Shown here: in pieces, positions 1-64,000 of the stretch
Position numbering within the stretch: position 1 is the first letter of the stretch
How the letters are laid out: every line of letters starts with the position of its first letter
Position numbers and translations under genes: made by a program
The notes under the pieces: model-generated
Database searches by the model: none
The model's input: only the letters and a program-made list of their open reading frames with translations
Told to the model about the DNA's origin: nothing
From: Armatimonadota bacterium
GTDB taxonomy: Bacteria; Sysuimicrobiota; Sysuimicrobiia; Sysuimicrobiales; Sysuimicrobiaceae
DNA length: 64,000 nucleotides
Assembly: GCA_031432545.1 (NCBI GenBank)
Contig: JAVKGX010000003.1
Coordinates: 62,001-126,000, forward strand
Direction of reading: 5' to 3'

Positions 1-1
1 C

Positions 2-538
2 GTCTTCCCGACCGACACGGTCTACGGGCTGGGTTGTGACGCCACGGACGCTGCCGCGGTGCGGCGCGTGTTCGCGATCAAAGGACGCACCCCAGACCAG
101 CCGGTACCCATCCTGCTCGCCGATCCAGACGACGCCGAGGGTCTTGCGTTCATCACGCCCGCTGCCCGCCTACTCATGGACCGCTTCTGGCCGGGCCCGC
201 TAACGATCGTGCTGCGCGCCCGTGACAGGTTGCCCGACATCGTCACGGCGGGCACCGGAAACGTAGGCTTGCGCGTTCCCGACCACGCGGTCCCACGCTC
301 CCTCGCGCGCGAGCTGGGGCGGCCTCTGGTGGGCACGAGTGCCAACGTGCACGGCCAGCCTCCGGCCACCTCCGTCGTCCAGGTCCTCTCGCAGCTGGAT
401 GGGCGGCCAGACCTGATTCTCGACGGCGGGCGCTGCAGGTCGGCGGCCTCGACCGTGGTGGACTGCACCGCGCAGACGCCCCGCGTCCTGCGCCCCGGGC
501 CGATCTCGGAGGCGGAGGTCCTGGCCGCGGCCGGGTGA
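2..538 (+). CDS. tsaC: L-threonylcarbamoyladenylate synthase, TsaC/YrdC type (5' end cut by window)
   Basis: Makes threonylcarbamoyl-AMP from threonine, bicarbonate and ATP for the t6A37 modification of ANN-decoding tRNAs. The frame is open from base 2. It starts inside the family's TDTVYGLG motif, followed by a KGR stretch; SANVHGQP, the conserved SxN nucleotide-binding motif, lies about residue 115. The protein ends soon after the YrdC domain (GPISEAEVL, then stop), so it is the short TsaC form without the extra Sua5 C-terminal domain. The N-terminus is outside the window. In Bacillota the YwlC homologue is also followed by rpiB, glyA and upp, which supports the call. Confidence 0.93.
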   Translation, partial: VFPTDTVYGLGCDATDAAAVRRVFAIKGRTPDQPVPILLADPDDAEGLAFITPAARLLMDRFWPGPLTIVLRARDRLPDIVTAGTGNVGLRVPDHAVPRSLARELGRPLVGTSANVHGQPPATSVVQVLSQLDGRPDLILDGGRCRSAASTVVDCTAQTPRVLRPGPISEAEVLAAAG

Positions 539-1013
539 AGGTTCGGTCCGAGGGCGAGGCGAAGTGAGCTGACGATGCGGATCGCCCTTGCCAGCGACCA
601 CGCCGGCTACGCTCTGAAGGAGGACCTCAAACGGATGCTGCGCGACCTCGGACACGAGGTGCGGGACTTCGGTACGCACGGGGAGGATCCCGTCGACTAC
701 CCCGACTTCGTCGTGCCGGTGGCCGAGGGGGTGGCGGCGGGCACATTCGACCGTGCGATCGTGATCGGCGGCACCGGAAACGGGGAGGCGATCGCAGCCA
801 ACAAGGTCCCCGGCGTGCGGTGCGCGGTGTGCTGGGAGAGCTACACGGCACGCATGGCGCGGGCGCACAACGACGCCAACGTGCTGTCATTGGGTGCGCG
901 CGCGATCGGCGTCGAGGTGGCCAGGGATGTCGTTCGGGCGTGGCTGACGGCGGACTACGAGGGAGGCCGCCACGACGCCCGTCTCGCGAAGATCCGGGCC
1001 GTGGAGGAGAAGT

Positions 1014-2321
<1,308 letters not shown>

Positions 2322-2340
2322 CTGCCACCGGAGGCCCGCC

Positions 2341-2970
2341 TTGTCCAAGGTCTATGTCGTGGACCACCCGCTCATCCAGCACAAGGTTCGGATCCTGCGT
2401 GATCGGCACACCAATCACAAGGAGTTCCGCGAGCTCGTCGAAGAACTGGCGATGCTGCTCGCCTTCGAAGCCACGAGGGACCTGCGTACCCGTGACGCAA
2501 AGGTCGAGACGCCCCTGGCGGTGACGCGCGGCAAGACCATCTCCGGGTACGAACTAGCCGTTGTGCCGATCCTGCGCGCCGGGCTGGGCATGGAGCCCGG
2601 CATCACCAAGCTCATGCCCACCGCACGGGTGGGACACGTGGGCATCTGGCGCGACCCCGAGACGCTTGAGCCGGTGACGTACTACGTGAAGCTTCCGCCG
2701 GACATCGCACAGCGGGAGGTCATGGTGCTGGACCCCATGCTGGCCACGGGCGGGTCTGCCGCGGAGTGCGTGCGGCTCATCAAGGAGCGCGGGGCGACCC
2801 GGTTCAAGCTCATGTGCCTGATCGCCGCCCCGGAGGGGGTCGAGCGCGTCCACCGCGACCACCCCGACGTGGTGATCTACACCGCCGCGATCGACGAGTA
2901 CCTCAACGACCACGGCTACATCGTGCCCGGGCTGGGCGACGCGGGCGACCGCCTGTTCGGCACCCGGTGA
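2341..2970 (+). CDS. upp: Uracil phosphoribosyltransferase
   Basis: Salvages uracil with PRPP to UMP. I place the start at the TTG codon at 2341 because GGAGG (2330-2334) lies 6 bases upstream and the resulting 209 aa match the family. The protein begins with the typical [12 protein letters not shown]. The PRPP loop is [12 protein letters not shown] and the C-terminal uracil-binding segment ends [17 protein letters not shown]. The stop overlaps the GTG start of the dCMP deaminase gene, so pyrimidine salvage genes are translationally coupled. A longer frame opens upstream inside glyA but has no family similarity. Confidence 0.95.
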
Positions 2971-3419
2971 CCCGCCCTACCTGGGACGAGTACTTCATGA
3001 GCATGGCGGCACTCGCCGCCAGCCGGTCGACGTGCCTGCGGCGCCGGGTCGGGGCGGTGGTGGTCAAGGACCGCATGGTGCTGTCGACCGGGTACAACGA
3101 CACGCCGCGCGGGCGTCCGAACTGCGGGGAAGGGGGATGTCCGCGCTGTGCCGGGGAGGCACCGCCGGGGACTGGGCACGACACCTGCCTGTGCATCCAC
3201 GCGGAACAGAACGCCATCCTCCAGGCTGCGTATCACGGGGTGAGCATCGCCGGCGGCGCGCTGTACTGTACCCACCAGCCGTGTCTGGTGTGCGCGAAGA
3301 TGATCGTCAACGCCGGTCTGGTGCGCGTCGTCTACGGGGGCGACTATCCCGATCCGGCCGCCGCACAACTGTTGCAGGACGCGGGCGTGGACCTGGTGCG
3401 CCACGGTGACGGCCGATGA
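2967..3419 (+). CDS. comEB: dCMP deaminase (ComEB family)
   Basis: Zinc enzyme deaminating dCMP to dUMP, feeding thymidylate synthesis. The GTG start overlaps the upp stop codon and gives 150 aa, the usual ComEB length. Zinc-binding and catalytic motifs are clear: CIHAEQNAI (His ligand and proton-shuttle Glu) and HQPCLVCAK (two Cys ligands). Additional cysteines (GGCPRCAG, about residues 54-61) match the second zinc-binding region seen in many dCMP deaminases. It ends the first operon; 143 bases without a recognisable feature separate it from the response regulator. Confidence 0.93.
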
Positions 3420-3562
3420 CCCGCACCCCAGTCCTCCTGCCGAAGGGAGCGAGCGCTGGGAGTTGTCCCGCCCCGGCGCCTGGGGGAAGATGGGAACCGG
3501 GCGGCGGAACCTCGCACATACGGACGTCAGCCGCTGCCGCAAGCCGAGCGAGGGTCGAAACG

Positions 3563-4234
3563 ATGGCCGAACGCATTCTCGTCGTCGACGATGAGCGACC
3601 GATCGCCGAGGCGGTCCGCTTCGCCCTCGAGCGCGAAGGTTATCAGGCGGTGGAAGCGCACGACGGGGCCACCGCGCTGGACCTTGCCCGGACCCGGGCG
3701 TTCGACCTGATCGTCCTCGACGTCATGCTTCCGGAACTCAGCGGGTTCGAGGTGTGCCGCATCCTGCGGCAGGAAAGCGACCTGCCGATCCTGCTCCTGA
3801 CGGCCAAGGGCGACGAATCCGACCGCGTCGTCGGGCTGGACATCGGTGCGGATGACTACATCGTGAAGCCGTTCTCCATGCGCGAGCTGGTAGCGCGGGT
3901 GCGGGCCGCCCTCCGGCGTCGCACCCCGGTCCGCGCCGCGCCTCTGACCGTGGGTGATCTCGTCCTCGACGCCGCGCGCCACGAGGTGCGCCGCGGGGAG
4001 TCCACCCTGCCCCTTGCGCCGAAGGAGTACGATCTGCTGGCGGTCCTGATGCAAAACGCCGGCATCGTGATGAGCCGCGGCCGGCTCCTGCAGAAGGTCT
4101 GGGGCTACGACTACACCGGCGACGAGCGCACCGTCGACGTGCACGTCTCCTGGCTGCGCCGCAAGCTGCGCGAAGCCGGCTCAAGCGTCCGCCTGGACAC
4201 CGTGCGCGGCGTGGGCTACCGCCTCGAACCGTAG
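3563..4234 (+). CDS. OmpR/PhoB-family response regulator
   Basis: DNA-binding transcription factor of a two-component system. The receiver domain spans residues 1-118 with acidic pocket Asp9/Asp10, phosphoacceptor Asp53 (LDVMLPE) and Lys102 (VKPFS). A winged-helix effector domain occupies about 130-223 (KEYDLLAVL, RTVDVHVSWLRRKL, VRGVGYRLEP). The ATG at 3563 is chosen because the MAERILVVDDE start is family-typical; the frame continues upstream but that part looks non-coding. The sensor kinase starts 6 bases after the stop. It resembles PhoP/PhoB regulators, and two PHO-box-like sites precede the pstS genes in this window, so a phosphate role is plausible but unproven. Confidence 0.93.
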   Translation: MAERILVVDDERPIAEAVRFALEREGYQAVEAHDGATALDLARTRAFDLIVLDVMLPELSGFEVCRILRQESDLPILLLTAKGDESDRVVGLDIGADDYIVKPFSMRELVARVRAALRRRTPVRAAPLTVGDLVLDAARHEVRRGESTLPLAPKEYDLLAVLMQNAGIVMSRGRLLQKVWGYDYTGDERTVDVHVSWLRRKLREAGSSVRLDTVRGVGYRLEP

Positions 4235-4240
4235 GGATCC

Positions 4241-5584
4241 ATGACGCCGCGACTGCTCGTGGGCATCGGCCTGGGCATCGCTGCCATCGGCCTGGCGCTG
4301 CCGGCGCTGCGTACGGGTGCACCGTGGGGCGTCGCGGCGCTCTTGGTCGCCGCCGGGGCGCTGCTGGTCGCCGCCGCCGCGTGGATGACCCGAGTGCTCC
4401 ATGCCGTGGACCGGGCGAAACGCGGTCTGCAGGCGTTGGGCCTCGGTCAGCCGGCCGAGTACCCCGTCGGGGACCTGGATCGTCAGCCCGCGGGTCTGGT
4501 GGCCGAGCTGGAGGCCGAGGTCCGGCGCATGGAGGGTGCAGTGCGGGCGGCGCAGCACGAGCGGGACCGCGTGCGCGCCGTGCTCGACGCGATGGGCGAC
4601 GGCGTCCTGGTCTTCGACGCGCGACGTCGCCTGGTGCTGGCGAATCGGACGGCCAGGAGCCTGCTTGATCTCGGGGACCGCGAGCCGGCCGGCAGCACGG
4701 CGATGGCCCTGTTCCGCCACCACGGCGTCGATGCGCTGATGGATGCGGTCCAGCGGCAGCGCGAGACCGTCGAGGTCGAGTGGGAGACCCCGCCGTCAGG
4801 CCGGCGGGTCTTTCGGGTCAAAGCGGATCCGGTGCCCGGCGGAGGCGTGGTGCTCGCGGTCCGCGACGTCACGGAGGCGCGCCGGGCCGACGCCGTCCGT
4901 CGCGACTTCGTGGCGAATGTCTCACACGAACTGCGCACACCGCTTGCGTCGGTGCGCGCGATGGCCGAAGCGCTCCAGCAGGGAGGGCTCGACGACCCCG
5001 CCTTCGCCCGTCGTTTTCTCGATCGGATGGTCGGCGAGATCGAACGGCTGACACGGCTGGTCAACGACCTTCTCGACCTGTCCACCCTGGAATCGGGGAC
5101 AGTCAGGCTCCGACCGCAGAGGCTGTGGGCCGCAGACGTCCTGCACGACGTCGCCCAGCGGTTCTCCGACGCGGCGGCGCGGCGCGGGATCTCCGTCCGG
5201 GTGCACGCCGCCCACGACCTGACGGTGACCGCGGATCGCGATCGGCTCGAGCAGGCACTCGCAAACCTCGTCGATAACGCGGTGAAGTTCGCGGGCGGCA
5301 CGGTGGAGCTGCGCGCGGAGGCCGGCGACGGCCGGATTTGCTTCGTGGTGGAAGACGACGGACCGGGGATTCCACCCGAGCACCTGCCCCGGGTCTTCGA
5401 GCGGTTCTACCGGGCCGACGCCGCGCGGGCACGAGCGGACGGGGGCGCGGGCCTGGGGCTGGCGATCGTCAAGCACGTCGTCTCGGCTTCGGGTGGCCGC
5501 GTGGACGCCGCCAACCGGCCGGAGGGGGGCGCACGGTTCGTGATCTCGCTGCCGCAGGAGTTGGGCTCTGCTGACGACAGATGA
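4241..5584 (+). CDS. Membrane sensor histidine kinase (PhoR-like)
   Basis: 447-aa kinase paired with the preceding regulator. Two close hydrophobic segments (about residues 5-23 and 30-49) anchor it with almost no external sensor loop. A short linker and a PAS-like domain (about 105-210) follow. Then comes HisKA with His229 (NVSHELRTPL), and a HATPase domain with N box (NLVDNAVKF), G1 (DDGPGIP), F box (FERFYR) and G2 (GAGLGLAI). The minimal extracytoplasmic part resembles kinases that sense through another membrane protein, as PhoR does with the Pst transporter. The assignment to phosphate is inference. Confidence 0.93.
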   Translation: MTPRLLVGIGLGIAAIGLALPALRTGAPWGVAALLVAAGALLVAAAAWMTRVLHAVDRAKRGLQALGLGQPAEYPVGDLDRQPAGLVAELEAEVRRMEGAVRAAQHERDRVRAVLDAMGDGVLVFDARRRLVLANRTARSLLDLGDREPAGSTAMALFRHHGVDALMDAVQRQRETVEVEWETPPSGRRVFRVKADPVPGGGVVLAVRDVTEARRADAVRRDFVANVSHELRTPLASVRAMAEALQQGGLDDPAFARRFLDRMVGEIERLTRLVNDLLDLSTLESGTVRLRPQRLWAADVLHDVAQRFSDAAARRGISVRVHAAHDLTVTADRDRLEQALANLVDNAVKFAGGTVELRAEAGDGRICFVVEDDGPGIPPEHLPRVFERFYRADAARARADGGAGLGLAIVKHVVSASGGRVDAANRPEGGARFVISLPQELGSADDR

Positions 5585-5651
5585 GGGTTCACTGCGTACG
5601 CGCGGTTGCCGGGATCCCTCGGTTCAGACGGAGCACGTGGAGGTGATGCGC

Positions 5652-5987
5652 ATGGCACACGAGCTTTACCCCCAGCCCAGCCGCGAGCTGGCCGCCAGGC
5701 GCCGGGAGCTGGCGCCCCAGACGCTGGAGGCCTTCCGCCACTTCTCCCAGCAGGTGTTCGCGGACGGGGCGCTGCCGGCCAAGACCAAGCAGCTCATCGC
5801 CGTGGCCGTGGCCCACGTGACCCAGTGTCCGTACTGCATCCGCAGCCACACCCGGGCGGCGCGCCAGCACGGCGCCACGGCCGAAGAGATCATGGAGGCG
5901 GTCTGGGTGGCGGCCGAGATGCGGGCGGGGGCGGCCTACGCCCATTCGCTGCTGGCCTTGGACTCGCTGCATGAGCAGGACGTGTGA
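5652..5987 (+). CDS. Carboxymuconolactone decarboxylase / AhpD-like protein
   Basis: Small all-helical protein of the CMD/AhpD fold, with the redox motif QCPYCIRSH (CxxC plus downstream His) seen in alkylhydroperoxidase-D-like disulfide reductases. GGAGGTG (5639-5645) is a strong ribosome site that fits the ATG at 5652 (MAHELYPQ) with six-base spacing. The earlier GTG (5637) and ATG (5646) in the same frame overlap or abut that site. About 111 aa, typical for the family. It follows the kinase by 67 bases. Substrate unknown; peroxide or thiol stress is the usual role of AhpD-like members. Confidence 0.85.
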   Translation: MAHELYPQPSRELAARRRELAPQTLEAFRHFSQQVFADGALPAKTKQLIAVAVAHVTQCPYCIRSHTRAARQHGATAEEIMEAVWVAAEMRAGAAYAHSLLALDSLHEQDV

Positions 5988-6124
5988 CGGCTGCCCGAAG
6001 GCTCACGCGGTCGTACCGGGACATCGGCACGAGTCTGCGCCTCGCTTCGACTCCCGTCCCTCCACATCCCAGCCTCGGCCGGTCGGCCGGCGAGGAGAGG
6101 CGAGGCCATCCGCTCCGTGCCGGA

Positions 6125-6154
6125 TTGCGAGCTGGACAGTCCTCCCGGTATTTT
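6125..6154 (+). promoter_or_regulatory. Promoter for the copper/cytochrome maturation cluster
   Basis: TTGCGA (6125-6130), an 18-base spacer and TATTTT (6149-6154) match sigma-70-type elements. The predicted start site near 6161-6162 is only a few bases before the ATG at 6166, so the transcript would be nearly leaderless. The rest of the 178-base gap from 5988 shows no other recognisable element. Confidence 0.55.
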
Positions 6155-6165
6155 GGAAGTTGCCA

Positions 6166-6549
6166 ATGGGCGGGCGGTTCGCAGTCGTGCTCGGAGCTGT
6201 GCTCCTTTTGGGTCCGCTTGTGGATCCCCACGCCCACGACCCGTACCACACCCACTGGTATCTCGCTGACGTCTCCCGGGTCCCCGGCCGCCATCTGTCA
6301 GTCGGGCACGTCGTGGGGCTCCGTGCTTCGCTTCGGCACCCCGCTGCGCACGCCACGGACGTGGTGTGGATCCGCGGAGCCGACCTTTTGAACCCCCTGG
6401 TGCTCCACGCCGCCGCGTTCCTGTCCGCGGTTGCCGTGAAGTTCCTCCTCTTCCGGCCCGAGCCGACTCTCCGAGCTCCGACCGAGTACGGCCTCGTACG
6501 GGCCCTTGCAGATCCGGAGCCGGAGGTTCCCCCTCCCCGCACCGGCTGA
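6166..6549 (+). CDS. Small histidine-rich membrane protein, unknown function
   Basis: 127 aa, not recognised. It has a hydrophobic N-terminus (about residues 5-20), a His-rich external segment (PHAHDPYHTHW, further His near 43, 48, 59 and 63; nine His in all), a second hydrophobic stretch (about 74-96) and a proline-rich tail. The ATG sits just after a good promoter (6125-6154), which supports a real gene. Downstream genes are copper chaperones and thiol enzymes, so the His clusters may bind copper, somewhat as small His-rich membrane proteins (DUF2946-like) do near copper genes. That parallel is inference. The alternative is a non-coding high-GC frame. Confidence 0.5.
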   Translation: MGGRFAVVLGAVLLLGPLVDPHAHDPYHTHWYLADVSRVPGRHLSVGHVVGLRASLRHPAAHATDVVWIRGADLLNPLVLHAAAFLSAVAVKFLLFRPEPTLRAPTEYGLVRALADPEPEVPPPRTG

Positions 6550-6613
6550 CGCCAGAGTCGGCAGACTCACCCATGGATCCCGGCGTGGCGGCGCGCCGGA
6601 GGGGAGGGTTGGG

Positions 6614-7228
6614 ATGGCCGGTAGGTCATTCGGAGTCCTTACTGCTGTTACCGTGGCGGTGGCGTGGGCGGCCGGATGCTCCCGCGTAGAGCCCCTTCGG
6701 GGCCAGCTGGTGGACCCGCCGCGCCCCCTGCCCGACCTGGTGGCGCTCGACCAACGCGGCCGGGTGTTCCGCCTGGCGGATCAGCGCGGCAAGGTCATTC
6801 TGTTGTTCTTCGGCTACACGACCTGTCCGGACGTCTGCCCCGCCACGCTCGGCCTGTGGAAGCGGGCCCGAGAACGCCTGGGCCAGGATGCTGAGCGCGT
6901 GCGCTTCGTGTTCGTCACCGTGGATCCGGAGCGCGACACAGCGGCCAAGGTGCAGGAATACCTGGAGCTCTTCAGTTCGGACTTCGTGGGCCTCGTGGGT
7001 TCCGAGGCTGAGCTGCGGGCGTTCTCCGAAGCGTTCGGGGCTGCCTACGAAAAGGTGCCGCAGCCGGACAGCGCGACGGGCTACCTGGTGGCGCATACCG
7101 CTTCGGTCCCTGTGGTGGACACCCGGGGAAGGTGGAGGCTGCGGTTCAACCCCCAGACGTCCATCGACGACTACGTGCACGACGTGCGGATCCTGGTGCG
7201 GGAAGGTGCCAAAGGCCGCGGGATCTGA
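6614..7228 (+). CDS. SCO1/SenC-family copper chaperone lipoprotein
   Basis: Thioredoxin-fold protein that delivers copper to, or reduces, the CuA site of cytochrome c oxidase on the outer face of the membrane. N-terminal signal with lipobox (AWAAGC, Cys22). The metal/redox motif CPDVC (Cys71, Cys75) and the third ligand His161 (VAHTAS) are all present. 204 aa, normal. The ATG at 6614 follows a GGAGGGGAGGG ribosome site. It is followed at 39 bases by a PCuAC chaperone, its usual partner in CuA assembly. Confidence 0.93.
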   Translation: MAGRSFGVLTAVTVAVAWAAGCSRVEPLRGQLVDPPRPLPDLVALDQRGRVFRLADQRGKVILLFFGYTTCPDVCPATLGLWKRARERLGQDAERVRFVFVTVDPERDTAAKVQEYLELFSSDFVGLVGSEAELRAFSEAFGAAYEKVPQPDSATGYLVAHTASVPVVDTRGRWRLRFNPQTSIDDYVHDVRILVREGAKGRGI

Positions 7229-7266
7229 CCGGGCCACGGAGCCGTTTTACGGGAGGTGTGCGGAAC

Positions 7267-7719
7267 ATGCGCAAGCTCCTTACCCTCGCAACCGTGCTCG
7301 TTCTGGTGGTGGCCTCGGGTTGGCCTGCAGCAGGACGAGGTTCACTGGAGGTCAGGCGCCCGTGGGCTCGGCCCGGCAACCGGGGGGCCAACAGCGCCAT
7401 CTACCTGGAAATCCACAACTCCGGCGGCCAGCCGGATCGGCTCGTGTCCGCCGCCACGGACGTGGCTCGCGCGGTGGAGCTGCATAACACCGTCATGGAC
7501 CGGGGGATGCACCGCATGGTACGGGTCCAGTCGATTGCCGTGCCGGCCAATGGGGAGGTCGTCCTCCGCCCGGGCGGCTTTCACGTGATGCTCATCGGGC
7601 TCACACGCCGGCTGCACGTCGGAGATCGTTTTTCGCTGACCCTGCGCTTCCAGCGTACCGGCCGACTGACCGTCAGCGTGGAGGTGCGCGAGCAAGCCGG
7701 GGGAGGTCGAACGCACTGA
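7267..7719 (+). CDS. PCuAC-type periplasmic copper chaperone
   Basis: Binds Cu(I) and cooperates with SCO in loading CuA of cytochrome oxidase. Signal peptide over residues 1-23 (hydrophobic core, then AAG), followed by a cupredoxin-like domain. The family's HxnM...HxM copper site is visible as ELHNTVM (His73, Met77), HRM (Met84) and GGFHVML (His106, Met108). 150 aa. A GGGAGGTG ribosome site lies upstream of the ATG. Placement directly after SCO1 is the common arrangement. Confidence 0.92.
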   Translation: MRKLLTLATVLVLVVASGWPAAGRGSLEVRRPWARPGNRGANSAIYLEIHNSGGQPDRLVSAATDVARAVELHNTVMDRGMHRMVRVQSIAVPANGEVVLRPGGFHVMLIGLTRRLHVGDRFSLTLRFQRTGRLTVSVEVREQAGGGRTH

Positions 7720-7839
7720 CGAGCCGAGCACCGTCTTGCGGGCAGAAGACCGGTTCCCCATGATTCTTCGATCCGATCGGCCCGGAACCGTCACCGTCGG
7801 GGTGACGGCCCGGGAGCGTCCGGCGGGGGCACGCGGGGC

Positions 7840-8628
7840 ATGAAGTCGCGTACCTGCCGCCCCATCTGGCCCGTGGCGCTGCTGTCCGTGGCGGGCCTCG
7901 TGGTGAGCGGCTACCTGTGGTATGGGACCGGCGGGGCGGAACTTCGGCTTTGCCCCGCCGGGAGTGGCTGCCAAGTGGTGCAGGGCAGCCGGTACGCGTA
8001 CCTCCTGGGCGTGCCGCTCCCCGTGTACGGGCTCGCGTACTACGGCACGCTTCTGGTCGCTTCATGCTGGAGCGTCGGGGCCGTGCGCCCGTGGCGGGTG
8101 GTGCTGTCCGTCTCTGCAGCGGGCTCTGCCGCATTCCTCGTCTTTTTGGGTGTCCAACGCTTCGTGCTGCACGCGTTCTGCTCTCTGTGTGTAGCCTCTG
8201 CCTTGATTTCCTTCGTTCTGCTCGGTCTGAGTTGGGCCTACGCCCGTACGCCGGTGCGCTGGCCTACGCTGGCGGTGCCCGCGCTGGCGGCGCTGATTTT
8301 CGTGGTGGGGGGCTACGCGGTCTCAGAGCGAAAGGTGGCGGCCAGCGCGTACGCGGAGGGACTCGCCAAGCACCTCGCCGCCTCCGGTGCGAAGTTCTAC
8401 GGGGCGTACTGGTGTCCCCACTGTACGGAGCAGAAGCGGATGTTCGGGGACGCAGCCCGCTACCTCCCGTATGTGGAGTGCGACGGTCGCGCCCCAGAGG
8501 GAAGGCCTGAAGAGTGCAGGCAGGCCGGGGTACAGGCATTCCCCACGTGGGTGATCGGCGGGCAAGCGTACGAAGGCACGATTCCCTTAGAAGAACTCGC
8601 GAGGCTGTCAGGGTATCGGTTGCCGTGA
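7840..8628 (+). CDS. VKOR-thioredoxin fusion, disulfide-generating membrane protein
   Basis: Vitamin-K-epoxide-reductase homologue fused to a thioredoxin-like domain; such proteins oxidise or reduce exported thiols and pass electrons to quinone. Four or five membrane segments (about residues 10-28, 60-76, 88-105, 110-132, 144-160) carry the loop cysteines Cys38/Cys44 (LCPAGSGC) and the active CxxC Cys114-Cys117 (FCSLC). The C-terminal domain has WCPHC (Cys192/Cys195) and the cis-Pro region FPTWV. 262 aa, as in cyanobacterial and actinobacterial fusions. It probably maintains the cysteines of the neighbouring SCO1 and cytochrome c. The 120 bases before it show no clear element. Confidence 0.92.
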   Translation: MKSRTCRPIWPVALLSVAGLVVSGYLWYGTGGAELRLCPAGSGCQVVQGSRYAYLLGVPLPVYGLAYYGTLLVASCWSVGAVRPWRVVLSVSAAGSAAFLVFLGVQRFVLHAFCSLCVASALISFVLLGLSWAYARTPVRWPTLAVPALAALIFVVGGYAVSERKVAASAYAEGLAKHLAASGAKFYGAYWCPHCTEQKRMFGDAARYLPYVECDGRAPEGRPEECRQAGVQAFPTWVIGGQAYEGTIPLEELARLSGYRLP

Positions 8629-8690
8629 GCAGACGCCGTCACGGGGGCGCCGTACGTGTCGGAAGACGCGTGACGCAAAGCGACGAGGTT

Positions 8691-9098
8691 ATGGGCTACA
8701 GGCTTCTCAGGAACCGCGTCTTCTTGGTGTGCGTCGGTGTGCTCGTCCTTGCGACCATAGCCCTGACCTCTTACCGGGCGGTGAGGCCCTCGAAGTTCCC
8801 CCAACGCAATCCCATTCCTTCGACGACGCAGTCGGTTGAGGTGGGGCATCGCCTGTACCGCGCTTACTGTGCGGTCTGTCACGGCCCCGAAGGCTACGGA
8901 GACGGTCCGGCGGCGGCCAGCTTGGTGCCCAGACCCTCAGACCTGCGCCGCGCGGCCGACATGGATGATTCGGTTCTGTTCGCCCGGATCACCGAGGGCC
9001 TGCCGGGCACCGCCATGCCTGCGTTCCGCGATGTCCTGACCGAGGAGGAGCGCTGGCACGTGGTGAACTTCCTACGAACCTTGGGAAGCCTGCCGTGA
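8691..9098 (+). CDS. Membrane-anchored c-type cytochrome
   Basis: About 135 aa: an N-terminal membrane anchor (residues 9-26), then a class I cytochrome c domain with heme motif CAVCH (Cys60, Cys63, His64) and a likely axial Met in TAMPAF (Met109). Probably carries electrons to a terminal oxidase. The ATG at 8691 has GAGG only two bases upstream; a GTG at 8670 in the same frame with GGAAG before it is an equally possible start adding seven residues. It ends the copper/oxidase-maturation group; the oxidase itself is not in the window. Confidence 0.88.
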   Translation: MGYRLLRNRVFLVCVGVLVLATIALTSYRAVRPSKFPQRNPIPSTTQSVEVGHRLYRAYCAVCHGPEGYGDGPAAASLVPRPSDLRRAADMDDSVLFARITEGLPGTAMPAFRDVLTEEERWHVVNFLRTLGSLP

Positions 9099-9178
9099 GA
9101 CCTCCGCGGGCCAGATAGCAGACCCAGCGGCCCCCGAGGATGTCCGCGGCCTTGGCGTGACGCCGTCTGGGTGGGACC

Positions 9179-10105
9179 GTGGAGTTGCATCAACTGGAAG
9201 CATTCGTGGCGGTTGCCACCTTTCGGAGCTTCCACCGCGCGGCGGAGGCGCTGTTCCTCTCCCAGCCCGCCGTGACCGCCCGGATCCAGTCCCTGGAGCG
9301 TGCCCTCGGCAAGCGGCTGTTCGAGCGCGACGGACGCACCGTGCGGCTCACGGACGCGGGAGAAGCCTTGCTGCCGTACGCGGAGCGGATCATCCAAGCC
9401 GTCGTGGAAGGCCAGCACGCGGTGCAGGAGACTTCCGGTCCGTCCGCGGGGCCCTTGACGTTGGCGGCCGTGCCCTCCCTGTGCACCTACTTGCTGCCCG
9501 AGGCTCTCAAGCAGTTCCGGCAAGAGTGCGAGGACTGCAAGGTGCTGATTCGCACCGGCCATTCCCGGGACATCTTGGAGATGGTGCTCAGCGAGGAGGC
9601 CGAGATCGGGTTGGCGCGCTCCTTGAACCATCCCCAGGTGGAGACCAGCCACTTGGCCCGCGACCCGTTCGTGCTGGTGGTCTACCCTCGCCACCCTGCC
9701 GCGAAGGCGGGCCGGGTGACTTTGCCCGAGGTGGCCGGTGAGCCTCTCATCTTCTACGACAGAGGGTCCAGCGACTGGACGCTGCTCAACGCCGCCTTCC
9801 GCCGGCAGGGCTTGATCCCCAACGTGGTCCTCGAGTTGGACACCATCGAGGCAACCAAGAAGATGGTCGAGCGAGGTGTCGGTATCTCCTTGCTGCCGAA
9901 GATCGCGGTTCGCCGGGAAGTGGCGGAGGGGAGTCTGGTCCCGGTACGTCTGCTCGGGGCGGGGATGCCCCAGCGGTTCGTGGACCTCATCTACCTCCGC
10001 GGACGCGGGCTCAACGAGTGGGCCAAGCGGTTCGTGCACACACTGCGAGCGACATTGCGCGGACACCAAGGTGTGGTCGGCCGGAAAGATCGGTCGGCCC
10101 GCTAG
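9179..10105 (+). CDS. LysR-family transcriptional regulator
   Basis: 308 aa. N-terminal winged HTH (residues 1-60; FRSFHRAAEALFLSQPAVTARIQSLE) and a periplasmic-binding-protein-like effector domain (about 88-290). The GTG start gives the family-typical MELHQLEAF. It lies directly upstream of the branched-chain amino acid operon on the same strand, so it might act on that promoter or on itself, but no inducer can be read from the sequence. It is followed by 580 bases with no protein gene (10106-10686). Bases 10106-10249 contain only short imperfect hairpins. Confidence 0.93.
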   Translation: MELHQLEAFVAVATFRSFHRAAEALFLSQPAVTARIQSLERALGKRLFERDGRTVRLTDAGEALLPYAERIIQAVVEGQHAVQETSGPSAGPLTLAAVPSLCTYLLPEALKQFRQECEDCKVLIRTGHSRDILEMVLSEEAEIGLARSLNHPQVETSHLARDPFVLVVYPRHPAAKAGRVTLPEVAGEPLIFYDRGSSDWTLLNAAFRRQGLIPNVVLELDTIEATKKMVERGVGISLLPKIAVRREVAEGSLVPVRLLGAGMPQRFVDLIYLRGRGLNEWAKRFVHTLRATLRGHQGVVGRKDRSAR

Positions 10106-10249
10106 ACTCCGACGGGCGATGCCTGCTGTTTCGCAGGGCGCGGAGTCGGACGCCCGGTGTATGGTGGTGCCTACCCTGAATGTCGGTCGCCTGCAGCCAA
10201 AACGCCGGCAGTCGTGGTCCTCTAATAAGGAACGTGAATCGGTGTTGCG

Positions 10250-10278
10250 TTGACACGCACCCGGCTCGCTGGTACAAG
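10250..10278 (+). promoter_or_regulatory. Promoter of the ilv-leu operon leader
   Basis: TTGACA (10250-10255, perfect -35), 17-base spacer and TACAAG (10273-10278). Predicted start near 10285, about 400 bases before ilvB. It is the only strong promoter between the LysR gene and ilvB and fits transcription of the structured leader and T-box. Confidence 0.75.
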
Positions 10279-10281
10279 TAA

Positions 10282-10410
10282 ACGCACACCGAAAGGCTCG
10301 GTCGCACGGAAAGGGGGCTCTGACCACGGGCCGTCCTACCGTGTCCGACACCGGACCGCCAGGTCCGGGACAGCGCCCCGCCACCCGATCGGGGCTCTTC
10401 GGGTGTGCGT
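10282..10410 (+). other. Structured leader segment between ilv promoter and T-box, unknown
   Basis: A 9-bp pairing ACGCACACC (10282-10290) with GGTGTGCGT (10402-10410) closes a domain. Inside, GGGGC (10314-10318) can pair with GCCCC (10375-10379); within that are CACGG/CCGTG (10325-10329 with 10339-10343) and a 7-bp hairpin CCGGACC-GCCA-GGTCCGG (10351-10368). It lies upstream of the T-box stem I and is not part of a standard T-box. The predicted start site falls inside the 5' arm, so the closing helix may be a few pairs shorter in the RNA. No leader peptide rich in Leu, Ile or Val is seen. Confidence 0.4.
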
Positions 10411-10427
10411 CTTTCAGCTGAACTCAA

Positions 10428-10655
10428 GCGAGGAAGGGAAGCAGTAGGCGCCAGCAGCTCTCGCAGAGAACCGGAGCCGGTGCGATCCGGTAGAGCGAAG
10501 CGCTGAACCTCGTCCCCGAGCTTGCCGGGCGAAAGGTCGAGTAGTCCGGCACGCGGCCAGCGTAAACGCCCAACGAGGTCCAAGTTCTCCTGGGGCTTGG
10601 AACTAAGGTGGTACCGCGGGAGCCAACCCGTCCTTAGGTTGGCTCCCGTTGTTTT
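10428..10655 (+). ncRNA. T-box riboswitch, leucine specifier (ilv-leu operon)
   Basis: Senses uncharged tRNA and switches antiterminator for terminator. The stem I base (GCGAGGAAGGG) is followed by AGAGA (10465-10469) and an apical GGTGC loop. The specifier region is GAAC-CTC-G, with CTC at 10509-10511 (leucine). The conserved T-box sequence AAGGTGGTACCGCG is at 10605-10618, just before an intrinsic terminator. The specifier position is assigned by aligning with the metG T-box in this window, which has ATG at the same place (GAAC-ATG-G). A leucine signal suits an operon containing leuACDB. Confidence 0.93.
10618..10655 (+). terminator. T-box-controlled intrinsic terminator
   Basis: An 11-bp perfect stem pairs 10618-10628 (GGGAGCCAACC) with 10637-10647 (GGTTGGCTCCC), has an 8-base loop and is followed by GTTGTTTT. 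The 5' arm overlaps the end of the conserved T-box sequence, so antiterminator and terminator are mutually exclusive. Confidence 0.93.
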
Positions 10656-10686
10656 CCGGAGCTTGCCAAACGAAGGGAGGGTGACG

Positions 10687-12387
10687 ATGCGGACCAGCAC
10701 GGTGGAGGCGCGCGAGGCCACCCGCACCGTTTCAGGGGCCCGGGCGGTGGTGCGGGTGCTTGAGGAAGCCGGGGCGGAGTGGATCTTCGGACATCCCGGT
10801 GGCGCGTCCCTCCCCCTGTACGACGCTCTGTACGACGCGCCCAAGCTCCGCCACGTCTTGTGTCGGCACGAGCAGGTCGCTGCGCACGCGGCCACCGGCT
10901 ACGCGCGGGCTTCCGGCCGGTTCGGGGTGTGCACCGCCACTTCAGGCCCCGGCGCTACCAACCTGGTGACGGGCCTGGCCGACGCCATGATGGATTCCGC
11001 GGCGGTGCTGGCTATCACGGGCCAGGTGGTCCGCGCCAACATCGGCACCGACGCCTTTCAGGAGGCGGACGTCACTTCCATCACCACCCCCATCACGAAG
11101 CACAACGCGTTGGTGATCGAGCCCCACGGCCTCGTGCGGACCCTGCGAGAAGCCATCTACCTGTGTCAGTCCGGTCGTCCCGGACCGGTCTTGGTGGACG
11201 TGCCCCGGGACGTCTTCCAGACCCAGATCCCCGCGGACCTGCTCGACGAACCCTTCGAGCCGCGGAGGCGTCCGGTCACGAAGGGGAACGCCACTCGGAT
11301 CGCCCAGGCTGCCGACGCCATCTCCCGAAGTCGGAGGCCGGTCCTGTACGTAGGCGGCGGTGCCCAGGACGCCAGCGTCCCACTTGGGCGGCTGGCCCGG
11401 CGCTGCCGCATCCCCGTCATGGTCACCCTCATGGGGAAAGGCGCTTTCGACGAAACCGATCCCCTGTGCCTGGGCATGCTGGGGATGCACGGGACCGCAT
11501 ACGCCAACTACGCCATCAACGCCGCGGACTTGGTGATCGCGGTGGGCGCGCGCTTCGACGACCGTGTGACGGGTCGGCTGAAGGACTTCTGCCCCCACGC
11601 GCGGTTCATCCACATCGATATCGACCCGTCCGAGATCGGCAAGAACAAACCCGCGCACGTGCCGATCGTGGGCGATGCCCGGGAGGTCTTGGAGGCCCTG
11701 GAACCCCTTGCCCGGCCCCCCGAAACCGAGGCCTGGTGGAGACAGATCGAGGAGTGGCGGACGCGTCACCCCCTCCGGTGGAAGCCCGGACCCCTGCTGA
11801 AGCCCCAGGAGGCCATCGAGGCCATCTACCGGGTGACCCGAGGGGAGGCGGTGGTGGTCACGGACGTGGGTCAGCATCAGATGTGGGCGGCCCAGTACTA
11901 CAAGTGCCGAAGGCCGCGCACCTTCATCTCCTCCGCCGGGCTGGGCGCCATGGGGTTCGGGTTTCCTGCCGCCATGGGAGCTCAGTTCGCCCGCCCCGAC
12001 ACCCTCGTGGTGGCCATCGTGGGCGACGGGGGATTTCAGATGACCCTGCAGGACCTCATCACCGCAGTGGAGTGGAAGCTGCCCTTGAAGGTCTACGTGG
12101 TCAACAACACTTCTTTGGGGATGGTGCGGCAGTGGCAGGAGCTGTTCTACCAGGAGCGCTACTGCGCGGTGCACCTGCGCAACCCAGATTTCGCCCGGGT
12201 CGCGGAGGCGTTCGGGGCGGTAGGGATCCGGGTGGAGCGGTCGGATGAGCTGGAGCCGGCCCTCCTGCGGTCCCTGGAGGTCACGGACCGGCCCGTGGTG
12301 GTGGACCTAGTCGTGGACCCGGAGGAAAACTGCTACCCCATGATCCCCTCCGGCCAGTCCGTGAAGGAAATGATCCTCGGTGACTGA
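10687..12387 (+). CDS. ilvB: Acetolactate synthase large (catalytic) subunit
   Basis: ThDP/FAD enzyme condensing two pyruvates to acetolactate (Val/Leu) or pyruvate with 2-oxobutyrate (Ile). 566 aa. The ThDP-activating Glu62 (CRHEQVAAH) and the ThDP-Mg motif starting GDGGFQMT near 441 are present, as are FAD-domain motifs (VGARFDDR). The ATG at 10687 follows GGGAGGGTGACG. The stop overlaps ilvN by 8 bases, as expected for coupled subunits. Expression should depend on the leucine T-box immediately upstream. Confidence 0.97.
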   Translation: MRTSTVEAREATRTVSGARAVVRVLEEAGAEWIFGHPGGASLPLYDALYDAPKLRHVLCRHEQVAAHAATGYARASGRFGVCTATSGPGATNLVTGLADAMMDSAAVLAITGQVVRANIGTDAFQEADVTSITTPITKHNALVIEPHGLVRTLREAIYLCQSGRPGPVLVDVPRDVFQTQIPADLLDEPFEPRRRPVTKGNATRIAQAADAISRSRRPVLYVGGGAQDASVPLGRLARRCRIPVMVTLMGKGAFDETDPLCLGMLGMHGTAYANYAINAADLVIAVGARFDDRVTGRLKDFCPHARFIHIDIDPSEIGKNKPAHVPIVGDAREVLEALEPLARPPETEAWWRQIEEWRTRHPLRWKPGPLLKPQEAIEAIYRVTRGEAVVVTDVGQHQMWAAQYYKCRRPRTFISSAGLGAMGFGFPAAMGAQFARPDTLVVAIVGDGGFQMTLQDLITAVEWKLPLKVYVVNNTSLGMVRQWQELFYQERYCAVHLRNPDFARVAEAFGAVGIRVERSDELEPALLRSLEVTDRPVVVDLVVDPEENCYPMIPSGQSVKEMILGD

Positions 12388-12901
12388 CGCGGTACCGATC
12401 CCCCAGGTGCGCTCCGAGCGCCGGGTGCTTGCCGTGCTGGTGGACAACGTGCCCGGGGTCCTGCTGCGCGTCGTTGCGTTGTTCCGGAGGCGGGGACTCA
12501 ACATCCACAGCCTGGCGGTGTCGGTCACCGAGGACCCTGCGGTGTCCCGTATCACCATGACCGTGGAGTGTCCGGCAATCCTGGCGGAGTCCGTGGTCAA
12601 GCAGGTCCGCCGAGTGATGGAGGTCCGTCGGGTGCGGGACGTCACCGATGCGCCCCGCACGGAGCGGGAGCTGGCGTTGGTAAAGGTGAACGCGCCCGCA
12701 GGCGTGCGGTCGGAGATCCTGGAGGCAGCCCAGGTGTTCCGTGCTCGCCCCATCGACCTGACGGAGAAGACCGTGACCCTGGAGGTTACCGGCAGCCCGG
12801 AGAAGATCGACGCCTTCTTGAACCTCGTGGCGCGTCACGGGGTGCGGGAGGTGGCCCGTACCGGATCCGTCGCGCTCATCCGAGGTTCGGCCACGACGTA
12901 G
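12380..12901 (+). CDS. ilvN: Acetolactate synthase small (regulatory) subunit
   Basis: 173-aa regulatory partner of IlvB. The N-terminal ACT domain (about residues 14-90; [21 protein letters not shown]) binds valine or leucine for feedback inhibition and stimulates the catalytic subunit. The C-terminal ALS_ss_C domain spans about 95-170. It overlaps ilvB by 8 bases. Length and motifs match the IlvH/IlvN type with one ACT domain. Confidence 0.96.
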
Positions 12902-12923
12902 ATTACGACAGCCGAGGTGCGGA

Positions 12924-13955
12924 ATGGCAAAGACGTACTACGAACGCAACGCCAGTCCGGAACTCATCCGATCCAAGCGTGTGGCGGTGCTGGGGTACGG
13001 CAGCCAGGGGCACGCCCACGCCCTAAACCTGCGGGACCAAGGTGTGTCGGTGGTGGTGGGGCTGAAACCGGGCGGATCGTGGGACCGCGCACGGGCGGAC
13101 AGATTCCGGGTGGTGGAGGTAGCCGAGGCAGTCCGGGAGGCGGACGTGGTCTCGGTGCTGCTGCCCGACATGGTACAGGCCCAGGTGTACCGGGAGGCCA
13201 TCCGGCCGAACCTGCGCCGGGGACAGGCCATGGTCTTCGCCCACGGGTTCACGGTCCTGTACGGCCAGGTGGAACCTCCCTCCGACGTGGACGTGCTCAT
13301 GGTGGCTCCCAAGTCTCCCGGACACCGCATGCGGGAGGTGTTCGTGGAAGGCCAAGGGGTGCCCGGGCTCGTGGCCGTACACCAGGACACCACCGGTCAG
13401 GCCAAGGACCTCGCGTTGGCGTACGCGTGGGGGGTGGGCTGCCTGCGGGCTGGGGTGGTGGAGACCACCTTCCGGGAGGAGACCGAAAGTGACCTGTTTG
13501 GCGAGCAGGCGGTCCTGTGCGGCGGGGTCACGGCCCTGATCCAGGCGGGCTTCGAGACCCTCGTGGAGGCCGGTTACCAGCCGGAGATCGCCTACTTCGA
13601 GTGCCTGAATGAGCTGAAGCTGATCGTGGACCTCATCTACGAGGGCGGCATCCAGCGGATGCGGTACTCCGTGTCGGACACGGCGGAATATGGAGACTAC
13701 ACCCGTGGCCCGCAGATCATCGACCAGCACGTGCGGCAGCGGATGAGGGAGATTCTCAAGGAGATCCAGGACGGGAGGTTCGCCCGGGAGTGGATCCTGG
13801 AGGGCCAGGCCAACTTCCCGTCCCTGCAGAACCTTCGGGTTCGGGCGGCGCAGCACCCCATCGAGGAGGTAGGCCGTCAACTGCGGGCCATGATGCCATG
13901 GCTGCGGCGGCAGCCCAATGGCGCGCAGGCAGTAGGAGTTGGCACAGGCAGCTAG
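12924..13955 (+). CDS. ilvC: Ketol-acid reductoisomerase
   Basis: Class I (short) KARI, 343 aa. Isomerises and reduces acetolactate or acetohydroxybutyrate to the dihydroxy acid. Rossmann motif [13 protein letters not shown] lies near residue 26. The cofactor loop GLKPGGSW has the short form also found in Bacillus. Knotted C-terminal domain with metal-binding acidic residues ([35 protein letters not shown]). It follows ilvN after 22 bases. leuA begins 5 bases after the stop. Confidence 0.97.
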
Positions 13956-13960
13956 CGTTG

Positions 13961-15511
13961 ATGGATCGCGTCTACATCTTTGACACGACCCTGCGAGACG
14001 GGGAGCAGTCACCCGGATTCTCCATGACCGTCCAGGAGAAGCTGGAGATGGCGCGGGCCCTCGCTCGCCTGGGCGTGGACGTGATCGAGGCAGGGTTCCC
14101 CATCGCGTCCTCGGGCGACCTGGAGGCGGTCCGGCTCATCGCCCGCGAGGTGCGGGGCCCGGTGATCTGCGGCCTGGCCCGGGCTCAGCGGCAGGACATC
14201 GAGGTGTGCTGGGAAGGCGTACAGGAGGCGGAGCGACCCCGGATCCACACCTTCATCGCCACCTCCCCCATCCACATGGAACGGAAGCTCCGGATGAGGC
14301 CGGAGGAGGTGCTGGACGCCGCGCGGCAGGCCGTCCGGCTGGCGCGCTCCCTGTGTCCGGAGGTGGAGTTCAGCTGTGAGGATGCCACCCGTTCCGACGT
14401 GGGGTTTTTGTGCCGGGTGGTGGAGGCGGCCATCCGTGAGGGAGCTGCGGTCATCAACCTCCCCGACACGGTCGGGTATGCGGTCCCCCACGAGTACGCG
14501 AACCTCATTCACACTGTGCGGGAACGGGTCCCGGACTCCGACCGGGTGGTGTGGAGCGTGCACTGTCACGACGACCTCGGAATAGCGGTGGCCAACTCGC
14601 TCGCGGGGGTGCAGGCGGGGGCGCGCCAGGTGGAAGGCACCATCAACGGCATCGGGGAGCGCGCGGGCAACGCGGCCCTAGAGGAGGTGATCATGGCGCT
14701 GGCCACCCGCCGCGATGCCTTCGGGCTGCGGGTGGACGTGGACACCACCCGCATCTACCCCACCAGCCGGCTGCTGTCCGCCCTGACCGGGGTGGACGTG
14801 CAGCCCAACAAGGCCGTCGTCGGGGCCAACGCCTTCGCCCACGAGGCGGGCATCCACCAGCACGGCGTTCTCAGCGACCCGAGGACCTACGAGATCATAA
14901 CCCCCGCCTCCGTTGGAGTGCCGACCAACCGGCTGGTCCTCGGCAAGCACTCGGGCCGCCACGGCCTGGTGCACGCACTCCGGGAGATGGGCTTTCAGCT
15001 CACCGAAGGAGAGGTGGAGCGGGTGTACACCCGCTTCAAGGCCCTGTGCGACCGCAAGAAGCGGGTGGAGGTGGGCGACCTGGTGGCCCTGGTGCAGGAG
15101 TGGTTCGCCGCCGCGCCCGAGACGTACCGGCTGGTGTCCTTCCGGGTCACCACGGCCAGCGACGAACCGCCGCACGCCGCGGTGCGTCTGGAGCGGTCCG
15201 GCCAGCTGCACGTGGCCGAGAGCAGCGGGGACGGACCCGTGGATGCCCTGTTCGCGGCCATCAACGCGGCCACCGGGCGGCAGGTGCGGCTGGTGGACTA
15301 CAGCCTGCGATCTGCCACCGGCGGCAGCGACGCCCTGGGCGAAGCGGTGTGTCGGCTGGTGGAGGGGGACCGGGTGGCCACGGGCCGCGGCAGCAGCACC
15401 GACGTCCTGGAGGCCAGCGCCCTGGCATACGTGGCAGCGCTGAACAAGCTGGTGGAGACCCGCCCTGCGGAGAAGGTCCCCGCGGGGCCGCAGGCAGCTT
15501 CCGGCCCCTGA
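13961..15511 (+). CDS. leuA: 2-isopropylmalate synthase
   Basis: First committed enzyme of leucine synthesis (acetyl-CoA plus 2-oxoisovalerate). 516 aa. TIM-barrel catalytic domain with [16 protein letters not shown] near the N-terminus, metal site [16 protein letters not shown], and the swivel/regulatory parts; the LeuA dimerisation domain (about 370-505) gives leucine feedback. ATG at 13961 is chosen because [14 protein letters not shown] is family-typical; an earlier open frame overlaps ilvC. Its [13 protein letters not shown] signature is that of IPM synthase rather than citramalate synthase. Confidence 0.95.
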
Positions 15512-15521
15512 GGGAGAACCC

Positions 15522-16802
15522 ATGGGAATGACCATCACGGAAAAGATCCTGGCGTACCACGCCAACCTGCCCAAGGTGGAGCCCGGCGATTTGGTGGAGT
15601 GCCGGGTGGACATGCTGTTCGCCAACGACATCACCGCACCGCTGGCGATCCAGCAGTTCCAGCGGATCGGCGTGGACCGGGTATTCGACCCGGACCGCGT
15701 GGCCTTCGTCCTGGATCACTACTCGCCTGCGAAGGACATCGCATCCGCAGAGCAGTGCCGCATCACCCGGGAGTTCGTCCGCAAGCACGGGCTGGCGCAC
15801 TTCTACGACGTGGGACGGGCGGGCATCGCGCACGTGCTGCTGGCGGAGGAGGGATTCGTGGCGCCCGGGGAGGTGTTCGTGGGGGCGGACTCCCACACCT
15901 GCAACCACGGGGCGCTGGGGGCTTTCGCCACCGGGGTGGGTAGCTCGGACCTGGCCGCCGCCATGGCCACGGGACGCTTGTGGTTCCGGGTCCCGCCCAC
16001 CCTGCACTTCGTGTTCCGCGGGACCCTGCCGCGCTGGGTAACGGGCAAGGACCTGGTGCTCCGGATCATCGGGGACATCGGGGTGGACGGGGCGCGGTAC
16101 GCGGCCATGGAGTTCGCGGGACCGGTGCTCCAGCAGCTTTCCATGGACGAGCGGTTCTCCATCACCAACATGGCGGTGGAGGCGGGCGCGAAGAACGGCA
16201 TCATGGAACCCGACGAGGCGGTGTTGGACTGGGTTCGGCCACGGGCCCGGCGTCCGTTCCAGCCGGTGTACGGGGATCCGGACGCATCCTACGCTGCGGT
16301 GTACGAGTACGACGTGACGGACATGCAGCCCGTGGTGAGCGCGCCGCCGTCGCCGGCCAACGTGCTCCCGGTCGCGGAGGTGTCGGGCGTGCGGGTGGAC
16401 CAGTGCTTCATCGGCACGTGCACCAACGGGCGCATCGAGGACCTCCGTCAGGCAGCGCAGGTGCTGGCAGGCCGGCGGATCCATCCGAACGTGCGCCTGC
16501 TGGTGATCCCGGCCAGCCCCCACGTCTATCGCCAGGCCCTGGAGGAAGGGCTCATCCAGGTGTTCCTGGACGCGGGAGGTGCGGTGTCCACGCCCACCTG
16601 CGGGCCGTGCATCGGCGGGCACATGGGGGTGCTGGCCGAAGGGGAGGTGTGCGTGTCCACCAGCAGCCGGAACTTCATCGGCCGCATGGGACACCGGGGC
16701 AGCAAGACGTACCTGTCCAACGCCGCGGTGGCGGCCGCAGCCGCGGTGGCAGGCAAGCTCGTGCACCCCGACGAGGTCGTGCGGGAACCGACGCGGGTGT
16801 GA
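15522..16802 (+). CDS. leuC: 3-isopropylmalate dehydratase large subunit
   Basis: Aconitase-family [4Fe-4S] enzyme isomerising 2- to 3-isopropylmalate. 426 aa corresponds to the archaeal/Gram-positive-type LeuC (about 420 aa) rather than the longer proteobacterial form. Cluster cysteines appear in FIGTCTNGR and in the TPTCGPCIGGHMG motif; the ADSHTCNHGALGAFATGVG signature is intact. A GGGAGAACCC ribosome site precedes the ATG. leuD starts 2 bases after its stop. Confidence 0.95.
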   Translation: MGMTITEKILAYHANLPKVEPGDLVECRVDMLFANDITAPLAIQQFQRIGVDRVFDPDRVAFVLDHYSPAKDIASAEQCRITREFVRKHGLAHFYDVGRAGIAHVLLAEEGFVAPGEVFVGADSHTCNHGALGAFATGVGSSDLAAAMATGRLWFRVPPTLHFVFRGTLPRWVTGKDLVLRIIGDIGVDGARYAAMEFAGPVLQQLSMDERFSITNMAVEAGAKNGIMEPDEAVLDWVRPRARRPFQPVYGDPDASYAAVYEYDVTDMQPVVSAPPSPANVLPVAEVSGVRVDQCFIGTCTNGRIEDLRQAAQVLAGRRIHPNVRLLVIPASPHVYRQALEEGLIQVFLDAGGAVSTPTCGPCIGGHMGVLAEGEVCVSTSSRNFIGRMGHRGSKTYLSNAAVAAAAAVAGKLVHPDEVVREPTRV

Positions 16803-16804
16803 GG

Positions 16805-17317
16805 ATGTCGGCCATCGCGATCCGGGGTAGGGCGCACAAAGTCGGCGACCACGTCGACACCGACCTCATCATCGCGGGGCGGTACCTGGTCACCACGGAA
16901 CCTGCCGAACTCGCTGAGCACCTCTTCGAGGACCTGGATCCCGGGTTGCGCCAGCGCATCCGGCCCGGGGACGTCGTGGTGGCCGGCGAGAACTTTGGGC
17001 AGGGCAGCTCCCGGGAGCACGCTCCCCTGGCCCTGGTGGGTGCCGGCGTGGCTGCGGTGGTGGCGGCTTCCTACGCGCGCATCTTCTACCGAAACGCCTT
17101 CAACAACGGCCTGCTCCTGCTGGAGTGCCCGGAGGCCAGCCGCGCGGTGCAGGACGGCGACGAGCTGGAGATCGACCCGCACACGGGGGAGATCCGGAAC
17201 CTCACCCGGGGTGAAGTCTACCGGGCCAGGCCCATCCCGCCCTTCATGCAGGAGCTCACGCGACTCGGCGGGATCATCCCCTACGTGCGGCGCAGGCTCG
17301 GACTGGAGGCGTGCTGA
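16805..17317 (+). CDS. leuD: 3-isopropylmalate dehydratase small subunit
   Basis: Swivel subunit completing the isopropylmalate isomerase with LeuC. 170 aa. Motifs: VDTDLIIAGRYL, then GENFGQGSSREHAP near residue 60, the loop that sets substrate specificity, and YARIFYRNAFNNGL. The stop codon TGA (17315-17317) overlaps an ATG that would start the degraded citramalate-synthase relic, showing that an intact downstream gene was once translationally coupled. Confidence 0.95.
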   Translation: MSAIAIRGRAHKVGDHVDTDLIIAGRYLVTTEPAELAEHLFEDLDPGLRQRIRPGDVVVAGENFGQGSSREHAPLALVGAGVAAVVAASYARIFYRNAFNNGLLLLECPEASRAVQDGDELEIDPHTGEIRNLTRGEVYRARPIPPFMQELTRLGGIIPYVRRRLGLEAC

Positions 17318-17451
17318 TGCGGGTGGAGGTGTACGACACGACCTCCAAGACCGGACGCATGGCGCGGACGTGGAGTTTTCCGTGAAGGAGACGCTGCGCT
17401 GTGCCCTGGCCTGGACGAGGTCGTGTGGACTTCGTGGAGGGCGGCAGTTAG
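17317..17451 (+). pseudogene. Degraded relic of a citramalate synthase (CimA/LeuA-family) start
   Basis: The ATG overlapping the leuD stop begins MRVEVYDTT, the start expected of citramalate synthases, then loses the LRDG motif and hits a stop after 21 codons. In another frame from 17367 one reads DVEFSVKETLRCALA, matching the following family segment (VxFSVEDKLRIA). In the third frame from 17422 one reads RVDFVEGGS and then a stop at 17449, matching the conserved (G)VDFVEGG. Three consecutive family motifs in three frames, in correct order, indicate a decayed gene truncated after about 45 codons. It lies within the ilv-leu operon, where cimA would make sense for isoleucine synthesis. Confidence 0.75.
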
Positions 17452-17549
17452 CTCACGCGTGGTGGTGGACGGCCCCGTGGCGGTCGTACGGGCTGCATGC
17501 ACGGGTAGCGGTGGCGATTGCGGGTGGGCATCAGGACGGAGGAGATACC

Positions 17550-17666
17550 ATGGAGGAGGTCTGGAAGGAGGAACTGGAGGCCGTGCTGGGCTGGCTGTGT
17601 GAGGCAGAGGCGTCGGAGCAGGACGAGGACAGCTGGACCATCGCCTGCATCCAGCAGATGTACTGA
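17550..17666 (+). CDS. Putative 38-aa acidic small protein
   Basis: ATG preceded by GGACGGAGGAG, one of the better ribosome sites in the operon, then 38 codons ending TGA three bases before leuB. The product is acidic and Trp-containing (MEEVWKEELEAVLGWLCEAE...SWTIACIQQMY) with two cysteines. I do not recognise it. It could be a regulatory or stabilising small protein, or a short ORF whose translation couples to leuB after the decayed cimA region. Bases 17452-17549 show no recognisable feature. Confidence 0.45.
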   Translation: MEEVWKEELEAVLGWLCEAEASEQDEDSWTIACIQQMY

Positions 17667-17669
17667 CCC

Positions 17670-18725
17670 GTGGACGCGCGCATCCTCCTCCTGCCCGGGG
17701 ACGGGATCGGCCCGGAGGTGGTGGGGCAAGCGGTCCGTGTGCTCGACGCCGTCGGACAGCGCTACCGGCACTGCTTCACCCACCGTACGGAACTCATCGG
17801 CGGCGAGGCCATCGACCGGTACGGCGACCCCCTTCCGGGCCCGACCCGCGACGCGCTGCGGGACTGCGACGCGATCCTCCTGGGTGCGGTGGGAGGCCCT
17901 CGTTGGGATCAAGTCCCGGTGCGGCCGGAGTCCGGGTTGCTCGCGTTGCGCTATGAACTCGGGGTGTACGCGAATCTCAGGCCCGCCACCTTGCTGGACG
18001 GCCTGGAGACCGCCTCACCCTTGCGCCCTGAGGTGGTTCGGGGTACGGACTTCCTCATCGTCCGCGAGCTCACGGGCGGACTTTACTTTGGCCAACCCAA
18101 GACCCGCGACATTCACCGAGCGGTGGACACCATGGCGTACACCGCTGCAGAGGTGGAGCGGGTAGCCCGGGTCGCCTTCGGTGCGGCGCAGGCACGCCGA
18201 AGGCGGGTGCACTCCGTGGACAAGGCGAACGTGCTCGAGACCTCGCGGCTTTGGCGCGAGGTGGTGACCCGCGTGAGCCAGGAGTTCCCGGACGTGACGT
18301 TGGAAAACCTGCTGGTCGACACCTGCGCCATGCAGCTGGTGCGCCGGCCCACCGCGTTCGACGTGATCCTCGCCGAGAACACCTTCGGGGACATCCTGAG
18401 CGACGTAGCCGCGGCCGTGGTGGGTTCCATCGGAATCCTCCCCTCGGCCAGCCTCGGGGACCGACCGCCGTTTCTGTACGAGCCGGTTCACGGATCGGCC
18501 CCCGACATCGCGGGACGTGGGGTCGCCAACCCGCTGGGCGCCATCCTGAGCGCCGCGCTGATGCTTCGGTACTCGTTCGGCCTTGAAGCAGAGGCGCGCG
18601 CGGTGGACGAGGCGGTGCGTGCAGTGGTGCGGGAAGGGATTGCCACTCCCGATCTAGGCGGCGGAGCCCGGACCGACGAGGTGGGGGTTGCGGTAGCGAA
18701 CCGCGTGCTCCACCTGGCGGGCTAG
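17670..18725 (+). CDS. leuB: 3-isopropylmalate dehydrogenase
   Basis: Oxidises and decarboxylates 3-isopropylmalate to 2-oxoisocaproate with NAD+. 351 aa, typical. [11 protein letters not shown] near the N-terminus, substrate region [22 protein letters not shown], and the metal/NAD site [22 protein letters not shown] are intact; the C-terminal [12 protein letters not shown] motif selects NAD+. The GTG at 17670 follows the 38-aa ORF by three bases. The downstream gap to ilvD is 130 bases. Confidence 0.96.
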
Positions 18726-18737
18726 ACACCGCGGCGT

Positions 18738-18828
18738 AACCCTTTACGGCCAAGGTACGGCCAGCGGTGCTGGCATTCCCTTTTCACGCAGCCCGTACGG
18801 TGCTGCCGGCGGATGCGCCGAAAGGGTT
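18738..18828 (+). repeat. Inverted repeat before ilvD
   Basis: AACCCTTTACGG (18738-18749) is nearly complementary to CCGAAAGGGTT (18818-18828), with one base missing; the intervening 70 bases include CCGTACGG and further GC-rich complementarity. It could form a leader structure or leave the ilvD ribosome site exposed. No U-run follows, so it is not a standard terminator. Confidence 0.35.
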
Positions 18829-18855
18829 GACAGGAGCAGGCAAGGAGGTGGCGCC

Positions 18856-20520
18856 GTGCGGAGCGACGCGCTCAAGTCCGGGGTGCCCCGGTCGCCGGCC
18901 CGTGCGATGCTGCGGGCCGTGGGTCTACATGACGAAGACTTCCAGCGGCCCTTCGTGGGCGTGGTCAACACGTGGACGGACGGGATGCCGTGCAACTTCC
19001 ACCTGCGGGAGCTGGCGGACGACTTGCAGATGGGGCTACGAGACGCGGGTGTGCTGGGGTTTCAGTTCGGCGCCCCGGCCGTAAACGACGCCATGGCGAT
19101 GGGGACGGAGGCGATGCGCGCCAGCCTCATCAGCCGGGAAGTGGTGGCGGATGCGGTAGAGGTGGTAGCCCGCGGGTACCTGTACGACGGGATGGCCGTG
19201 CTGGTCGGGTGCGACAAGACCATCCCAGGCGGGGCCATGGGAGTGATCCGCAGCGGTGTTCCGGGCATCGTGCTGTATGGCGGCACCGTCGCCCCGGGCG
19301 TCCTCGGCGGCCGGAAGCTGACCATCGTGGATGCCTTCGAGGCGGTGGGCAAGTTCAGCGCGGGTCAGATGGGTCGGGAGGAGTTCGAGGCGGTGGAGCG
19401 GCGCGCGGTGCCGGGTCCGGGGGCGTGCGGAGGGCAGTACACCGCCAACACCATGGCCCTCGTGCTGGAGGCGTTGGGGTTGTCCCCAATGGGGTACAAC
19501 GCCATTCCCGCCACCGTCCCCGAGAAGAAGGAAGCTACTCGCAGAGCCGGGGCGGTTTTGGCGGAAGCTGTACGTGCGGGGAGGGCGCCGCGCGAGTACC
19601 TGACTCGCGGTTCTTTCTTGAATGCCGTCGCGACGGTGGCGGCAACGGGAGGTTCCACCAATGCGGTGCTGCACCTGCTCGCGCTGGCCCTCGAGCTGGG
19701 GATCCCACTGGAGCTGGACGACTTCGACCGGGTGTCGCGCCGCACACCAGTGATCGCCGATTTGCGGCCGTGGGGCACCTACACGGCCTGGGAACTGTAC
19801 GAGGCCGGCGGAACGCGCCTCGTGTTCCGCCGGATGTTGGAAGGCGGGCTGCTCGATGGCGACCAGAAGACCGTCACCGGCCGAACCCTCGCCGAAGAGG
19901 CGGGCGACGCGCAGGGGGCGCCCGGCCAGTCGGTCGTGTGGTCTGCCCACAGGCCGGTGAAGCGGCACGGGGGTCTGGCGATCCTTCGCGGTTCCCTGGC
20001 ACCCCGGGGCGCGGTGATCAAGGTCGCGGGCACCGAACGCATGCAGTTCCATGGGCCCACTCGTGTCTTCGACGGGGAGGCCGACGCGCTCCATGCGGTC
20101 TTGGAAGGACGGATCCGGCCCGGTGACGTGGTGGTCATCCGCTACGAAGGTCCCAAGGGGGCACCCGGGATGCCCGAGATGCTGTCGGTGACCGCCGCGT
20201 TGGTCGGGCGCGGCCTCGGCCCCGACGTGGCGCTGGTGACGGACGGGCGGTTCTCCGGCGGTACACGGGGGTTGATGGTGGGGCACGTGGACCCCGAAGC
20301 GCAGGTGGGTGGGCCCATTGCGTTGGTCCGAGACGGCGACCCCATCGTCGTCGACGTGGAGAGCAGGCGGTTGGATGTGGACGTACCACCCGAGGAGCTG
20401 GAGAGGAGGAAGCGGGACTTCGTGCCACCGGCGCCGCGCTATCGTGTCGGCCTGTTCGGCCGCTATGCGGCCCTCGTGGGGTCCGCCTCGGAGGGCGCGA
20501 TCCTGCGCGTGGAGCCGTGA
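18856..20520 (+). CDS. ilvD: Dihydroxy-acid dehydratase
   Basis: Iron-sulfur enzyme making 2-oxoisovalerate and 2-oxo-3-methylvalerate from the KARI products. 554 aa. Cluster and metal motifs: [12 protein letters not shown] and [16 protein letters not shown] (cysteine ligands), and [19 protein letters not shown] near the C-terminus. The GTG start follows a perfect AAGGAGGTGG ribosome site. It completes the common part of the pathway; transaminase (ilvE) and threonine deaminase (ilvA) are not in the window. Confidence 0.96.
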
Positions 20521-20681
20521 AGCCGCAGGTTCGCCACACGTGGCTTCGCGTCGCGTGCCGGGCTCTGCTGCTCGCGCGGCGCTGGCTGAAAGACGACCGC
20601 AACCCCCCGATGCGGAGTTGCCCACGTGTGACCATTGGGTCGGGCGGTGGGCCTCAGTCCTTTCGACCGCCACAGACGGGG

Positions 20682-20687
20682 TATGAT
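20682..20687 (+). promoter_or_regulatory. Probable -10 element before the amidohydrolase gene
   Basis: TATGAT ends 14 bases before the ATG at 20702. The -35 region is weak (around 20659-20664). A start near 20694 would give a leader of about 8 bases without a ribosome site. The rest of 20521-20701 shows only short imperfect hairpins. Confidence 0.4.
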
Positions 20688-20701
20688 GGCAGCGAGCGCC
20701 G

Positions 20702-21589
20702 ATGCCGGAGATCGTTGACAGCCACGTTCACTTGGTCACGCCGGGGATGGTACGCCGGTACGCATCGCGCCCGCTGCCGATCCGGCAACGGGCGCTGGAG
20801 GCGGCGCAGGCGCACCGGATGAGGCGGCTGGGGGATGTGGGTGAGGAGTCGATCGCCGAGATCGCCGCGCGCTGGCAGCGGGAGCTCGACGCGCACGGCG
20901 TGGCGGCGGCCTTCTTCATCGCGGTGGGCGAGGCCAACGAGGAACTCGCCGAGTTCGTCTCGCTCAACCCGAACCGGTTCTTCGGCTGGGGAAGCGTCGC
21001 CGATCCGTTGCATCCGGACGCCGCGCGCACCGTAGCACGCTTCCCACAGTGGGGCCTGCGGGGCCTGAAGCTCTACCCGCCGGTGCAGCGGTTCGACGCA
21101 AGCGACCGTGCTTTGTTCCCGCTCTACGAGAAGGCGGCCGAGCTCGGTCTTCCGGTGCTGTTTCACTTTGGGATCACGGTGGCCCCGCTGTACGACCTCA
21201 GGTACGCGAACCCCCTCAACCTATCGGCCGCGCTCAAGCAGTTCCCGGACGTGACGTTCGGGATTGCCCACTTCGGAGCGGGGTTCCTGCGGGAGACGCT
21301 GTTTTTGGCCTACCACACCGACAACGTGTTCGTGGACACCTCAGGCACGAACAACTGGCGCGAGTACCACCCAGGCAACCCCTCGCTGGAGTCGGTGTTC
21401 TCCGACGCACTGCGCGCGTTCGGACCGCAGCGTGTACTGTTTGGCACCGACACCGCGGTCGGTCCCTATCGCGGCCACATCCTCCGGGAGCAGGTGGACA
21501 TCCTGCAGCGCCTGGAGCTCTCCGAAGCGGACCGTGCCCTGGTACTCGGCGGCAACGCCAGGCGCCTGTTCCGCATCGGCGGAGGGTAG
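20702..21589 (+). CDS. Amidohydrolase-2 family metal-dependent hydrolase (ACMSD-like)
   Basis: 295 aa TIM-barrel hydrolase. Metal ligands: DSHVHLV at the N-terminus (HxH), LFHFG near residue 157, a His in FGIAHFGAGF, and the final Asp in LFGTDTAVGPY. GLRGLKLYPP near 118 is characteristic of amidohydrolase-2 (COG2159) proteins, which include decarboxylases and hydrolases of aromatic or lactone substrates. Substrate not predictable. Short leader; separate transcription unit from ilvD, convergent with sppA. Confidence 0.85.
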   Translation: MPEIVDSHVHLVTPGMVRRYASRPLPIRQRALEAAQAHRMRRLGDVGEESIAEIAARWQRELDAHGVAAAFFIAVGEANEELAEFVSLNPNRFFGWGSVADPLHPDAARTVARFPQWGLRGLKLYPPVQRFDASDRALFPLYEKAAELGLPVLFHFGITVAPLYDLRYANPLNLSAALKQFPDVTFGIAHFGAGFLRETLFLAYHTDNVFVDTSGTNNWREYHPGNPSLESVFSDALRAFGPQRVLFGTDTAVGPYRGHILREQVDILQRLELSEADRALVLGGNARRLFRIGGG

Positions 21590-21600
21590 ACGGCCGTCCC

Positions 21601-22557
21601 TTACGGCACCATCAGGTACTGCAGGGTGAACGGCGACACCGCGCGGCCGGGTGCGGTGGGCCGCGGAGGCCAAGCAGCAAGCCCTACCAGTGCCTGGAGC
21701 AACCCGCCGGGCGGATACTCCACGACACGCGCCCGATCCAGGTTCGTCCGCCGGAGGGCCTCAGCCAAGGCTTGGGGAAACTGCCCCAGGCTGTCCACCA
21801 GACCCGCTCGCAGCGCCTGCCGCCCGGTCAAGATGCGCCCGTCGGCGAACTGCAGCACGCGGGAGCGATCCATGCGGCGGCCCTCGGCGACCACGTCCAC
21901 GAACCGCTGGTAGATCTCGTCCACGAGCCCGCGGAACAGCGCGGCCTCCTCGGGTGTGATGGGGCGGTTGGGGTTGCCCATGTCTTTGAACCGCCCGCTC
22001 TTGAACACCACTGCCCGGATGCCGATCTTGCGGTTGAACTCCTCCAGGTTGGGCAGCGCCACGATCACGCCGATGCTGCCGGTGATCGTGGACGGATCGG
22101 CGACGATGTGATCGGCGGCCGCGGCGACGTAGTAACCGCCCGAGGCCGCGGTCTCGGTCATCCGCGCGATCACCGGCTTGCCGGCCCGGCGCAGCGAGGC
22201 GACCTTCGCGTGGATCTCGGCGCTTGCGACGACCGATCCACCCGGCGTGTTGAGTTCGAGGATCACCGCCTTGACCGCTGAGTCGCGCTCGGCGCGGTCG
22301 AGGAGCTCGACGATCTGCCGGCTGGAGGCGACCGGCCCGAAGACGGACATGCCGCCCTCGCGGACGATCGGCCCCGTAATCCGGATCAGCGCGATCTTGT
22401 CGGGCCCCTCACCGCTGACGTGACGTTCCTGTGCGGGGCCACCCCCGGCCAACCCCGCGCCTGCCACCAGCCCCAGGCCCGCGCCCACGACCATCGCAGC
22501 TCCCAGAGCCACGAGTGCCAAAACCACTCCGACGACGACCGCCACCGTCTGTCGCAT
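21601..22557 (-). CDS. sppA: Signal peptide peptidase SppA
   Basis: Membrane-bound Ser/Lys protease that degrades cleaved signal peptides. The start at 22557 (MRQTVAVVVGVV) is favoured by a GGGGGTGACGGA ribosome site; an upstream extension of 25 residues looks non-coding. One N-terminal membrane segment (about 3-30), then a crotonase-like fold with Ser139 (TETAASGGYYVA) as nucleophile and the catalytic Lys in FKSGRFKD. About 318 aa, the short single-domain form found in Gram-positives. Convergent with the amidohydrolase and divergent from pstS. Confidence 0.92.
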   Translation of the reverse strand: MRQTVAVVVGVVLALVALGAAMVVGAGLGLVAGAGLAGGGPAQERHVSGEGPDKIALIRITGPIVREGGMSVFGPVASSRQIVELLDRAERDSAVKAVILELNTPGGSVVASAEIHAKVASLRRAGKPVIARMTETAASGGYYVAAAADHIVADPSTITGSIGVIVALPNLEEFNRKIGIRAVVFKSGRFKDMGNPNRPITPEEAALFRGLVDEIYQRFVDVVAEGRRMDRSRVLQFADGRILTGRQALRAGLVDSLGQFPQALAEALRRTNLDRARVVEYPPGGLLQALVGLAAWPPRPTAPGRAVSPFTLQYLMVP

Positions 22558-22627
22558 TCCGTCACCCCCGTCGATGTGACTGCCCGCGATCGATCTTCGT
22601 GAATCCCCCTTCGGTTGCCTGTCGGCC

Positions 22628-22666
22628 TTCACCGAGGTTTAACGCCGTGTCAACTGCGCCTTATCG
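22628..22666 (+). promoter_or_regulatory. PHO-box-like repeats upstream of first pstS
   Basis: Four hexamers start exactly 11 bases apart: TTCACC (22628), TTAACG (22639), TCAACT (22650), TTATCG (22661). This fits the Bacillus PhoP box (TTAACA-like repeats with about 5-base spacers). With a plausible -10 at 22676-22681 (TAGCCT), the array would sit about -60 to -22, the expected activator position. Confidence 0.55.
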
Positions 22667-22714
22667 CGCGGTGTGTAGCCTTGAAAGCAAACGGAGCGCA
22701 GGAGGCTAGCAAAG

Positions 22715-23854
22715 ATGCATCGCGCAGGTCGAATGCGCAGGTGGGCAGTTGGGGTCGCATCGATCGCTGTCGTGGCGCTGGCGTCGGGCGTGGGCGCGCA
22801 GGGCCGTCCCGGGGGTACGACAAGCCCGCCGGGCACGATCGTCGTGGACGGCTCGAGCACGGTGGCACCGATCACGAGCGCGATCGCCGAAGAGTTCGTC
22901 AAGACACCGCAAGGGCGCGGCGTCCGGATCACCGTGGGGGTCAGCGGCACGGGTGGGGGGTTCAAGAAGTTCTGCGCCGATAGCCCCCAGTCCCGTACCG
23001 ACATCTCGAATGCGTCGCGGCCGATCCAGGCGACCGAAGACGAAGCGTGCCGTCGTCATCAAGTGAGCTACACGGAAGTGCCGGTCGGCATCGATGGACT
23101 GGCGGTGGTCGTGCACCCACGCAACACCTGGGCGACGTGCCTGACCGCGGGCGAACTGCGTCGGATTTGGGAGCCGGCGGCGGAACGACAGATCACCACC
23201 TGGCGTCAGGTGCGGCGCTCGTTCCCCGACCGCCCCCTGCGCCTGGCCGGGCCCGGCGCAGACTCAGGGACGTTCGACAGTTTCACGGAGGTGATCGTAG
23301 GCAAGGCGAAGTCGAGCCGGGGTGACTACCAGGCGAGCGAGGACGACAACGTCCTCGTGCAGTTCGTCCAGCGGGACGAGGGCGCGCTGGGGTACTTCGG
23401 CTTGGCCTATCTGGAAGAGAATCTGGGGCGGATCAAGGGCGTGGCCATCGATCCCAGCGACAAGGTGGACCTCACGAGCGACAGCGAGTGTCAGGGTGTG
23501 GGCCCGACGTTCGAGAACGTCCTCGCGGGCCGGTACCGGCCACTCACGCGTCCGCTGTTCATCTACGTGAACCGGGTGAGCGCGCAGACCAAGCCCGAGG
23601 TGCGCACGTTCGTCAACTACTACATCGGCCCCGACGGCGTCCGCCGCCAGGTCGACGACCCGCGTACAAGGGGCGCCAAGACGCCCCTGATCCGGGCGGT
23701 CGGCTACGTCGAGTTTCCCGCTGAGGTGTACACGCTGGCAGCCCGGTGCTTTGCGATGCTGCGCGCGGGGACCGCATTCACCCGGGATGGTCGCCCTGCT
23801 GGTTCGGCGTCGGTGGGAGACGTGGTGCAGCGGTACCGTCAGCGCTGTCGTTGA
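22715..23854 (+). CDS. pstS: Phosphate ABC transporter substrate-binding protein PstS (copy 1)
   Basis: 379-aa phosphate-binding protein feeding PstCAB. Signal peptide about residues 1-28 ending GVGAQG, a signal-peptidase-I type site with no lipobox cysteine. Phosphate-binding motifs: [29 protein letters not shown] and [16 protein letters not shown] ribosome site precedes the ATG. Tandem paralogue of the next gene, sharing most motifs and the YRQRCR C-terminus. The upstream PHO-like repeats suggest phosphate-starvation control. Confidence 0.93.
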
Positions 23855-23869
23855 CGGGCTGGGGCGCGG

Positions 23870-23899
23870 GTGGGAGGTCCCCTTGAGCCTCCCACCTTT
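23870..23899 (+). terminator. Hairpin between the two pstS genes
   Basis: GTGGGAGG (23870-23877) pairs with CCTCCCAC (23888-23895), 8 bp with a 10-base loop, followed by only CTTTC. It could be a weak terminator or an mRNA-stabilising hairpin that sets the amount of PstS relative to the downstream transporter genes. Confidence 0.5.
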
Positions 23900-23903
23900 C
23901 GGC

Positions 23904-23942
23904 TTAGCCGTTTCTTAACGGTTCCTTATGGTGTTCCCAACG
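23904..23942 (+). promoter_or_regulatory. PHO-box-like repeats / promoter upstream of second pstS
   Basis: TTAGCC (23904), TTAACG (23915), TTATGG (23926) and CCAACG (23937) are again spaced exactly 11 bases. The same DNA also fits a promoter, TTAGCC-17-TATGGT (-10 at 23927-23932), which would put the start near 23939, 17 bases before the GTG. The two readings are hard to combine, so this site is less certain than the first. Confidence 0.4.
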
Positions 23943-23955
23943 ACCTCGTGGAACC

Positions 23956-25098
23956 GTGGGTGTCGTGCGACTCGCCGTGCTGGCGCTCGTGCTCGCTGTG
24001 GCAGGCTGCGGGCCCACGGGGCTCCGCCGCGCCGCTCCGGCCGACGTGCCGCCAGGGGGGACCGCGAGCCCGCCGGGGACCATTGTGATCGATGGGTCCA
24101 GCACGGTGGCGCCGCTGACGGGTGCGGTCGCCGAGGAGTTCCGCAAGACCTCGCAGGGTCGCGACGTGCGGGTGACGGTCGGCGTCAGCGGCACGGGCGG
24201 AGGGTTCAAGAAGTTCTGCGCGGCCAGCGCGACGTCGCGCACCGACTTCCAGGGAGCCTCTCGGCCGATTCGCGCGGAGGAAGACGAAGCGTGTCGCCGA
24301 AACCAGGTGGCCTACATCGAGATCCCCGTCGCGATCGACGGCCTGGCCGTGGTGGTCCACCCGCAGAACACGTGGGCGCGCTGCCTTACGGTGGGCGAAC
24401 TTAGACGGATCTGGGAGCCGGGCGCTGAGGGACGCGTGACGAGCTGGAAGCAGGTACGGCGCACGTTCCCCGATCGACCCCTGCGGCTGGCAGGCCCGGG
24501 CGCAGATTCCGGCACGTTCGACTCGTTCACCGAGATCGTCGTCGGCACCGCGAAGGCGAGCCGGGGCGACTACCAGGCGAGCGAGGACGACAACGTCATC
24601 GTGCAGTTTGTGCAGCGGGACGTCGGGGCCCTCGGGTACTTCGGCCTGGCATACCTCGAGGAAAACGTGGGTCGTGTGAAAGGGGTGGCGATCGATCCCG
24701 CCGATGAGGTGGACCTGGCTTCCGACGCCGACTGCCGGGGCGTGGAGCCCACGTTCGACGCCATCCTCTCTGGCCGGTACCGGCCGCTGACGCGTCCTTT
24801 GTTCCTCTACGCCAACCGAGTCAGCGCGCAGATCAAGCCCGAGGTCGGGGAGTTCGTCGACTACTACATCGGCCCCGATGGCCTGCGCGCCCGGGTTCCC
24901 GATCCCAGAAGCCCTGCGTCGGAGACGAAGCTGGTGAGGGCGGTCGGCTACGTGGAGTTCCCAGACGAGATCTACGACCTGGGACGGAGGTGCTTCGACG
25001 CAGGGGTCGTCGGCACTGCGTTCCAGGATCGAGGCCAACCGGCGGGCTCGGCGACCGTCGGCGATGTGGTCCGCGAGTACCGGCGACGCTGCCGATGA
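23956..25098 (+). CDS. pstS: Phosphate ABC transporter substrate-binding lipoprotein PstS (copy 2)
   Basis: 380-aa paralogue of the preceding PstS, with the same phosphate-site motifs ([30 protein letters not shown]). It differs at the N-terminus: [10 protein letters not shown] is a lipobox, so this copy is membrane-anchored by lipid at Cys18. Start GTG at 23956. It is followed 28 bases later by pstC, so it is the copy directly tied to the transporter operon. The two copies probably arose by tandem duplication and then diverged in anchoring. Confidence 0.93.
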
Positions 25099-25126
25099 GG
25101 GTTGCCGCCCCGGAGAGCGTGATTTC

Positions 25127-26131
25127 GTGGCTTCGGTTCCCATGACCCGGAAGAAGCGGCGCGTCGGCGAGCGTCTGATCGAGTCGGGTCTCGCCGTGTG
25201 CGGATTGTGGTCGATCCTCATCACCCTGAGCATCGTCGGTGTGCTGTTGTTCGAGACGGTTGCGTTCTTCCGCTTGCCCATCGAAGCCACCAACCCCGAG
25301 ATCGTCTCCCGCCGTGCCGATCTGCAGCGATTCGCCGAGGCGCGTCCGGACCTCGTAGGCCGACCGCTCGCTTTGGTCCGGGAGTTCTTCACAGAGACCA
25401 CCTGGAGCCCGCTGTTCAGCAACAAGCGGTTCGGGATCCTGCCGCTGGTGGCGGGTACGGTGCTAACGAGTTTGATCGCGCTGCTGGTTGCGGTCCCGAT
25501 CGGGCTGCTGGCGGCGACCTATCTCAGCGAGTTCGCGTCCGCGCGCACGCGAGCCCGGGTCAAGCCGGTTCTGGAGATCCTCGCCGGCGTTCCGACGATC
25601 GTATACGGGTACTTCGCGCTGACGTTCGTGACGCCCCTGCTGCAGGACTACGTCTTCGGGCAGGCGATGGCCGGGCAGAACGCGCTGTCCGCCGGTCTGG
25701 TGATGGGCGTGATGATCCTGCCCCTGGTGGCTTCGCTCAGCGAAGACGTGATGCGGGCGGTGCCTGTCGACCTGCGACATGGTGCCTACGCACTGGGTGC
25801 GACCCGCATGGAGGTGGCGGTGCGCGTCGTGCTGCCGGCCGCGCTGTCCGGCATCGCCGCGGCGTGCATCCTGGCACTGTCGAGGGCGGTGGGCGAGACG
25901 ATGATCGTCGCGCTGGCCGCCGGGCAGACGCCCAACTGGACGTTCAATCCCTTGGAGACCGTGTCGACGATCACCGCATTCATCGTCCAGGTGAGCCTGG
26001 GCGACACGCCCTACGGGTCGGTTGAGTACCGCACGCTGTTCGCGGTCGGGATGGTGCTGTTCCTGATGACCCTGGCGATGAACATCGTCAGCTATCGTAT
26101 CGTGCGGCGCTTCCAGGAGGTGTACCTGTGA
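25127..26131 (+). CDS. pstC: Phosphate ABC transporter permease PstC
   Basis: About 334-aa inner-membrane permease with six or more hydrophobic segments and the EAA-type loop near [16 protein letters not shown]. The GTG at 25127 is chosen because CGGAGAG (25111-25117) lies nine bases upstream; ATG at 25142 (MTRKKRR) is the alternative. A large external insertion between the first two membrane segments (about residues 50-100) is typical of PstC. pstA overlaps its stop. Confidence 0.93.
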
Positions 26132-27015
26132 GTGTCGTCGCGGCCGTCGGAGACGATGCGCTGGCCGCGCGTCTGCGTCGGCGGCAGCACGTGGCCAGGC
26201 TGTTCGTGGCCAGCTGCCAGGCTGCGACGCTGTTCGGCCTCCTGTTCTTGGCGGTGCTGCTGGTCGACGTGGTGCGGGCCGGGGCTCCTTACGTCCGACC
26301 GGAGCTGGTCACCAACTTCCCGTCGCGCTTCCCAGATCGTGCCGGATACCTGAGCGCGTTGGTCGGCACGGTGTACGTGGCCGGACTCATGGCGGTGCTG
26401 ACATTCCCGGTGGCGATCGCCGCCGCGGTCTACCTCGTGGAGTACGCGCCGCGCGGCCGCCTCAGCACGCTCCTCCAGATCAACATCGCCAACTTGGCGG
26501 GGGTGCCCTCGATCATCTACGGGCTGCTGGGCCTGGGCCTGTTCGTGGAGTTCCTCAGGATGGGCAAGAGCGTGATGGCGGGAGCACTTACGCTGGGGCT
26601 GCTGGTGCTGCCGATGGCGATGATCGCGTCGCGCGAGGCGATCGCCAGCGTCCCGTACTCGATGCGGGAGGCCGCCTACGCGCTCGGGGCCACGCGGTGG
26701 CAGGTGATCCGGCACCACGTCCTGCCCTACGCGATGCCCGGCATCCTCACCGGCACGATCCTGTCGCTGTCGCGGGCGGTGGGCGAGACCGCGCCGCTCA
26801 TCATGCTCGGCGCCCTCCAGTACGTGCCGTTCCTACCGGACAGCGTATGGGACTTCTTCACCGTGCTTCCGATTCAGATCTTCAACTACGTCTCGCTGCC
26901 GCAGCCGGAGTTTCGCCGGGTCGCGGCAGCGGGCATCATCCTGCTGCTGGCCATCCTGCTGACGCTGAACGCCGCAGCCATTTGGCTGCGCAATCGGTCA
27001 CAAGTCCGCTGGTGA
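26128..27015 (+). CDS. pstA: Phosphate ABC transporter permease PstA
   Basis: 295-aa permease partner of PstC. Six hydrophobic segments; binding-protein-dependent transport signature [23 protein letters not shown], then [15 protein letters not shown] near residue 214. The GTG start overlaps the pstC stop codon by four bases. Followed by pstB after 8 bases. Confidence 0.95.
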
Positions 27016-27023
27016 GGGAGACG

Positions 27024-27842
27024 ATGCGACAAGCCGTGGGCGTCCGTCCCAGCCTCGAGGTCGTGCACAGGGCACCGACGGTAACCGAGCCGGTGCTGCA
27101 GGTGCGTGACCTCCGTCTGTGGTATGGGGATGTCTTGGCGCTGCGGGGCGTGACGCTCGACATCTCGTCGCAGCGCATCACAGCCATCATCGGACCGTCC
27201 GGTTGCGGCAAGAGCACCCTGGTCCGCTCTCTGAACCGAATGAATGACCTCATCCCGGGAGTCCGGATCGCGGGTACCGTGCTGTTCCGGGGACAAGACA
27301 TCTACGCCGGGGACGTCGACCCCGTCGAAGTGCGTGTCCGGATCGGCATGGTGTTCCAGAAGCCCAACCCGTTTCCCAAGTCGATCTACGAGAACGTGGC
27401 GTTCGGGTTGCGTCTGCACAGCCGGCTGTCCCGCCGTGAACTCGACGAACGCGTGGAGCGGGCGCTGCGGAACGCCGCCCTGTGGGACGAGGTGAGAGAC
27501 GTGTTGCACACCAAAGGCGGGTTGGAGCTGTCGGGGGGACAGCAGCAGCGGCTGTGCATCGCGCGAGCTCTGGCGGTCGAGCCGGAAGTCCTCCTGATGG
27601 ACGAGCCGTGCTCCGCGCTCGATCCGGTCTCCACGGCGCGCATCGAGGCGCTGATGGAGGATCTCAAGAGGCACTACACGATCGTCATCGTGACCCACAA
27701 CATGCAGCAGGCCGCACGGGTGTCGGACTTCACGGCGTTCTTGCTGAACGGTGAGCTCATCGAGTTCGGGGCCACGGATGACATCTTCACCCGGCCGAAG
27801 GACAGCCGGACGGAGGACTACATCACTGGCCGGTTCGGGTAG
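27024..27842 (+). CDS. pstB: Phosphate ABC transporter ATPase PstB
   Basis: 272-aa ATPase energising phosphate uptake. Walker [10 protein letters not shown] (57-65), Q loop [17 protein letters not shown] (PstB-specific), signature [15 protein letters not shown], Walker [12 protein letters not shown] and switch His in [15 protein letters not shown] follows TGAGGGAGACG. N-terminal extension of about 20 residues before the ABC core is unremarkable. Confidence 0.97.
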
Positions 27843-27871
27843 CAGAGTTCCAGCAGACCGGAGGTGGCAGG

Positions 27872-28546
27872 ATGGCGCCCGAGGCCCGGCACATCCGCGA
27901 GTCGTACGACGAGGCCCTGCGGTCCCTCGAAGAGGACCTGGTCCGCATGGGCAGCATCGCCGGCGAGTTGATCCACCGGTCCATCGAAGCACTGAAGAAG
28001 CAGGACGTGCAGGAAGCCGAGGCCGTGGTCGCGGAGGACGACCGCGTGGACGCCATGCACCTGGACATCGAGCGCCGTGTGGTCAAGCTGCTGGCGACGC
28101 AGCAACCGATGGCGCGCGACCTGCGGGTCCTGACGTCGGCGCTGGCCATCTCGATCGATCTGGAGCGGCTCGCCGACCACGCGGAGGCCATCGCCAAGGC
28201 CACCAAGCGGTTGAGCCGGGAACCGCTCCTCAAACCCCTGGTCGACATCCCGTACATGGAGCAGATCGTACAGGAGATGCTGCAGGATGCGCTGCGGGCG
28301 TTCGTACAGCGCGACGCGCAGCTGGCCGAAGCGCTGGCGGCGAAGGACGACACCGTGGACGCGTTGCGGTCGCAGGTGTTCCGCGAGTTGCTGACCTACA
28401 TGGCCGAGGACCCCCGCACGATCTCGCGGGGGCTGGACCTCATCCTGGTCACCCAGAACCTAGAGCGTGCCGCCGACCACGTGACGAACATCGCCGAGCG
28501 CGTGATCTACATGATCACCGGTGAGATGAAGGAGCTGAACGTGTGA
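27872..28546 (+). CDS. phoU: Phosphate signalling regulator PhoU
   Basis: 224-aa helical protein of two three-helix PhoU repeats (about residues 15-105 and 120-210) with conserved metal-binding motifs E/DxxxD (AEDDRVDAMHLDIE; AAKDDTVDALRSQVF). Couples Pst transport to the phosphate sensor kinase, keeping it off when phosphate is plentiful. GGAGGTGG ribosome site. Its stop overlaps the arsC start. Confidence 0.95.
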   Translation: MAPEARHIRESYDEALRSLEEDLVRMGSIAGELIHRSIEALKKQDVQEAEAVVAEDDRVDAMHLDIERRVVKLLATQQPMARDLRVLTSALAISIDLERLADHAEAIAKATKRLSREPLLKPLVDIPYMEQIVQEMLQDALRAFVQRDAQLAEALAAKDDTVDALRSQVFRELLTYMAEDPRTISRGLDLILVTQNLERAADHVTNIAERVIYMITGEMKELNV

Positions 28547-28974
28547 GGGTGCTGTTCGTGTGCACCGGGAACTCGGCGCGGTCGCAGATGGCCGAGGGTC
28601 TGCTCCGGCATCTTGGGGGCGGGCGGATTGAGGTCTACAGCGCCGGCACCGAACCGAGGGGGCTGAACCCGTATGCGGTGCGGGCGATGGCCGAGCGTGG
28701 GATCGACATCTCCCATCACACGAGCAAAAGCCTGGAACCGTTCCTGGGCCAGAGGTTCGACTGGGTGATCACGGTCTGTGACAGGGCGAAGCAATCCTGC
28801 CCCACGTTCACCGGTGCGGCCGGACGCATCCACTGGTCGGTCGGCGATCCCGCGGAGGTCCAAGGATCCGACGAACAAGTACTGTCTGCATTCCGGGCCG
28901 TCCGCGACGACCTGGAAGCCCGCATCCGCACGTTCCTTTCGCAGCGTGCACCGGCCGGCACACCCTCCAGCTGA
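28543..28974 (+). CDS. arsC: Arsenate reductase, thioredoxin-coupled low-MW phosphatase type
   Basis: 143 aa. P-loop CTGNSARS with Cys7 and Arg13, then the redox pair Cys79 and Cys86 (VCDRAKQSC) that distinguishes thioredoxin-linked ArsC from plain tyrosine phosphatases. Reduces arsenate, a phosphate analogue imported by Pst, to arsenite. The GTG start overlaps the phoU stop by four bases, tying it to phosphate-starvation expression. No arsenite exporter is adjacent; a phosphatase role is the alternative. Confidence 0.92.
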   Translation: MRVLFVCTGNSARSQMAEGLLRHLGGGRIEVYSAGTEPRGLNPYAVRAMAERGIDISHHTSKSLEPFLGQRFDWVITVCDRAKQSCPTFTGAAGRIHWSVGDPAEVQGSDEQVLSAFRAVRDDLEARIRTFLSQRAPAGTPSS

Positions 28975-29022
28975 CCCCCCGGGGGCGACGACGGGTCGTG
29001 TGGGTGGACTTGCGACCGCGCG

Positions 29023-29052
29023 TTGGACACCGGTGCGGCCGGTTGCTATAAT
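29023..29052 (+). promoter_or_regulatory. Promoter for the L25 gene
   Basis: TTGGAC (29023-29028), 18-base spacer, perfect TATAAT (29047-29052). Expected start about 29060, giving a leader of about 53 bases with a CGGAGG ribosome site before the ATG at 29113. Confidence 0.8.
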
Positions 29053-29112
29053 CGGCTGCCGGGCTGGCCGGAGCACGGCGTTCGCCGCAGCGTCTGTGGA
29101 CGGAGGATCTCG

Positions 29113-29775
29113 ATGCAGCGTCTTTCACTGGAAGCGGAAGTTCGGAGCCGGACCGGCAAGGAGGTGGCGCGCAAGTTGCGCGCGGCCGGCCGGATCCCGG
29201 CGGTCCTCTACGGGCGGGGGATCGACCCGGTGGCCTTGAGCGTCGAGGCGAAGGCGTTCGAGTCCGCGCTGCTCACGGCTGCGGGGACCAACGTCCTCCT
29301 CGACCTCGTCATCCGCGGCAACGGTGCGCCGCGCAATGAGATCGCCATGGTGCAGGAGATCCAGCGCGATGTCCTGCGCAGGCGCATCGTACACGTCGAC
29401 TTCCACAAGATCCACCTGACCGAGAAGATCCACGCACGGATCCCGGTGGTCCTCCGCGGGGAGGCACGCGGCGTCAAGGAGGGCGGCATCCTCGAACACC
29501 TTTTGCGCGAGGTCGAAGTGGAGTGCCTTCCCACTGCGCTGCCCGAACGCTTCGACCTGGACGTATCCGACCTGATGGTGGGTCACTCGCTGCACGTCAG
29601 CGACCTCCGCGCCCCGGAAGGTGTCACGCTCCTGACTTCGCCCGAGGAGACGATCGTGACGATCATCGCTCCGGCCGCCGGCGTGGAGGAGGAAGCGGCC
29701 CCGCCGGCGGAGGAGGCGGCGGAACCGGAACTGGTCGGCGCGGAGAAGAAGGGACCCGAGGAGTCCGAAGAATGA
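29113..29775 (+). CDS. rplY: 50S ribosomal protein L25, general stress (Ctc/TL5) type
   Basis: 221 aa. Binds 5S rRNA. The N-terminal L25 domain (about residues 1-90; ALTAEVRSRTGK-type start, GRIPAVLYG) is followed by the TL5/Ctc C-terminal beta domain (about 95-180) and an acidic Ala/Glu-rich tail. This long form is found in Gram-positives and Thermus. It heads a unit with its own consensus promoter and is followed by pth, the usual ctc-pth pairing. Confidence 0.95.
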   Translation: MQRLSLEAEVRSRTGKEVARKLRAAGRIPAVLYGRGIDPVALSVEAKAFESALLTAAGTNVLLDLVIRGNGAPRNEIAMVQEIQRDVLRRRIVHVDFHKIHLTEKIHARIPVVLRGEARGVKEGGILEHLLREVEVECLPTALPERFDLDVSDLMVGHSLHVSDLRAPEGVTLLTSPEETIVTIIAPAAGVEEEAAPPAEEAAEPELVGAEKKGPEESEE

Positions 29776-29836
29776 AACGCTGACTGCCGGAGTCCGACCC
29801 TCCCGACCTCGAAGTCTGACCCCTGCCGCTGCCTGC

Positions 29837-29842
29837 TACACT
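29837..29842 (+). promoter_or_regulatory. -10 element giving a leaderless pth transcript
   Basis: TACACT ends seven bases before the ATG at 29850, so transcription would begin at or next to the start codon. The -35 is weak (TCTGAC, 29815-29820, 16-base spacer). No ribosome site precedes the ATG, consistent with a leaderless mRNA. Confidence 0.5.
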
Positions 29843-29849
29843 GTCAGCG

Positions 29850-30425
29850 ATGAAGCTCGTCGTCGGCCTGGGGAACCCCGGACGCCGCTATCGCGGTACG
29901 CGTCACAACGTCGGGTGGGACGTACTGGACGTCCTGGCGCGTCGGTGGGACGTCGACGTCTCGCACGACGAGGGCTACGCGACGGTGGGCCGCGGAGTCG
30001 TCGCCGGCCGCCATGTCTGGCTGGCGAAGCCCTGGACGTACATGAACCTGAGCGGGGTCGCCGTGAGGGAACTGGCACGCCGCCACCGCTGGAAGCCACA
30101 CGAGATCCTCGTGATCTATGACGACATGGATCTGCCGGTCGGGACGATCCGCGTGCGGGCGCGGGGCAGCGCGGGCGGACACCGCGGCATGGCCTCGGTG
30201 ATCGAGGAACTGGGCACCTCCGAGATCCCCCGTGTGCGCATCGGCATCGGACGCTCCGGTGCTGACGCCGTCGATCACGTGCTGTCGCGTTTTGACTCCG
30301 CCGAAGAGCCGGTGATCCGGCAGGCGGTGGCCCGCGCGGCGGACGCCGTGGAGGCGATTTTGCGCGAGGGGATCGAGCAGGCCATGGATCGCTTCAACCG
30401 GAGGGCGGCGCTGTCTGCGCCGTGA
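29850..30425 (+). CDS. pth: Peptidyl-tRNA hydrolase
   Basis: 191 aa, typical length. Recycles tRNA from dropped-off peptidyl-tRNA. GLGNPGRRYRGTRHNVGW contains the catalytic His19; YDDMDLPVGTIRVR and GSAGGHRGMASV are family signatures. Apparently leaderless. tatC follows after 7 bases. Confidence 0.97.
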   Translation: MKLVVGLGNPGRRYRGTRHNVGWDVLDVLARRWDVDVSHDEGYATVGRGVVAGRHVWLAKPWTYMNLSGVAVRELARRHRWKPHEILVIYDDMDLPVGTIRVRARGSAGGHRGMASVIEELGTSEIPRVRIGIGRSGADAVDHVLSRFDSAEEPVIRQAVARAADAVEAILREGIEQAMDRFNRRAALSAP

Positions 30426-30432
30426 CAGGGCG

Positions 30433-31176
30433 ATGGCACGTGGCCGCGCCGAGATGACCTGGATCGAGCACCTGGAGGAACTCCGGGCGCGGCTGATCTG
30501 GAGCCTCGTCGGGCTTGCCGTCGGGACGGCCGTCTGCTGGGTGTTCTCCGAGGCGCTGCTGCGCGCCCTGCTGCGTCCGGCCGGGGTGCAGCTGCACGCC
30601 ATCGGCATGCTCGAGCCGTTCCTGGCGAAGTTCCGGGTCGCGGTCACCGGCGGGTTCGCGCTCGCGATGCCGTGGATCGTCTACCAGGCGTTTCGGTTCG
30701 TCGACCCGGCGCTGAAGCCGGACGAGCGGCGGGTGCTGATTCCCGTGTCGATCGCGGCCGGGCTGCTGTTTCTGTCCGGCGCCGCGTTCAGTTACTTCTT
30801 CGTCGTCCCGGCCGCGTCCGAGTGGCTGCTCTCGCACGCCGGGGGGCTGATCCGGGTCCAGATCACCGCCCTGAACTACCTCCACTTCATCACGTGGCTG
30901 ATGGTGGGGCTGGGGCTGGGGTTCCAGACGCCGCTGCTCGTGATCGCGGCCTGTGTGCTGGGGATCGTGACGCCGCGCCGGTTGCAGCAGGAGTGGCGGG
31001 TGGCGGTGATGGTCATCCTGGTCGTCTCGGCGGCCGTGACGCCGGACTGGAGCCCGGTGACGATGTTCATGCTGGCGGCGCCGATGTTCCTGTTGTACGA
31101 GGGGGCGATCCTGGTATCGGCCCTCATCCTGCGCCGGCGTCAGGCGGCGCAGCGGTATGCGGTAGGGAGCCGGTAA
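30433..31176 (+). CDS. tatC: Twin-arginine translocase subunit TatC
   Basis: 247-aa integral membrane receptor of the Tat pathway with six membrane segments. HLEELRARL at the N-terminus, the essential EPF in the first periplasmic loop region ([10 protein letters not shown]), and [21 protein letters not shown] are conserved. Unlike most operons, no tatA is next to it here. It is followed after 16 bases by a molybdoenzyme gene, a protein class often exported by Tat. Confidence 0.95.
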
Positions 31177-31192
31177 GCCAAGACGGACGAGC

Positions 31193-31765
31193 ATGACAGA
31201 CCGCCCTCGCGTCCCCCCGGGGCAGTACGTGACCGAGAAGTGGCCTGTGTTGCACTACGGGTCCGTGCCGCGCACGGACCTGAGCCGCTGGACGTTTCGT
31301 GTCTTCGGCGCGGTCGAGGAGGAGAAGACGTGGACGTACGAAGAGTTCCTCGCCCTCGGCCACATCGAGGTTCGGTGCGACGTGCACTGCGTGACCCGGT
31401 GGAGTAAGCTGGACAACGTCTTTGCGGGCGTACCGTTCCGCGCGGTCCTCGCTCGCGTCCGCCGCAGGCCCGAAGCCGACTGGGTCATGGTGCACGCGGA
31501 GGAAGGGTACACGACGAACGTGCCGCTGGTCGACCTGGACCGTGACGACGTACTGTTCGCCCACAGCCACAACGGCCATCCGCTCACGCCCGAGCACGGC
31601 TGGCCCCTGCGCCTGGTCGTACCGCACCTGTACTTCTGGAAGAGCGCGAAGTGGGTGCGCGGGCTGGAGTTCGGGACTGAGGACCGTCCCGGCTTTTGGG
31701 AGCAGGCCGGTTACCACATGCGCGGGGACCCCTGGCGCGAGCAGCGGTTCGGTGACGACGGGTAG
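31193..31765 (+). CDS. Sulfite-oxidase-family molybdopterin oxidoreductase
   Basis: 190 aa consisting only of the Moco-binding sulfite oxidase domain. Cys66 in [10 protein letters not shown] is the molybdenum ligand; [12 protein letters not shown]-type segment ([19 protein letters not shown]) is the usual cofactor/dimer region. No twin-arginine or other signal peptide is visible, so it is probably cytoplasmic despite the adjacent tatC. Substrate unknown; MsrP-like methionine sulfoxide reductases share the fold but have a Tat signal. No partner heme subunit nearby. Confidence 0.9.
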
Positions 31766-31778
31766 CGGGCCGCCGCCT

Positions 31779-31807
31779 TGACAGACGCGAAGCGGCCGCG
31801 TATGGTC
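31779..31807 (+). promoter_or_regulatory. Promoter of the metG T-box leader
   Basis: Perfect TTGACA (31779-31784), 17-base spacer, TATGGT (31802-31807). Predicted start about 31814, right at the beginning of the T-box stem I. Confidence 0.82.
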
Positions 31808-31811
31808 GGAG

Positions 31812-32120
31812 GCACAGGCGAAGACGGAGCGGGAGTACACGCGGTCGGAGGGTCGGAGCGAGCCGGGTCGGTGAGAGCCGGTGCCCGGGCCGCGTCCCGA
31901 GGGGGGCGTCCCGCGGAGGGGTGTTTGAGTCCGCGGGACGGGAACATGGCTCCGGAGCCGCCGGGCGAAAAGCCGTTTCGTGAGTAGCCCATGCCGGGTC
32001 GGCCCGTGACAGCCGGCCGAGAGCCAGCGGATCTGAAGGTCGCGGTGTCGGCTTCGGATCCTTGGAAGCCTGGGTGGTACCGCGGAGAGCCCCTTCGTCC
32101 CAAAGGACGTCGGGGCTCTC
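31812..32120 (+). ncRNA. T-box riboswitch, methionine specifier (metG)
   Basis: Leader of about 310 bases. GGCGAAGACGGAGCGGGAGTA forms the stem I base; GAGAGCCGGTGC is the apical motif. The specifier region is GAAC-ATG-G, with ATG at 31946-31948 (methionine), matching the downstream gene. The conserved T-box TGGGTGGTACCGCG lies at 32071-32084. The alternative helix pairs GAGAGCCCC (32085-32093) with GGGGCTCTC (32112-32120) and has an inner CGTCC/GGACG stem. No U-run follows it, so control may be at translation or by a non-canonical terminator. Confidence 0.93.
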
Positions 32121-32144
32121 GGCCGTTCGAAAGAGGTGATCGGC

Positions 32145-34115
32145 GTGTCTGGAACGTTCTACATCACCACGGCCATCGACTACGTGAACGCAACGCCGCA
32201 CATCGGCCACGCGTACGAGAAGGTCCTCGCCGACGTGCTGGCCCGCTACCACCGGCTGGCCGGGGACGAGGTGTTCTTCTTGACGGGCACCGACGAGCAC
32301 GGCCAGAACATCGCCACCGCCGCGGCCCAGGCGGGGGAGGACGTGCAGACGTTTGTGGACCGCAACGCCGCTGCCTTCCGGCAGCTGTGCCGCGACCTGA
32401 ACCTGTCCAACGACGACTTCATCCGCACCACCGACCGCAAGCGCCACTGGCCCGCGGTGCAGGAGATCTGGCGCCGGGCGGCGGCGGCCGGCGACCTGCA
32501 CAAGAAGCACTACCGGGCTCTGTACTGCGTGCAGTGCGAGGCGTTCGTGACCCTCAGCGAGCTGGTGGACGGGCGGTGTCCCCGACACCTAACGGAGCCG
32601 CAGGTGGTGGAGGAGGAAAACTACTTCTTCCGGCTGTCGCGCTACCGCGACCGACTCCGTCAGCTGTTCGAGGAGCGGCGGGACTTCGTGGTGCCCGAGA
32701 GCCGGTGGGCGGAGATGCTGCAGCTGGTGGACACCCTCGAGGACGTCTCGGTCTCGCGGCCGGTGGAGAAGCTGTCGTGGGGGATTCCCGTGCCGGACGA
32801 CCCGGGCCACGTGGTCTACGTGTGGTTCGACGCGCTCACCAACTACATCAGCGCCATCGGCTTCGGGCAGGATGAGGACCGCTTCCGGGCGTGGTGGCCC
32901 GCCCACCACCTCATCGGCAAGGACATCAACCGGTTCCACTCGCTGTTGTGGCCGGCCATGCTGCTCAGCGCGGGCGTGGAGCCGCCGCGGCAGGTGCTCG
33001 TGCACGGCTTTTTGACCCTTGAGGGGCAGAAGATCAGCAAGACGCTGGGCAACGTGGTGGATCCCGTCGCGGTGGCTCGTGACCTGGCGGAGCGCAGCGG
33101 GGCGGAGCTGGACGTGTGCGTGGACGCGGTGCGCTACTTCCTGCTGCGGGAGATTCCGTTCGGTGCGGACGGAGACTTCAGCCGCGCGCAGCTGCTCGGG
33201 CGGTTCAACGCCGACCTGGCCAACGACTACGGGAACCTGCTGAACCGCACGCTGCCCCTGCTGGAGCGGTACTTCGGCGGTCTGCTCCCCGAGCCCGGGC
33301 CGGAAGAGGGCGGGGACGCGGCGCTGCGCGGCCAGGCCGAGGCGCTGGCCGATGCGGTGCTGGCGAGCGTGCGGCGGTGCGACTTCCAGCGGGCCTTGGG
33401 TGCGATCTGGCAGCTGCTGGGTGCGGCCAACCGCTACCTGGATCAGGAGGCGCCGTGGAATCTCCACAAGGAGGGAAGGCGCGAACGGGCGGGCACCGTC
33501 CTCGTCAACACGCTGGAGGCACTGCGCGTCGCCAACGTGCTGCTCGAGCCGGTGTTGCCGTCGGCGACGTTGAAGGTCTGGACACAGCTGGGCCATCCGG
33601 AGTTCGAAGACCGTGCCCGCCAGGTGCGCGGGTCCGGACGGGTATGGCGCGGCACCGGGCTCACGGTGGACGACGCGCGTACCTGGCGGTGGCTGCGGGC
33701 GGGTACGCGGGTGCAGCCGGCAGCGCCGATCTTCCCGCGCGTGGATTCCAGGGCGGCGGCTGCAGGTGAACCGGAGGAGGCACAGATGTCGGGGGCGATC
33801 ACCATCGAGGAGTTCCGCAGGCTGGATCTCCGTGTGGCCAAGGTGCTGGACGCGCGGCGTGTTCCGAACACCGACAAGCTGATCGAGGCCAGGGTCGACA
33901 TCGGGGGCGAGGTCCGCACGATCGTCACCGGCCTGATCCCTCACTACGCACCCGAAGACCTGGTGGGCAAGACGATCGTGGTGTTGGCGAACCTGCAGCC
34001 GCGCAAGGTCCGCGGGGTCGAGTCCCGCGGCATGCTGCTGGCTGCGGAAGCCGACGACACCCTGGGTCTGGTCGTCCTCGACAGAGACATGCCGGCCGGG
34101 GCGAGGGTGTCTTAG
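32145..34115 (+). CDS. metG: Methionyl-tRNA synthetase with C-terminal tRNA-binding domain
   Basis: Charges tRNA-Met. I choose GTG at 32145 because AAGAGGTGATC, nearly complementary to the 16S 3' end, sits just upstream and overlaps the alternative GTG at 32136. Class I motifs: HIGHAYEK and KISKT (variant of KMSKS). Cysteines near residue 126 (CVQC...CPRH) form the zinc-knuckle region. A linker at about 535-545 leads to an EMAP/Trbp111-type tRNA-binding domain (FRRLDLRVAKVL to the end). 656 aa. Followed by tatD, as in many Gram-positives. Confidence 0.96.
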   Translation: MSGTFYITTAIDYVNATPHIGHAYEKVLADVLARYHRLAGDEVFFLTGTDEHGQNIATAAAQAGEDVQTFVDRNAAAFRQLCRDLNLSNDDFIRTTDRKRHWPAVQEIWRRAAAAGDLHKKHYRALYCVQCEAFVTLSELVDGRCPRHLTEPQVVEEENYFFRLSRYRDRLRQLFEERRDFVVPESRWAEMLQLVDTLEDVSVSRPVEKLSWGIPVPDDPGHVVYVWFDALTNYISAIGFGQDEDRFRAWWPAHHLIGKDINRFHSLLWPAMLLSAGVEPPRQVLVHGFLTLEGQKISKTLGNVVDPVAVARDLAERSGAELDVCVDAVRYFLLREIPFGADGDFSRAQLLGRFNADLANDYGNLLNRTLPLLERYFGGLLPEPGPEEGGDAALRGQAEALADAVLASVRRCDFQRALGAIWQLLGAANRYLDQEAPWNLHKEGRRERAGTVLVNTLEALRVANVLLEPVLPSATLKVWTQLGHPEFEDRARQVRGSGRVWRGTGLTVDDARTWRWLRAGTRVQPAAPIFPRVDSRAAAAGEPEEAQMSGAITIEEFRRLDLRVAKVLDARRVPNTDKLIEARVDIGGEVRTIVTGLIPHYAPEDLVGKTIVVLANLQPRKVRGVESRGMLLAAEADDTLGLVVLDRDMPAGARVS

Positions 34116-34155
34116 CGGGCCGAACGCGCCCTCGCCCGGTTTCCGCCGACCGCCC

Positions 34156-34920
34156 GTGGTCGATACCCACCTGCACCTCGACAACCCCCAGTTCGACGGC
34201 GACCGCGAAGCGGTCGTCGAGCGCGCACTCCACGCCGGTGTGTGGTGCATGATCACAATGGGCGTTGACCTCGCCAGCAGCCGGCGAGCGGTGGCCCTGG
34301 CGGAGACCTACGACGCCGTCTTCGCGGCGGTCGGCATCCATCCGAACCAGGCCCACCGCGCCGGCGCCGACGACCTGGCGCGCATACGGGAACTGGCAGA
34401 CCATCCACGCGTCGTCGCGATCGGTGAGTGCGGCCTGGACTATTACCGCGGATGGTGCCCGCCCGAGGTGCAGCGGGCGAACCTGCGCGCCCACATTCGG
34501 CTGAGCAACGAGATCGGAAAGCCCCTCGTGGTCCACAACCGCGAGGCACACGCCGACGTGATGCGGATCCTAGAAGAAGAACAGGCCAGCCGCGTCGTCC
34601 TCCACGCCTTCGGCGGCCCCGCCGACCACACGGCGCAGGCCGCCGAACGCGGATACTGGATGGGGCTGGGAGGATCGGTCACATACCCCAACGCGCACCA
34701 GGTGCGCGCGGCCGCCCGCGAGATCCCGTCGGAGTTGCTCCTCGTGGAGACGGACGCGCCCTACCTGCCGCCGGAGCCGCACCGGGGACGGCGCAACGAA
34801 CCGGCCTACCTGCCGCGGATCGTGACGGCGATCGCGAAAGAACGAGGCCACAGCCTCCAGACAGTCGGCGGACTCGCGGGCGAAAACGCGCTACGCTGTT
34901 TTGGGATCCGGATGCGCTAG
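34156..34920 (+). CDS. tatD: TatD-family metal-dependent deoxyribonuclease
   Basis: 254 aa TIM-barrel hydrolase. DTHLHLD (HxH metal ligands), AIGECGLDYY (Glu ligand), VVHNREAH, VLHAFGG and VETDAPYLPP (Asp ligand) are all present. Acts as a 3'-5' DNase in repair. GTG start with no clear ribosome site. Position right after metG is the conserved metG-tatD order. Confidence 0.95.
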   Translation: MVDTHLHLDNPQFDGDREAVVERALHAGVWCMITMGVDLASSRRAVALAETYDAVFAAVGIHPNQAHRAGADDLARIRELADHPRVVAIGECGLDYYRGWCPPEVQRANLRAHIRLSNEIGKPLVVHNREAHADVMRILEEEQASRVVLHAFGGPADHTAQAAERGYWMGLGGSVTYPNAHQVRAAAREIPSELLLVETDAPYLPPEPHRGRRNEPAYLPRIVTAIAKERGHSLQTVGGLAGENALRCFGIRMR

Positions 34921-35012
34921 AGTCGGAAGACGATGGGCAGCAGGGTTCGTCTGTGGCTCCTTGGGAAAAGGGCCCGGGTTGGGTGCGCGGAGGACGAGAG
35001 GTCGAGGACAGC

Positions 35013-36095
35013 GTGCGCGCGGCGGTATGTCTGATCCTGAGCGTTGTGGCCCTGGCGGTGCCGGCGGCCGCGCAGTCCGCCGAGGACCGCGCGGAGATCG
35101 AACAGGGCCGCCGCGCGGCGCAGCAGATCGAGCGGCAGCTCAAGGTCGTCACCGACCCGGAGGTCAACGAGCGGGTGACGCGCATCGGCCGTGCGATCGC
35201 AGCCGTAACGGAGCGCCCGGACCTACCGTGGACGTTCAGGGTTGTCGAGCACAGGGTCCCCAATGCGGTCGCGCTGCCCGGCGGCTACATCTACCTGACC
35301 TCGGCGATCGTCCGCATCCTGCGCACCGACCACGAACTGGCCGGCCTGCTGGCGCACGAGGCCGCGCACGTGGCGCTGCGTCACCATCGTCGGATGGAGC
35401 GCGAGGCGCTGCGCACCAATCTCATCGTCATGCTGGTGGCGGTGCTGGTGCGCGACGCCAACGTCGCCGCCGGCGCGCAGCTGCTCGGGGGCGGACTGCT
35501 GAGCGCCTTCACACGGGAGATGGAGCGCGAGGCCGACCGGGCCGCGGTGGGATACGTGCTCCAAACCGAATGGCACCCCGTGGGTGTCCTTACGTTGCTC
35601 GAACGCATGGCGTGGGAGGACCTGCTGACCGCCAACGTCGACCCCGGCGCCTTCCGCACGCATCCGACGTGGGCCGAGCGCCTGCGGGCCGTGGAGAACG
35701 AGCTGCACCGGCGCGGCGTGCCGATCCACCGCCGGATCTCGATGGGGTTCCTGCGGATCGACGTCGCCGAGGAAGAGCTGCGGGGAGCTGCCGTGGGGGT
35801 GATCCGCGTCAATGGGGAGGTCGTGATGCGGCTGAGCGGCGGCCGGGCGCGGGCGGATCAGGTGGCCCGGCGGCTCGACCACGTGTTCAACGAGGACCCC
35901 TCGCCGTTCGACGTGCGCGCCGTGGGCGTGATGGACGAGTGGACGGTGCGCATCGGCGACGAGCGCGTCCTGACGGTCACCGGGGACGACGTCCGCCTGC
36001 TCGGCCGCTCCGCCCGGGATCTGGCCAACGACTACGCGCAGCGCCTGCGTCAGGCGATCGCCGAGGACCGGCGGCGCAGGGCCCTCGGCGGTTAG
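35013..36095 (+). CDS. M48-family zinc metalloprotease (BepA/YfgC-like), exported
   Basis: About 360 aa. Signal peptide at residues 1-20 (hydrophobic core, AAA-QS). M48 catalytic motif HEAAH (His115, Glu116, His119) in LLAHEAAHVALRHH, third ligand Glu in EMEREADRAA near 173. A C-terminal region of about 120 residues (from about 240) has no obvious family assignment. The GTG at 35013 is preceded by GAGGACAGC; the frame is open further upstream but without a signal sequence there. Likely quality-control protease of envelope proteins. Confidence 0.87.
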   Translation: MRAAVCLILSVVALAVPAAAQSAEDRAEIEQGRRAAQQIERQLKVVTDPEVNERVTRIGRAIAAVTERPDLPWTFRVVEHRVPNAVALPGGYIYLTSAIVRILRTDHELAGLLAHEAAHVALRHHRRMEREALRTNLIVMLVAVLVRDANVAAGAQLLGGGLLSAFTREMEREADRAAVGYVLQTEWHPVGVLTLLERMAWEDLLTANVDPGAFRTHPTWAERLRAVENELHRRGVPIHRRISMGFLRIDVAEEELRGAAVGVIRVNGEVVMRLSGGRARADQVARRLDHVFNEDPSPFDVRAVGVMDEWTVRIGDERVLTVTGDDVRLLGRSARDLANDYAQRLRQAIAEDRRRRALGG

Positions 36096-36185
36096 GCCGC
36101 GTCCTGCCGCACCAAACGCACCGCATGAGCAGCCGGCGGTGGAAGACCTTGGGCCGGACACCGTTCCCCAACACCGCGGTTCTGC

Positions 36186-36191
36186 TATGAT
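36186..36191 (+). promoter_or_regulatory. -10 element before tRNA-Arg
   Basis: TATGAT ends 12 bases before the mature tRNA 5' end. The -35 hexamer at 36163-36168 (GTTCCC) is a poor match. Confidence 0.5.
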
Positions 36192-36203
36192 GAGGTGTTG
36201 GAC

Positions 36204-36279
<76 letters not shown>

Positions 36280-36359
36280 GCCCTTCCACGTTGCGTCGTC
36301 TTCCGACCCCTCCGGATCGGTGCCCAGTTGCGACAACGGTGGGACCCGCTCCCGGCGCG

Positions 36360-37538
36360 TCACCGCGCCTGGTCGCGAGGCGCCAGCCAGCCGACCAGCG
36401 CCGCCGTCGCGATCAGGCTCGCCGCGATCAGAAAGACCGGCCGCGGTCCCATCGCCTCCGCGACGACGCCCGCCAGCAGCGGCGCGACGACGCCTCGCAC
36501 CCCGAGCAGTGACGCGTACGCCCCAGTGTACTGGCTGACCCTGTCGGCGGGGGCGAGCTCCATCACCGCTGCCATCCACGCCAGGTCCATCGCGGCGATG
36601 ACGAACCCGTCGGTGGCGAACGGCAGCAGCGCGTACCAAGTGGACGGAGCCAGGTAGAAGAGCAGGGGCGTCAAGATCCCTACGGCGAACACGATGCGAA
36701 TCGCGGCCAGACCTGAGTGCCTGTCGATGAAGCGCCCCCACACGAAGAACGACAGGACCGAGCACGCCGACATCACCGCCGACAACACCCCCACTTGGCT
36801 GTTCGTCGCGCCCAGCTCGTCCACCAGCAGCAGCGGGACCGCCGGTGCCATCATCCATCCCCCGAAGCCGAAGACCGACGTCGTCACCAGCAACGCCCGA
36901 AACCGGGAGTCGGCGAGCGCCACGCGCCATGCTTCGTGCACGGAGGGCCGTTCGTTGGACCGCGGCTGACCGGGTAGGTGGATGCGGCCGAAGACGAGCG
37001 CGCTCGCGATGCCGAAGACGGCGGCGACGGGGAACACCGCTGGGTAGCCAAAGCGCTGGAGGGCGGAGCCTGCGACGAGCGCGGCGAGAATCGATGCCAG
37101 GCTCAGCCCGACGCGCACCAGACCCAGCAACCTGCCGCGGTGCTCCCGCGGGAACACCGAGCGGATGGCCGCGGTGTAGGCCGGCAGGATCGTGCCGTGC
37201 ACCAGGTGAAAGGCGATCACCAGGGCCACGAAGGCGTGCGGCCCGGAGACCAGAGGCGCGAGCAAGAACAGGCCCCGCGCGACCACCGACGGCCACACGA
37301 CGAACGGGACGGGGTTGCGCCCGGCGATGATCGCGCTCCACCAGGCCGCGAACAGCAGTCCGATCGCCGGCCCCGCGGTCAGCAGGGAGACCTGGAGGGG
37401 GGTCGCACCCAGGCGGCGCGCCGTGACGCTCAAGAAGGGCAGGACCATGCCGGCGAACAGGCCGAACAGAACCGCGCCGCCGAGGTCGTACAGGAACGCA
37501 CGCCGGGCCGCGGGCGGGATCGCAGGTAGGAAGCGCAC
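36360..37538 (-). CDS. MFS-family transporter
   Basis: About 392-aa major facilitator with 12 predicted hydrophobic segments and an MFS loop between helices 2 and 3 (TARRLGATPLQVSL). The start is set at GTG 37538 (MRFLPAIPPA) because a clear promoter lies immediately upstream and its -10 ends seven bases before this codon. The longer frame from 37574 would start with the TTG of the -35 hexamer. Substrate unknown, probably drug or metabolite export. The leaderless arrangement is inferred. Confidence 0.87.
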   Translation of the reverse strand: MRFLPAIPPAARRAFLYDLGGAVLFGLFAGMVLPFLSVTARRLGATPLQVSLLTAGPAIGLLFAAWWSAIIAGRNPVPFVVWPSVVARGLFLLAPLVSGPHAFVALVIAFHLVHGTILPAYTAAIRSVFPREHRGRLLGLVRVGLSLASILAALVAGSALQRFGYPAVFPVAAVFGIASALVFGRIHLPGQPRSNERPSVHEAWRVALADSRFRALLVTTSVFGFGGWMMAPAVPLLLVDELGATNSQVGVLSAVMSACSVLSFFVWGRFIDRHSGLAAIRIVFAVGILTPLLFYLAPSTWYALLPFATDGFVIAAMDLAWMAAVMELAPADRVSQYTGAYASLLGVRGVVAPLLAGVVAEAMGPRPVFLIAASLIATAALVGWLAPRDQAR

Positions 37539-37545
37539 GGTTCTG

Positions 37546-37574
37546 TTTGTACGGGCTCCACTAGCGATTGTCAA
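37546..37574 (-). promoter_or_regulatory. Promoter of the MFS gene, leaderless
   Basis: On the minus strand TTGACA (37574-37569), 17-base spacer, TACAAA (37551-37546). The predicted start coincides with the GTG at 37538. Confidence 0.75.
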
Positions 37575-37602
37575 AGTCGGGGACGGTCCTCACGGCCGGT
37601 GC

Positions 37603-37642
37603 TAGAATGAAGGAGACCGCCGGCCGCCCGAGCCGGCGTTTT
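37603..37642 (+). promoter_or_regulatory. -10 element and terminator-like hairpin in the psuG leader
   Basis: TAGAAT (37603-37608) is a good -10 (weak -35). The predicted start at about 37615 is followed by CGCCGGC (37618-37624) pairing with GCCGGCG (37632-37638), loop of 7, then TTTTC. This is a compact intrinsic-terminator shape inside the 45-base leader, so psuG may be attenuated. Alternatively it ends an upstream transcript. Confidence 0.5.
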
Positions 37643-37659
37643 CGTGTGCGGGGGTCGAG

Positions 37660-38547
37660 GTGCGCATCCACGCGGAGGTGGCCAGCGCTCTGGCGGGCGG
37701 CGTTCCGGTCGTCGCGCTGGAGACGACATTGTTTGCACATGGGCTGCCGTCCTCGGTGGTTCACCGGGTGCAGCAGGACGTGGAGGCGGCCGTGCGCGAG
37801 GAGGGCGCGGTCCCCGCTGCGATCGCCGTCCTGGAGGGGGAGATACGGGTCGGTCTGGGGCCGGAGGACTGGAGAGCCGTCTTCGATCGGCCACTGGACA
37901 AGGCGGGTCTGCGTGACCTGCCGGGGGCGGTGGCCAAGAGACGGGATGCGGCCACCACTGTCGCGTCGACGGCGTACCTCGCGTCGCGCGCGGGCATCCG
38001 CGTCTTCGCGACCGGTGGCATCGGCGGGGTGCACCGGGATGCGAGCCGTACCTGGGACGTGTCCGGCGACCTCACCGTCCTGAGCAGGACGCCGGTCGTG
38101 GTCGTCTGCTCCGGCGCGAAGTCGGTACTGGATCTGCCAGCCACGCTCGAGGCGCTGGAGACGCTGCAGGTCACGGTGCTGGGCTTCCGAGTGGACCGGT
38201 TCCCAGCGTTCTACGTGGCCGACAGCGGGCTGCCGGTTCCGCGCGTGGAAAGCGAAGCGGAAGTGGCTGCGATCGTGCGTGCCCGCGACGCGCTCGGCCT
38301 GGCGTCCGCGGTGGTCGTCGCACAGCCCCCTCCGCCGGGCGCCGCGCTCGATCCCGAGGTGCACGACGCAGCCCTCGCGGATGCACTGCGCGCGGCGGAG
38401 GGCGTGCGGGGCAAGGAGGTCACGCCCGTGCTCCTGCGACGCCTGGCCGAGGCGACCGGCGGTGCAGCGGTCGAAGCCAACCGGCACCTCGCCGTCGCCA
38501 ACGCGCGCCTGGCGGCGCGGATCGCGAGGGCACTGGTCGGGCACTGA
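37660..38547 (+). CDS. psuG: Pseudouridine-5'-phosphate glycosidase
   Basis: 295 aa. Reversibly cleaves the C-C bond of pseudouridine 5'-phosphate to uracil and ribose 5-phosphate. Family signatures: ALETTLFAHGLP (catalytic Glu), AVAKRRDAATTVASTA (catalytic Lys region), FATGGIGGVHR, and GKEVTPVLLRRLAEATGG near the C-terminus. GTG start. Downstream lies a PfkB kinase that could be the pseudouridine kinase PsuK; upp at 2341 could salvage the uracil. Confidence 0.95.
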   Translation: MRIHAEVASALAGGVPVVALETTLFAHGLPSSVVHRVQQDVEAAVREEGAVPAAIAVLEGEIRVGLGPEDWRAVFDRPLDKAGLRDLPGAVAKRRDAATTVASTAYLASRAGIRVFATGGIGGVHRDASRTWDVSGDLTVLSRTPVVVVCSGAKSVLDLPATLEALETLQVTVLGFRVDRFPAFYVADSGLPVPRVESEAEVAAIVRARDALGLASAVVVAQPPPPGAALDPEVHDAALADALRAAEGVRGKEVTPVLLRRLAEATGGAAVEANRHLAVANARLAARIARALVGH

Positions 38548-38604
38548 CGGCACGTGGCGAACGGGCGGTCTTCGGCGCACACGTGCTGCCCTCGGAGGAT
38601 TGCC

Positions 38605-39693
38605 ATGCGACGCCTTCTCATCGACAGCGGCGGTAGTTCGGACGACGTCCTGGCGCTGCTGATGGCGGCCAGGTCTTCGGAGGTGGAGATCGTCGCGGTC
38701 ACGGCGATCGCCGGCTGCGTGCGGGTCGGGCAGGCTGCGGAGAACCTCCTGTACGGTCTGGAGGTGGCGGGTGCGAGCCGCGTGCCGGTCTACCTCGGCT
38801 GCGAGCGCCCGTTGCTGCGACCCCACACACCGTTCGAGCCGCTGCACGGCCGCAGCGGGATGGGTGCCCACAACCACCCGCGGGCCAAGCAGCGGCCCGA
38901 ATCGGCGCACGCGGTGGATGCGATCCTGTCTTTGTGTCGCCACTACCGCAAGGAGTTGGACATCGTGTGCCTGGGGCCGCCGACGAACCTGGCGGCGGCC
39001 CTGATCCAGTCGCCCAAGCTCGCCGAGATGCCCGGTCGGGTCTACGTCTACGGTGGCTCGTCCGATGGGGGGAACGTCACGGCGTCGGCGGAGTTCAACT
39101 TCCACACCGATCCAGAAGCGGCGTCTTTGGTGCTCGATAGCGGGCTGCCGATCACGCTGGTGGGCTGGGACCAGGCGCGCCAGCACATGACGATGCGCGA
39201 GGGCGACATCCACCGGATCCGCCAGGGAACCACGCGGGAGTGCCGGCTGTTTATGGAATCGACGCGGACGTTCGCCGAGTACTGCCGGCGCACCCTGCGG
39301 ATGCGTGGGTCGGCGCTGGGAGCGGTCCTCACGATGGCCGTGGCCCTCGACCCCGGTGTGGTCCGGGAGTCGGTGCGCGTCCGCGCGGACGTCGAGACGC
39401 GTGGGGAGATCACCCGCGGACAGGTCGTCTTCGACGCGGTGGGCCTGTCCCACCGCCCGGCCAACGTCCAACGGGTCTGCGACGCCGACGGCGAGCGCGC
39501 GCGAGAGATGCTCTTTTCGGCCCTCGGCGCGCCGCCGGTGACGGTCGAGCGGCCGCAGCAGGTGCCGGAGATGGGCGAGTCAGAGTCTCCTCCGCAGCCC
39601 CCGGCCGAGGCGGAAACACCCGATCGCACACCACAAGGCTCGGCCGAGCCGGTGCCGGTTCCCGATGCACCGTCCGACACGACACGGGATTAG
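38605..39693 (+). CDS. Nucleoside-hydrolase-fold protein with altered active site
   Basis: About 362 aa. Clear family segments: LGPPTNLAAAL, GGNVTASAEFNFHTDPEAA and LPITLVGWDQ. But the N-terminal calcium motif, normally DxDPGxDD, reads DSGGSSDD (residues 7-14), so the Asp used as general base is Gly9. The His-Asp pair normally found before the ALDP element near the C-terminus is not visible either. The last 50 residues form a Pro/Glu-rich tail. CGGAGG ribosome site before ATG 38605. It sits between psuG and a PfkB kinase, so a role in modified-nucleoside catabolism is likely; catalytic activity is uncertain. Confidence 0.8.
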   Translation: MRRLLIDSGGSSDDVLALLMAARSSEVEIVAVTAIAGCVRVGQAAENLLYGLEVAGASRVPVYLGCERPLLRPHTPFEPLHGRSGMGAHNHPRAKQRPESAHAVDAILSLCRHYRKELDIVCLGPPTNLAAALIQSPKLAEMPGRVYVYGGSSDGGNVTASAEFNFHTDPEAASLVLDSGLPITLVGWDQARQHMTMREGDIHRIRQGTTRECRLFMESTRTFAEYCRRTLRMRGSALGAVLTMAVALDPGVVRESVRVRADVETRGEITRGQVVFDAVGLSHRPANVQRVCDADGERAREMLFSALGAPPVTVERPQQVPEMGESESPPQPPAEAETPDRTPQGSAEPVPVPDAPSDTTRD

Positions 39694-39696
39694 CCC

Positions 39697-40584
39697 GTGC
39701 TGCTGACCGCGGGCGACCTGGTCCTCGACGTCCTGGTCCGGTCGGACACCGGGCCGCATCCCGGCTCCGAAGGCGACGGACAGATCGTCCTCGCCCCCGG
39801 CGGATCGGCCGCGAACGTCGCCCGTTGGGCCGCCCATCTGGGTTTTCCGGCCCGGTTCGTCGGATCCGTCGGCGACGACTTCGCGGGTCGGTGGCTGACC
39901 GAGGCGATGCGGTCGTCGGGTGTGGACGTCCGCGTGGACGCTGTCGCCGGTGAGCCCACCGGCGTCGTCGCGGTCTGGGTGGACCCGTCCGGGGAGCGCA
40001 CGATGGTGACCGACCGCACCGCCAACCGCTACCTCCCCCCGCGGCTGCTCGACGAGGACACGTGGTCGGACGTGACGCACTTCCACTTCACCGGATATTC
40101 GTTGCTGGCATCCCAGACACGTGAGCGCATTCTCGCCGCGAAGGCCATTGCGGTCCGCCGCGGTTGCACGCTGTCGTTCGACCCGGGGCCGCATCGGCGC
40201 CTCGTCCAGCACGTCGGCGCCGCTGCAATCCTGGCGGCGTGCGATGGCGTCGATGTGCTTTTGCCCAACGAGGCGGAGGCAGTTGCGCTGGCGGCAGCGA
40301 AGAGTGTCGAGGAGGCGATCGATCGGCTGAGCGCGAGGAGTTCGATCGTGTGCATCAAGCGAGGCTCTGCTGGATGCCTGCTGGCCCGTGGCGCGCAGCG
40401 GCTTAGCATCGTGCCGCCGGGCCACACCGCCGTGGACACGACCGGTGCGGGGGATGCGTTCGCCGCCGGCTTTCTGGCGGTGTGGAAACGCGGCGCCTCC
40501 GTTCCGGAAGCGGCTGCCGCCGGCGTGCGCGCCGCAGCGCGAGCGGTGTCGCACGTCGGTGCCGGGCCGCAGGGATGGGCGTAG
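39697..40584 (+). CDS. PfkB-family carbohydrate/nucleoside kinase, candidate pseudouridine kinase
   Basis: 295 aa ribokinase-fold enzyme. PGGSAANVARWAAHLG substrate motif near residue 32 and DTTGAGDAFAAGF with catalytic Asp in the anion hole near the C-terminus. GTG start 3 bases after the preceding stop. The psuG neighbourhood suggests it phosphorylates pseudouridine (PsuK role), though fructokinase-, ribokinase- or adenosine-kinase-like specificity cannot be excluded from sequence. Confidence 0.88.
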   Translation: MLLTAGDLVLDVLVRSDTGPHPGSEGDGQIVLAPGGSAANVARWAAHLGFPARFVGSVGDDFAGRWLTEAMRSSGVDVRVDAVAGEPTGVVAVWVDPSGERTMVTDRTANRYLPPRLLDEDTWSDVTHFHFTGYSLLASQTRERILAAKAIAVRRGCTLSFDPGPHRRLVQHVGAAAILAACDGVDVLLPNEAEAVALAAAKSVEEAIDRLSARSSIVCIKRGSAGCLLARGAQRLSIVPPGHTAVDTTGAGDAFAAGFLAVWKRGASVPEAAAAGVRAAARAVSHVGAGPQGWA

Positions 40585-41274
40585 ATGGGCCTGCCGCTGA
40601 TCCTCTCGCTGGTCTTCGGGGCGGGAGCCAACGCGGCCGCGAACCTGCGACGGGTTGCCGACGGGCGCGTGTGGGTGGCGTTCGCCGTCGGCGGTGGGGT
40701 GTTCTTCGTCGTGCAGTTCGTCAGCCGTCCTCTGGTTGCGCTGGTCTCGATGTTGGGCGGCTGGCAGGCCGACGGGACGTTCCCGAGCTGGCTGTTCGTG
40801 GCCGTCAACGTCGTCTTGGCCGAGCTGTTCAAGTTGACGGCCGCCCTGGTCCTGCACTCGGCGTACCGATCGCCGGTCGGGGAAGCCTCCGGGACCGGGG
40901 CGGCCGTCGGAGCGGGTTTCGCAGTCTGGTACGAGTCGCTGATCCTGTCGTCGGCGTTCCAGATCTCGCGCCTGGCCCTGCCCGGCGGGCAGTCGCTGGT
41001 TGCCGCACTCGTGGCTTCGTTGGCCCGCGTGCTGGCCGGGTCGGCGACCACGGGGCTGGGTGCCGGGCTGGCGGTGCGCGGGCAGCTGGCTGGCGGCGTC
41101 GTGCTGGCGGTGGCGGCTCAGCTGCTGTTGGATCCCGGTCTTCGGGTGCTGCTGTGGCGCCCCTGGATGACCGTCGCCGCCACCGCCCTCGTGAGCGGCG
41201 TGCTGTTCGCGTGGCTGGTCGTGTGGGGCGGCGGGAGGACCCGGGCAGTGCCCCCCGGATCGGACGGACCGTAG
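40585..41274 (+). CDS. Polytopic membrane protein, unknown function
   Basis: 229 aa with about six hydrophobic segments (roughly 3-20, 30-55, 70-92, 106-125, 135-155, 165-210). Its ATG directly follows the stop of the PfkB gene, so it is in the same unit. Not recognised. Short external loops and a Glu in the third and fourth hydrophobic regions (LAELFKL, WYESLIL) recall small membrane proteases or YhfC-like proteins, but this is weak. Confidence 0.7.
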   Translation: MGLPLILSLVFGAGANAAANLRRVADGRVWVAFAVGGGVFFVVQFVSRPLVALVSMLGGWQADGTFPSWLFVAVNVVLAELFKLTAALVLHSAYRSPVGEASGTGAAVGAGFAVWYESLILSSAFQISRLALPGGQSLVAALVASLARVLAGSATTGLGAGLAVRGQLAGGVVLAVAAQLLLDPGLRVLLWRPWMTVAATALVSGVLFAWLVVWGGGRTRAVPPGSDGP

Positions 41275-41295
41275 CGGTCGAGGAGCGAAACGCCC

Positions 41296-41610
41296 ATGCC
41301 GGTAAATCCGAAGCTGCGCGACCGCAACACCGACCGGCTGTTCGAGGCCATCTTACAGCTGCGTTCCCTCGAGGAATGCTACCGCTTCTTCGAAGACCTC
41401 TGCACCGTCCACGAGCTGCACGCGTTGGCCCAGCGGTTTCACGTGGCCCGACTGCTGCACGAGGGGGCGACCTACGAAGAGGTCGTGCGCAAGACAGGCG
41501 CGAGCTCGGCCACCGTCAGCCGCGTGAAGCGGTTTTTGGAGTACGGCGCGGACGGATACCGGCTCGTGCTGCGCCGGATGGGCGCTCGAAAACCCCGCCC
41601 CCGAAGTTGA
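41296..41610 (+). CDS. yerC: YerC/YecD TrpR-like regulator, candidate his repressor
   Basis: 104 aa TrpR-superfamily DNA-binding protein. The N-terminal helical dimer region (LRSLEECYRFFEDLCTVHEL) leads to the HTH (ATYEEVVRKTGASSATVSRVKRFL). GAGGAG ribosome site. Directly upstream of, and codirectional with, the his operon. TrpR-like YerC proteins have been proposed as histidine-responsive repressors in Gram-positives. A palindrome just downstream of the his promoter is a candidate operator. Confidence 0.9.
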   Translation: MPVNPKLRDRNTDRLFEAILQLRSLEECYRFFEDLCTVHELHALAQRFHVARLLHEGATYEEVVRKTGASSATVSRVKRFLEYGADGYRLVLRRMGARKPRPRS

Positions 41611-41636
41611 CACCGGCCCGCTCCTCGTGGTATCGT
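41607..41636 (+). promoter_or_regulatory. Promoter of the his operon
   Basis: Perfect TTGACA (41607-41612, overlapping the yerC stop), 18-base spacer, TATCGT (41631-41636). Predicted start near 41643, 41 bases before hisZ. Confidence 0.75.
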
Positions 41637-41652
41637 GAGCGCTACTTCCATT

Positions 41653-41668
41653 CTTTAGCGCGATAAAG
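41653..41668 (+). promoter_or_regulatory. Candidate YerC/HisR operator
   Basis: CTTTA-GCGCGA-TAAAG palindrome in the first bases of the his transcript; an overlapping TTTAG-12-CTAAA pair spans 41654-41675. It is AT-rich in very GC-rich surroundings and lies where a bound repressor would block initiation or elongation. Confidence 0.5.
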
Positions 41669-41683
41669 GACTAAATCACTGCG

Positions 41684-42904
41684 ATGCCGAGCCGCACGGC
41701 TCCCTTCCGAGGGCATCGGATCCCCGACGGCCTGCGCGACTGGCTCCCCGACGAGTGGGGGCGGGTGCGGGCACTGGAGGCGCGGCTTCGTGCGCTGTTC
41801 GGCGCATGGGGATACTGCGAGGTGGCTACGCCGGTGCTGGAATGTCTGGACAGCGTCGCGCGCGGGATCGGCCAGACGCCGCAAGACTGGTTCGTCGTCG
41901 TGGACCGCACCGGTGAACTTTTGGTGCTGCGCCCGGAGATGACCGTGCCGATGGCGCGCCTGGCCGCGGGCCACCTGACGGGGCGGACGGTGCGGCTGTG
42001 CTACTTCGCCGAGGTGTTTCGAGGCCGACGGGCGCGGGGCGCGGCCCGGGAGTTCCGTCAGGCAGGGGTGGAGCGGATCGGGGATCGGGGGTGCGAGGCC
42101 GACGGGGAGGTGATCGCGCTGGCCGCGCACGCGCTGCGGGAGGCCGGCGTGCGTGACTTCCGCATCGGCGTCGGGCACGTGGGGTTGTTGCGCGCGTTGT
42201 TGGAGGCGGCCGGTCTGGACGCCGGGGACCGGCACACGGCGCAGGTGCTGCTGTACCGCCGCGACTTCGTGACGCTGCGCGGGCTGCTGGCGGGCAGCCC
42301 CGCCCGGGTTCGCGATGTCATCTTTTCGCTGCCCGAGTTGCGGGGCGGGGACGCCTCTGCGGCCGTGCGTGACGTCGGGGTCGGGGCCGAGGCTGTGGCG
42401 GAAGTCGATGCGGTGCTGGCGACCCTGCCGGCCTTCGGAGTGGGGGATGCGGTGGAGATGGACCTGGGCTTGATCCGCGACTTCGACTACTACACGGGCG
42501 TCGTGTTCGAGGGATACACCCGGGGGCTTGGGTTGCCGCTGCTGGGCGGGGGCCGCTACGACGAACTGCTGGGGCGCTTTGGGGCCGACCGCCCGGCCAT
42601 GGGGTTCGCGATCGAACTCGAGCGCGTTCTGCCGGCTGCTGACGCGTTGGCCGAGCGGCGACCTGCGCTGCAGATCGTCTACGAGCCGCAGGCGCGCGCC
42701 GCAGCGCTGGACGTGGCGCGGCGTGCGCGCGATGCCGGGTGGGCGGTGACGGTGGATCCGCACCCGGCGGAGCCGCTGGGAGGCGCGCCGACCCTGGCGT
42801 TCACGACGGCGGGCGTCCGTCTTTCCGATCCGGACGGTACCCAACGCGAGGTGCCGGGGGCCCACTGGCAGCAGATCCGCGGCCTGTTGGACGGTGCCCG
42901 GTGA
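41684..42904 (+). CDS. hisZ: ATP phosphoribosyltransferase regulatory subunit
   Basis: 406-aa HisRS-like protein without synthetase activity that activates short-form HisG. Class II synthetase core with motif 2-like LCYFAEVFRGRRARGAAREFRQAGVERIG and YYTGVVFEGYTRGLGLPLLGGGRYDELL. I call HisZ, not HisS, because it overlaps a short hisG and heads the his operon. AAAGGA lies 13 bases upstream of the ATG. Confidence 0.93.
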   Translation: MPSRTAPFRGHRIPDGLRDWLPDEWGRVRALEARLRALFGAWGYCEVATPVLECLDSVARGIGQTPQDWFVVVDRTGELLVLRPEMTVPMARLAAGHLTGRTVRLCYFAEVFRGRRARGAAREFRQAGVERIGDRGCEADGEVIALAAHALREAGVRDFRIGVGHVGLLRALLEAAGLDAGDRHTAQVLLYRRDFVTLRGLLAGSPARVRDVIFSLPELRGGDASAAVRDVGVGAEAVAEVDAVLATLPAFGVGDAVEMDLGLIRDFDYYTGVVFEGYTRGLGLPLLGGGRYDELLGRFGADRPAMGFAIELERVLPAADALAERRPALQIVYEPQARAAALDVARRARDAGWAVTVDPHPAEPLGGAPTLAFTTAGVRLSDPDGTQREVPGAHWQQIRGLLDGAR

Positions 42905-43569
42905 AGAAGCTGACGGTGGCGGTCCCCGCCGGGCGCCTGCGCGCAGACGCGCTGCGCGCCCTCCGATCCGCAGGCTACGCGGGTGCGGCCGATCCCGACG
43001 ACCGCAGCCTGTTGCTGCCGTGGGGTGAGTTGACGGTGCTGGTGGCGAAACCGGTCGATCTGCTGACGTACGTGGAACGCGGTGCGGCCGACTGCGGGAT
43101 TGTCGGCAAGGACGTGCTCCTCGAGCAGTCGCACCACGTCTACGAGTTGCTCGACCTGGGCTTCGGGCGGTGCCGGGGCGTGGTGGCCGTCCCGCGCGGG
43201 CGAACCGCGCTCTGGGACGACGCGCGCCGGCCGCTGCGCATCGCCACGAAGTACCCGCGGGTCGCCGAGGGCTTCTTCCGGGAGCGCGGGCGCCCGGTCG
43301 AGATCGTCGAGATGTACGGGTCGGTCGAACTCGCCCCGCGCGTGGGGCTCAGCGACGGCATCCTCGACGTGGTGATGACCGGCGCTACGTTGCGTGCCAA
43401 CGACCTGGTGGAGGTGGCGCAGGCGTTCGTCTCCACCGCGCGCCTGGTCGTGAACCCCGTGAGCCTGCGCGCCCGGTCCGACGCAGTGCAGACCCTGTTG
43501 GACCGTTTGAGGGGTCGCAGCGGCGGTGCGGCCATCGCCTCGGCCTCGCAGGGGGAGGGATCGGCGTGA
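42901..43569 (+). CDS. hisG: ATP phosphoribosyltransferase catalytic subunit (short form)
   Basis: First enzyme of histidine synthesis (ATP plus PRPP). 222 aa: the short form lacking the C-terminal ACT-like domain and dependent on HisZ. Motifs: VAVPAGRLRADAL, ADCGIVGKDVL, RIATKYPRVAEGFF and GLSDGILDVVMTGATLRAN (PRPP-binding region). GTG at 42901 overlaps the hisZ stop, so subunit ratio is coupled. Confidence 0.96.
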   Translation: MKKLTVAVPAGRLRADALRALRSAGYAGAADPDDRSLLLPWGELTVLVAKPVDLLTYVERGAADCGIVGKDVLLEQSHHVYELLDLGFGRCRGVVAVPRGRTALWDDARRPLRIATKYPRVAEGFFRERGRPVEIVEMYGSVELAPRVGLSDGILDVVMTGATLRANDLVEVAQAFVSTARLVVNPVSLRARSDAVQTLLDRLRGRSGGAAIASASQGEGSA

Positions 43570-44891
43570 GGGTCGTGCGCCTCCGTGACGTCCCGCCGGG
43601 CGACCTGCGCCGGTTGCTGGCGCGTTCCCGGGATCGGATCTTCGACCCCCAGACGCAGGACGCAGTTCGCCGGCTGCTCGACGACGTGCGCGCGCGGGGC
43701 GACCAGGCCGTTGTGGACGCCACGGCCCGATTCGATGGGGTGCGGCTTCGGCCCGATGAACTCGCCGTCTCCCGGCAGCAGATCCGTTCCGCGCACCGGC
43801 GGGTGGACGATGCGGTGCGGGCTGCTCTGGAGGCGGCGATCGAACGCAGCCGGCGGTTCTCCGAGTGGCTGCGGCCGCCGGAGACGGTCGTCGAGGAGAT
43901 CGAGCCCGGCATCACCGTCGGCGTGCGCCACACGTCGATCGCATCGGTCGGCGCGTACGTCCCCTCCGGCAAGGGGAGGTTCCCCTCGACGGTTGCGACG
44001 ATGCTCACGCCGGCCGTGGTGGCCGGCGTTCCGGACATCGCCCTCGTCGTCCCGCCAGGGCCAGACGGTTCGGTGGATCCCGCGGTGCTCCTCGCGGCGG
44101 ACTTGCTGGGGATCGAGCGCGTGTTCTGCGCCAACGGCCCCGCGGGCATTGCCGCGCTCAGCGTGGGGACGGCGACCTTCCCGCGGGTGGAGGCGGTCGT
44201 GGGTCCGGGCAGTCCTCACGTCGTAGCGATGCAACTGACCATCTCGTCGTTGGGCGTGCGCGCGCTGGGACTGATGGGACCCACGGAATCCGTGGTGCTG
44301 GCCGACGGCCGGGCTCCGGTGGACCTCGTGGCGCTCGACTTGGTGAACGAAGCCGAGCACGGCAGTGACTCGGCCTGTTGGCTCGTCACCCCCAGCGCCG
44401 CGCTGGCCGAGGAGGCGGTCGCACGTGTGAGGGACCTGCTGGACCGAATCCCCGAGCCGCGGCGTACCTACGCGCGCGATGCGCTGTCCGATCTGGGCGG
44501 GGCCCTCGTGGTCGATAGCTGGGAGGAAGCGGTGTCGTTCGTGGACGCCTACGCCCCCGAACACCTCCTCATCCACGCCGCCGAGGCGTGGGAGACGGCG
44601 TGGCGCATCCGCCACGCGGGGGAGATTCTCATCGGACCACACACGCCGTTTTCGGCGGCGAACTACGCGATCGGCATACCGGCGGCGCTGCCCACGGGCG
44701 GGGCGGCACGCCGCGAGGGTGGCATTACGGTCCTCAGCTTCCTCAAGACCACGTCTGTGGGACATCTGGATCCGCGTGGCCTGGAGAAGGTGCGAGGCGT
44801 CGTGCAGGCGCTGGGTGCGTATGAGGGTTTCCCCGCGCACGTGATGGCGGTGACCGGTCGACCCGTTGGGCCCTCGGGGCCCGGAGGGTAG
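43566..44891 (+). CDS. hisD: Histidinol dehydrogenase
   Basis: Zinc enzyme oxidising histidinol to histidine with two NAD+. 441 aa. ASVGAYVPSGKGRFPSTV, GPGSPHVVAMQ, LVNEAEHGSDSACWL (zinc His/Gln region), and APEHLLIHAAEA with FSAANYAIG near the C-terminus. The GTG start overlaps the hisG stop. The frame is open upstream inside hisG but without homology. Confidence 0.96.
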   Translation: MRVVRLRDVPPGDLRRLLARSRDRIFDPQTQDAVRRLLDDVRARGDQAVVDATARFDGVRLRPDELAVSRQQIRSAHRRVDDAVRAALEAAIERSRRFSEWLRPPETVVEEIEPGITVGVRHTSIASVGAYVPSGKGRFPSTVATMLTPAVVAGVPDIALVVPPGPDGSVDPAVLLAADLLGIERVFCANGPAGIAALSVGTATFPRVEAVVGPGSPHVVAMQLTISSLGVRALGLMGPTESVVLADGRAPVDLVALDLVNEAEHGSDSACWLVTPSAALAEEAVARVRDLLDRIPEPRRTYARDALSDLGGALVVDSWEEAVSFVDAYAPEHLLIHAAEAWETAWRIRHAGEILIGPHTPFSAANYAIGIPAALPTGGAARREGGITVLSFLKTTSVGHLDPRGLEKVRGVVQALGAYEGFPAHVMAVTGRPVGPSGPGG

Positions 44892-44897
44892 GGGGCC

Positions 44898-45977
44898 ATG
44901 CGGGTCCGACCCAGACCGGAGGTCGACGCGCTGCCGGGTTACCGGCTGACGGTGGTGCCCGCCCCGATCAAGTTGAACCAGAACGAATCCCCCTACGACC
45001 TTCCGCCCGAGGTCAAGGAAGAGGTGCTCGGAACGTTGCGGTCGGTGCCCTGGAACCGCTATCCGCCGATGCGCGCCGGGCGACTGCGGGAAGCGATCGC
45101 CCGGTTACAGGGTGTAAAGCCTGAGAAGGTGATCCTCACCAACGGCTCCAACGAGGCGATCCTCGCGCTGATCTCTGCCTTCGCCGCCGGCGGCACGGTC
45201 GTTCTGCCGGAGCCGGGCTACTCGATGGCCAGACCCCTGGCCGTGACCGCGGGCGCCCACGCGGTGGCCGTTCGGCTGCGCGAAGACCTCAGCATGGATC
45301 CGGACGCGCTCCTTTCCGCCGCGGCCGCCTCCTGCGCATCGATGATCTTCTTCGCCTCCCCGAACAACCCGACGGGCCGCGCCGTACCCCCCGACGACGT
45401 GGAGCGCATCGTGGCGGGCTTTCGTGGCCTGGTGGTCGTCGACGAGGCATACTGGGGTTTCTCGGAAGGGACGGCGCTGCGGCTGCTGCCCGAGCGGGCG
45501 AACGTGGCGGTCGTGCGAACGGCGTCCAAGGCGTTCGGTCTTGCCGGCGTGCGAGTCGGCTGGGTCACCGCGTCGAGGGACGTGATCGCGGCGTTGGACA
45601 AAACCCTGCCACCGTACAACCTGGACGTCTTCGCCCAGGCCGCGGCGGAGGCGATGGTGCGCCGGCCGGATCTGGTGCGCGAGCGCGCATCGCAGGTCGT
45701 GCGGGAGCGCGAACGCGTCCTGGAGGCCCTGCGCGCGCTCGGGGTCGAAGCGTTCGCGAGCGAGGCGAACTTCATCCTGTTCCGCACGCCCGACGCGGCT
45801 GCGACGTTCGACGGCCTGGCGCGGCGCGGCGTGCTCGTGCGGGACGTCTCGCACTTCCCCATGCTCGACGGCTGCCTGCGTGTGACTGTGGGGACGCCTC
45901 CCGACAACGACGCGTTCTTGCAGGCGCTGCGTCAGGCCCTGCCCCGGGTGCGGGCGTCCGGCGGGAGGTCTGTATGA
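44898..45977 (+). CDS. hisC: Histidinol-phosphate aminotransferase
   Basis: PLP class I/II aminotransferase, 359 aa. KLNQNESPYDLP N-terminus, PNNPTGRAVP, VVVDEAYWGFSE, and Schiff-base Lys in TASKAFGLAGVRVGW. ATG 7 bases after hisD. Its stop overlaps the hisB start. Confidence 0.95.
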   Translation: MRVRPRPEVDALPGYRLTVVPAPIKLNQNESPYDLPPEVKEEVLGTLRSVPWNRYPPMRAGRLREAIARLQGVKPEKVILTNGSNEAILALISAFAAGGTVVLPEPGYSMARPLAVTAGAHAVAVRLREDLSMDPDALLSAAAASCASMIFFASPNNPTGRAVPPDDVERIVAGFRGLVVVDEAYWGFSEGTALRLLPERANVAVVRTASKAFGLAGVRVGWVTASRDVIAALDKTLPPYNLDVFAQAAAEAMVRRPDLVRERASQVVRERERVLEALRALGVEAFASEANFILFRTPDAAATFDGLARRGVLVRDVSHFPMLDGCLRVTVGTPPDNDAFLQALRQALPRVRASGGRSV

Positions 45978-46552
45978 GGTCTGCGACGGTCGCGCGCACC
46001 ACGGCCGAGACCTCGGTCCGGGTGTCGCTGAACCTGGACGGCACCGGCCGGCACGATGTGCGGACCGGCATCGGCTTCTTCGACCACGTGCTGGCGCAGC
46101 TCGCCTGCCACGGCGGGTTCGACCTGACCGTTGTGGCGGAGGGCGATCTCGAGGTGGACGCCCACCACACCGTCGAGGACGTGGGCATCACGCTGGGCCA
46201 GGCCCTCTCTGAGGCGCTGTCCGACCGCAGCGGGATCGCCCGGTTCGCCAGCCTCCACGCCGCGATGGACGACGCGCTCGTGCTCTGCGCGGTGGACGCA
46301 GGCGGCCGGCCGTTTCTGGCGTGCGACCTGCGGTTCTCTCTGCCGGTGGTCGGTGCGTTTCCGACGGAACTCGTCGAGGAGTTCCTGCGGGCGTTCGTCA
46401 CGCACGGACGCCTCACCGCCCACGTCAGACTCGTTGACGGCCACAACAGCCACCACATCGTCGAGGCCGTCTTCAAGGGGTTGGGTGTGGTTCTGCGCCG
46501 CGCGGTCGCGGTCGAGCGGCAGGGCGTGCCGTCCACGAAGGGTGTGCTGTGA
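45974..46552 (+). CDS. hisB: Imidazoleglycerol-phosphate dehydratase
   Basis: 192 aa monofunctional dehydratase (no phosphatase domain, as in Gram-positives). Manganese-binding repeats FDHVLAQLACHGGF, DAHHTVEDVGITLG and HNSHHIVEAVFKGL. ATG overlaps hisC stop by four bases. A separate histidinol phosphatase gene is not seen in the window. Confidence 0.97.
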   Translation: MRSATVARTTAETSVRVSLNLDGTGRHDVRTGIGFFDHVLAQLACHGGFDLTVVAEGDLEVDAHHTVEDVGITLGQALSEALSDRSGIARFASLHAAMDDALVLCAVDAGGRPFLACDLRFSLPVVGAFPTELVEEFLRAFVTHGRLTAHVRLVDGHNSHHIVEAVFKGLGVVLRRAVAVERQGVPSTKGVL

Positions 46553-47175
46553 AGGACACAGCGTGCCGGGCCGCCGTCGTGGACTACGGCGCCGGCAATC
46601 TGCACAGCGTGGAGCGTGCTCTCGCCCGAGTGGGGTTCGCCGCCTGGCGGGCGGTGCGGCCGGAGGCGTTGGACGGCGCCGACGTGGTCGTGCTGCCGGG
46701 GGTGGGTGCGTTCGGTCCGGCGTCGCGTCGCCTGCGCGAGGAGGGGTTCTTCGAGGCGATCCGCGCCGCGCTGCGCGAGGGGCGATGGCTCGTCGGGCTG
46801 TGCCTGGGGATGCAGATGCTGTTCGAGGAGAGTGAGGAGGACGGAACCCACGAGGGACTCGGACTGCTGGCGGGCCGGGTCGTGCGGCTGCCCGACGGGA
46901 TGAAGGTGCCACACATGGGCTGGAACACGCTGACGGTCGCCCGCGGTTGCCCGTTCCCTCTGGGCGTGAGGTCCGGGGAGTACGTGTACTTCGTGCACTC
47001 CTTCTACGCCCGAGCCCGCGAGGAGGACACGGTCGCCTGGACCCCGTACGGGGTCCGCGTTCCGGCCATCGTCGCGGCAGGGAGGGTGTTGGGTTTTCAG
47101 TTCCACCCCGAAAAGAGCGGCGAGGTGGGCCTGCGCCTGCTGCGGGGCCTGGCCGGCGCGGTCGGGCGGTCATGA
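46549..47175 (+). CDS. hisH: Imidazole glycerol phosphate synthase glutaminase subunit
   Basis: 208 aa class I glutamine amidotransferase delivering ammonia to His[16 protein letters not shown] start, nucleophile Cys in [11 protein letters not shown], and His-Glu in [12 protein letters not shown] start overlaps hisB. Its partner HisF is here part of a HisA-HisF fusion that begins four bases before the hisH stop. Confidence 0.97.
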
Positions 47176-48716
47176 CGGTCCTGCCCGCCGTCGACGTCCT
47201 CGGCGGGCGGGTCGTCCGGCTGCGCCGGGGCGATTTCGCGCAGGCCACGGTCTACGACTCTGATCCGGTACGGGCCGCGCGACGGTGGACGGCACGGGGT
47301 GCGCGGTGGCTGCACGTCGTGGATCTGGACGGCGCGCGCGTGGGCGCCCCAAGGCAGTTGGGGGTGCTGGCCGCGATCGCGAAGTCAGTCGGTGTCCCCG
47401 TGCAATTCGGGGGCGGCCTCCGGTCGGTCGAATCGGTCGGGCGTGCGCTCGATGCGGGAGCGGCGAGGGTCGTGATCGGCACGTCGGCGCTGACCGATCC
47501 CGCGACGCTGGCGTCGGTGTGCGACCGGTTCGGCGAGCGCGTCGCGGTCGGCCTGGACGTGGAGGACGGGATCGTCCGCATTCGCGGCTGGACCGAGAGT
47601 GCGAGTGTGCACCTCGAAGAGGCGGCCAGGCGTGTGCTGGCGGCGGGCGCGCGCAGGTTGGTCGTCACCGACGTGGTGGCGGACGGGACGATGGCCGGTC
47701 CGAACCTGGAGCTGTACCGACGCCTGGTGCCCCTGGGCGTGCCAGTCGTCGCGTCGGGGGGCGTCCGCGACGTCGACGACCTGCGGGCCCTGCGGGAGAT
47801 CGGAGTGGAGGGCGCGATCGTCGGCCGGGCCCTGTACGAGGGGACCATCGACCTCCGGGAGGCCGTCGACGCGGTGCAAGGCGCACGGTCCGAGGAGTGC
47901 GGCTCCGCGCTCGCCCGGCGCATCATCGCCTGCCTGGATGTCTCGCCGGTGGGTGGACGGGCCCGCGTGGTCAAGGGCGTGCACTTCGTCCGGCTGCGCG
48001 ACGCAGGCGACCCGGTCGAGCTCGCTTTTCTGTACGAGCGGGAAGGCGCGGACGAAATCGTGTTCTTGGACATCACCGCTTCATCGTCGGGTCGCCCGAC
48101 GCTCGAGGACGTCGTCCGGCGGACGGCGTCGGAGGTGTTCATCCCCCTGACCGTGGGCGGGGGCGTCGGTTCGGTCGAAGACGTGCGGCGCTTGCTGCGG
48201 GCCGGGGCGGACAAGGTCGCGGTCAACACCGCGGCGGTGCATCGGCCCGAGCTGGTGTGTGAGGCGGCGGAGATGTTCGGATCGCAGTGCGTCGTCGTCG
48301 CGATCGACGCGCGGCGGCGGCGCGGAGGCTGGGAGGTCTGCACCCACGGGGGGCAGAAGCCCACGGGCCTGGACGCCGTGGCGTGGGCCCGGAGGGTGGC
48401 CGACCTGGGCGCCGGCGAGATCCTGCTGACCAGCATGGACCGCGACGGAACGACCGAGGGATTCGACGTCGCGCTGACGCGCGCGGTGACCGACGCCGTC
48501 GGCATCCCGGTGATCGCATCGGGTGGGGCGGGAGACGTCTCGCACTTCGCGGAAGTCCTCGCCGAGGGCGGCGCGGACGCGGCGCTGGCCGCATCGGTCT
48601 TCCACTTCGGCCGTCTGCGCATCGGCGATCTGAAGGATGCGTTGCGGGCCGCCGGCGTGCCGGTGCGCCCGGCGTTGGGCGGTGCCGGCGGCCGGACACA
48701 AGCGATGGGACGGTGA
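47172..48716 (+). CDS. hisAF: HisA-HisF fusion: phosphoribosylformimino isomerase + imidazole glycerol phosphate synthase cyclase
   Basis: A single 514-aa open frame. Residues 1-240 are HisA (ProFAR isomerase; Asp8 in AVDVLGG, Asp129 in VGLDVEDG). Residues about 247-505 are HisF (Asp256 in IIACLDV, Asp379 in [22 protein letters not shown]). The linker ([17 protein letters not shown]) has no stop, and none of the three forward frames has a stop nearby, so a simple sequencing frameshift is unlikely. An in-frame GTG at 47874 with GGGAGG upstream could additionally yield free HisF. Both halves are half-barrel-duplicated (beta-alpha)8 enzymes acting in consecutive steps. Confidence 0.9.
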
Positions 48717-48741
48717 CGCCCAGCGTGCGGATGTTCCCTCG

Positions 48742-49410
48742 ATGACCGACCGGGAGGATCCGCGGGTGGAGATCCCACAGGGTCGTGGCCCCGTCGCTTT
48801 CGACGACCTGGGGTTGGTGCCCGTCGTGGTCCAGGACCGCTGCACGGGCGCCGTCCTGATGCTCGCCTACGCCGACGCCGCGGCGATCGCCCGAACGGAA
48901 CGGACGGGTCTCGCCCACTTCTGGAGCCGCTCGCGCGGACGCCCCTGGCAGAAGGGCGAGACGAGCGGCCACGTCCTGCGCGTGCACCGGATCTTGACCG
49001 ACTGCGACGGCGATGCGGTGCTGTACGTCGTCGATCCCTCCGGCCCGGCGTGCCACACGGGAGAACGATCCTGTTTCCATCGAGACTTGTCCGGCGCGCG
49101 GGGCGTTGCGCCCGCGGCGGTGCTGGCGGATCTGGCGGCGCTCGTCGCCTCGCGGCGCGCACACCCCGTGGAAGGCTCGTATACCGCCGCGCTGCTGTCC
49201 GACGTCCCGTCGCGCCTACACGCGAAGATCTACGAGGAAGCCGCCGAGGTCGTGCGTGCCGCGCGCGAGGAAGGGCCTCGTCGCCTGGCGGAGGAGGCGG
49301 CCGACCTCCTGTACCATCTGCTGGTGCTGCTCGCCCGGCATGACGTGGCGCTGTCCGATGTGCTGGACGTGCTGGAGCGCCGGCGAGGCGCAACGGGGGC
49401 CGAATCGTAG
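48742..49410 (+). CDS. hisI: Bifunctional phosphoribosyl-AMP cyclohydrolase / phosphoribosyl-ATP pyrophosphatase
   Basis: HisIE fusion, 222 aa. The N-terminal HisI domain (about residues 15-115) carries MLAYADAAA, HFWSRSRGRPWQKGETSGH, DCDGDAVLYVV and CHTGERSCF (zinc cysteines). The C-terminal HisE domain (about 135-215) has KIYEEAAEVVRAA and EEAADLLYHLLVLL. Last gene of the his operon, 25 bases after hisAF; ATG 48742 with CGGATG...CTCG upstream and no strong ribosome site. Confidence 0.95.
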   Translation: MTDREDPRVEIPQGRGPVAFDDLGLVPVVVQDRCTGAVLMLAYADAAAIARTERTGLAHFWSRSRGRPWQKGETSGHVLRVHRILTDCDGDAVLYVVDPSGPACHTGERSCFHRDLSGARGVAPAAVLADLAALVASRRAHPVEGSYTAALLSDVPSRLHAKIYEEAAEVVRAAREEGPRRLAEEAADLLYHLLVLLARHDVALSDVLDVLERRRGATGAES

Positions 49411-49487
49411 GCCCCGCGCTCGACCCTGACCGCTGGCTCGCCACTTCGAACTTCGATACCACGCGGACCCGCGGTGGATGCTTGCGC

Positions 49488-49493
49488 TATGCT
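49488..49493 (+). promoter_or_regulatory. -10 element before the metallophosphatase gene
   Basis: TATGCT with expected start near 49500-49501; the ATG at 49507 follows within about 6 bases. -35 weak (GGACCC, 49465-49470). Confidence 0.4.
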
Positions 49494-49506
49494 GAGACAT
49501 GCGGGG

Positions 49507-50238
49507 ATGCTGTACGCGATCCTGTCCGACGTGCACGCCAACCTCGACGCGCTCGAGGTCGTCCTCGCCGATGTGGCCGGCAGCGGGGCGGAGCAGGTGA
49601 TCTGCCTGGGTGATTTCGTCGGGTACGGACCGGAGCCGAACGAGTGCACCGAGCGGTTGCGCTCCGTCGCGACCGTGGCGCTGGTGGGCAACCACGACCT
49701 GGCTGCCCTCGACCGACTGGACGCCGGCCGCTTCAACCTGTTTGCGCGTCTGGCGGTGGAGTGGACCAAGCTGCAGCTGGAAGAGTCGATCCGCCACTAC
49801 CTGGAGTCGCTGCCCGCCACGCGGGAGTACGGAGGGCTGCTGCTCGTGCACGGGAGCCCGCGGGATCCCGTCGAAGAGTACATCATGGATCTGGAGACTG
49901 CAGACGACAATTTTCGGGCCGCGGATTTCGAAATCTGTTTTTTCGGCCACACACACTATCCCGTGTGGTTCGTGCACGACGGCGAGCGTACCCGCATGCG
50001 CGCCCTCGCGCCGGGCGAGCGTGCGGCGCTTCGCGGTGGGCAGCGCCATCTGATCAACGTCGGCAGCGTCGGCCAGCCCCGGGACGGCGATCCGCGCGCC
50101 GCCTACTGCCTGTTCGATTCGGACGCCCGGGTCGTGGAGCTCCGGCGATTGCCCTACCCGATCGAGTCGGTGCAGCAGAAGATGCGCGACAGGGAACTGC
50201 CGCGGCCGCTGTGGGAGAGGCTGGCGGAGGGGCGGTAG
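49507..50238 (+). CDS. Calcineurin-like metallophosphoesterase (YfcE/MJ0936-like)
   Basis: About 243 aa. Metal-site motifs SDVHANLDALE (start), GDFVGYGPEPNE, GNHD, LLVHGSPRDP and GHTHYP are all present; INVGSVGQPRDGDPRAAY is typical of this phosphodiesterase group. I place the start at ATG 49507 because MLYAILSDVHAN is family-typical and the promoter -10 lies just upstream; longer starts at 49489 or 49474 lack homology. Substrate unknown. Confidence 0.9.
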   Translation: MLYAILSDVHANLDALEVVLADVAGSGAEQVICLGDFVGYGPEPNECTERLRSVATVALVGNHDLAALDRLDAGRFNLFARLAVEWTKLQLEESIRHYLESLPATREYGGLLLVHGSPRDPVEEYIMDLETADDNFRAADFEICFFGHTHYPVWFVHDGERTRMRALAPGERAALRGGQRHLINVGSVGQPRDGDPRAAYCLFDSDARVVELRRLPYPIESVQQKMRDRELPRPLWERLAEGR

Positions 50239-50302
50239 CGCAGAATCGCCCCTTCTCTCGGGCCGGAGCCTGAGGTCGGCAGCGGGGCGGGGGTGAGGGG
50301 GC

Positions 50303-51643
50303 ATGACCGTCGAGAAGCGCGAGGAACTGGTGGCGAAAGCGTTTGCGGCCGCCAAGGTCGCAGAGCAGATGCACCGCTTCTACCGCGGCAAGATCCAGAT
50401 CCAGCCCAAGTGCGCGATCCGCGGCGTCGAGGACTTCGCGATCTGGTACACACCCGGCGTGGCCGAAGCCTGCCGGGCGATCGTCCGCGACCCGCTGGAA
50501 GTGTACGAGCAGACGAACAAGTGGAACACGGTCGCGATCGTGACCAACGGTACGCGCGTGCTCGGGTTGGGCAACATCGGGCCGGAGGCCGCGCTGCCCG
50601 TGATGGAGGGCAAGGCGCTGCTGTTCAAGTACCTGGGGGGTGTTGACGCGGTGCCGATCTGCCTGGATGCGCGCGATCCGGAGGAGATGATCCGGACCAC
50701 CCGCCACCTGCAGCCGGCGTTCGGAGGGATCAACCTCGAGGACATCGAGCAGCCGGCCTGCTTTCACATCCTCGATCGCCTGCGGGAGGAAATGACGATC
50801 CCGGTCTTCCACGACGACCAGCAGGGGACCGCAACGGTGACGCTGGCGGGCCTACTGAATGCCCTGCGGATCGTCGGCAAGCCCCTGGCCGACGTGCGGA
50901 TCGCGATGGTCGGCGCCGGTGCGTCGAACATCGCGATCGCCCGCATCCTGATCGCCGCGGGAGCCGATCCGGGCAACATCGTCATGACCGACAGCCGCGG
51001 CATCCTCAACCGGCGCCGTACAGAGTTGCGCGATACGCACCGCCAGAAGTGGACCCTCTGCTTGGTCACCAATGCTGAAAACCTGAGCGGTGGTCCCGCC
51101 GAGGCGATGCGGGGGGCTGACGTCCTGATCGCGCTCAGTACGCCGGGACCTGACGTCATCAAGCCAGAGTGGGTACGAGAGATGGCGCCTGATCCGGTGG
51201 TGTTCGCGTGCGCGAACCCCGTGCCGGAGATCTGGCCCTGGGACGCAAAGGAAGCGGGCGCACGGATCGTCGCCACCGGACGCAGCGACTTCCCCAATCA
51301 GATCAACAACTCTCTGGGGTTTCCCGCCATCTTTCGCGGGGCGCTGGACGTTCGCGCGCGCACGATCACGGACGAGATGTGCGTCGCCGCGGCGCAGGCG
51401 CTCGCCGGCTATGCCCAGGAGCGGGGGCTGCACGAGGACTACATCGTCCCGTCGATGGTCGAGTGGGAGGTCTATCCGCTCGTTGCCGCTGCGGTGGGCG
51501 AGCGGGCGATCGCACAGGGCGTGGCGCGGCTGCGCCCTCCGCGCGAACAACTGGAGGCAAGCGCGCGAGAGATGATCCGCTCGGCGCGCGAGGGGACACG
51601 CCTGCTGATGGAGCACGGCTACATTCCGATCTTGAATCTGTAA
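50303..51643 (+). CDS. NAD(P)-dependent malic enzyme
   Basis: 446 aa short-form (MaeB-like core, no phosphotransacetylase domain). Oxidatively decarboxylates malate to pyruvate. IWYTPGVAEACR, NGTRVLGLGNIGPEAALPVMEGKALLF, metal-binding EDIEQP and FHDDQQGTA, Rossmann VGAGASNIAIARI, CANPVPEI and NQINNSLGFPAIFRGALD. The C-terminal 60 residues are helical. Its pyruvate could feed the ilv operon, but no regulatory link is visible. Confidence 0.95.
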   Translation: MTVEKREELVAKAFAAAKVAEQMHRFYRGKIQIQPKCAIRGVEDFAIWYTPGVAEACRAIVRDPLEVYEQTNKWNTVAIVTNGTRVLGLGNIGPEAALPVMEGKALLFKYLGGVDAVPICLDARDPEEMIRTTRHLQPAFGGINLEDIEQPACFHILDRLREEMTIPVFHDDQQGTATVTLAGLLNALRIVGKPLADVRIAMVGAGASNIAIARILIAAGADPGNIVMTDSRGILNRRRTELRDTHRQKWTLCLVTNAENLSGGPAEAMRGADVLIALSTPGPDVIKPEWVREMAPDPVVFACANPVPEIWPWDAKEAGARIVATGRSDFPNQINNSLGFPAIFRGALDVRARTITDEMCVAAAQALAGYAQERGLHEDYIVPSMVEWEVYPLVAAAVGERAIAQGVARLRPPREQLEASAREMIRSAREGTRLLMEHGYIPILNL

Positions 51644-51693
51644 GCCGTCTGGCGGACGGAGGTTCGCTGCGCACATCATGGAGGTTGTTGCGA

Positions 51694-53784
51694 ATGCGAC
51701 CGATCACCATCGAGGATTTGCTGAGACTCAGGTTCGTCTCCGACGTTCAGATCAGCCCCGACGGCAGCCGTGTCTGCTACGTGCAGACGGTCATCGAGCG
51801 CGATGCGGGCAAGGACGAGGATGTGTATCGCTCTCACCTCTGGATCGTGGCGGCGGCCGGGGGAGAACCTCGGCAGTTCACGTTCGGCCCTCATCGGGAT
51901 TCCCAGCCGCGCTGGTCGCCCGACGGACGCCGGATCGCGTTCCTCTCCGACCGGGGCGGAGACAAGCACCTGTGGGTGATCCCGGCGGACGGGGGCGAGG
52001 CGCGACAGGTGACGAAGCTGAAAGGAGGAGCTTCCGAACACCGGTGGTCACCGGACGGACGCAGCATCGCGTTCGTCAGCAAGGTGGGCCCGGATCCCCT
52101 CGACGACGAGCCCGACCGGGAGAAGGCCAAGCGCAAGAAGCAAAACCGTCTACGCGTCTACACGCGCATCCGCTACAAGCTCGACAGTGAGGGTTTTTGG
52201 GACGGCAAGTGGAAACAGATCTTCGTGGTGGACGCCGAAGGTGGCGAACCGCGACAGGTCACCTTCGGGGAGTTCGACCACGTGGGCCCGGCGTGGGCGC
52301 CCGACAGCCGGCACGTCGCCTACGTAGCCAATCCGCAGCCGGACGCCGACTTCACGAACGTCACCGACGTGTGGGTGATCCCGGCCGGGGGCGGTGAGCC
52401 ACGTAAGGTCACGCGTTCGCTGGGACCGGCTGGCAATCTCGCGTGGTCGCCAGACGGGCAGTGGATCGCCTACTTCGGGCACGACAACCGGTTCATGACC
52501 GCGACGCTCACCGGCGTGTGGATCGCGGCGTCCGACGGCAGCGGGGTGCGAAACCTGACGGACGGGTGGGACCGGGCGGTGGGCAACCACGTGCTCGATG
52601 ACATGCGGGCGCACCCCGTTGCCGGCGGGCCTATCTGGCGACCGGACGGCCGCGAGATCCTGTTCTTGGGCGGCGATGGGGGTACCACGCAACTGTATGC
52701 GGTCAGCACCGAGGGGCAGGTCCGCGCCCTGACGCAGGGTCGTCGCGTGATCTACGGCTACTCGTTCGACGCCGCCGCCGGACGCGCCGCGGTCGGGGTC
52801 TCGACGCCGACCGTCCCCGGGGACGTGTACCTGATCGAGTTCGGTGAGGGCGTGCGCGAGCGGCGGCTGACCGACGTGAACCGGGAGACGCTGGGCCATG
52901 TGCGCCTCAGCGAGCCCGAGCCGGCGTGGTTCGAGGGGGTGGACGGGTGGAAGATCGAAGGGTGGCTGCTGCGTCCGGTCGACTTCCAGGAAGGTCGGCG
53001 CTACCCGGTGGTGTTGCAGGTCCACGGCGGCCCGCACGCCGCATACGGCTGGTCGTTCTTCCACGAGTTCCAGGTCCTGGCGGCGTCGGGCATGGCGGTG
53101 CTGTACACGAACCCTCGCGGCAGCCAAGGATACGGCCAGACGTTCAACGCTGCGACGCGCAACGACTGGGGCGGCAACGACTACCGGGACCTGATGATGG
53201 CCCTCGACCAGGCTCTGGATCGCTGGCCGTGGCTGGATCGCGAACGCATGGGCGTGGCGGGGGGATCCTACGGCGGCTACATGACCAACTGGATTGTGGG
53301 CCACACGGACCGCTTCCGCGCCGCCGTCACGATGCGGTCGATCGCCAACTGCTACAGCCAGTGGGGGACGAGCGACCTCGCCTTCATGAAGGGCTTCTGG
53401 GAATTCCCTGGTGAGCCGTGGGACCACCCTGAGTTCTACCTGGAGCGCTCACCCATCACGTACGTGAACAACGTGCGCACGCCGATGCTGATCATCCACA
53501 GCGAAAACGACCTGCGCTGCCCGATTGGGGAGGCGGAGCAGCTGTTCGCGGCGCTGACCAAGCGCGGGGTGAAGACCGTGTTCTTGCGTTTCCCCAACGA
53601 GTCACACGACCTGTCCAGGGCGGGGCAGCCCGAGCACCGCATCCAGCGGCTCCAGTGGATCGTCCGCTGGTTCGTCGAGCACCTCACTGAAGTCGCGAGC
53701 CCGCATGCCGCAGCCCGGGAGCCCGTTGCGGCCGCGGCCGAAAACCTGCAGGCGACCGTCGCCCCCGACCCCGAGCACCCATGA
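51694..53784 (+). CDS. S9-family serine peptidase (acylaminoacyl-peptidase/DPP-like), copy 1
   Basis: 696 aa. N-terminal beta-propeller (about residues 1-420; repeated WSPDGR motifs, TolB/WD40-like) gates a C-terminal alpha/beta hydrolase (about 440-670). Triad: Ser in GGSYGGYM, Asp in ENDLRCPI, His in NESHDLSR. No signal peptide, so cytoplasmic. GGAGG lies 9 bases before ATG 51694. Probably degrades oligopeptides. Its stop overlaps the cobalamin adenosyltransferase start. Confidence 0.93.
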   Translation: MRPITIEDLLRLRFVSDVQISPDGSRVCYVQTVIERDAGKDEDVYRSHLWIVAAAGGEPRQFTFGPHRDSQPRWSPDGRRIAFLSDRGGDKHLWVIPADGGEARQVTKLKGGASEHRWSPDGRSIAFVSKVGPDPLDDEPDREKAKRKKQNRLRVYTRIRYKLDSEGFWDGKWKQIFVVDAEGGEPRQVTFGEFDHVGPAWAPDSRHVAYVANPQPDADFTNVTDVWVIPAGGGEPRKVTRSLGPAGNLAWSPDGQWIAYFGHDNRFMTATLTGVWIAASDGSGVRNLTDGWDRAVGNHVLDDMRAHPVAGGPIWRPDGREILFLGGDGGTTQLYAVSTEGQVRALTQGRRVIYGYSFDAAAGRAAVGVSTPTVPGDVYLIEFGEGVRERRLTDVNRETLGHVRLSEPEPAWFEGVDGWKIEGWLLRPVDFQEGRRYPVVLQVHGGPHAAYGWSFFHEFQVLAASGMAVLYTNPRGSQGYGQTFNAATRNDWGGNDYRDLMMALDQALDRWPWLDRERMGVAGGSYGGYMTNWIVGHTDRFRAAVTMRSIANCYSQWGTSDLAFMKGFWEFPGEPWDHPEFYLERSPITYVNNVRTPMLIIHSENDLRCPIGEAEQLFAALTKRGVKTVFLRFPNESHDLSRAGQPEHRIQRLQWIVRWFVEHLTEVASPHAAAREPVAAAAENLQATVAPDPEHP

Positions 53785-54341
53785 AGATCTACACGAAGAC
53801 CGGAGATGCCGGCCAGACCAGTCTGTTCGGAGGCGAGCGGGTCTTTAAGACGCACCCGCGCGTGGAGGCGTACGGCGCGGTCGATGAACTCAACAGCGTG
53901 CTCGGTGTGCTGCGGAGCCGACTCGCATCGGACGATCTGGAACGTCTGGTGGCGCGGATCCAGAACACGCTGTTCGACGTGGGGGCGCAGCTGGCGACGC
54001 CCAGGCCAGACGATCCGAAGCTGGCGTCGCACCTGCCGGCCGTCTCGGCTGCCCGCGTAGAAGAACTGGAGGATTGGATCGACCGGCTAGACGCAGACCT
54101 GCCTGCGCTGCGGGCCTTCGTCCTCCCGGGCGGTGTCGAGGCGGCCGCGTGGGCGCACGTGGCCCGATCCGTGTGCCGGCGGGCCGAGCGGCGCGTGGTG
54201 GCGCTCGCATCCACGGAAACCGTCGATCCCGAAATCCTACGGTACCTGAACCGTTTGGGAGACTTGCTGTTCGTGATGGCCCGCTGGCTCAACCGCCGCG
54301 AGGGCGTCGCCGACATCGAGTGGGAACGGGGGAGAGGGTAG
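53781..54341 (+). CDS. Cob(I)alamin adenosyltransferase, PduO type
   Basis: 186 aa. Makes adenosylcobalamin. KIYTKTGDAGQTSLFGGERV is the ATP-binding N-terminus; AYGAVDELNSVLG, FVLPGG, and RSVCRRAERRVVAL with YLNRLGDLLFVMAR complete the family signature. The ATG overlaps the stop of the preceding S9 peptidase. No B12-dependent enzyme is in the window. Confidence 0.95.
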   Translation: MKIYTKTGDAGQTSLFGGERVFKTHPRVEAYGAVDELNSVLGVLRSRLASDDLERLVARIQNTLFDVGAQLATPRPDDPKLASHLPAVSAARVEELEDWIDRLDADLPALRAFVLPGGVEAAAWAHVARSVCRRAERRVVALASTETVDPEILRYLNRLGDLLFVMARWLNRREGVADIEWERGRG

Positions 54342-54387
54342 CGGGCGGGATCGGCGTCGATCGTCGATGGGGAAGACGGAGGGTGCG

Positions 54388-56409
54388 ATGGGCAAACGAC
54401 GGATTCAGGTCGACGATCTGTTGAGGTTCGCGATGCCGTCCGATCCGCAGATCAGCCCGGACGGCACGCGTGCCGTCTTCGGCCTGCACCGCCTGGACCT
54501 GGAGTCCAACGGGTTTGCCAGCGTGCTGTGGATGGTCTCGCTGAGCGGTGGCGATGCCAAGCAGTTCACCGCCGGTGCGAAGCGGGATCACTCCCCCCGC
54601 TGGTCGCCCGACGGCCGGTGGGTGGCATTCCTCTCCAACCGATCCGGCAAGGACCAGATCTGGCTGATCCCCGCCGACGGCGGGGAGGCACGCCAGATCA
54701 CCCACCTGCGCGACGGCGTCAAGGATCTGTCTTGGGCACCGGATTCGCGGCGCCTGTGCTTTTTGTCCCGCAGCCGCCCGGACGAGCGCGAGGAGGAGCA
54801 GGCCAAGCCGGATCCGGTCGTCGTACGGCGTTACACACGCATGGCGTACAAGTTCGACGGCGTGGGCTTGTTCGACGAGGACCGTCCGCCGCAGATCCAC
54901 ACGGTCGACGTCGTCACCGGCGAAGTGGTGCGGATCACCGACGACCCCTACCCGGTGCAGTTCCCCGTGTGGTCGGTCGACGGCGAGGAGATCCTGTTCG
55001 TCGGTACGCGCGAAGATCGGTGGGACGACACGTACGTCCGCGACGTGTACGCGATGCGCCCCCGCGACGGCCGCCTGCGGTGCCTGACCCGCAGCCGCGG
55101 TCCCGTCCAGGCACCGACCCCGTCGCCCGACGGCCGCTGGGTCGCGTACGCGGGGCACGACGACCGCTCCGGGCACGCGACAAACGTGCGCGTGTGGGTC
55201 GTGCCGTTTGAGGGCGGGGAGTCCGTCGACCTGACCGACGCCATGGACCGGTCCGTCGGAGGGTACATGGGCAGCGACGTGCGCGTCGCGCCCATGGTGC
55301 TGCCGATCCGCTGGAACCCGGAGGGAACCCACGTATACTTCGTTGCCGGTGACCACGGCAACGCGCACCTCTACGCGGTCGACGTCGCCACCCGCCGCGT
55401 CCAGCGTGTCACGACGCGCGCTGTGGAGGCCGTATCCTGCTTCGACGTCGGCCCGCTCGGGCGGGTCGTCTACCAGGCCATGGACGCGGTGACACCCGAG
55501 GAGATCTGGCTGCACGAAGCCACCACCGACAGACCGCTCACCGACTTCAACGGGGCGCTGACCGGGGAGCTCGACCTCGGTGAAGTCGAGGTGTTCCAGT
55601 ACGCGGGCGCCGACGACTGGCCGATCGACGCCTGGCTGTACAAGCCGCCGGATTTCGTGGAGGGCAGGAAGTACCCACTGATCCTCCAGATCCACGGCGG
55701 TCCGCACTCGGCGTACGGGAACATCTTCTCCCACGGCACCTTCCTGCTCGCCGCCGCCGGGTATCTAGTGCTGCGTACGAACCCGCGTGGGAGCCAGGGC
55801 TACGGCGAGGCATTTGCGCGCGCGGTCATCGAGGATTGGGGCGGCCGCGACTTCCAGGACCTGATGCGGGGCGTGGATGCGGTGATCCAGCGTGGGTACG
55901 TCGATACGGCACGCATGGGCGTGACCGGCGGATCGTACGGCGGCTTCATGACCAACTGGGTGATCTCCCACACCGACCGTTTCCGCGCGGCGGTCACCGA
56001 GGTGTGCATCTGCAACCTGCTGTCGTTCTACGGGACGAGCGACATCGGCTACCTGTTCGGCGAGCGGCAGCTGGGGGGCCGCCCCTGGACGAATCCACAG
56101 CGGCTGTGGGAGTTCTCGCCCCTCAAGTATGTCGAACGCGTCGCCACACCCGTTCTGATCATCGGCAACGAGGAAGACCACCGCTGCCCGATCGAGCAGT
56201 CCGAACAATGGTTCATCGCGTTGCGCAAGCTCGGCAGAGATGCCGAGTTCGTGCGCTATCCGGGTGAGGCCCACACAATGCAGAGCAATGGCCGTCCGAA
56301 GCCACGGATCGACCGTCTGCGCCGCTTGCTGGCGTGGTGGGGTCGCCACCTCGGCGGGGACGCCGCAGCCGTCGAACGCCCCCTCGCCCAGGCCGAGGCC
56401 GCGGAGTGA
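54388..56409 (+). CDS. S9-family serine peptidase, copy 2
   Basis: 673 aa paralogue of the peptidase at 51694. Beta-propeller (RWSPDGRWVAF, APDSRRL) followed by the hydrolase domain with Ser in GGSYGGFM, Asp in EEDHRCPI and His in GEAHTMQS. Shared sequence such as LQIHGGPHSAYG and TNPRGSQGYG shows common origin. ATG 54388 follows ACGGAGGGTGCG. The two copies flank the adenosyltransferase, indicating a local duplication with an intervening gene. Confidence 0.93.
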   Translation: MGKRRIQVDDLLRFAMPSDPQISPDGTRAVFGLHRLDLESNGFASVLWMVSLSGGDAKQFTAGAKRDHSPRWSPDGRWVAFLSNRSGKDQIWLIPADGGEARQITHLRDGVKDLSWAPDSRRLCFLSRSRPDEREEEQAKPDPVVVRRYTRMAYKFDGVGLFDEDRPPQIHTVDVVTGEVVRITDDPYPVQFPVWSVDGEEILFVGTREDRWDDTYVRDVYAMRPRDGRLRCLTRSRGPVQAPTPSPDGRWVAYAGHDDRSGHATNVRVWVVPFEGGESVDLTDAMDRSVGGYMGSDVRVAPMVLPIRWNPEGTHVYFVAGDHGNAHLYAVDVATRRVQRVTTRAVEAVSCFDVGPLGRVVYQAMDAVTPEEIWLHEATTDRPLTDFNGALTGELDLGEVEVFQYAGADDWPIDAWLYKPPDFVEGRKYPLILQIHGGPHSAYGNIFSHGTFLLAAAGYLVLRTNPRGSQGYGEAFARAVIEDWGGRDFQDLMRGVDAVIQRGYVDTARMGVTGGSYGGFMTNWVISHTDRFRAAVTEVCICNLLSFYGTSDIGYLFGERQLGGRPWTNPQRLWEFSPLKYVERVATPVLIIGNEEDHRCPIEQSEQWFIALRKLGRDAEFVRYPGEAHTMQSNGRPKPRIDRLRRLLAWWGRHLGGDAAAVERPLAQAEAAE

Positions 56410-56439
56410 GTCCTGTGGGCCGCAGGGACCTCACGGGGG

Positions 56440-56479
56440 TTGTCGGTGGCCGCAATGTAGACTAGTATTTACGTACTGG
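56440..56479 (+). promoter_or_regulatory. Promoter and likely operator of the ArsR-type regulator
   Basis: TTGTCG (56440-56445), 17-base spacer, TAGTAT (56463-56468). CTAGTA-TTTACG-TACTGG (56462-56479) is an imperfect palindrome covering the -10, a typical ArsR operator position, suggesting autorepression. Confidence 0.6.
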
Positions 56480-56494
56480 TAATCGAAAGACTAC

Positions 56495-57574
56495 ATGGCG
56501 CGGGCGATCCTGCTCTCACCCCATCCCAGCGCCCTCCACGTCCGCGTGGAGGCCTGTGCGGTTTACGACTTCCTGGCCGCGCTGTTCGTTGTGCACCGGC
56601 ACGGGCGGGGGCTGGCGTTCGACGTGGCGGACGCGTGGGTCGAGCGCGCCCGCCGCGGACTGGGCCAGCGTTCGCTGCGGGACTTGGATCTGTTAAGTTG
56701 TGAGCGCGGCACGTTGCTGTCGCTGGTGGCCCTGCTGGACCGCCGCGCTGTCGACGACACCGTCGCCGGCTTCGTCGGCCACGTGCGCGAGGTTCCCGCG
56801 GACGAGCTGGTGTTGACGTTGCTGGCCAGCGCGCGGGCAGCCCGCCCGGTGCGCCAGCACCTGCGCGAGGCGTTGCGCACCCGCGGCGTCGCGCGCGAAG
56901 CGGCGCTGGCCCGGTTCGCCGCCGGGCTGCCGCAGGAACTGCGGCCGGAGGCGGCGGTGGAGCTTGCGCGGATGGACCCGCAGGCGGTGCGCGACCGGCT
57001 CGTGCGTCTGCTGACCCGTTTCCACGAGCGCGTCTACGCTGGCGAGGAGCCCCGGGTGCTGCCGCTGCTGCGCGCCGACGCCGAGCGCAAGCGCCGGCGG
57101 GCGCAGCATCTGTCGCCGCAGGCGTTCGTCGAGGAAGCGACCGGCGGGCACGTCCTGGACCCGACACAGGTGACCGAGGTCGTCGTCGTCCCCTCGTACT
57201 TCGTGCGTCCGTTCAACCTGATCGCGGACCACGTCGGGGTGCGCACCTACGTCGTGCCGCTGGGGGAGGACGAGTCGGTGGGGGAGCCGACGGAGGTCGT
57301 GGTGCGCGTCGCCAAGGCATTGGGCGACGAGACGCGCCTGCGCATCCTCCGCATGCTCATGGACAGGGAGATGTACACGCAGCAGGTGGCCGAGGCGCTG
57401 GGCACGAGCCACGTCACCGCCATCCATCACCTGGCGGCGCTGCGGGCGGCGCACCTCATCCGCATCGTCGAGAGACAGAACCTGAAGTTCTACGTGTTGC
57501 GGCCGGAGGGGCTTCAGGAGGCGCTGGGCGTCCTGTCGCGGTTCCTGCGGCCGGGCGCGTCACCTGCGAGTTGA
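56495..57574 (+). CDS. ArsR-type regulator with long N-terminal domain
   Basis: 359 aa. The last about 90 residues are an ArsR/SmtB winged helix (AKALGDETRLRILRMLMDREMYTQQVAEALGTSHVTAIHHLAALR). The first about 260 residues are helix-rich and Arg/Ala-rich with no motif I recognise; similar long ArsR-domain proteins (DUF5937-like) are common in Actinomycetota. No cysteine metal site of the ArsR core is seen. It is followed by a small HTH gene and an MFS exporter, which it may control. Confidence 0.85.
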   Translation: MARAILLSPHPSALHVRVEACAVYDFLAALFVVHRHGRGLAFDVADAWVERARRGLGQRSLRDLDLLSCERGTLLSLVALLDRRAVDDTVAGFVGHVREVPADELVLTLLASARAARPVRQHLREALRTRGVAREAALARFAAGLPQELRPEAAVELARMDPQAVRDRLVRLLTRFHERVYAGEEPRVLPLLRADAERKRRRAQHLSPQAFVEEATGGHVLDPTQVTEVVVVPSYFVRPFNLIADHVGVRTYVVPLGEDESVGEPTEVVVRVAKALGDETRLRILRMLMDREMYTQQVAEALGTSHVTAIHHLAALRAAHLIRIVERQNLKFYVLRPEGLQEALGVLSRFLRPGASPAS

Positions 57575-57584
57575 GGAGACGACC

Positions 57585-57794
57585 GTGAACGCTGTGGCGC
57601 TTGACGATCTGCCCGAGGTGCTGACGGTCGAACAGGCCGCCGGCTACCTGCAACTGCACAAGGTGACGGTCTACAAGTACATCCGCGAAGGATTGCTCCC
57701 GGCCGCACGGATCGGCAAGGTGTACCGGATCCTGCGACCGGATCTGGAGCGCTTCCTTCGCTTGGCGACCGAGGAGCAGCAGACCGGCGAGTAG
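57585..57794 (+). CDS. Excisionase-family (MerR-like) helix-turn-helix protein
   Basis: 69 aa single-domain DNA-binding protein: LTVEQAAGYLQLHKVTVYKYIREGLLPAARIGKVYRI is the standard HTH_17/excisionase fold. GTG start with GAGGAG upstream, 10 bases after the ArsR-type gene. No integrase is nearby, so a chromosomal regulatory role is more likely than phage excision. Confidence 0.9.
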   Translation: MNAVALDDLPEVLTVEQAAGYLQLHKVTVYKYIREGLLPAARIGKVYRILRPDLERFLRLATEEQQTGE

Positions 57795-57834
57795 CCTCCA
57801 TATGCCGCCCGCCGCCGGCCGTGACGGCTAACCC

Positions 57835-59112
57835 ATGACCACGTTCCGCGCGTTTCGCCACGCCAATTACCGCCGGTTCTGGTACGGCATGCTCGTGTCG
57901 CTGGTCGGCACGTGGATGCAGGGTACCGCGCAGTCGTTCCTCGTCTACGAGATGACCGGCTCGGCGCTGCGGACGGGGATGGTGATGTTCGCGTTTACGC
58001 TGCCCTCGCTGCTGTTCTCGCTGTTTGGAGGCGCCATCGCCGACCGCTACGACCGCCGGCGTCTGCTGGTCGGTACGCAGATCGCCTTCATGACGTCGGC
58101 GGCGGTCCTGGCGACGTTGACGCTGACGGGGGTTGTGCAGGTCTGGCACATCCTCGTCCTGGCGTTCGCCAACGGGGTCACGATGGCGGTCGACGCGCCA
58201 GCACGGCAGGCGATGCTTCCGACGCTGGTCGGCCGCGAGGATCTGCAGAACGCCGTCGCGCTCAACGCCGCGGTGTTCAACGGGTCGCGCATCTTCGGCC
58301 CGGCGCTGGCCGGGATCGTCTACAAGATCGGGGGGCCGGGCTGGTGCTTTGCGGTCAACGCGATCTCGTACCTGGCGGTGATCTGGCCGCTGGTGCGGAT
58401 GCGGTTGGTGATGGCGTCGGGTGACGCGCCCTCCGAGCCGATGACCGCGCAGATCCGGGATGGGCTGGCGTACGTGCGTTCCCACGCGGCGGTGCGGTCG
58501 CTCCTGCTCCTCCTCGCCGGGGTGGGCACCTTCGGGTTCGCCTGGATGGTGCTCGCGCCGGCCTTCACGGTGAGGGTGCTGGGTATGGGTCCGGTAGAAA
58601 ATGGTTACCTGCTGACGGCGACGGGTGTCGGCGCGACCGCGGGTGCGCTCACCGTTGCCACGCTCCAGGGATTGCGGCGGCCCGGAGTCTTCGTCGTCAC
58701 CTGCGCCACGCTGGCCGGAGGGATGCTCGTTGCCTTTTCGTTCACCCGAGCACTGCCGGTCGCGCTCCTGGCACTGGGGGTCGTCGGGTTCTTCTTGACG
58801 GCGTTCATGTCGTCGACGAATTCCACCATTCAGTCGCTGGTGGAGGACCGTTATCGCGGTCGGGTGATGAGCCTGTACACGCTGGCGCTGATCGGCAGCG
58901 GCCCGGTGGGGAGCCTGCTGGCGGGATCCGTCGCCGACGCACTGGGCGTCCCTACGAGTCTTGCGATCAACGGCGCCCTGGTGGTCGTGTGCGCGGCGCT
59001 GACCTACCTGCTCGCGCCGGCGGTCGTGGGGCTACGGGTCGTGATTCCCCCGCATCCGGTCAGTCTCCCCTCTTCCATCGGTACGACCGCCGGGCGTGCC
59101 GCCGCGCGCTGA
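57835..59112 (+). CDS. MFS exporter (EntS/DUF894-like)
   Basis: 425 aa, 12 hydrophobic segments. The N-terminus FRAFRHANYRRFWYGMLVSLVGTWMQ is characteristic of EntS-like exporters; ADRYDRRRLLV is the MFS loop 2-3 motif; DAPARQAMLPTLVGREDLQNAVALNA and STIQSLVEDRYRGRVMSLY are also typical. Likely exports a siderophore, drug or similar small molecule. Codirectional with the two regulators upstream. Bases 59113-59220 separate it convergently from sdhB and hold only a weak 5-bp hairpin (59178-59192). Confidence 0.9.
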   Translation: MTTFRAFRHANYRRFWYGMLVSLVGTWMQGTAQSFLVYEMTGSALRTGMVMFAFTLPSLLFSLFGGAIADRYDRRRLLVGTQIAFMTSAAVLATLTLTGVVQVWHILVLAFANGVTMAVDAPARQAMLPTLVGREDLQNAVALNAAVFNGSRIFGPALAGIVYKIGGPGWCFAVNAISYLAVIWPLVRMRLVMASGDAPSEPMTAQIRDGLAYVRSHAAVRSLLLLLAGVGTFGFAWMVLAPAFTVRVLGMGPVENGYLLTATGVGATAGALTVATLQGLRRPGVFVVTCATLAGGMLVAFSFTRALPVALLALGVVGFFLTAFMSSTNSTIQSLVEDRYRGRVMSLYTLALIGSGPVGSLLAGSVADALGVPTSLAINGALVVVCAALTYLLAPAVVGLRVVIPPHPVSLPSSIGTTAGRAAAR

Positions 59113-59220
59113 CTGAGCCGTCGCCCCAACCCCAGCAGAGGGCCGGCCCGCCGGTGGGAGAGCAAGACCCCGGCATTCTCACTTTGCGTGAGGAAACGGA
59201 ATCCGCACTGGGTAGCAGTG

Positions 59221-59919
59221 CTAGGCGCGGCTGAGGACGATCGCCTGCTTGATCTCCTGGATGGCCTTGGTGATCTCGATCCCCTGCGGGCAGGCTTCGG
59301 TGCAGTTGAAGACCGTACGGCAGCTGAATGCGCCGCTGCGTTCGGCGAGGATCGCCAGCCGCTCGTCCGTCCCACGATCGCGGCTGTCGAAGACGAACCG
59401 GTGGGCCGCCACGAGCGCCGCGGGTCCCAGGAACTGCCCACTCCCCCAGTAGATCGGGCAGGCGGTCGTGCAGACCGCGCAGAGGATGCACTTCGTGGTG
59501 TCGTCGTAGCGGGCGCGCTCTTCGGGCGACTGCAGGCGCTCCCGCTGCGGCGGCGGTTCGTCGTTGATCAGCCACGGCCGGATCTGCCGGTACTTCGCGA
59601 AGAACGGCTCCATGTCCACGACTAGATCCTTGATGACCGGCAGGCCGCGAATCGGTTCGACGGTGATCCGGTTCCCCACGTCACGGACCAGGACCTTGCA
59701 GGCCAGGCGGTTGCGTCCGTTGATCAGCATCGCGTCGGAGCCGCAGATCCCGTGCGCGCACGACCGCCGCAGCGCCAGCGAGCCGTCCTGGTACCACTTG
59801 ATCCGGTGCAGGACGTCCAGCACCCGGTCGAAAGGGTCGGCGGTGACGCGATAGGTGGCCCAGTAGGGCTTGGCGTCAGCTTCCGGATTGAAGCGCTTGA
59901 TGCGGACGATGGTCTCCAT
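59221..59919 (-). CDS. sdhB: Succinate dehydrogenase/fumarate reductase iron-sulfur protein (second set)
   Basis: 232 aa. [2Fe-2S] ligands Cys54, Cys59, Asp62 and Cys74 (Asp in the third position, as in E. coli SdhB), then CILCAVCTTACPIYW and CRTVFNCTEACPQGI for the [4Fe-4S] and [3Fe-4S] clusters. Follows sdhA by 5 bases. No membrane-anchor genes belong to this pair within the window other than FrdC/FrdD upstream. Confidence 0.93.
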   Translation of the reverse strand: METIVRIKRFNPEADAKPYWATYRVTADPFDRVLDVLHRIKWYQDGSLALRRSCAHGICGSDAMLINGRNRLACKVLVRDVGNRITVEPIRGLPVIKDLVVDMEPFFAKYRQIRPWLINDEPPPQRERLQSPEERARYDDTTKCILCAVCTTACPIYWGSGQFLGPAALVAAHRFVFDSRDRGTDERLAILAERSGAFSCRTVFNCTEACPQGIEITKAIQEIKQAIVLSRA

Positions 59920-59924
59920 GGGAT

Positions 59925-61652
59925 CTAGTACTTCCTCTCCTTTGGCTGGTATTTCGTGATCGTCACCGGTTTGTACCTGAAGTCGTGCTGTCCACGCTCG
60001 CGCCGGTAGATGAGCACGTGCTTGAGCCAGTTCTCGTCGTCGCGGTTGGGATGGTCCTCACGGTAGTGCGCGCCCCGGCTCTCCGTGCGGTGCAGACAAC
60101 TGGCCACAGTGGCTTCGGCCAGGTCCAGGAGGAACCCCAGCTCGAGGGCCTCGACGAGGTCGGTGTTGAAACGCCGGCCGCGGTCGTCCAGCCGCACCCG
60201 CCCGAACCGTTCCTGCAGCGTGAGCACGGTGTCCATCGCATGTTGTAGGCTGGAGGCGGTGCGGAACACCGAAGCGTTCTCCATCATCTCTGCCTGCAGC
60301 GCATCCCGGATCGGTGCCGCCGTCTCTCCGTCGGTCCGCGCCCGCAGCGCGTCGATCTGCGCCTGCGCCCGACCTACGGGGTCTTCGCGCACGACCGGGG
60401 GATCGGCGCCTTGTATGTAGCGAGCCATGTGGCGGCCTGCTCGGCGTCCGAACACGAGGATGTCCACCAGCGAGTTCGTGCCCAGCCGGTTGGCGCCGTG
60501 CACGGAGACGCACGCGCACTCGCCGGCCGCGTACAGCCCACCCACCGGTATGCCGCGTTCGTCGGCGATGACCTGCGCGTCGTTGTTGGTGGGGATGCCG
60601 CCCATGGCGTAGTGCGCCGTCGGCTGGATGGGGACCGGCTCGGTCGCAGGGTCGATCCCCAGGTAGGTGCGCACGAAGTCGGTGATGTCGGGCAGCTTGG
60701 TGTCCAGGACCTCCCTGCCCAGGTGCCGGAAGTCCAGGTGCACGTAGTCCGTGCCGTCGATCCCGCGCCCTTCACGGACCTCCAGGTAGATGCAGCGGGA
60801 GATGATGTCGCGCGGTGCCAGCTCCAGCAGCGTCGGCGTGTAGCGCTCCATGAACCGCTCACCGTGGCGGTTGATCAGGTACGCGCCCTCGCCGCGCGCC
60901 GCCTCCGACAGCAGGATCCCCAGGCGGTAGATCCCCGTCGGGTGAAACTGGAAGAACTCCATGTCCATCAGCGGGATGCCGCGCCGCCAGGCGATCGCCA
61001 CACCGTCGCCGGTCAGTGCGTGGGCGTTGCTCGTGACCTTGTACATCCGCCCGAAGCCACCGGTGGCGAGCAACACGGCGCGGGCCCAAAAGACGTGCAG
61101 CATCCCCGAGTCGATCTCGTAGGCGACGACGCCAGCGCAGCGCCCGTCCTCGATGAGCAGGTCAACCATCTGGAATTCGTCGAAGAACGCGACGTCGTTG
61201 CGCAGGCACTGCTGGTACAGAGTCTGCAGGATCATGTGACCGGTGCGGTCGGCGGCATGGCACGCCCGGCGGACGGGGCCCTCACCGAAGTTGCGCGTGT
61301 GGCCGCCGAACCGGCGCTGGGCGATCCGACCGTCGGGCGTGCGGTCGAACGGCAGGCCCCAGTGTTCCAGTTCGTAGACGGTTTCGATGGCCTCCTGGCA
61401 CATCTGCTCGGCGGCGTCCTGGTCAACCAGGTAGTCGCCGCCCTTGATGGTGTCGAAGGTGTGCCACTCCGGTTGGTCTTCTTCCAAGTTGCCCAGCGCG
61501 GCGCCGATGCCGCCCTGCGCGGCACCGGTGTGCGAGCGTGTCGGATACAACTTGCTGAGGACCGCGACCCGGCGGCCCCGCAGTTCCAGTGCCGCGCGCA
61601 GCCCGGCTCCCCCGGCGCCGACGATCACCGCGTCGAAGGTGTGCTCAATCAT
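59925..61652 (-). CDS. sdhA: Succinate dehydrogenase/fumarate reductase flavoprotein (second set)
   Basis: 575 aa. FAD-binding VGAGGAGLRAALEL; covalent-FAD His41 in RSHTGAAQGG; active-site FGEGPVRRACHAADRTGH, FQFHPTG, AHYAMGG and HGANRLGTNSLVD. The start overlaps the end of the 118-aa gene upstream by 8 bases. Most similar in motif style to mitochondrial/SdhA-type succinate dehydrogenases; direction of the reaction cannot be told from sequence. Confidence 0.95.
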   Translation of the reverse strand: MIEHTFDAVIVGAGGAGLRAALELRGRRVAVLSKLYPTRSHTGAAQGGIGAALGNLEEDQPEWHTFDTIKGGDYLVDQDAAEQMCQEAIETVYELEHWGLPFDRTPDGRIAQRRFGGHTRNFGEGPVRRACHAADRTGHMILQTLYQQCLRNDVAFFDEFQMVDLLIEDGRCAGVVAYEIDSGMLHVFWARAVLLATGGFGRMYKVTSNAHALTGDGVAIAWRRGIPLMDMEFFQFHPTGIYRLGILLSEAARGEGAYLINRHGERFMERYTPTLLELAPRDIISRCIYLEVREGRGIDGTDYVHLDFRHLGREVLDTKLPDITDFVRTYLGIDPATEPVPIQPTAHYAMGGIPTNNDAQVIADERGIPVGGLYAAGECACVSVHGANRLGTNSLVDILVFGRRAGRHMARYIQGADPPVVREDPVGRAQAQIDALRARTDGETAAPIRDALQAEMMENASVFRTASSLQHAMDTVLTLQERFGRVRLDDRGRRFNTDLVEALELGFLLDLAEATVASCLHRTESRGAHYREDHPNRDDENWLKHVLIYRRERGQHDFRYKPVTITKYQPKERKY

Positions 61653-62001
61653 CGGTGACGGGCCGCTGCGGTTCGAAGTCGAGATAGCGCAGGACCGTGT
61701 GGTCGGTGATGGAGTCGAACCAGCGGCGCCGCAACTCCTCCCCCTCCGCGGACATCAGCCAGCGCCGGAAGTTCGCGGCCGCCTGCTCGCCCACCCAGAA
61801 CGCCTCGTTGAGATACTTGGGGCGGCGGACCGGCTTCGGTTGTTCGTAGCTGCCCTCGAACCCGTCCACGAACACCCACGTCTTGCGGCCGATGCACCCG
61901 AAGCGCCGGGTGACCTCGTCGAGGCGCCCATCCAGCCACTCGACGAAGGATGTCTCGTCGACTCCAGGTTTCACGTTGTATGCGTGGATCACACGCAGCA
62001 T
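61645..62001 (-). CDS. 118-aa soluble protein of unknown function in the frd-sdh operon
   Basis: Hydrophilic, Trp/Arg-rich (RVIHAYNVKPGVDETSFVEWL; FWVGEQAAANFRRWLM), no membrane segment or cysteine pair (a single Cys near residue 36). The pattern suggests a small ferredoxin-like alpha/beta barrel (ABM/NIPSNAP-like), but I am not sure. AAGGAGGGGAC ribosome site before the ATG. It lies where sdhC/sdhD anchors would be expected and overlaps sdhA by 8 bases, so it may assist or bridge the second SdhAB. Confidence 0.75.
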   Translation of the reverse strand: MLRVIHAYNVKPGVDETSFVEWLDGRLDEVTRRFGCIGRKTWVFVDGFEGSYEQPKPVRRPKYLNEAFWVGEQAAANFRRWLMSAEGEELRRRWFDSITDHTVLRYLDFEPQRPVTDD

Positions 62002-62029
62002 ACCCGTCCCCTCCTTCTTGCCCGAAGTG

Positions 62030-62374
62030 TCACAGGCGCGCGAGAACGACCGCCGCTGCCGCGACGATGCCGACGGCCGTACCGTAGCACGCGAACGCCA
62101 CCGGCACCCAGGAGGCCTTGAGGTGCAATCCCTCGGTGAGCGTGTAGCGGAACCGATGCGCCCAGTGCAGCATCCACGACGCCACGACCGCGAACACGTA
62201 GGCGCGGCCCACCGGATGGGCGACGAGTTCGACGGCCCGCTCGTAGGCGAGCGCGTCGCGCGTCCAGCCGGCGGCTACGCCGACCCCCGTGAGCAGGACG
62301 TGGACTGGCAGCAACAGCGCCGCCACCGTGCCGCCGGCCGCGAACAGGAGCCACCACAGGGGCTCGCTGCGCAT
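62030..62374 (-). CDS. frdD: Fumarate reductase membrane anchor subunit D
   Basis: 114 aa with three hydrophobic segments (about 5-30, 56-71, 90-112). PLWWLLFAAGGTVAALLLPVHVLL is typical of FrdD. With FrdC it anchors FrdAB and binds quinone; E. coli-type FrdC/D bind no heme. Starts 3 bases after frdC. Confidence 0.92.
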   Translation of the reverse strand: MRSEPLWWLLFAAGGTVAALLLPVHVLLTGVGVAAGWTRDALAYERAVELVAHPVGRAYVFAVVASWMLHWAHRFRYTLTEGLHLKASWVPVAFACYGTAVGIVAAAAVVLARL

Positions 62375-62377
62375 CCG

Positions 62378-62761
62378 CTACCGCCCCAGCACGATCCGGG
62401 CCACGACCGCCGAGACGATGGCCCACACCGCGTAGTTGGCCCCGACGACCGCCGCGTCCGGTACCCGGTGCCGTCCCAACCGCACCGTCATCGCCTTGGG
62501 GGCGAGCGCGAACCACGTGACCGAGTGGTACAGCGCGGCCGCCAGCCCCAGGGCGTGGAAGACGGCCATCCCGGGCGCACCCAGAAACGCCAGGTACGCT
62601 TCGTAGGCGGTGGGTCCTCGTACCAGCCGGTCGACCAGGATCAGCAGCAAGACCGCGTACGTACCGACAAACAGGCTCGTAAGTTCTCGCACGACGAACA
62701 GCACGTACGACCGCCGTTCGGTCCACCAGAGGAAGCGCACGGGTCTGCGGTAGCCCGTCAT
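62378..62761 (-). CDS. frdC: Fumarate reductase membrane anchor subunit C
   Basis: 127 aa with three hydrophobic segments. [31 protein letters not shown] is the FrdC N-terminus, and [17 protein letters not shown] contains the His-containing helix 2. Its ATG overlaps the frdB stop by four bases. Confidence 0.93.
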
Positions 62762-63507
62762 CTTCGCCCCCACGGCACGAGCACGTCGCGGGCCCACTGC
62801 AGGGCGCTGTGCAGCTTCAGCCGCTGGATCGCACCCGCAGGATCGACGTGCTTGGGGCAGACGGTTGTGCACTCGCCCACCAGCGTGCAGTCCCACACGC
62901 CGTCCGGTCCGGCCACGACCTCGCGCCGCGCCTTGCGTCCCTGGTCGCGGGAGTCGAGATCGTAGCGCGCGGCCAGCGCCAACGCCGCCGGGCCCAAAAA
63001 GCGCGGCTCCAGGGCATACACGGGGCATGCGGAGTAGCAGAGCATGCAGTTGATGCACATGCTGAACTGCCGGTAGTCCTCCAGCTGTTCGGGCGTCTGG
63101 AGGTGCTCGGAGCTCTCGGGGTCGGGATCCCGCCGGATGAGCCACGGCTTGACGCGTGGGAGCTTGTCCATGAAGTCGCCGATGTCGACGACCAGATCGC
63201 GCGCAATGGGGAAGTTCGCGAGGGGCTCCACCCAGATCGTCCTCGGATGGAACTCGCGCAAGAACGTGGCGCACGACAGTCGCGGCGTGCGGTCGATCAT
63301 CATGCCGCAGCTGCCGCACACGCCCATCCGACACGACCAGCGGTAGGTCAGACTGCCGTCGACCTGGTCCTTGATGTAGTTGAGCGCGTCCAGCACCACC
63401 CAGTCCTCGCGGTAGGGCACCTGGTAGGTCTGGAAGTAGGGGCTGGCGTCGCGGCCGGGGTGGTAGCGGAGGACGCGGAGCTCGGCGGTCGGGCGGGCCA
63501 TCGTCAA
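62758..63507 (-). CDS. frdB: Fumarate reductase iron-sulfur subunit
   Basis: 249 aa. [2Fe-2S] cysteines Cys59, Cys64, Cys67 and Cys79 (CRMGVCGSC); [14 protein letters not shown] and [17 protein letters not shown] for the other clusters. Start at ATG 63507 overlaps the frdA stop; Met3 (63501) is an alternative. Unlike the second SdhB it has a full cysteine set at the [2Fe-2S] site. Confidence 0.95.
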
Positions 63508-64000
63508 CCTCCGTAGACGCGCTCGGCCGGCGGCCAGCGCGTGATGACCACGTCCAGGTATTCGACCCTCGGCTCCCCGTCGCCGCGATAGGCGAGCGTG
63601 TGGCGACAGAAGCGCGCGTCGTCACGCTCGGGATGGTCGGTCCGCTGATGGGAGCCCCGCGATTCGGTACGCGCGAGCGCCGAGTGCGCCACACACTGTG
63701 CGACGTCCAGCATGAAGTCGAGTTCGAGCGCGGCCACCAACTCGGTGTTGAACGCGAGCGTGCGATCGTCGAGCCGGATGCGGTGGAAGCGCTGGCGCAA
63801 ATCACGCAGCCGATCGCACGTGGCCCGCAGCGATGCATCGTCCCGGTAGATGCCGCATCCCGATTCCATGGCATCCTGCATCTCGGTGCGGATGCTGGCA
63901 ATGCGCTGGTCGCCGCCGTCCTTGCGCAGGAAGTCTCTCTGGATGCGATGCTCCTCGTCCAGTGCCAGCGCGGTCAGCGGGTTGGGACTTGGGGGTGGGC
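63504..64000 (-). CDS. frdA: Fumarate reductase flavoprotein, C-terminal part (5' end outside window)
   Basis: The frame is open from the window edge to the stop at 63504. The visible about 165 residues are the helical C-terminal domain: [45 protein letters not shown], and [21 protein letters not shown], the conserved substrate-domain arginine region. Heads the minus-strand frdABCD order. Confidence 0.93.

Follow-up and report, generated by a model that had tools for sequence, protein, structure and literature searches.

Histidine synthesis is a textbook pathway for gene fusion and for the evolution of barrel enzymes, and the locus described here raises the question of whether two complete barrel genes of this pathway, hisA and hisF, have become a single gene. 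The analysed stretch of DNA, which has a length of 64,000 nucleotides and is referred to as the window, contains a stop-free frame at positions 47172-48716 of the forward strand, whose translation yields a protein of 514 amino acids (aa). The frame encodes a HisA domain (ProFAR isomerase; residues 1-232; 47172-47867) with D8, D129 and the (beta/alpha)8 barrel fold, a linker of 13 aa that is free of stops in all forward frames (residues 233-245; 47868-47906), a HisF domain (IGP synthase cyclase; residues 246-500; 47907-48671) and a short C-terminal tail followed by the stop codon (48672-48716), all on the forward strand. With the curated NCBIfam cut-offs as thresholds, the HisA model TIGR00007 matched in full to residues 3-230 (369 bits versus a cut-off of 229) and the HisF model TIGR00735 in full to residues 247-499 (435 bits versus 295). 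Thus, the window carries a fusion of a whole hisA to a whole hisF gene, with both full domains in one frame. A preliminary description of this DNA had claimed exactly such an uninterrupted frame, and the translation and the domain scores bear it out; D8, D129, D256 and D379 are also located where it had placed them.

Text searches of the open-licence literature did not retrieve a published HisA-HisF fusion. For instance, a survey from 2007 of fusions among the his genes lists hisIE, hisHF, hisNB and hisIED, and the expression "hisA/hisF fusion" in this paper denotes the ancient half-barrel elongation within each gene (PMC1963479). Similarly, a review from 2023 names seven genes with fusions, hisD, N, B, H, F, I and E, among which hisA is absent (PMC10138114). 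The closest parallels are HisHF and eukaryotic HIS7, in which HisF is likewise the C-terminal domain and consecutive or coupled activities are joined (PMC1963479). However, the partner in these proteins is HisH, whereas the window has HisA at the N-terminus and encodes HisH separately at 46549-47175. HisIE, HisNB and HIS4 (HisIED) are likewise bi- or multifunctional his enzymes derived from fused operon neighbours (PMC1963479), but none of them joins a whole HisA to a whole HisF. Moreover, a survey of archaea describes a HisA/F barrel joined to HisIE in four metagenome assemblies (PMC11237513). This is also a barrel of the HisA/HisF family within a larger fusion, but it combines one barrel with HisIE, whereas the window combines HisA with HisF. 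The preliminary description had linked the gene to the half-barrel ancestor of both enzymes; the link holds as a theme, but the gene in the window arose late, by the joining of two complete barrels.

The fused gene is part of a compact operon on the forward strand with the order hisZ, hisG, hisD, hisC, hisB, hisH, hisAF and hisIE. The first five genes occupy 41684-46552 and are followed by hisH (TIGR01855, 216 bits versus a cut-off of 105), whose stop overlaps the start of hisAF in the sequence ATGA, and hisIE is located at 48742-49410 (NF002747, 225 bits versus 187). Besides the hisH gene directly upstream of hisAF, the genome has no other copy that exceeds the cut-off. Furthermore, in this 2.19-Mb genome, which is rated 100% complete, PF00977 scores above its cut-off for the two domains of hisAF and for no others. 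No further copy of hisA or hisF that would make the fusion dispensable was found in this genome, the third PF00977 match reaching 21 bits, which is below the cut-off. Therefore, if the organism makes histidine, hisAF must supply both steps. The possibility that the HisA half is a PriA enzyme (HisA/TrpF) was also considered and ruled out: it scores 259 bits with TIGR01919, which is under the cut-off of 306, and the genome encodes a separate PRAI/TrpF, so that a PriA-type double isomerase is not required.

The residues expected of both enzymes are present. In an alignment of 17 fusions, D8 and D129 are invariant, and the equivalents of R5, D11, K19, G20, F23, E46, D98, K99, D130, E167 and D176 of the Thermotoga maritima HisF are all kept in the window, the first ten of them being R250, D256, K268, G269, F272, E295, D347, K348, D379 and E416. 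R5, E46, K99 and E167 form a ring of residues on the HisH side. D11 and D130 are the two catalytic residues, and the loop that closes over the substrate is loop1 (R16-G30) (PMC11350729). D98 shifts toward HisH in the active complex (PMC8115485). The HisF half has one peculiarity: the sequence SPVGGRA (47943-47963, forward strand) replaces the usual three residues after the catalytic Asp and before loop1. This four-residue insertion is absent from the other 16 aligned fusions. The HisA half shares 58-63% identity with relatives, and relatives of different genera share 55-58% among themselves; for the HisF half the values are 76-78%, and 80-82% between the other two genera. By these identities the HisF half is slightly more diverged than is usual among the relatives, and the HisA half is not. 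NG86 dN/dS values against relatives are about 0.28-0.36 for hisA and about 0.16-0.20 for hisF. These values lie inside, or close to, the range that the relatives show among themselves, and both halves are under strong purifying selection. It could be argued from the insertion and the slightly higher divergence of the HisF half that the gene is degenerate, with one inactive domain in an organism that obtains histidine otherwise. This is highly improbable given that the catalytic residues are all kept, that purifying selection is strong, that the two domains are the sole genomic copies and that the operon is intact.

A structural model of the fusion was generated with AlphaFold2 from an input alignment consisting of fused rows only, that is, of the 17 fusion proteins. 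The model has a mean pLDDT of 90 and a pTM of 0.56. Both barrels are confidently predicted, residues 238-246, in the linker region, are disordered (pLDDT below 50), as are residues 504-514 of the tail by the same measure, and the insertion in the HisF half is drawn as a longer beta hairpin. The model thus depicts two barrels that are each well folded and are held together by a flexible tether, with an undefined mutual orientation, which is in line with the modest pTM. In Foldseek, the HisF half matched best to 4evz (TM-score of 0.92 by target, 70% identity) and the HisA half matched the ligand-bound HisA structures 5a5w and 3zs4. The model offers nothing in favour of a built-in channel between the barrels. 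In addition, it places the junction of the linker at the N-terminus of HisF, which is the side where HisH docks in known structures.

The genomes closest to the window do not contain the fusion. In all six genomes of the same family (G001-G006), hisA and hisF are separate genes of a hisBHAF operon; genes, order and neighbours are those of the window, but a stop and a separate start lie between hisA and hisF. Moreover, both genes are apart in every other genome of a phylum set of 43 in which both are readable. The preliminary description had regarded separate genes with a stop in relatives as evidence against the fusion. Such genes do occur in the six same-family genomes, but we do not accept them as a refutation: since the window lacks both the stop and the usual HisF start, separate genes in the relatives indicate that the fusion is recent here and not that it is false. 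As all close relatives keep the genes apart, the fusion is young and specific to its lineage.

The nearest relative by identity is G003 (70% across the whole length), in which both genes are in the same frame, with the junction QAARE*NGMLAKR. In the window, TGC (47898) aligns with the hisA stop of G003 and GCG (47907) with its hisF ATG (47898-47909, forward strand). A route of two substitutions from a G003-like ancestor, from the stop to TGC and from ATG to GCG, would be an attractive explanation. However, the frame relation of the genes is variable: G001, which belongs to the same genus as G003, has hisA and hisF out of frame, and the g3 genomes show an out-of-frame overlap of the two genes, as GTGA or TTGA. 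We therefore regard this route as tentative. The sequence GAGGAG (47892-47897, forward strand), which also encodes Glu-Glu, lies nine bases ahead of the GCG that occupies the place of the earlier hisF start, and it may be what is left of a former ribosome-binding site. In the genomes G390, G392 and G047, the HisF matches are broken in two near residue 394 by an apparent insertion in the HisF barrel.

The separate genes in all other readable genomes of the family and phylum, and the stop that G003 carries at the corresponding codon, might also indicate an error of sequencing or assembly, the organism having separate hisA and hisF genes and the stop codon having been misread. The window fusion is seen in one assembly, which is the sole genome of its genus in the comparison set. 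The other two forward frames have stops at 47491 and then 48148, and at 47261 and then 48260, and the fusion frame itself is open up to 48714. All forward frames therefore share a stretch of about 650 bases without a stop (47491-48148), which exceeds the more than 100 bases around the junction that had been noted before, and the accompanying claim that a one-base error could not part the genes holds as well. As no stop is nearby in any frame, a single inserted or missed base cannot end HisA before a position deep in HisF, and a frameshift artefact is ruled out. An error would have to involve at least one substitution of a stop codon. Moreover, GCG stands where HisF normally starts, in place of ATG, GTG or TTG, so that either one more error or an unusual internal start would be required. 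Given also that the same fusion is present in 18 other genomes, an error is very unlikely.

A further question is whether the gene yields products other than the fusion protein. The preliminary description had proposed that free HisF could be made from an internal start, consisting of GGGAGG (47857-47862) and an in-frame GTG (47874) at a spacing of 11 bases (47857-47876, forward strand). Both elements are present, but a role as the start of HisF is unsupported. The GTG is an ordinary codon of the C-terminal helix of HisA, and it is TTG in G003 and G001, so that it is not conserved as a start. Furthermore, in the fusions at the loci L123, L144, L185 and L192, the 26 codons that precede the CLD motif of HisF include no ATG, GTG or TTG, which argues that free HisF is not generally needed. 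A mixture of the fusion with free HisF, originating either from the GTG or from cleavage of the linker, which is predicted to be flexible, is hence unlikely, although somewhat less so than a degenerate gene or a sequencing error.

The preliminary description had also raised the point of whether related genomes share the fusion. The close relatives do not, but 18 genomes of unrelated bacteria do. When the fusion protein was used as the query against 386 genomes, two further full-length matches without a stop were identified, in G173 and G124. By following up these matches, fusions were uncovered in G433, G461 and G463, which belong to the order of G124, in 12 genomes of the family f278, and in G517, which belongs to another family of the order that contains f278. 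Stop-free HisA-HisF frames are thus present in 19 genomes including that of the window. Their linkers vary in sequence and also in length, with about 7 to 26 residues separating the matched segments. In a tree of 87 concatenated HisA and HisF sequences computed with IQ-TREE, six changes of state are required to account for the fusions, each of them forced by well-supported (starred) branches, and such counts do not separate gain from loss. The changes fall on the window, G173, G461 together with G463, G124, G433, and f278 together with G517. The fusion is thus recurrent, and independent fusions elsewhere support the reality of the one in the window. Most simply, there would have been at least four gains, namely in the window, in G173, in the order of f278 and, at least once, in the order of G124.

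The fusions found elsewhere differ in several respects. In the family f278, they have short and similar linkers, such as RVATPNAIPERVIPCLD, in all 12 genomes (L183-L194), and the fusion is stable and inherited in this family. G124 encodes a triple fusion of HisH, HisA and HisF (779 aa; L123:1611-3950), in which all three domains are over the curated cut-offs. Its HisH and HisA domains are connected by a repeat-like linker, RETAEASPDAARETVEVSPDAAGETAEVS. In the tree, G517 (L195) is placed on a very long branch, and the HisF half of its fusion stays below the cut-off of the HisF model. This second barrel is very diverged and has the motif VVPVME where the catalytic IPCLD is otherwise found; it may not be a working HisF and may have another function. 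In G477, a 279-aa HisH, in which a run of imperfect repeats (VGHSCAAPGT...) is inserted in the glutaminase domain, is encoded beside the HisAF gene (L175:581-1420).

Taken together, a true gene fusion that encodes one bifunctional HisAF enzyme of 514 aa and still needs a separate HisH has, in our estimation, a probability of roughly 0.87. This reading is favoured by the open frame, the domain scores, the single copies, the full operon, the kept residues, purifying selection, recurrence and the two-barrel model; it is weakened by the six unfused family members and by the slightly more diverged HisF half with its unique insertion by the active site. Within the hisZGDCBHAF-IE operon, the stop codon of hisA and the start codon of hisF would both have been lost, which would give rise to one protein. 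Its N-terminal barrel would isomerise ProFAR to PRFAR, and its C-terminal barrel, attached by the flexible linker of about 13 residues, would form imidazole glycerol phosphate and AICAR out of this PRFAR and the ammonia supplied by HisH, a glutaminase encoded by its own gene. From the sequence, we infer translation as one protein, both activities and binding of HisH. A 1:1 stoichiometry and a higher local concentration of PRFAR are likely immediate effects, and PRFAR may be channelled from HisA to HisF. A more far-reaching interpretation is that of a convergent innovation with at least four and probably six origins, which became fixed in one family and was once extended to HisH-HisA-HisF, a tethered unit of three activities that passes PRFAR from HisA to HisF and receives ammonia from HisH, with a measurable kinetic or regulatory advantage. 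We regard this interpretation as speculative and doubtful.

The fusion of whole HisA and HisF, repeated in unrelated lineages and once with HisH, adds a class that is missing from the known his fusions. It also provides ready material for testing a channelled hand-over of PRFAR between consecutive barrels. Moreover, unfused sister species are at hand, so that fusion by loss of a stop and a start can be followed. In another part of the window (10422-10638), a T-box leader (RF00230, 112 bits) is located upstream of an open reading frame that by eye resembles the large subunit of acetolactate synthase.
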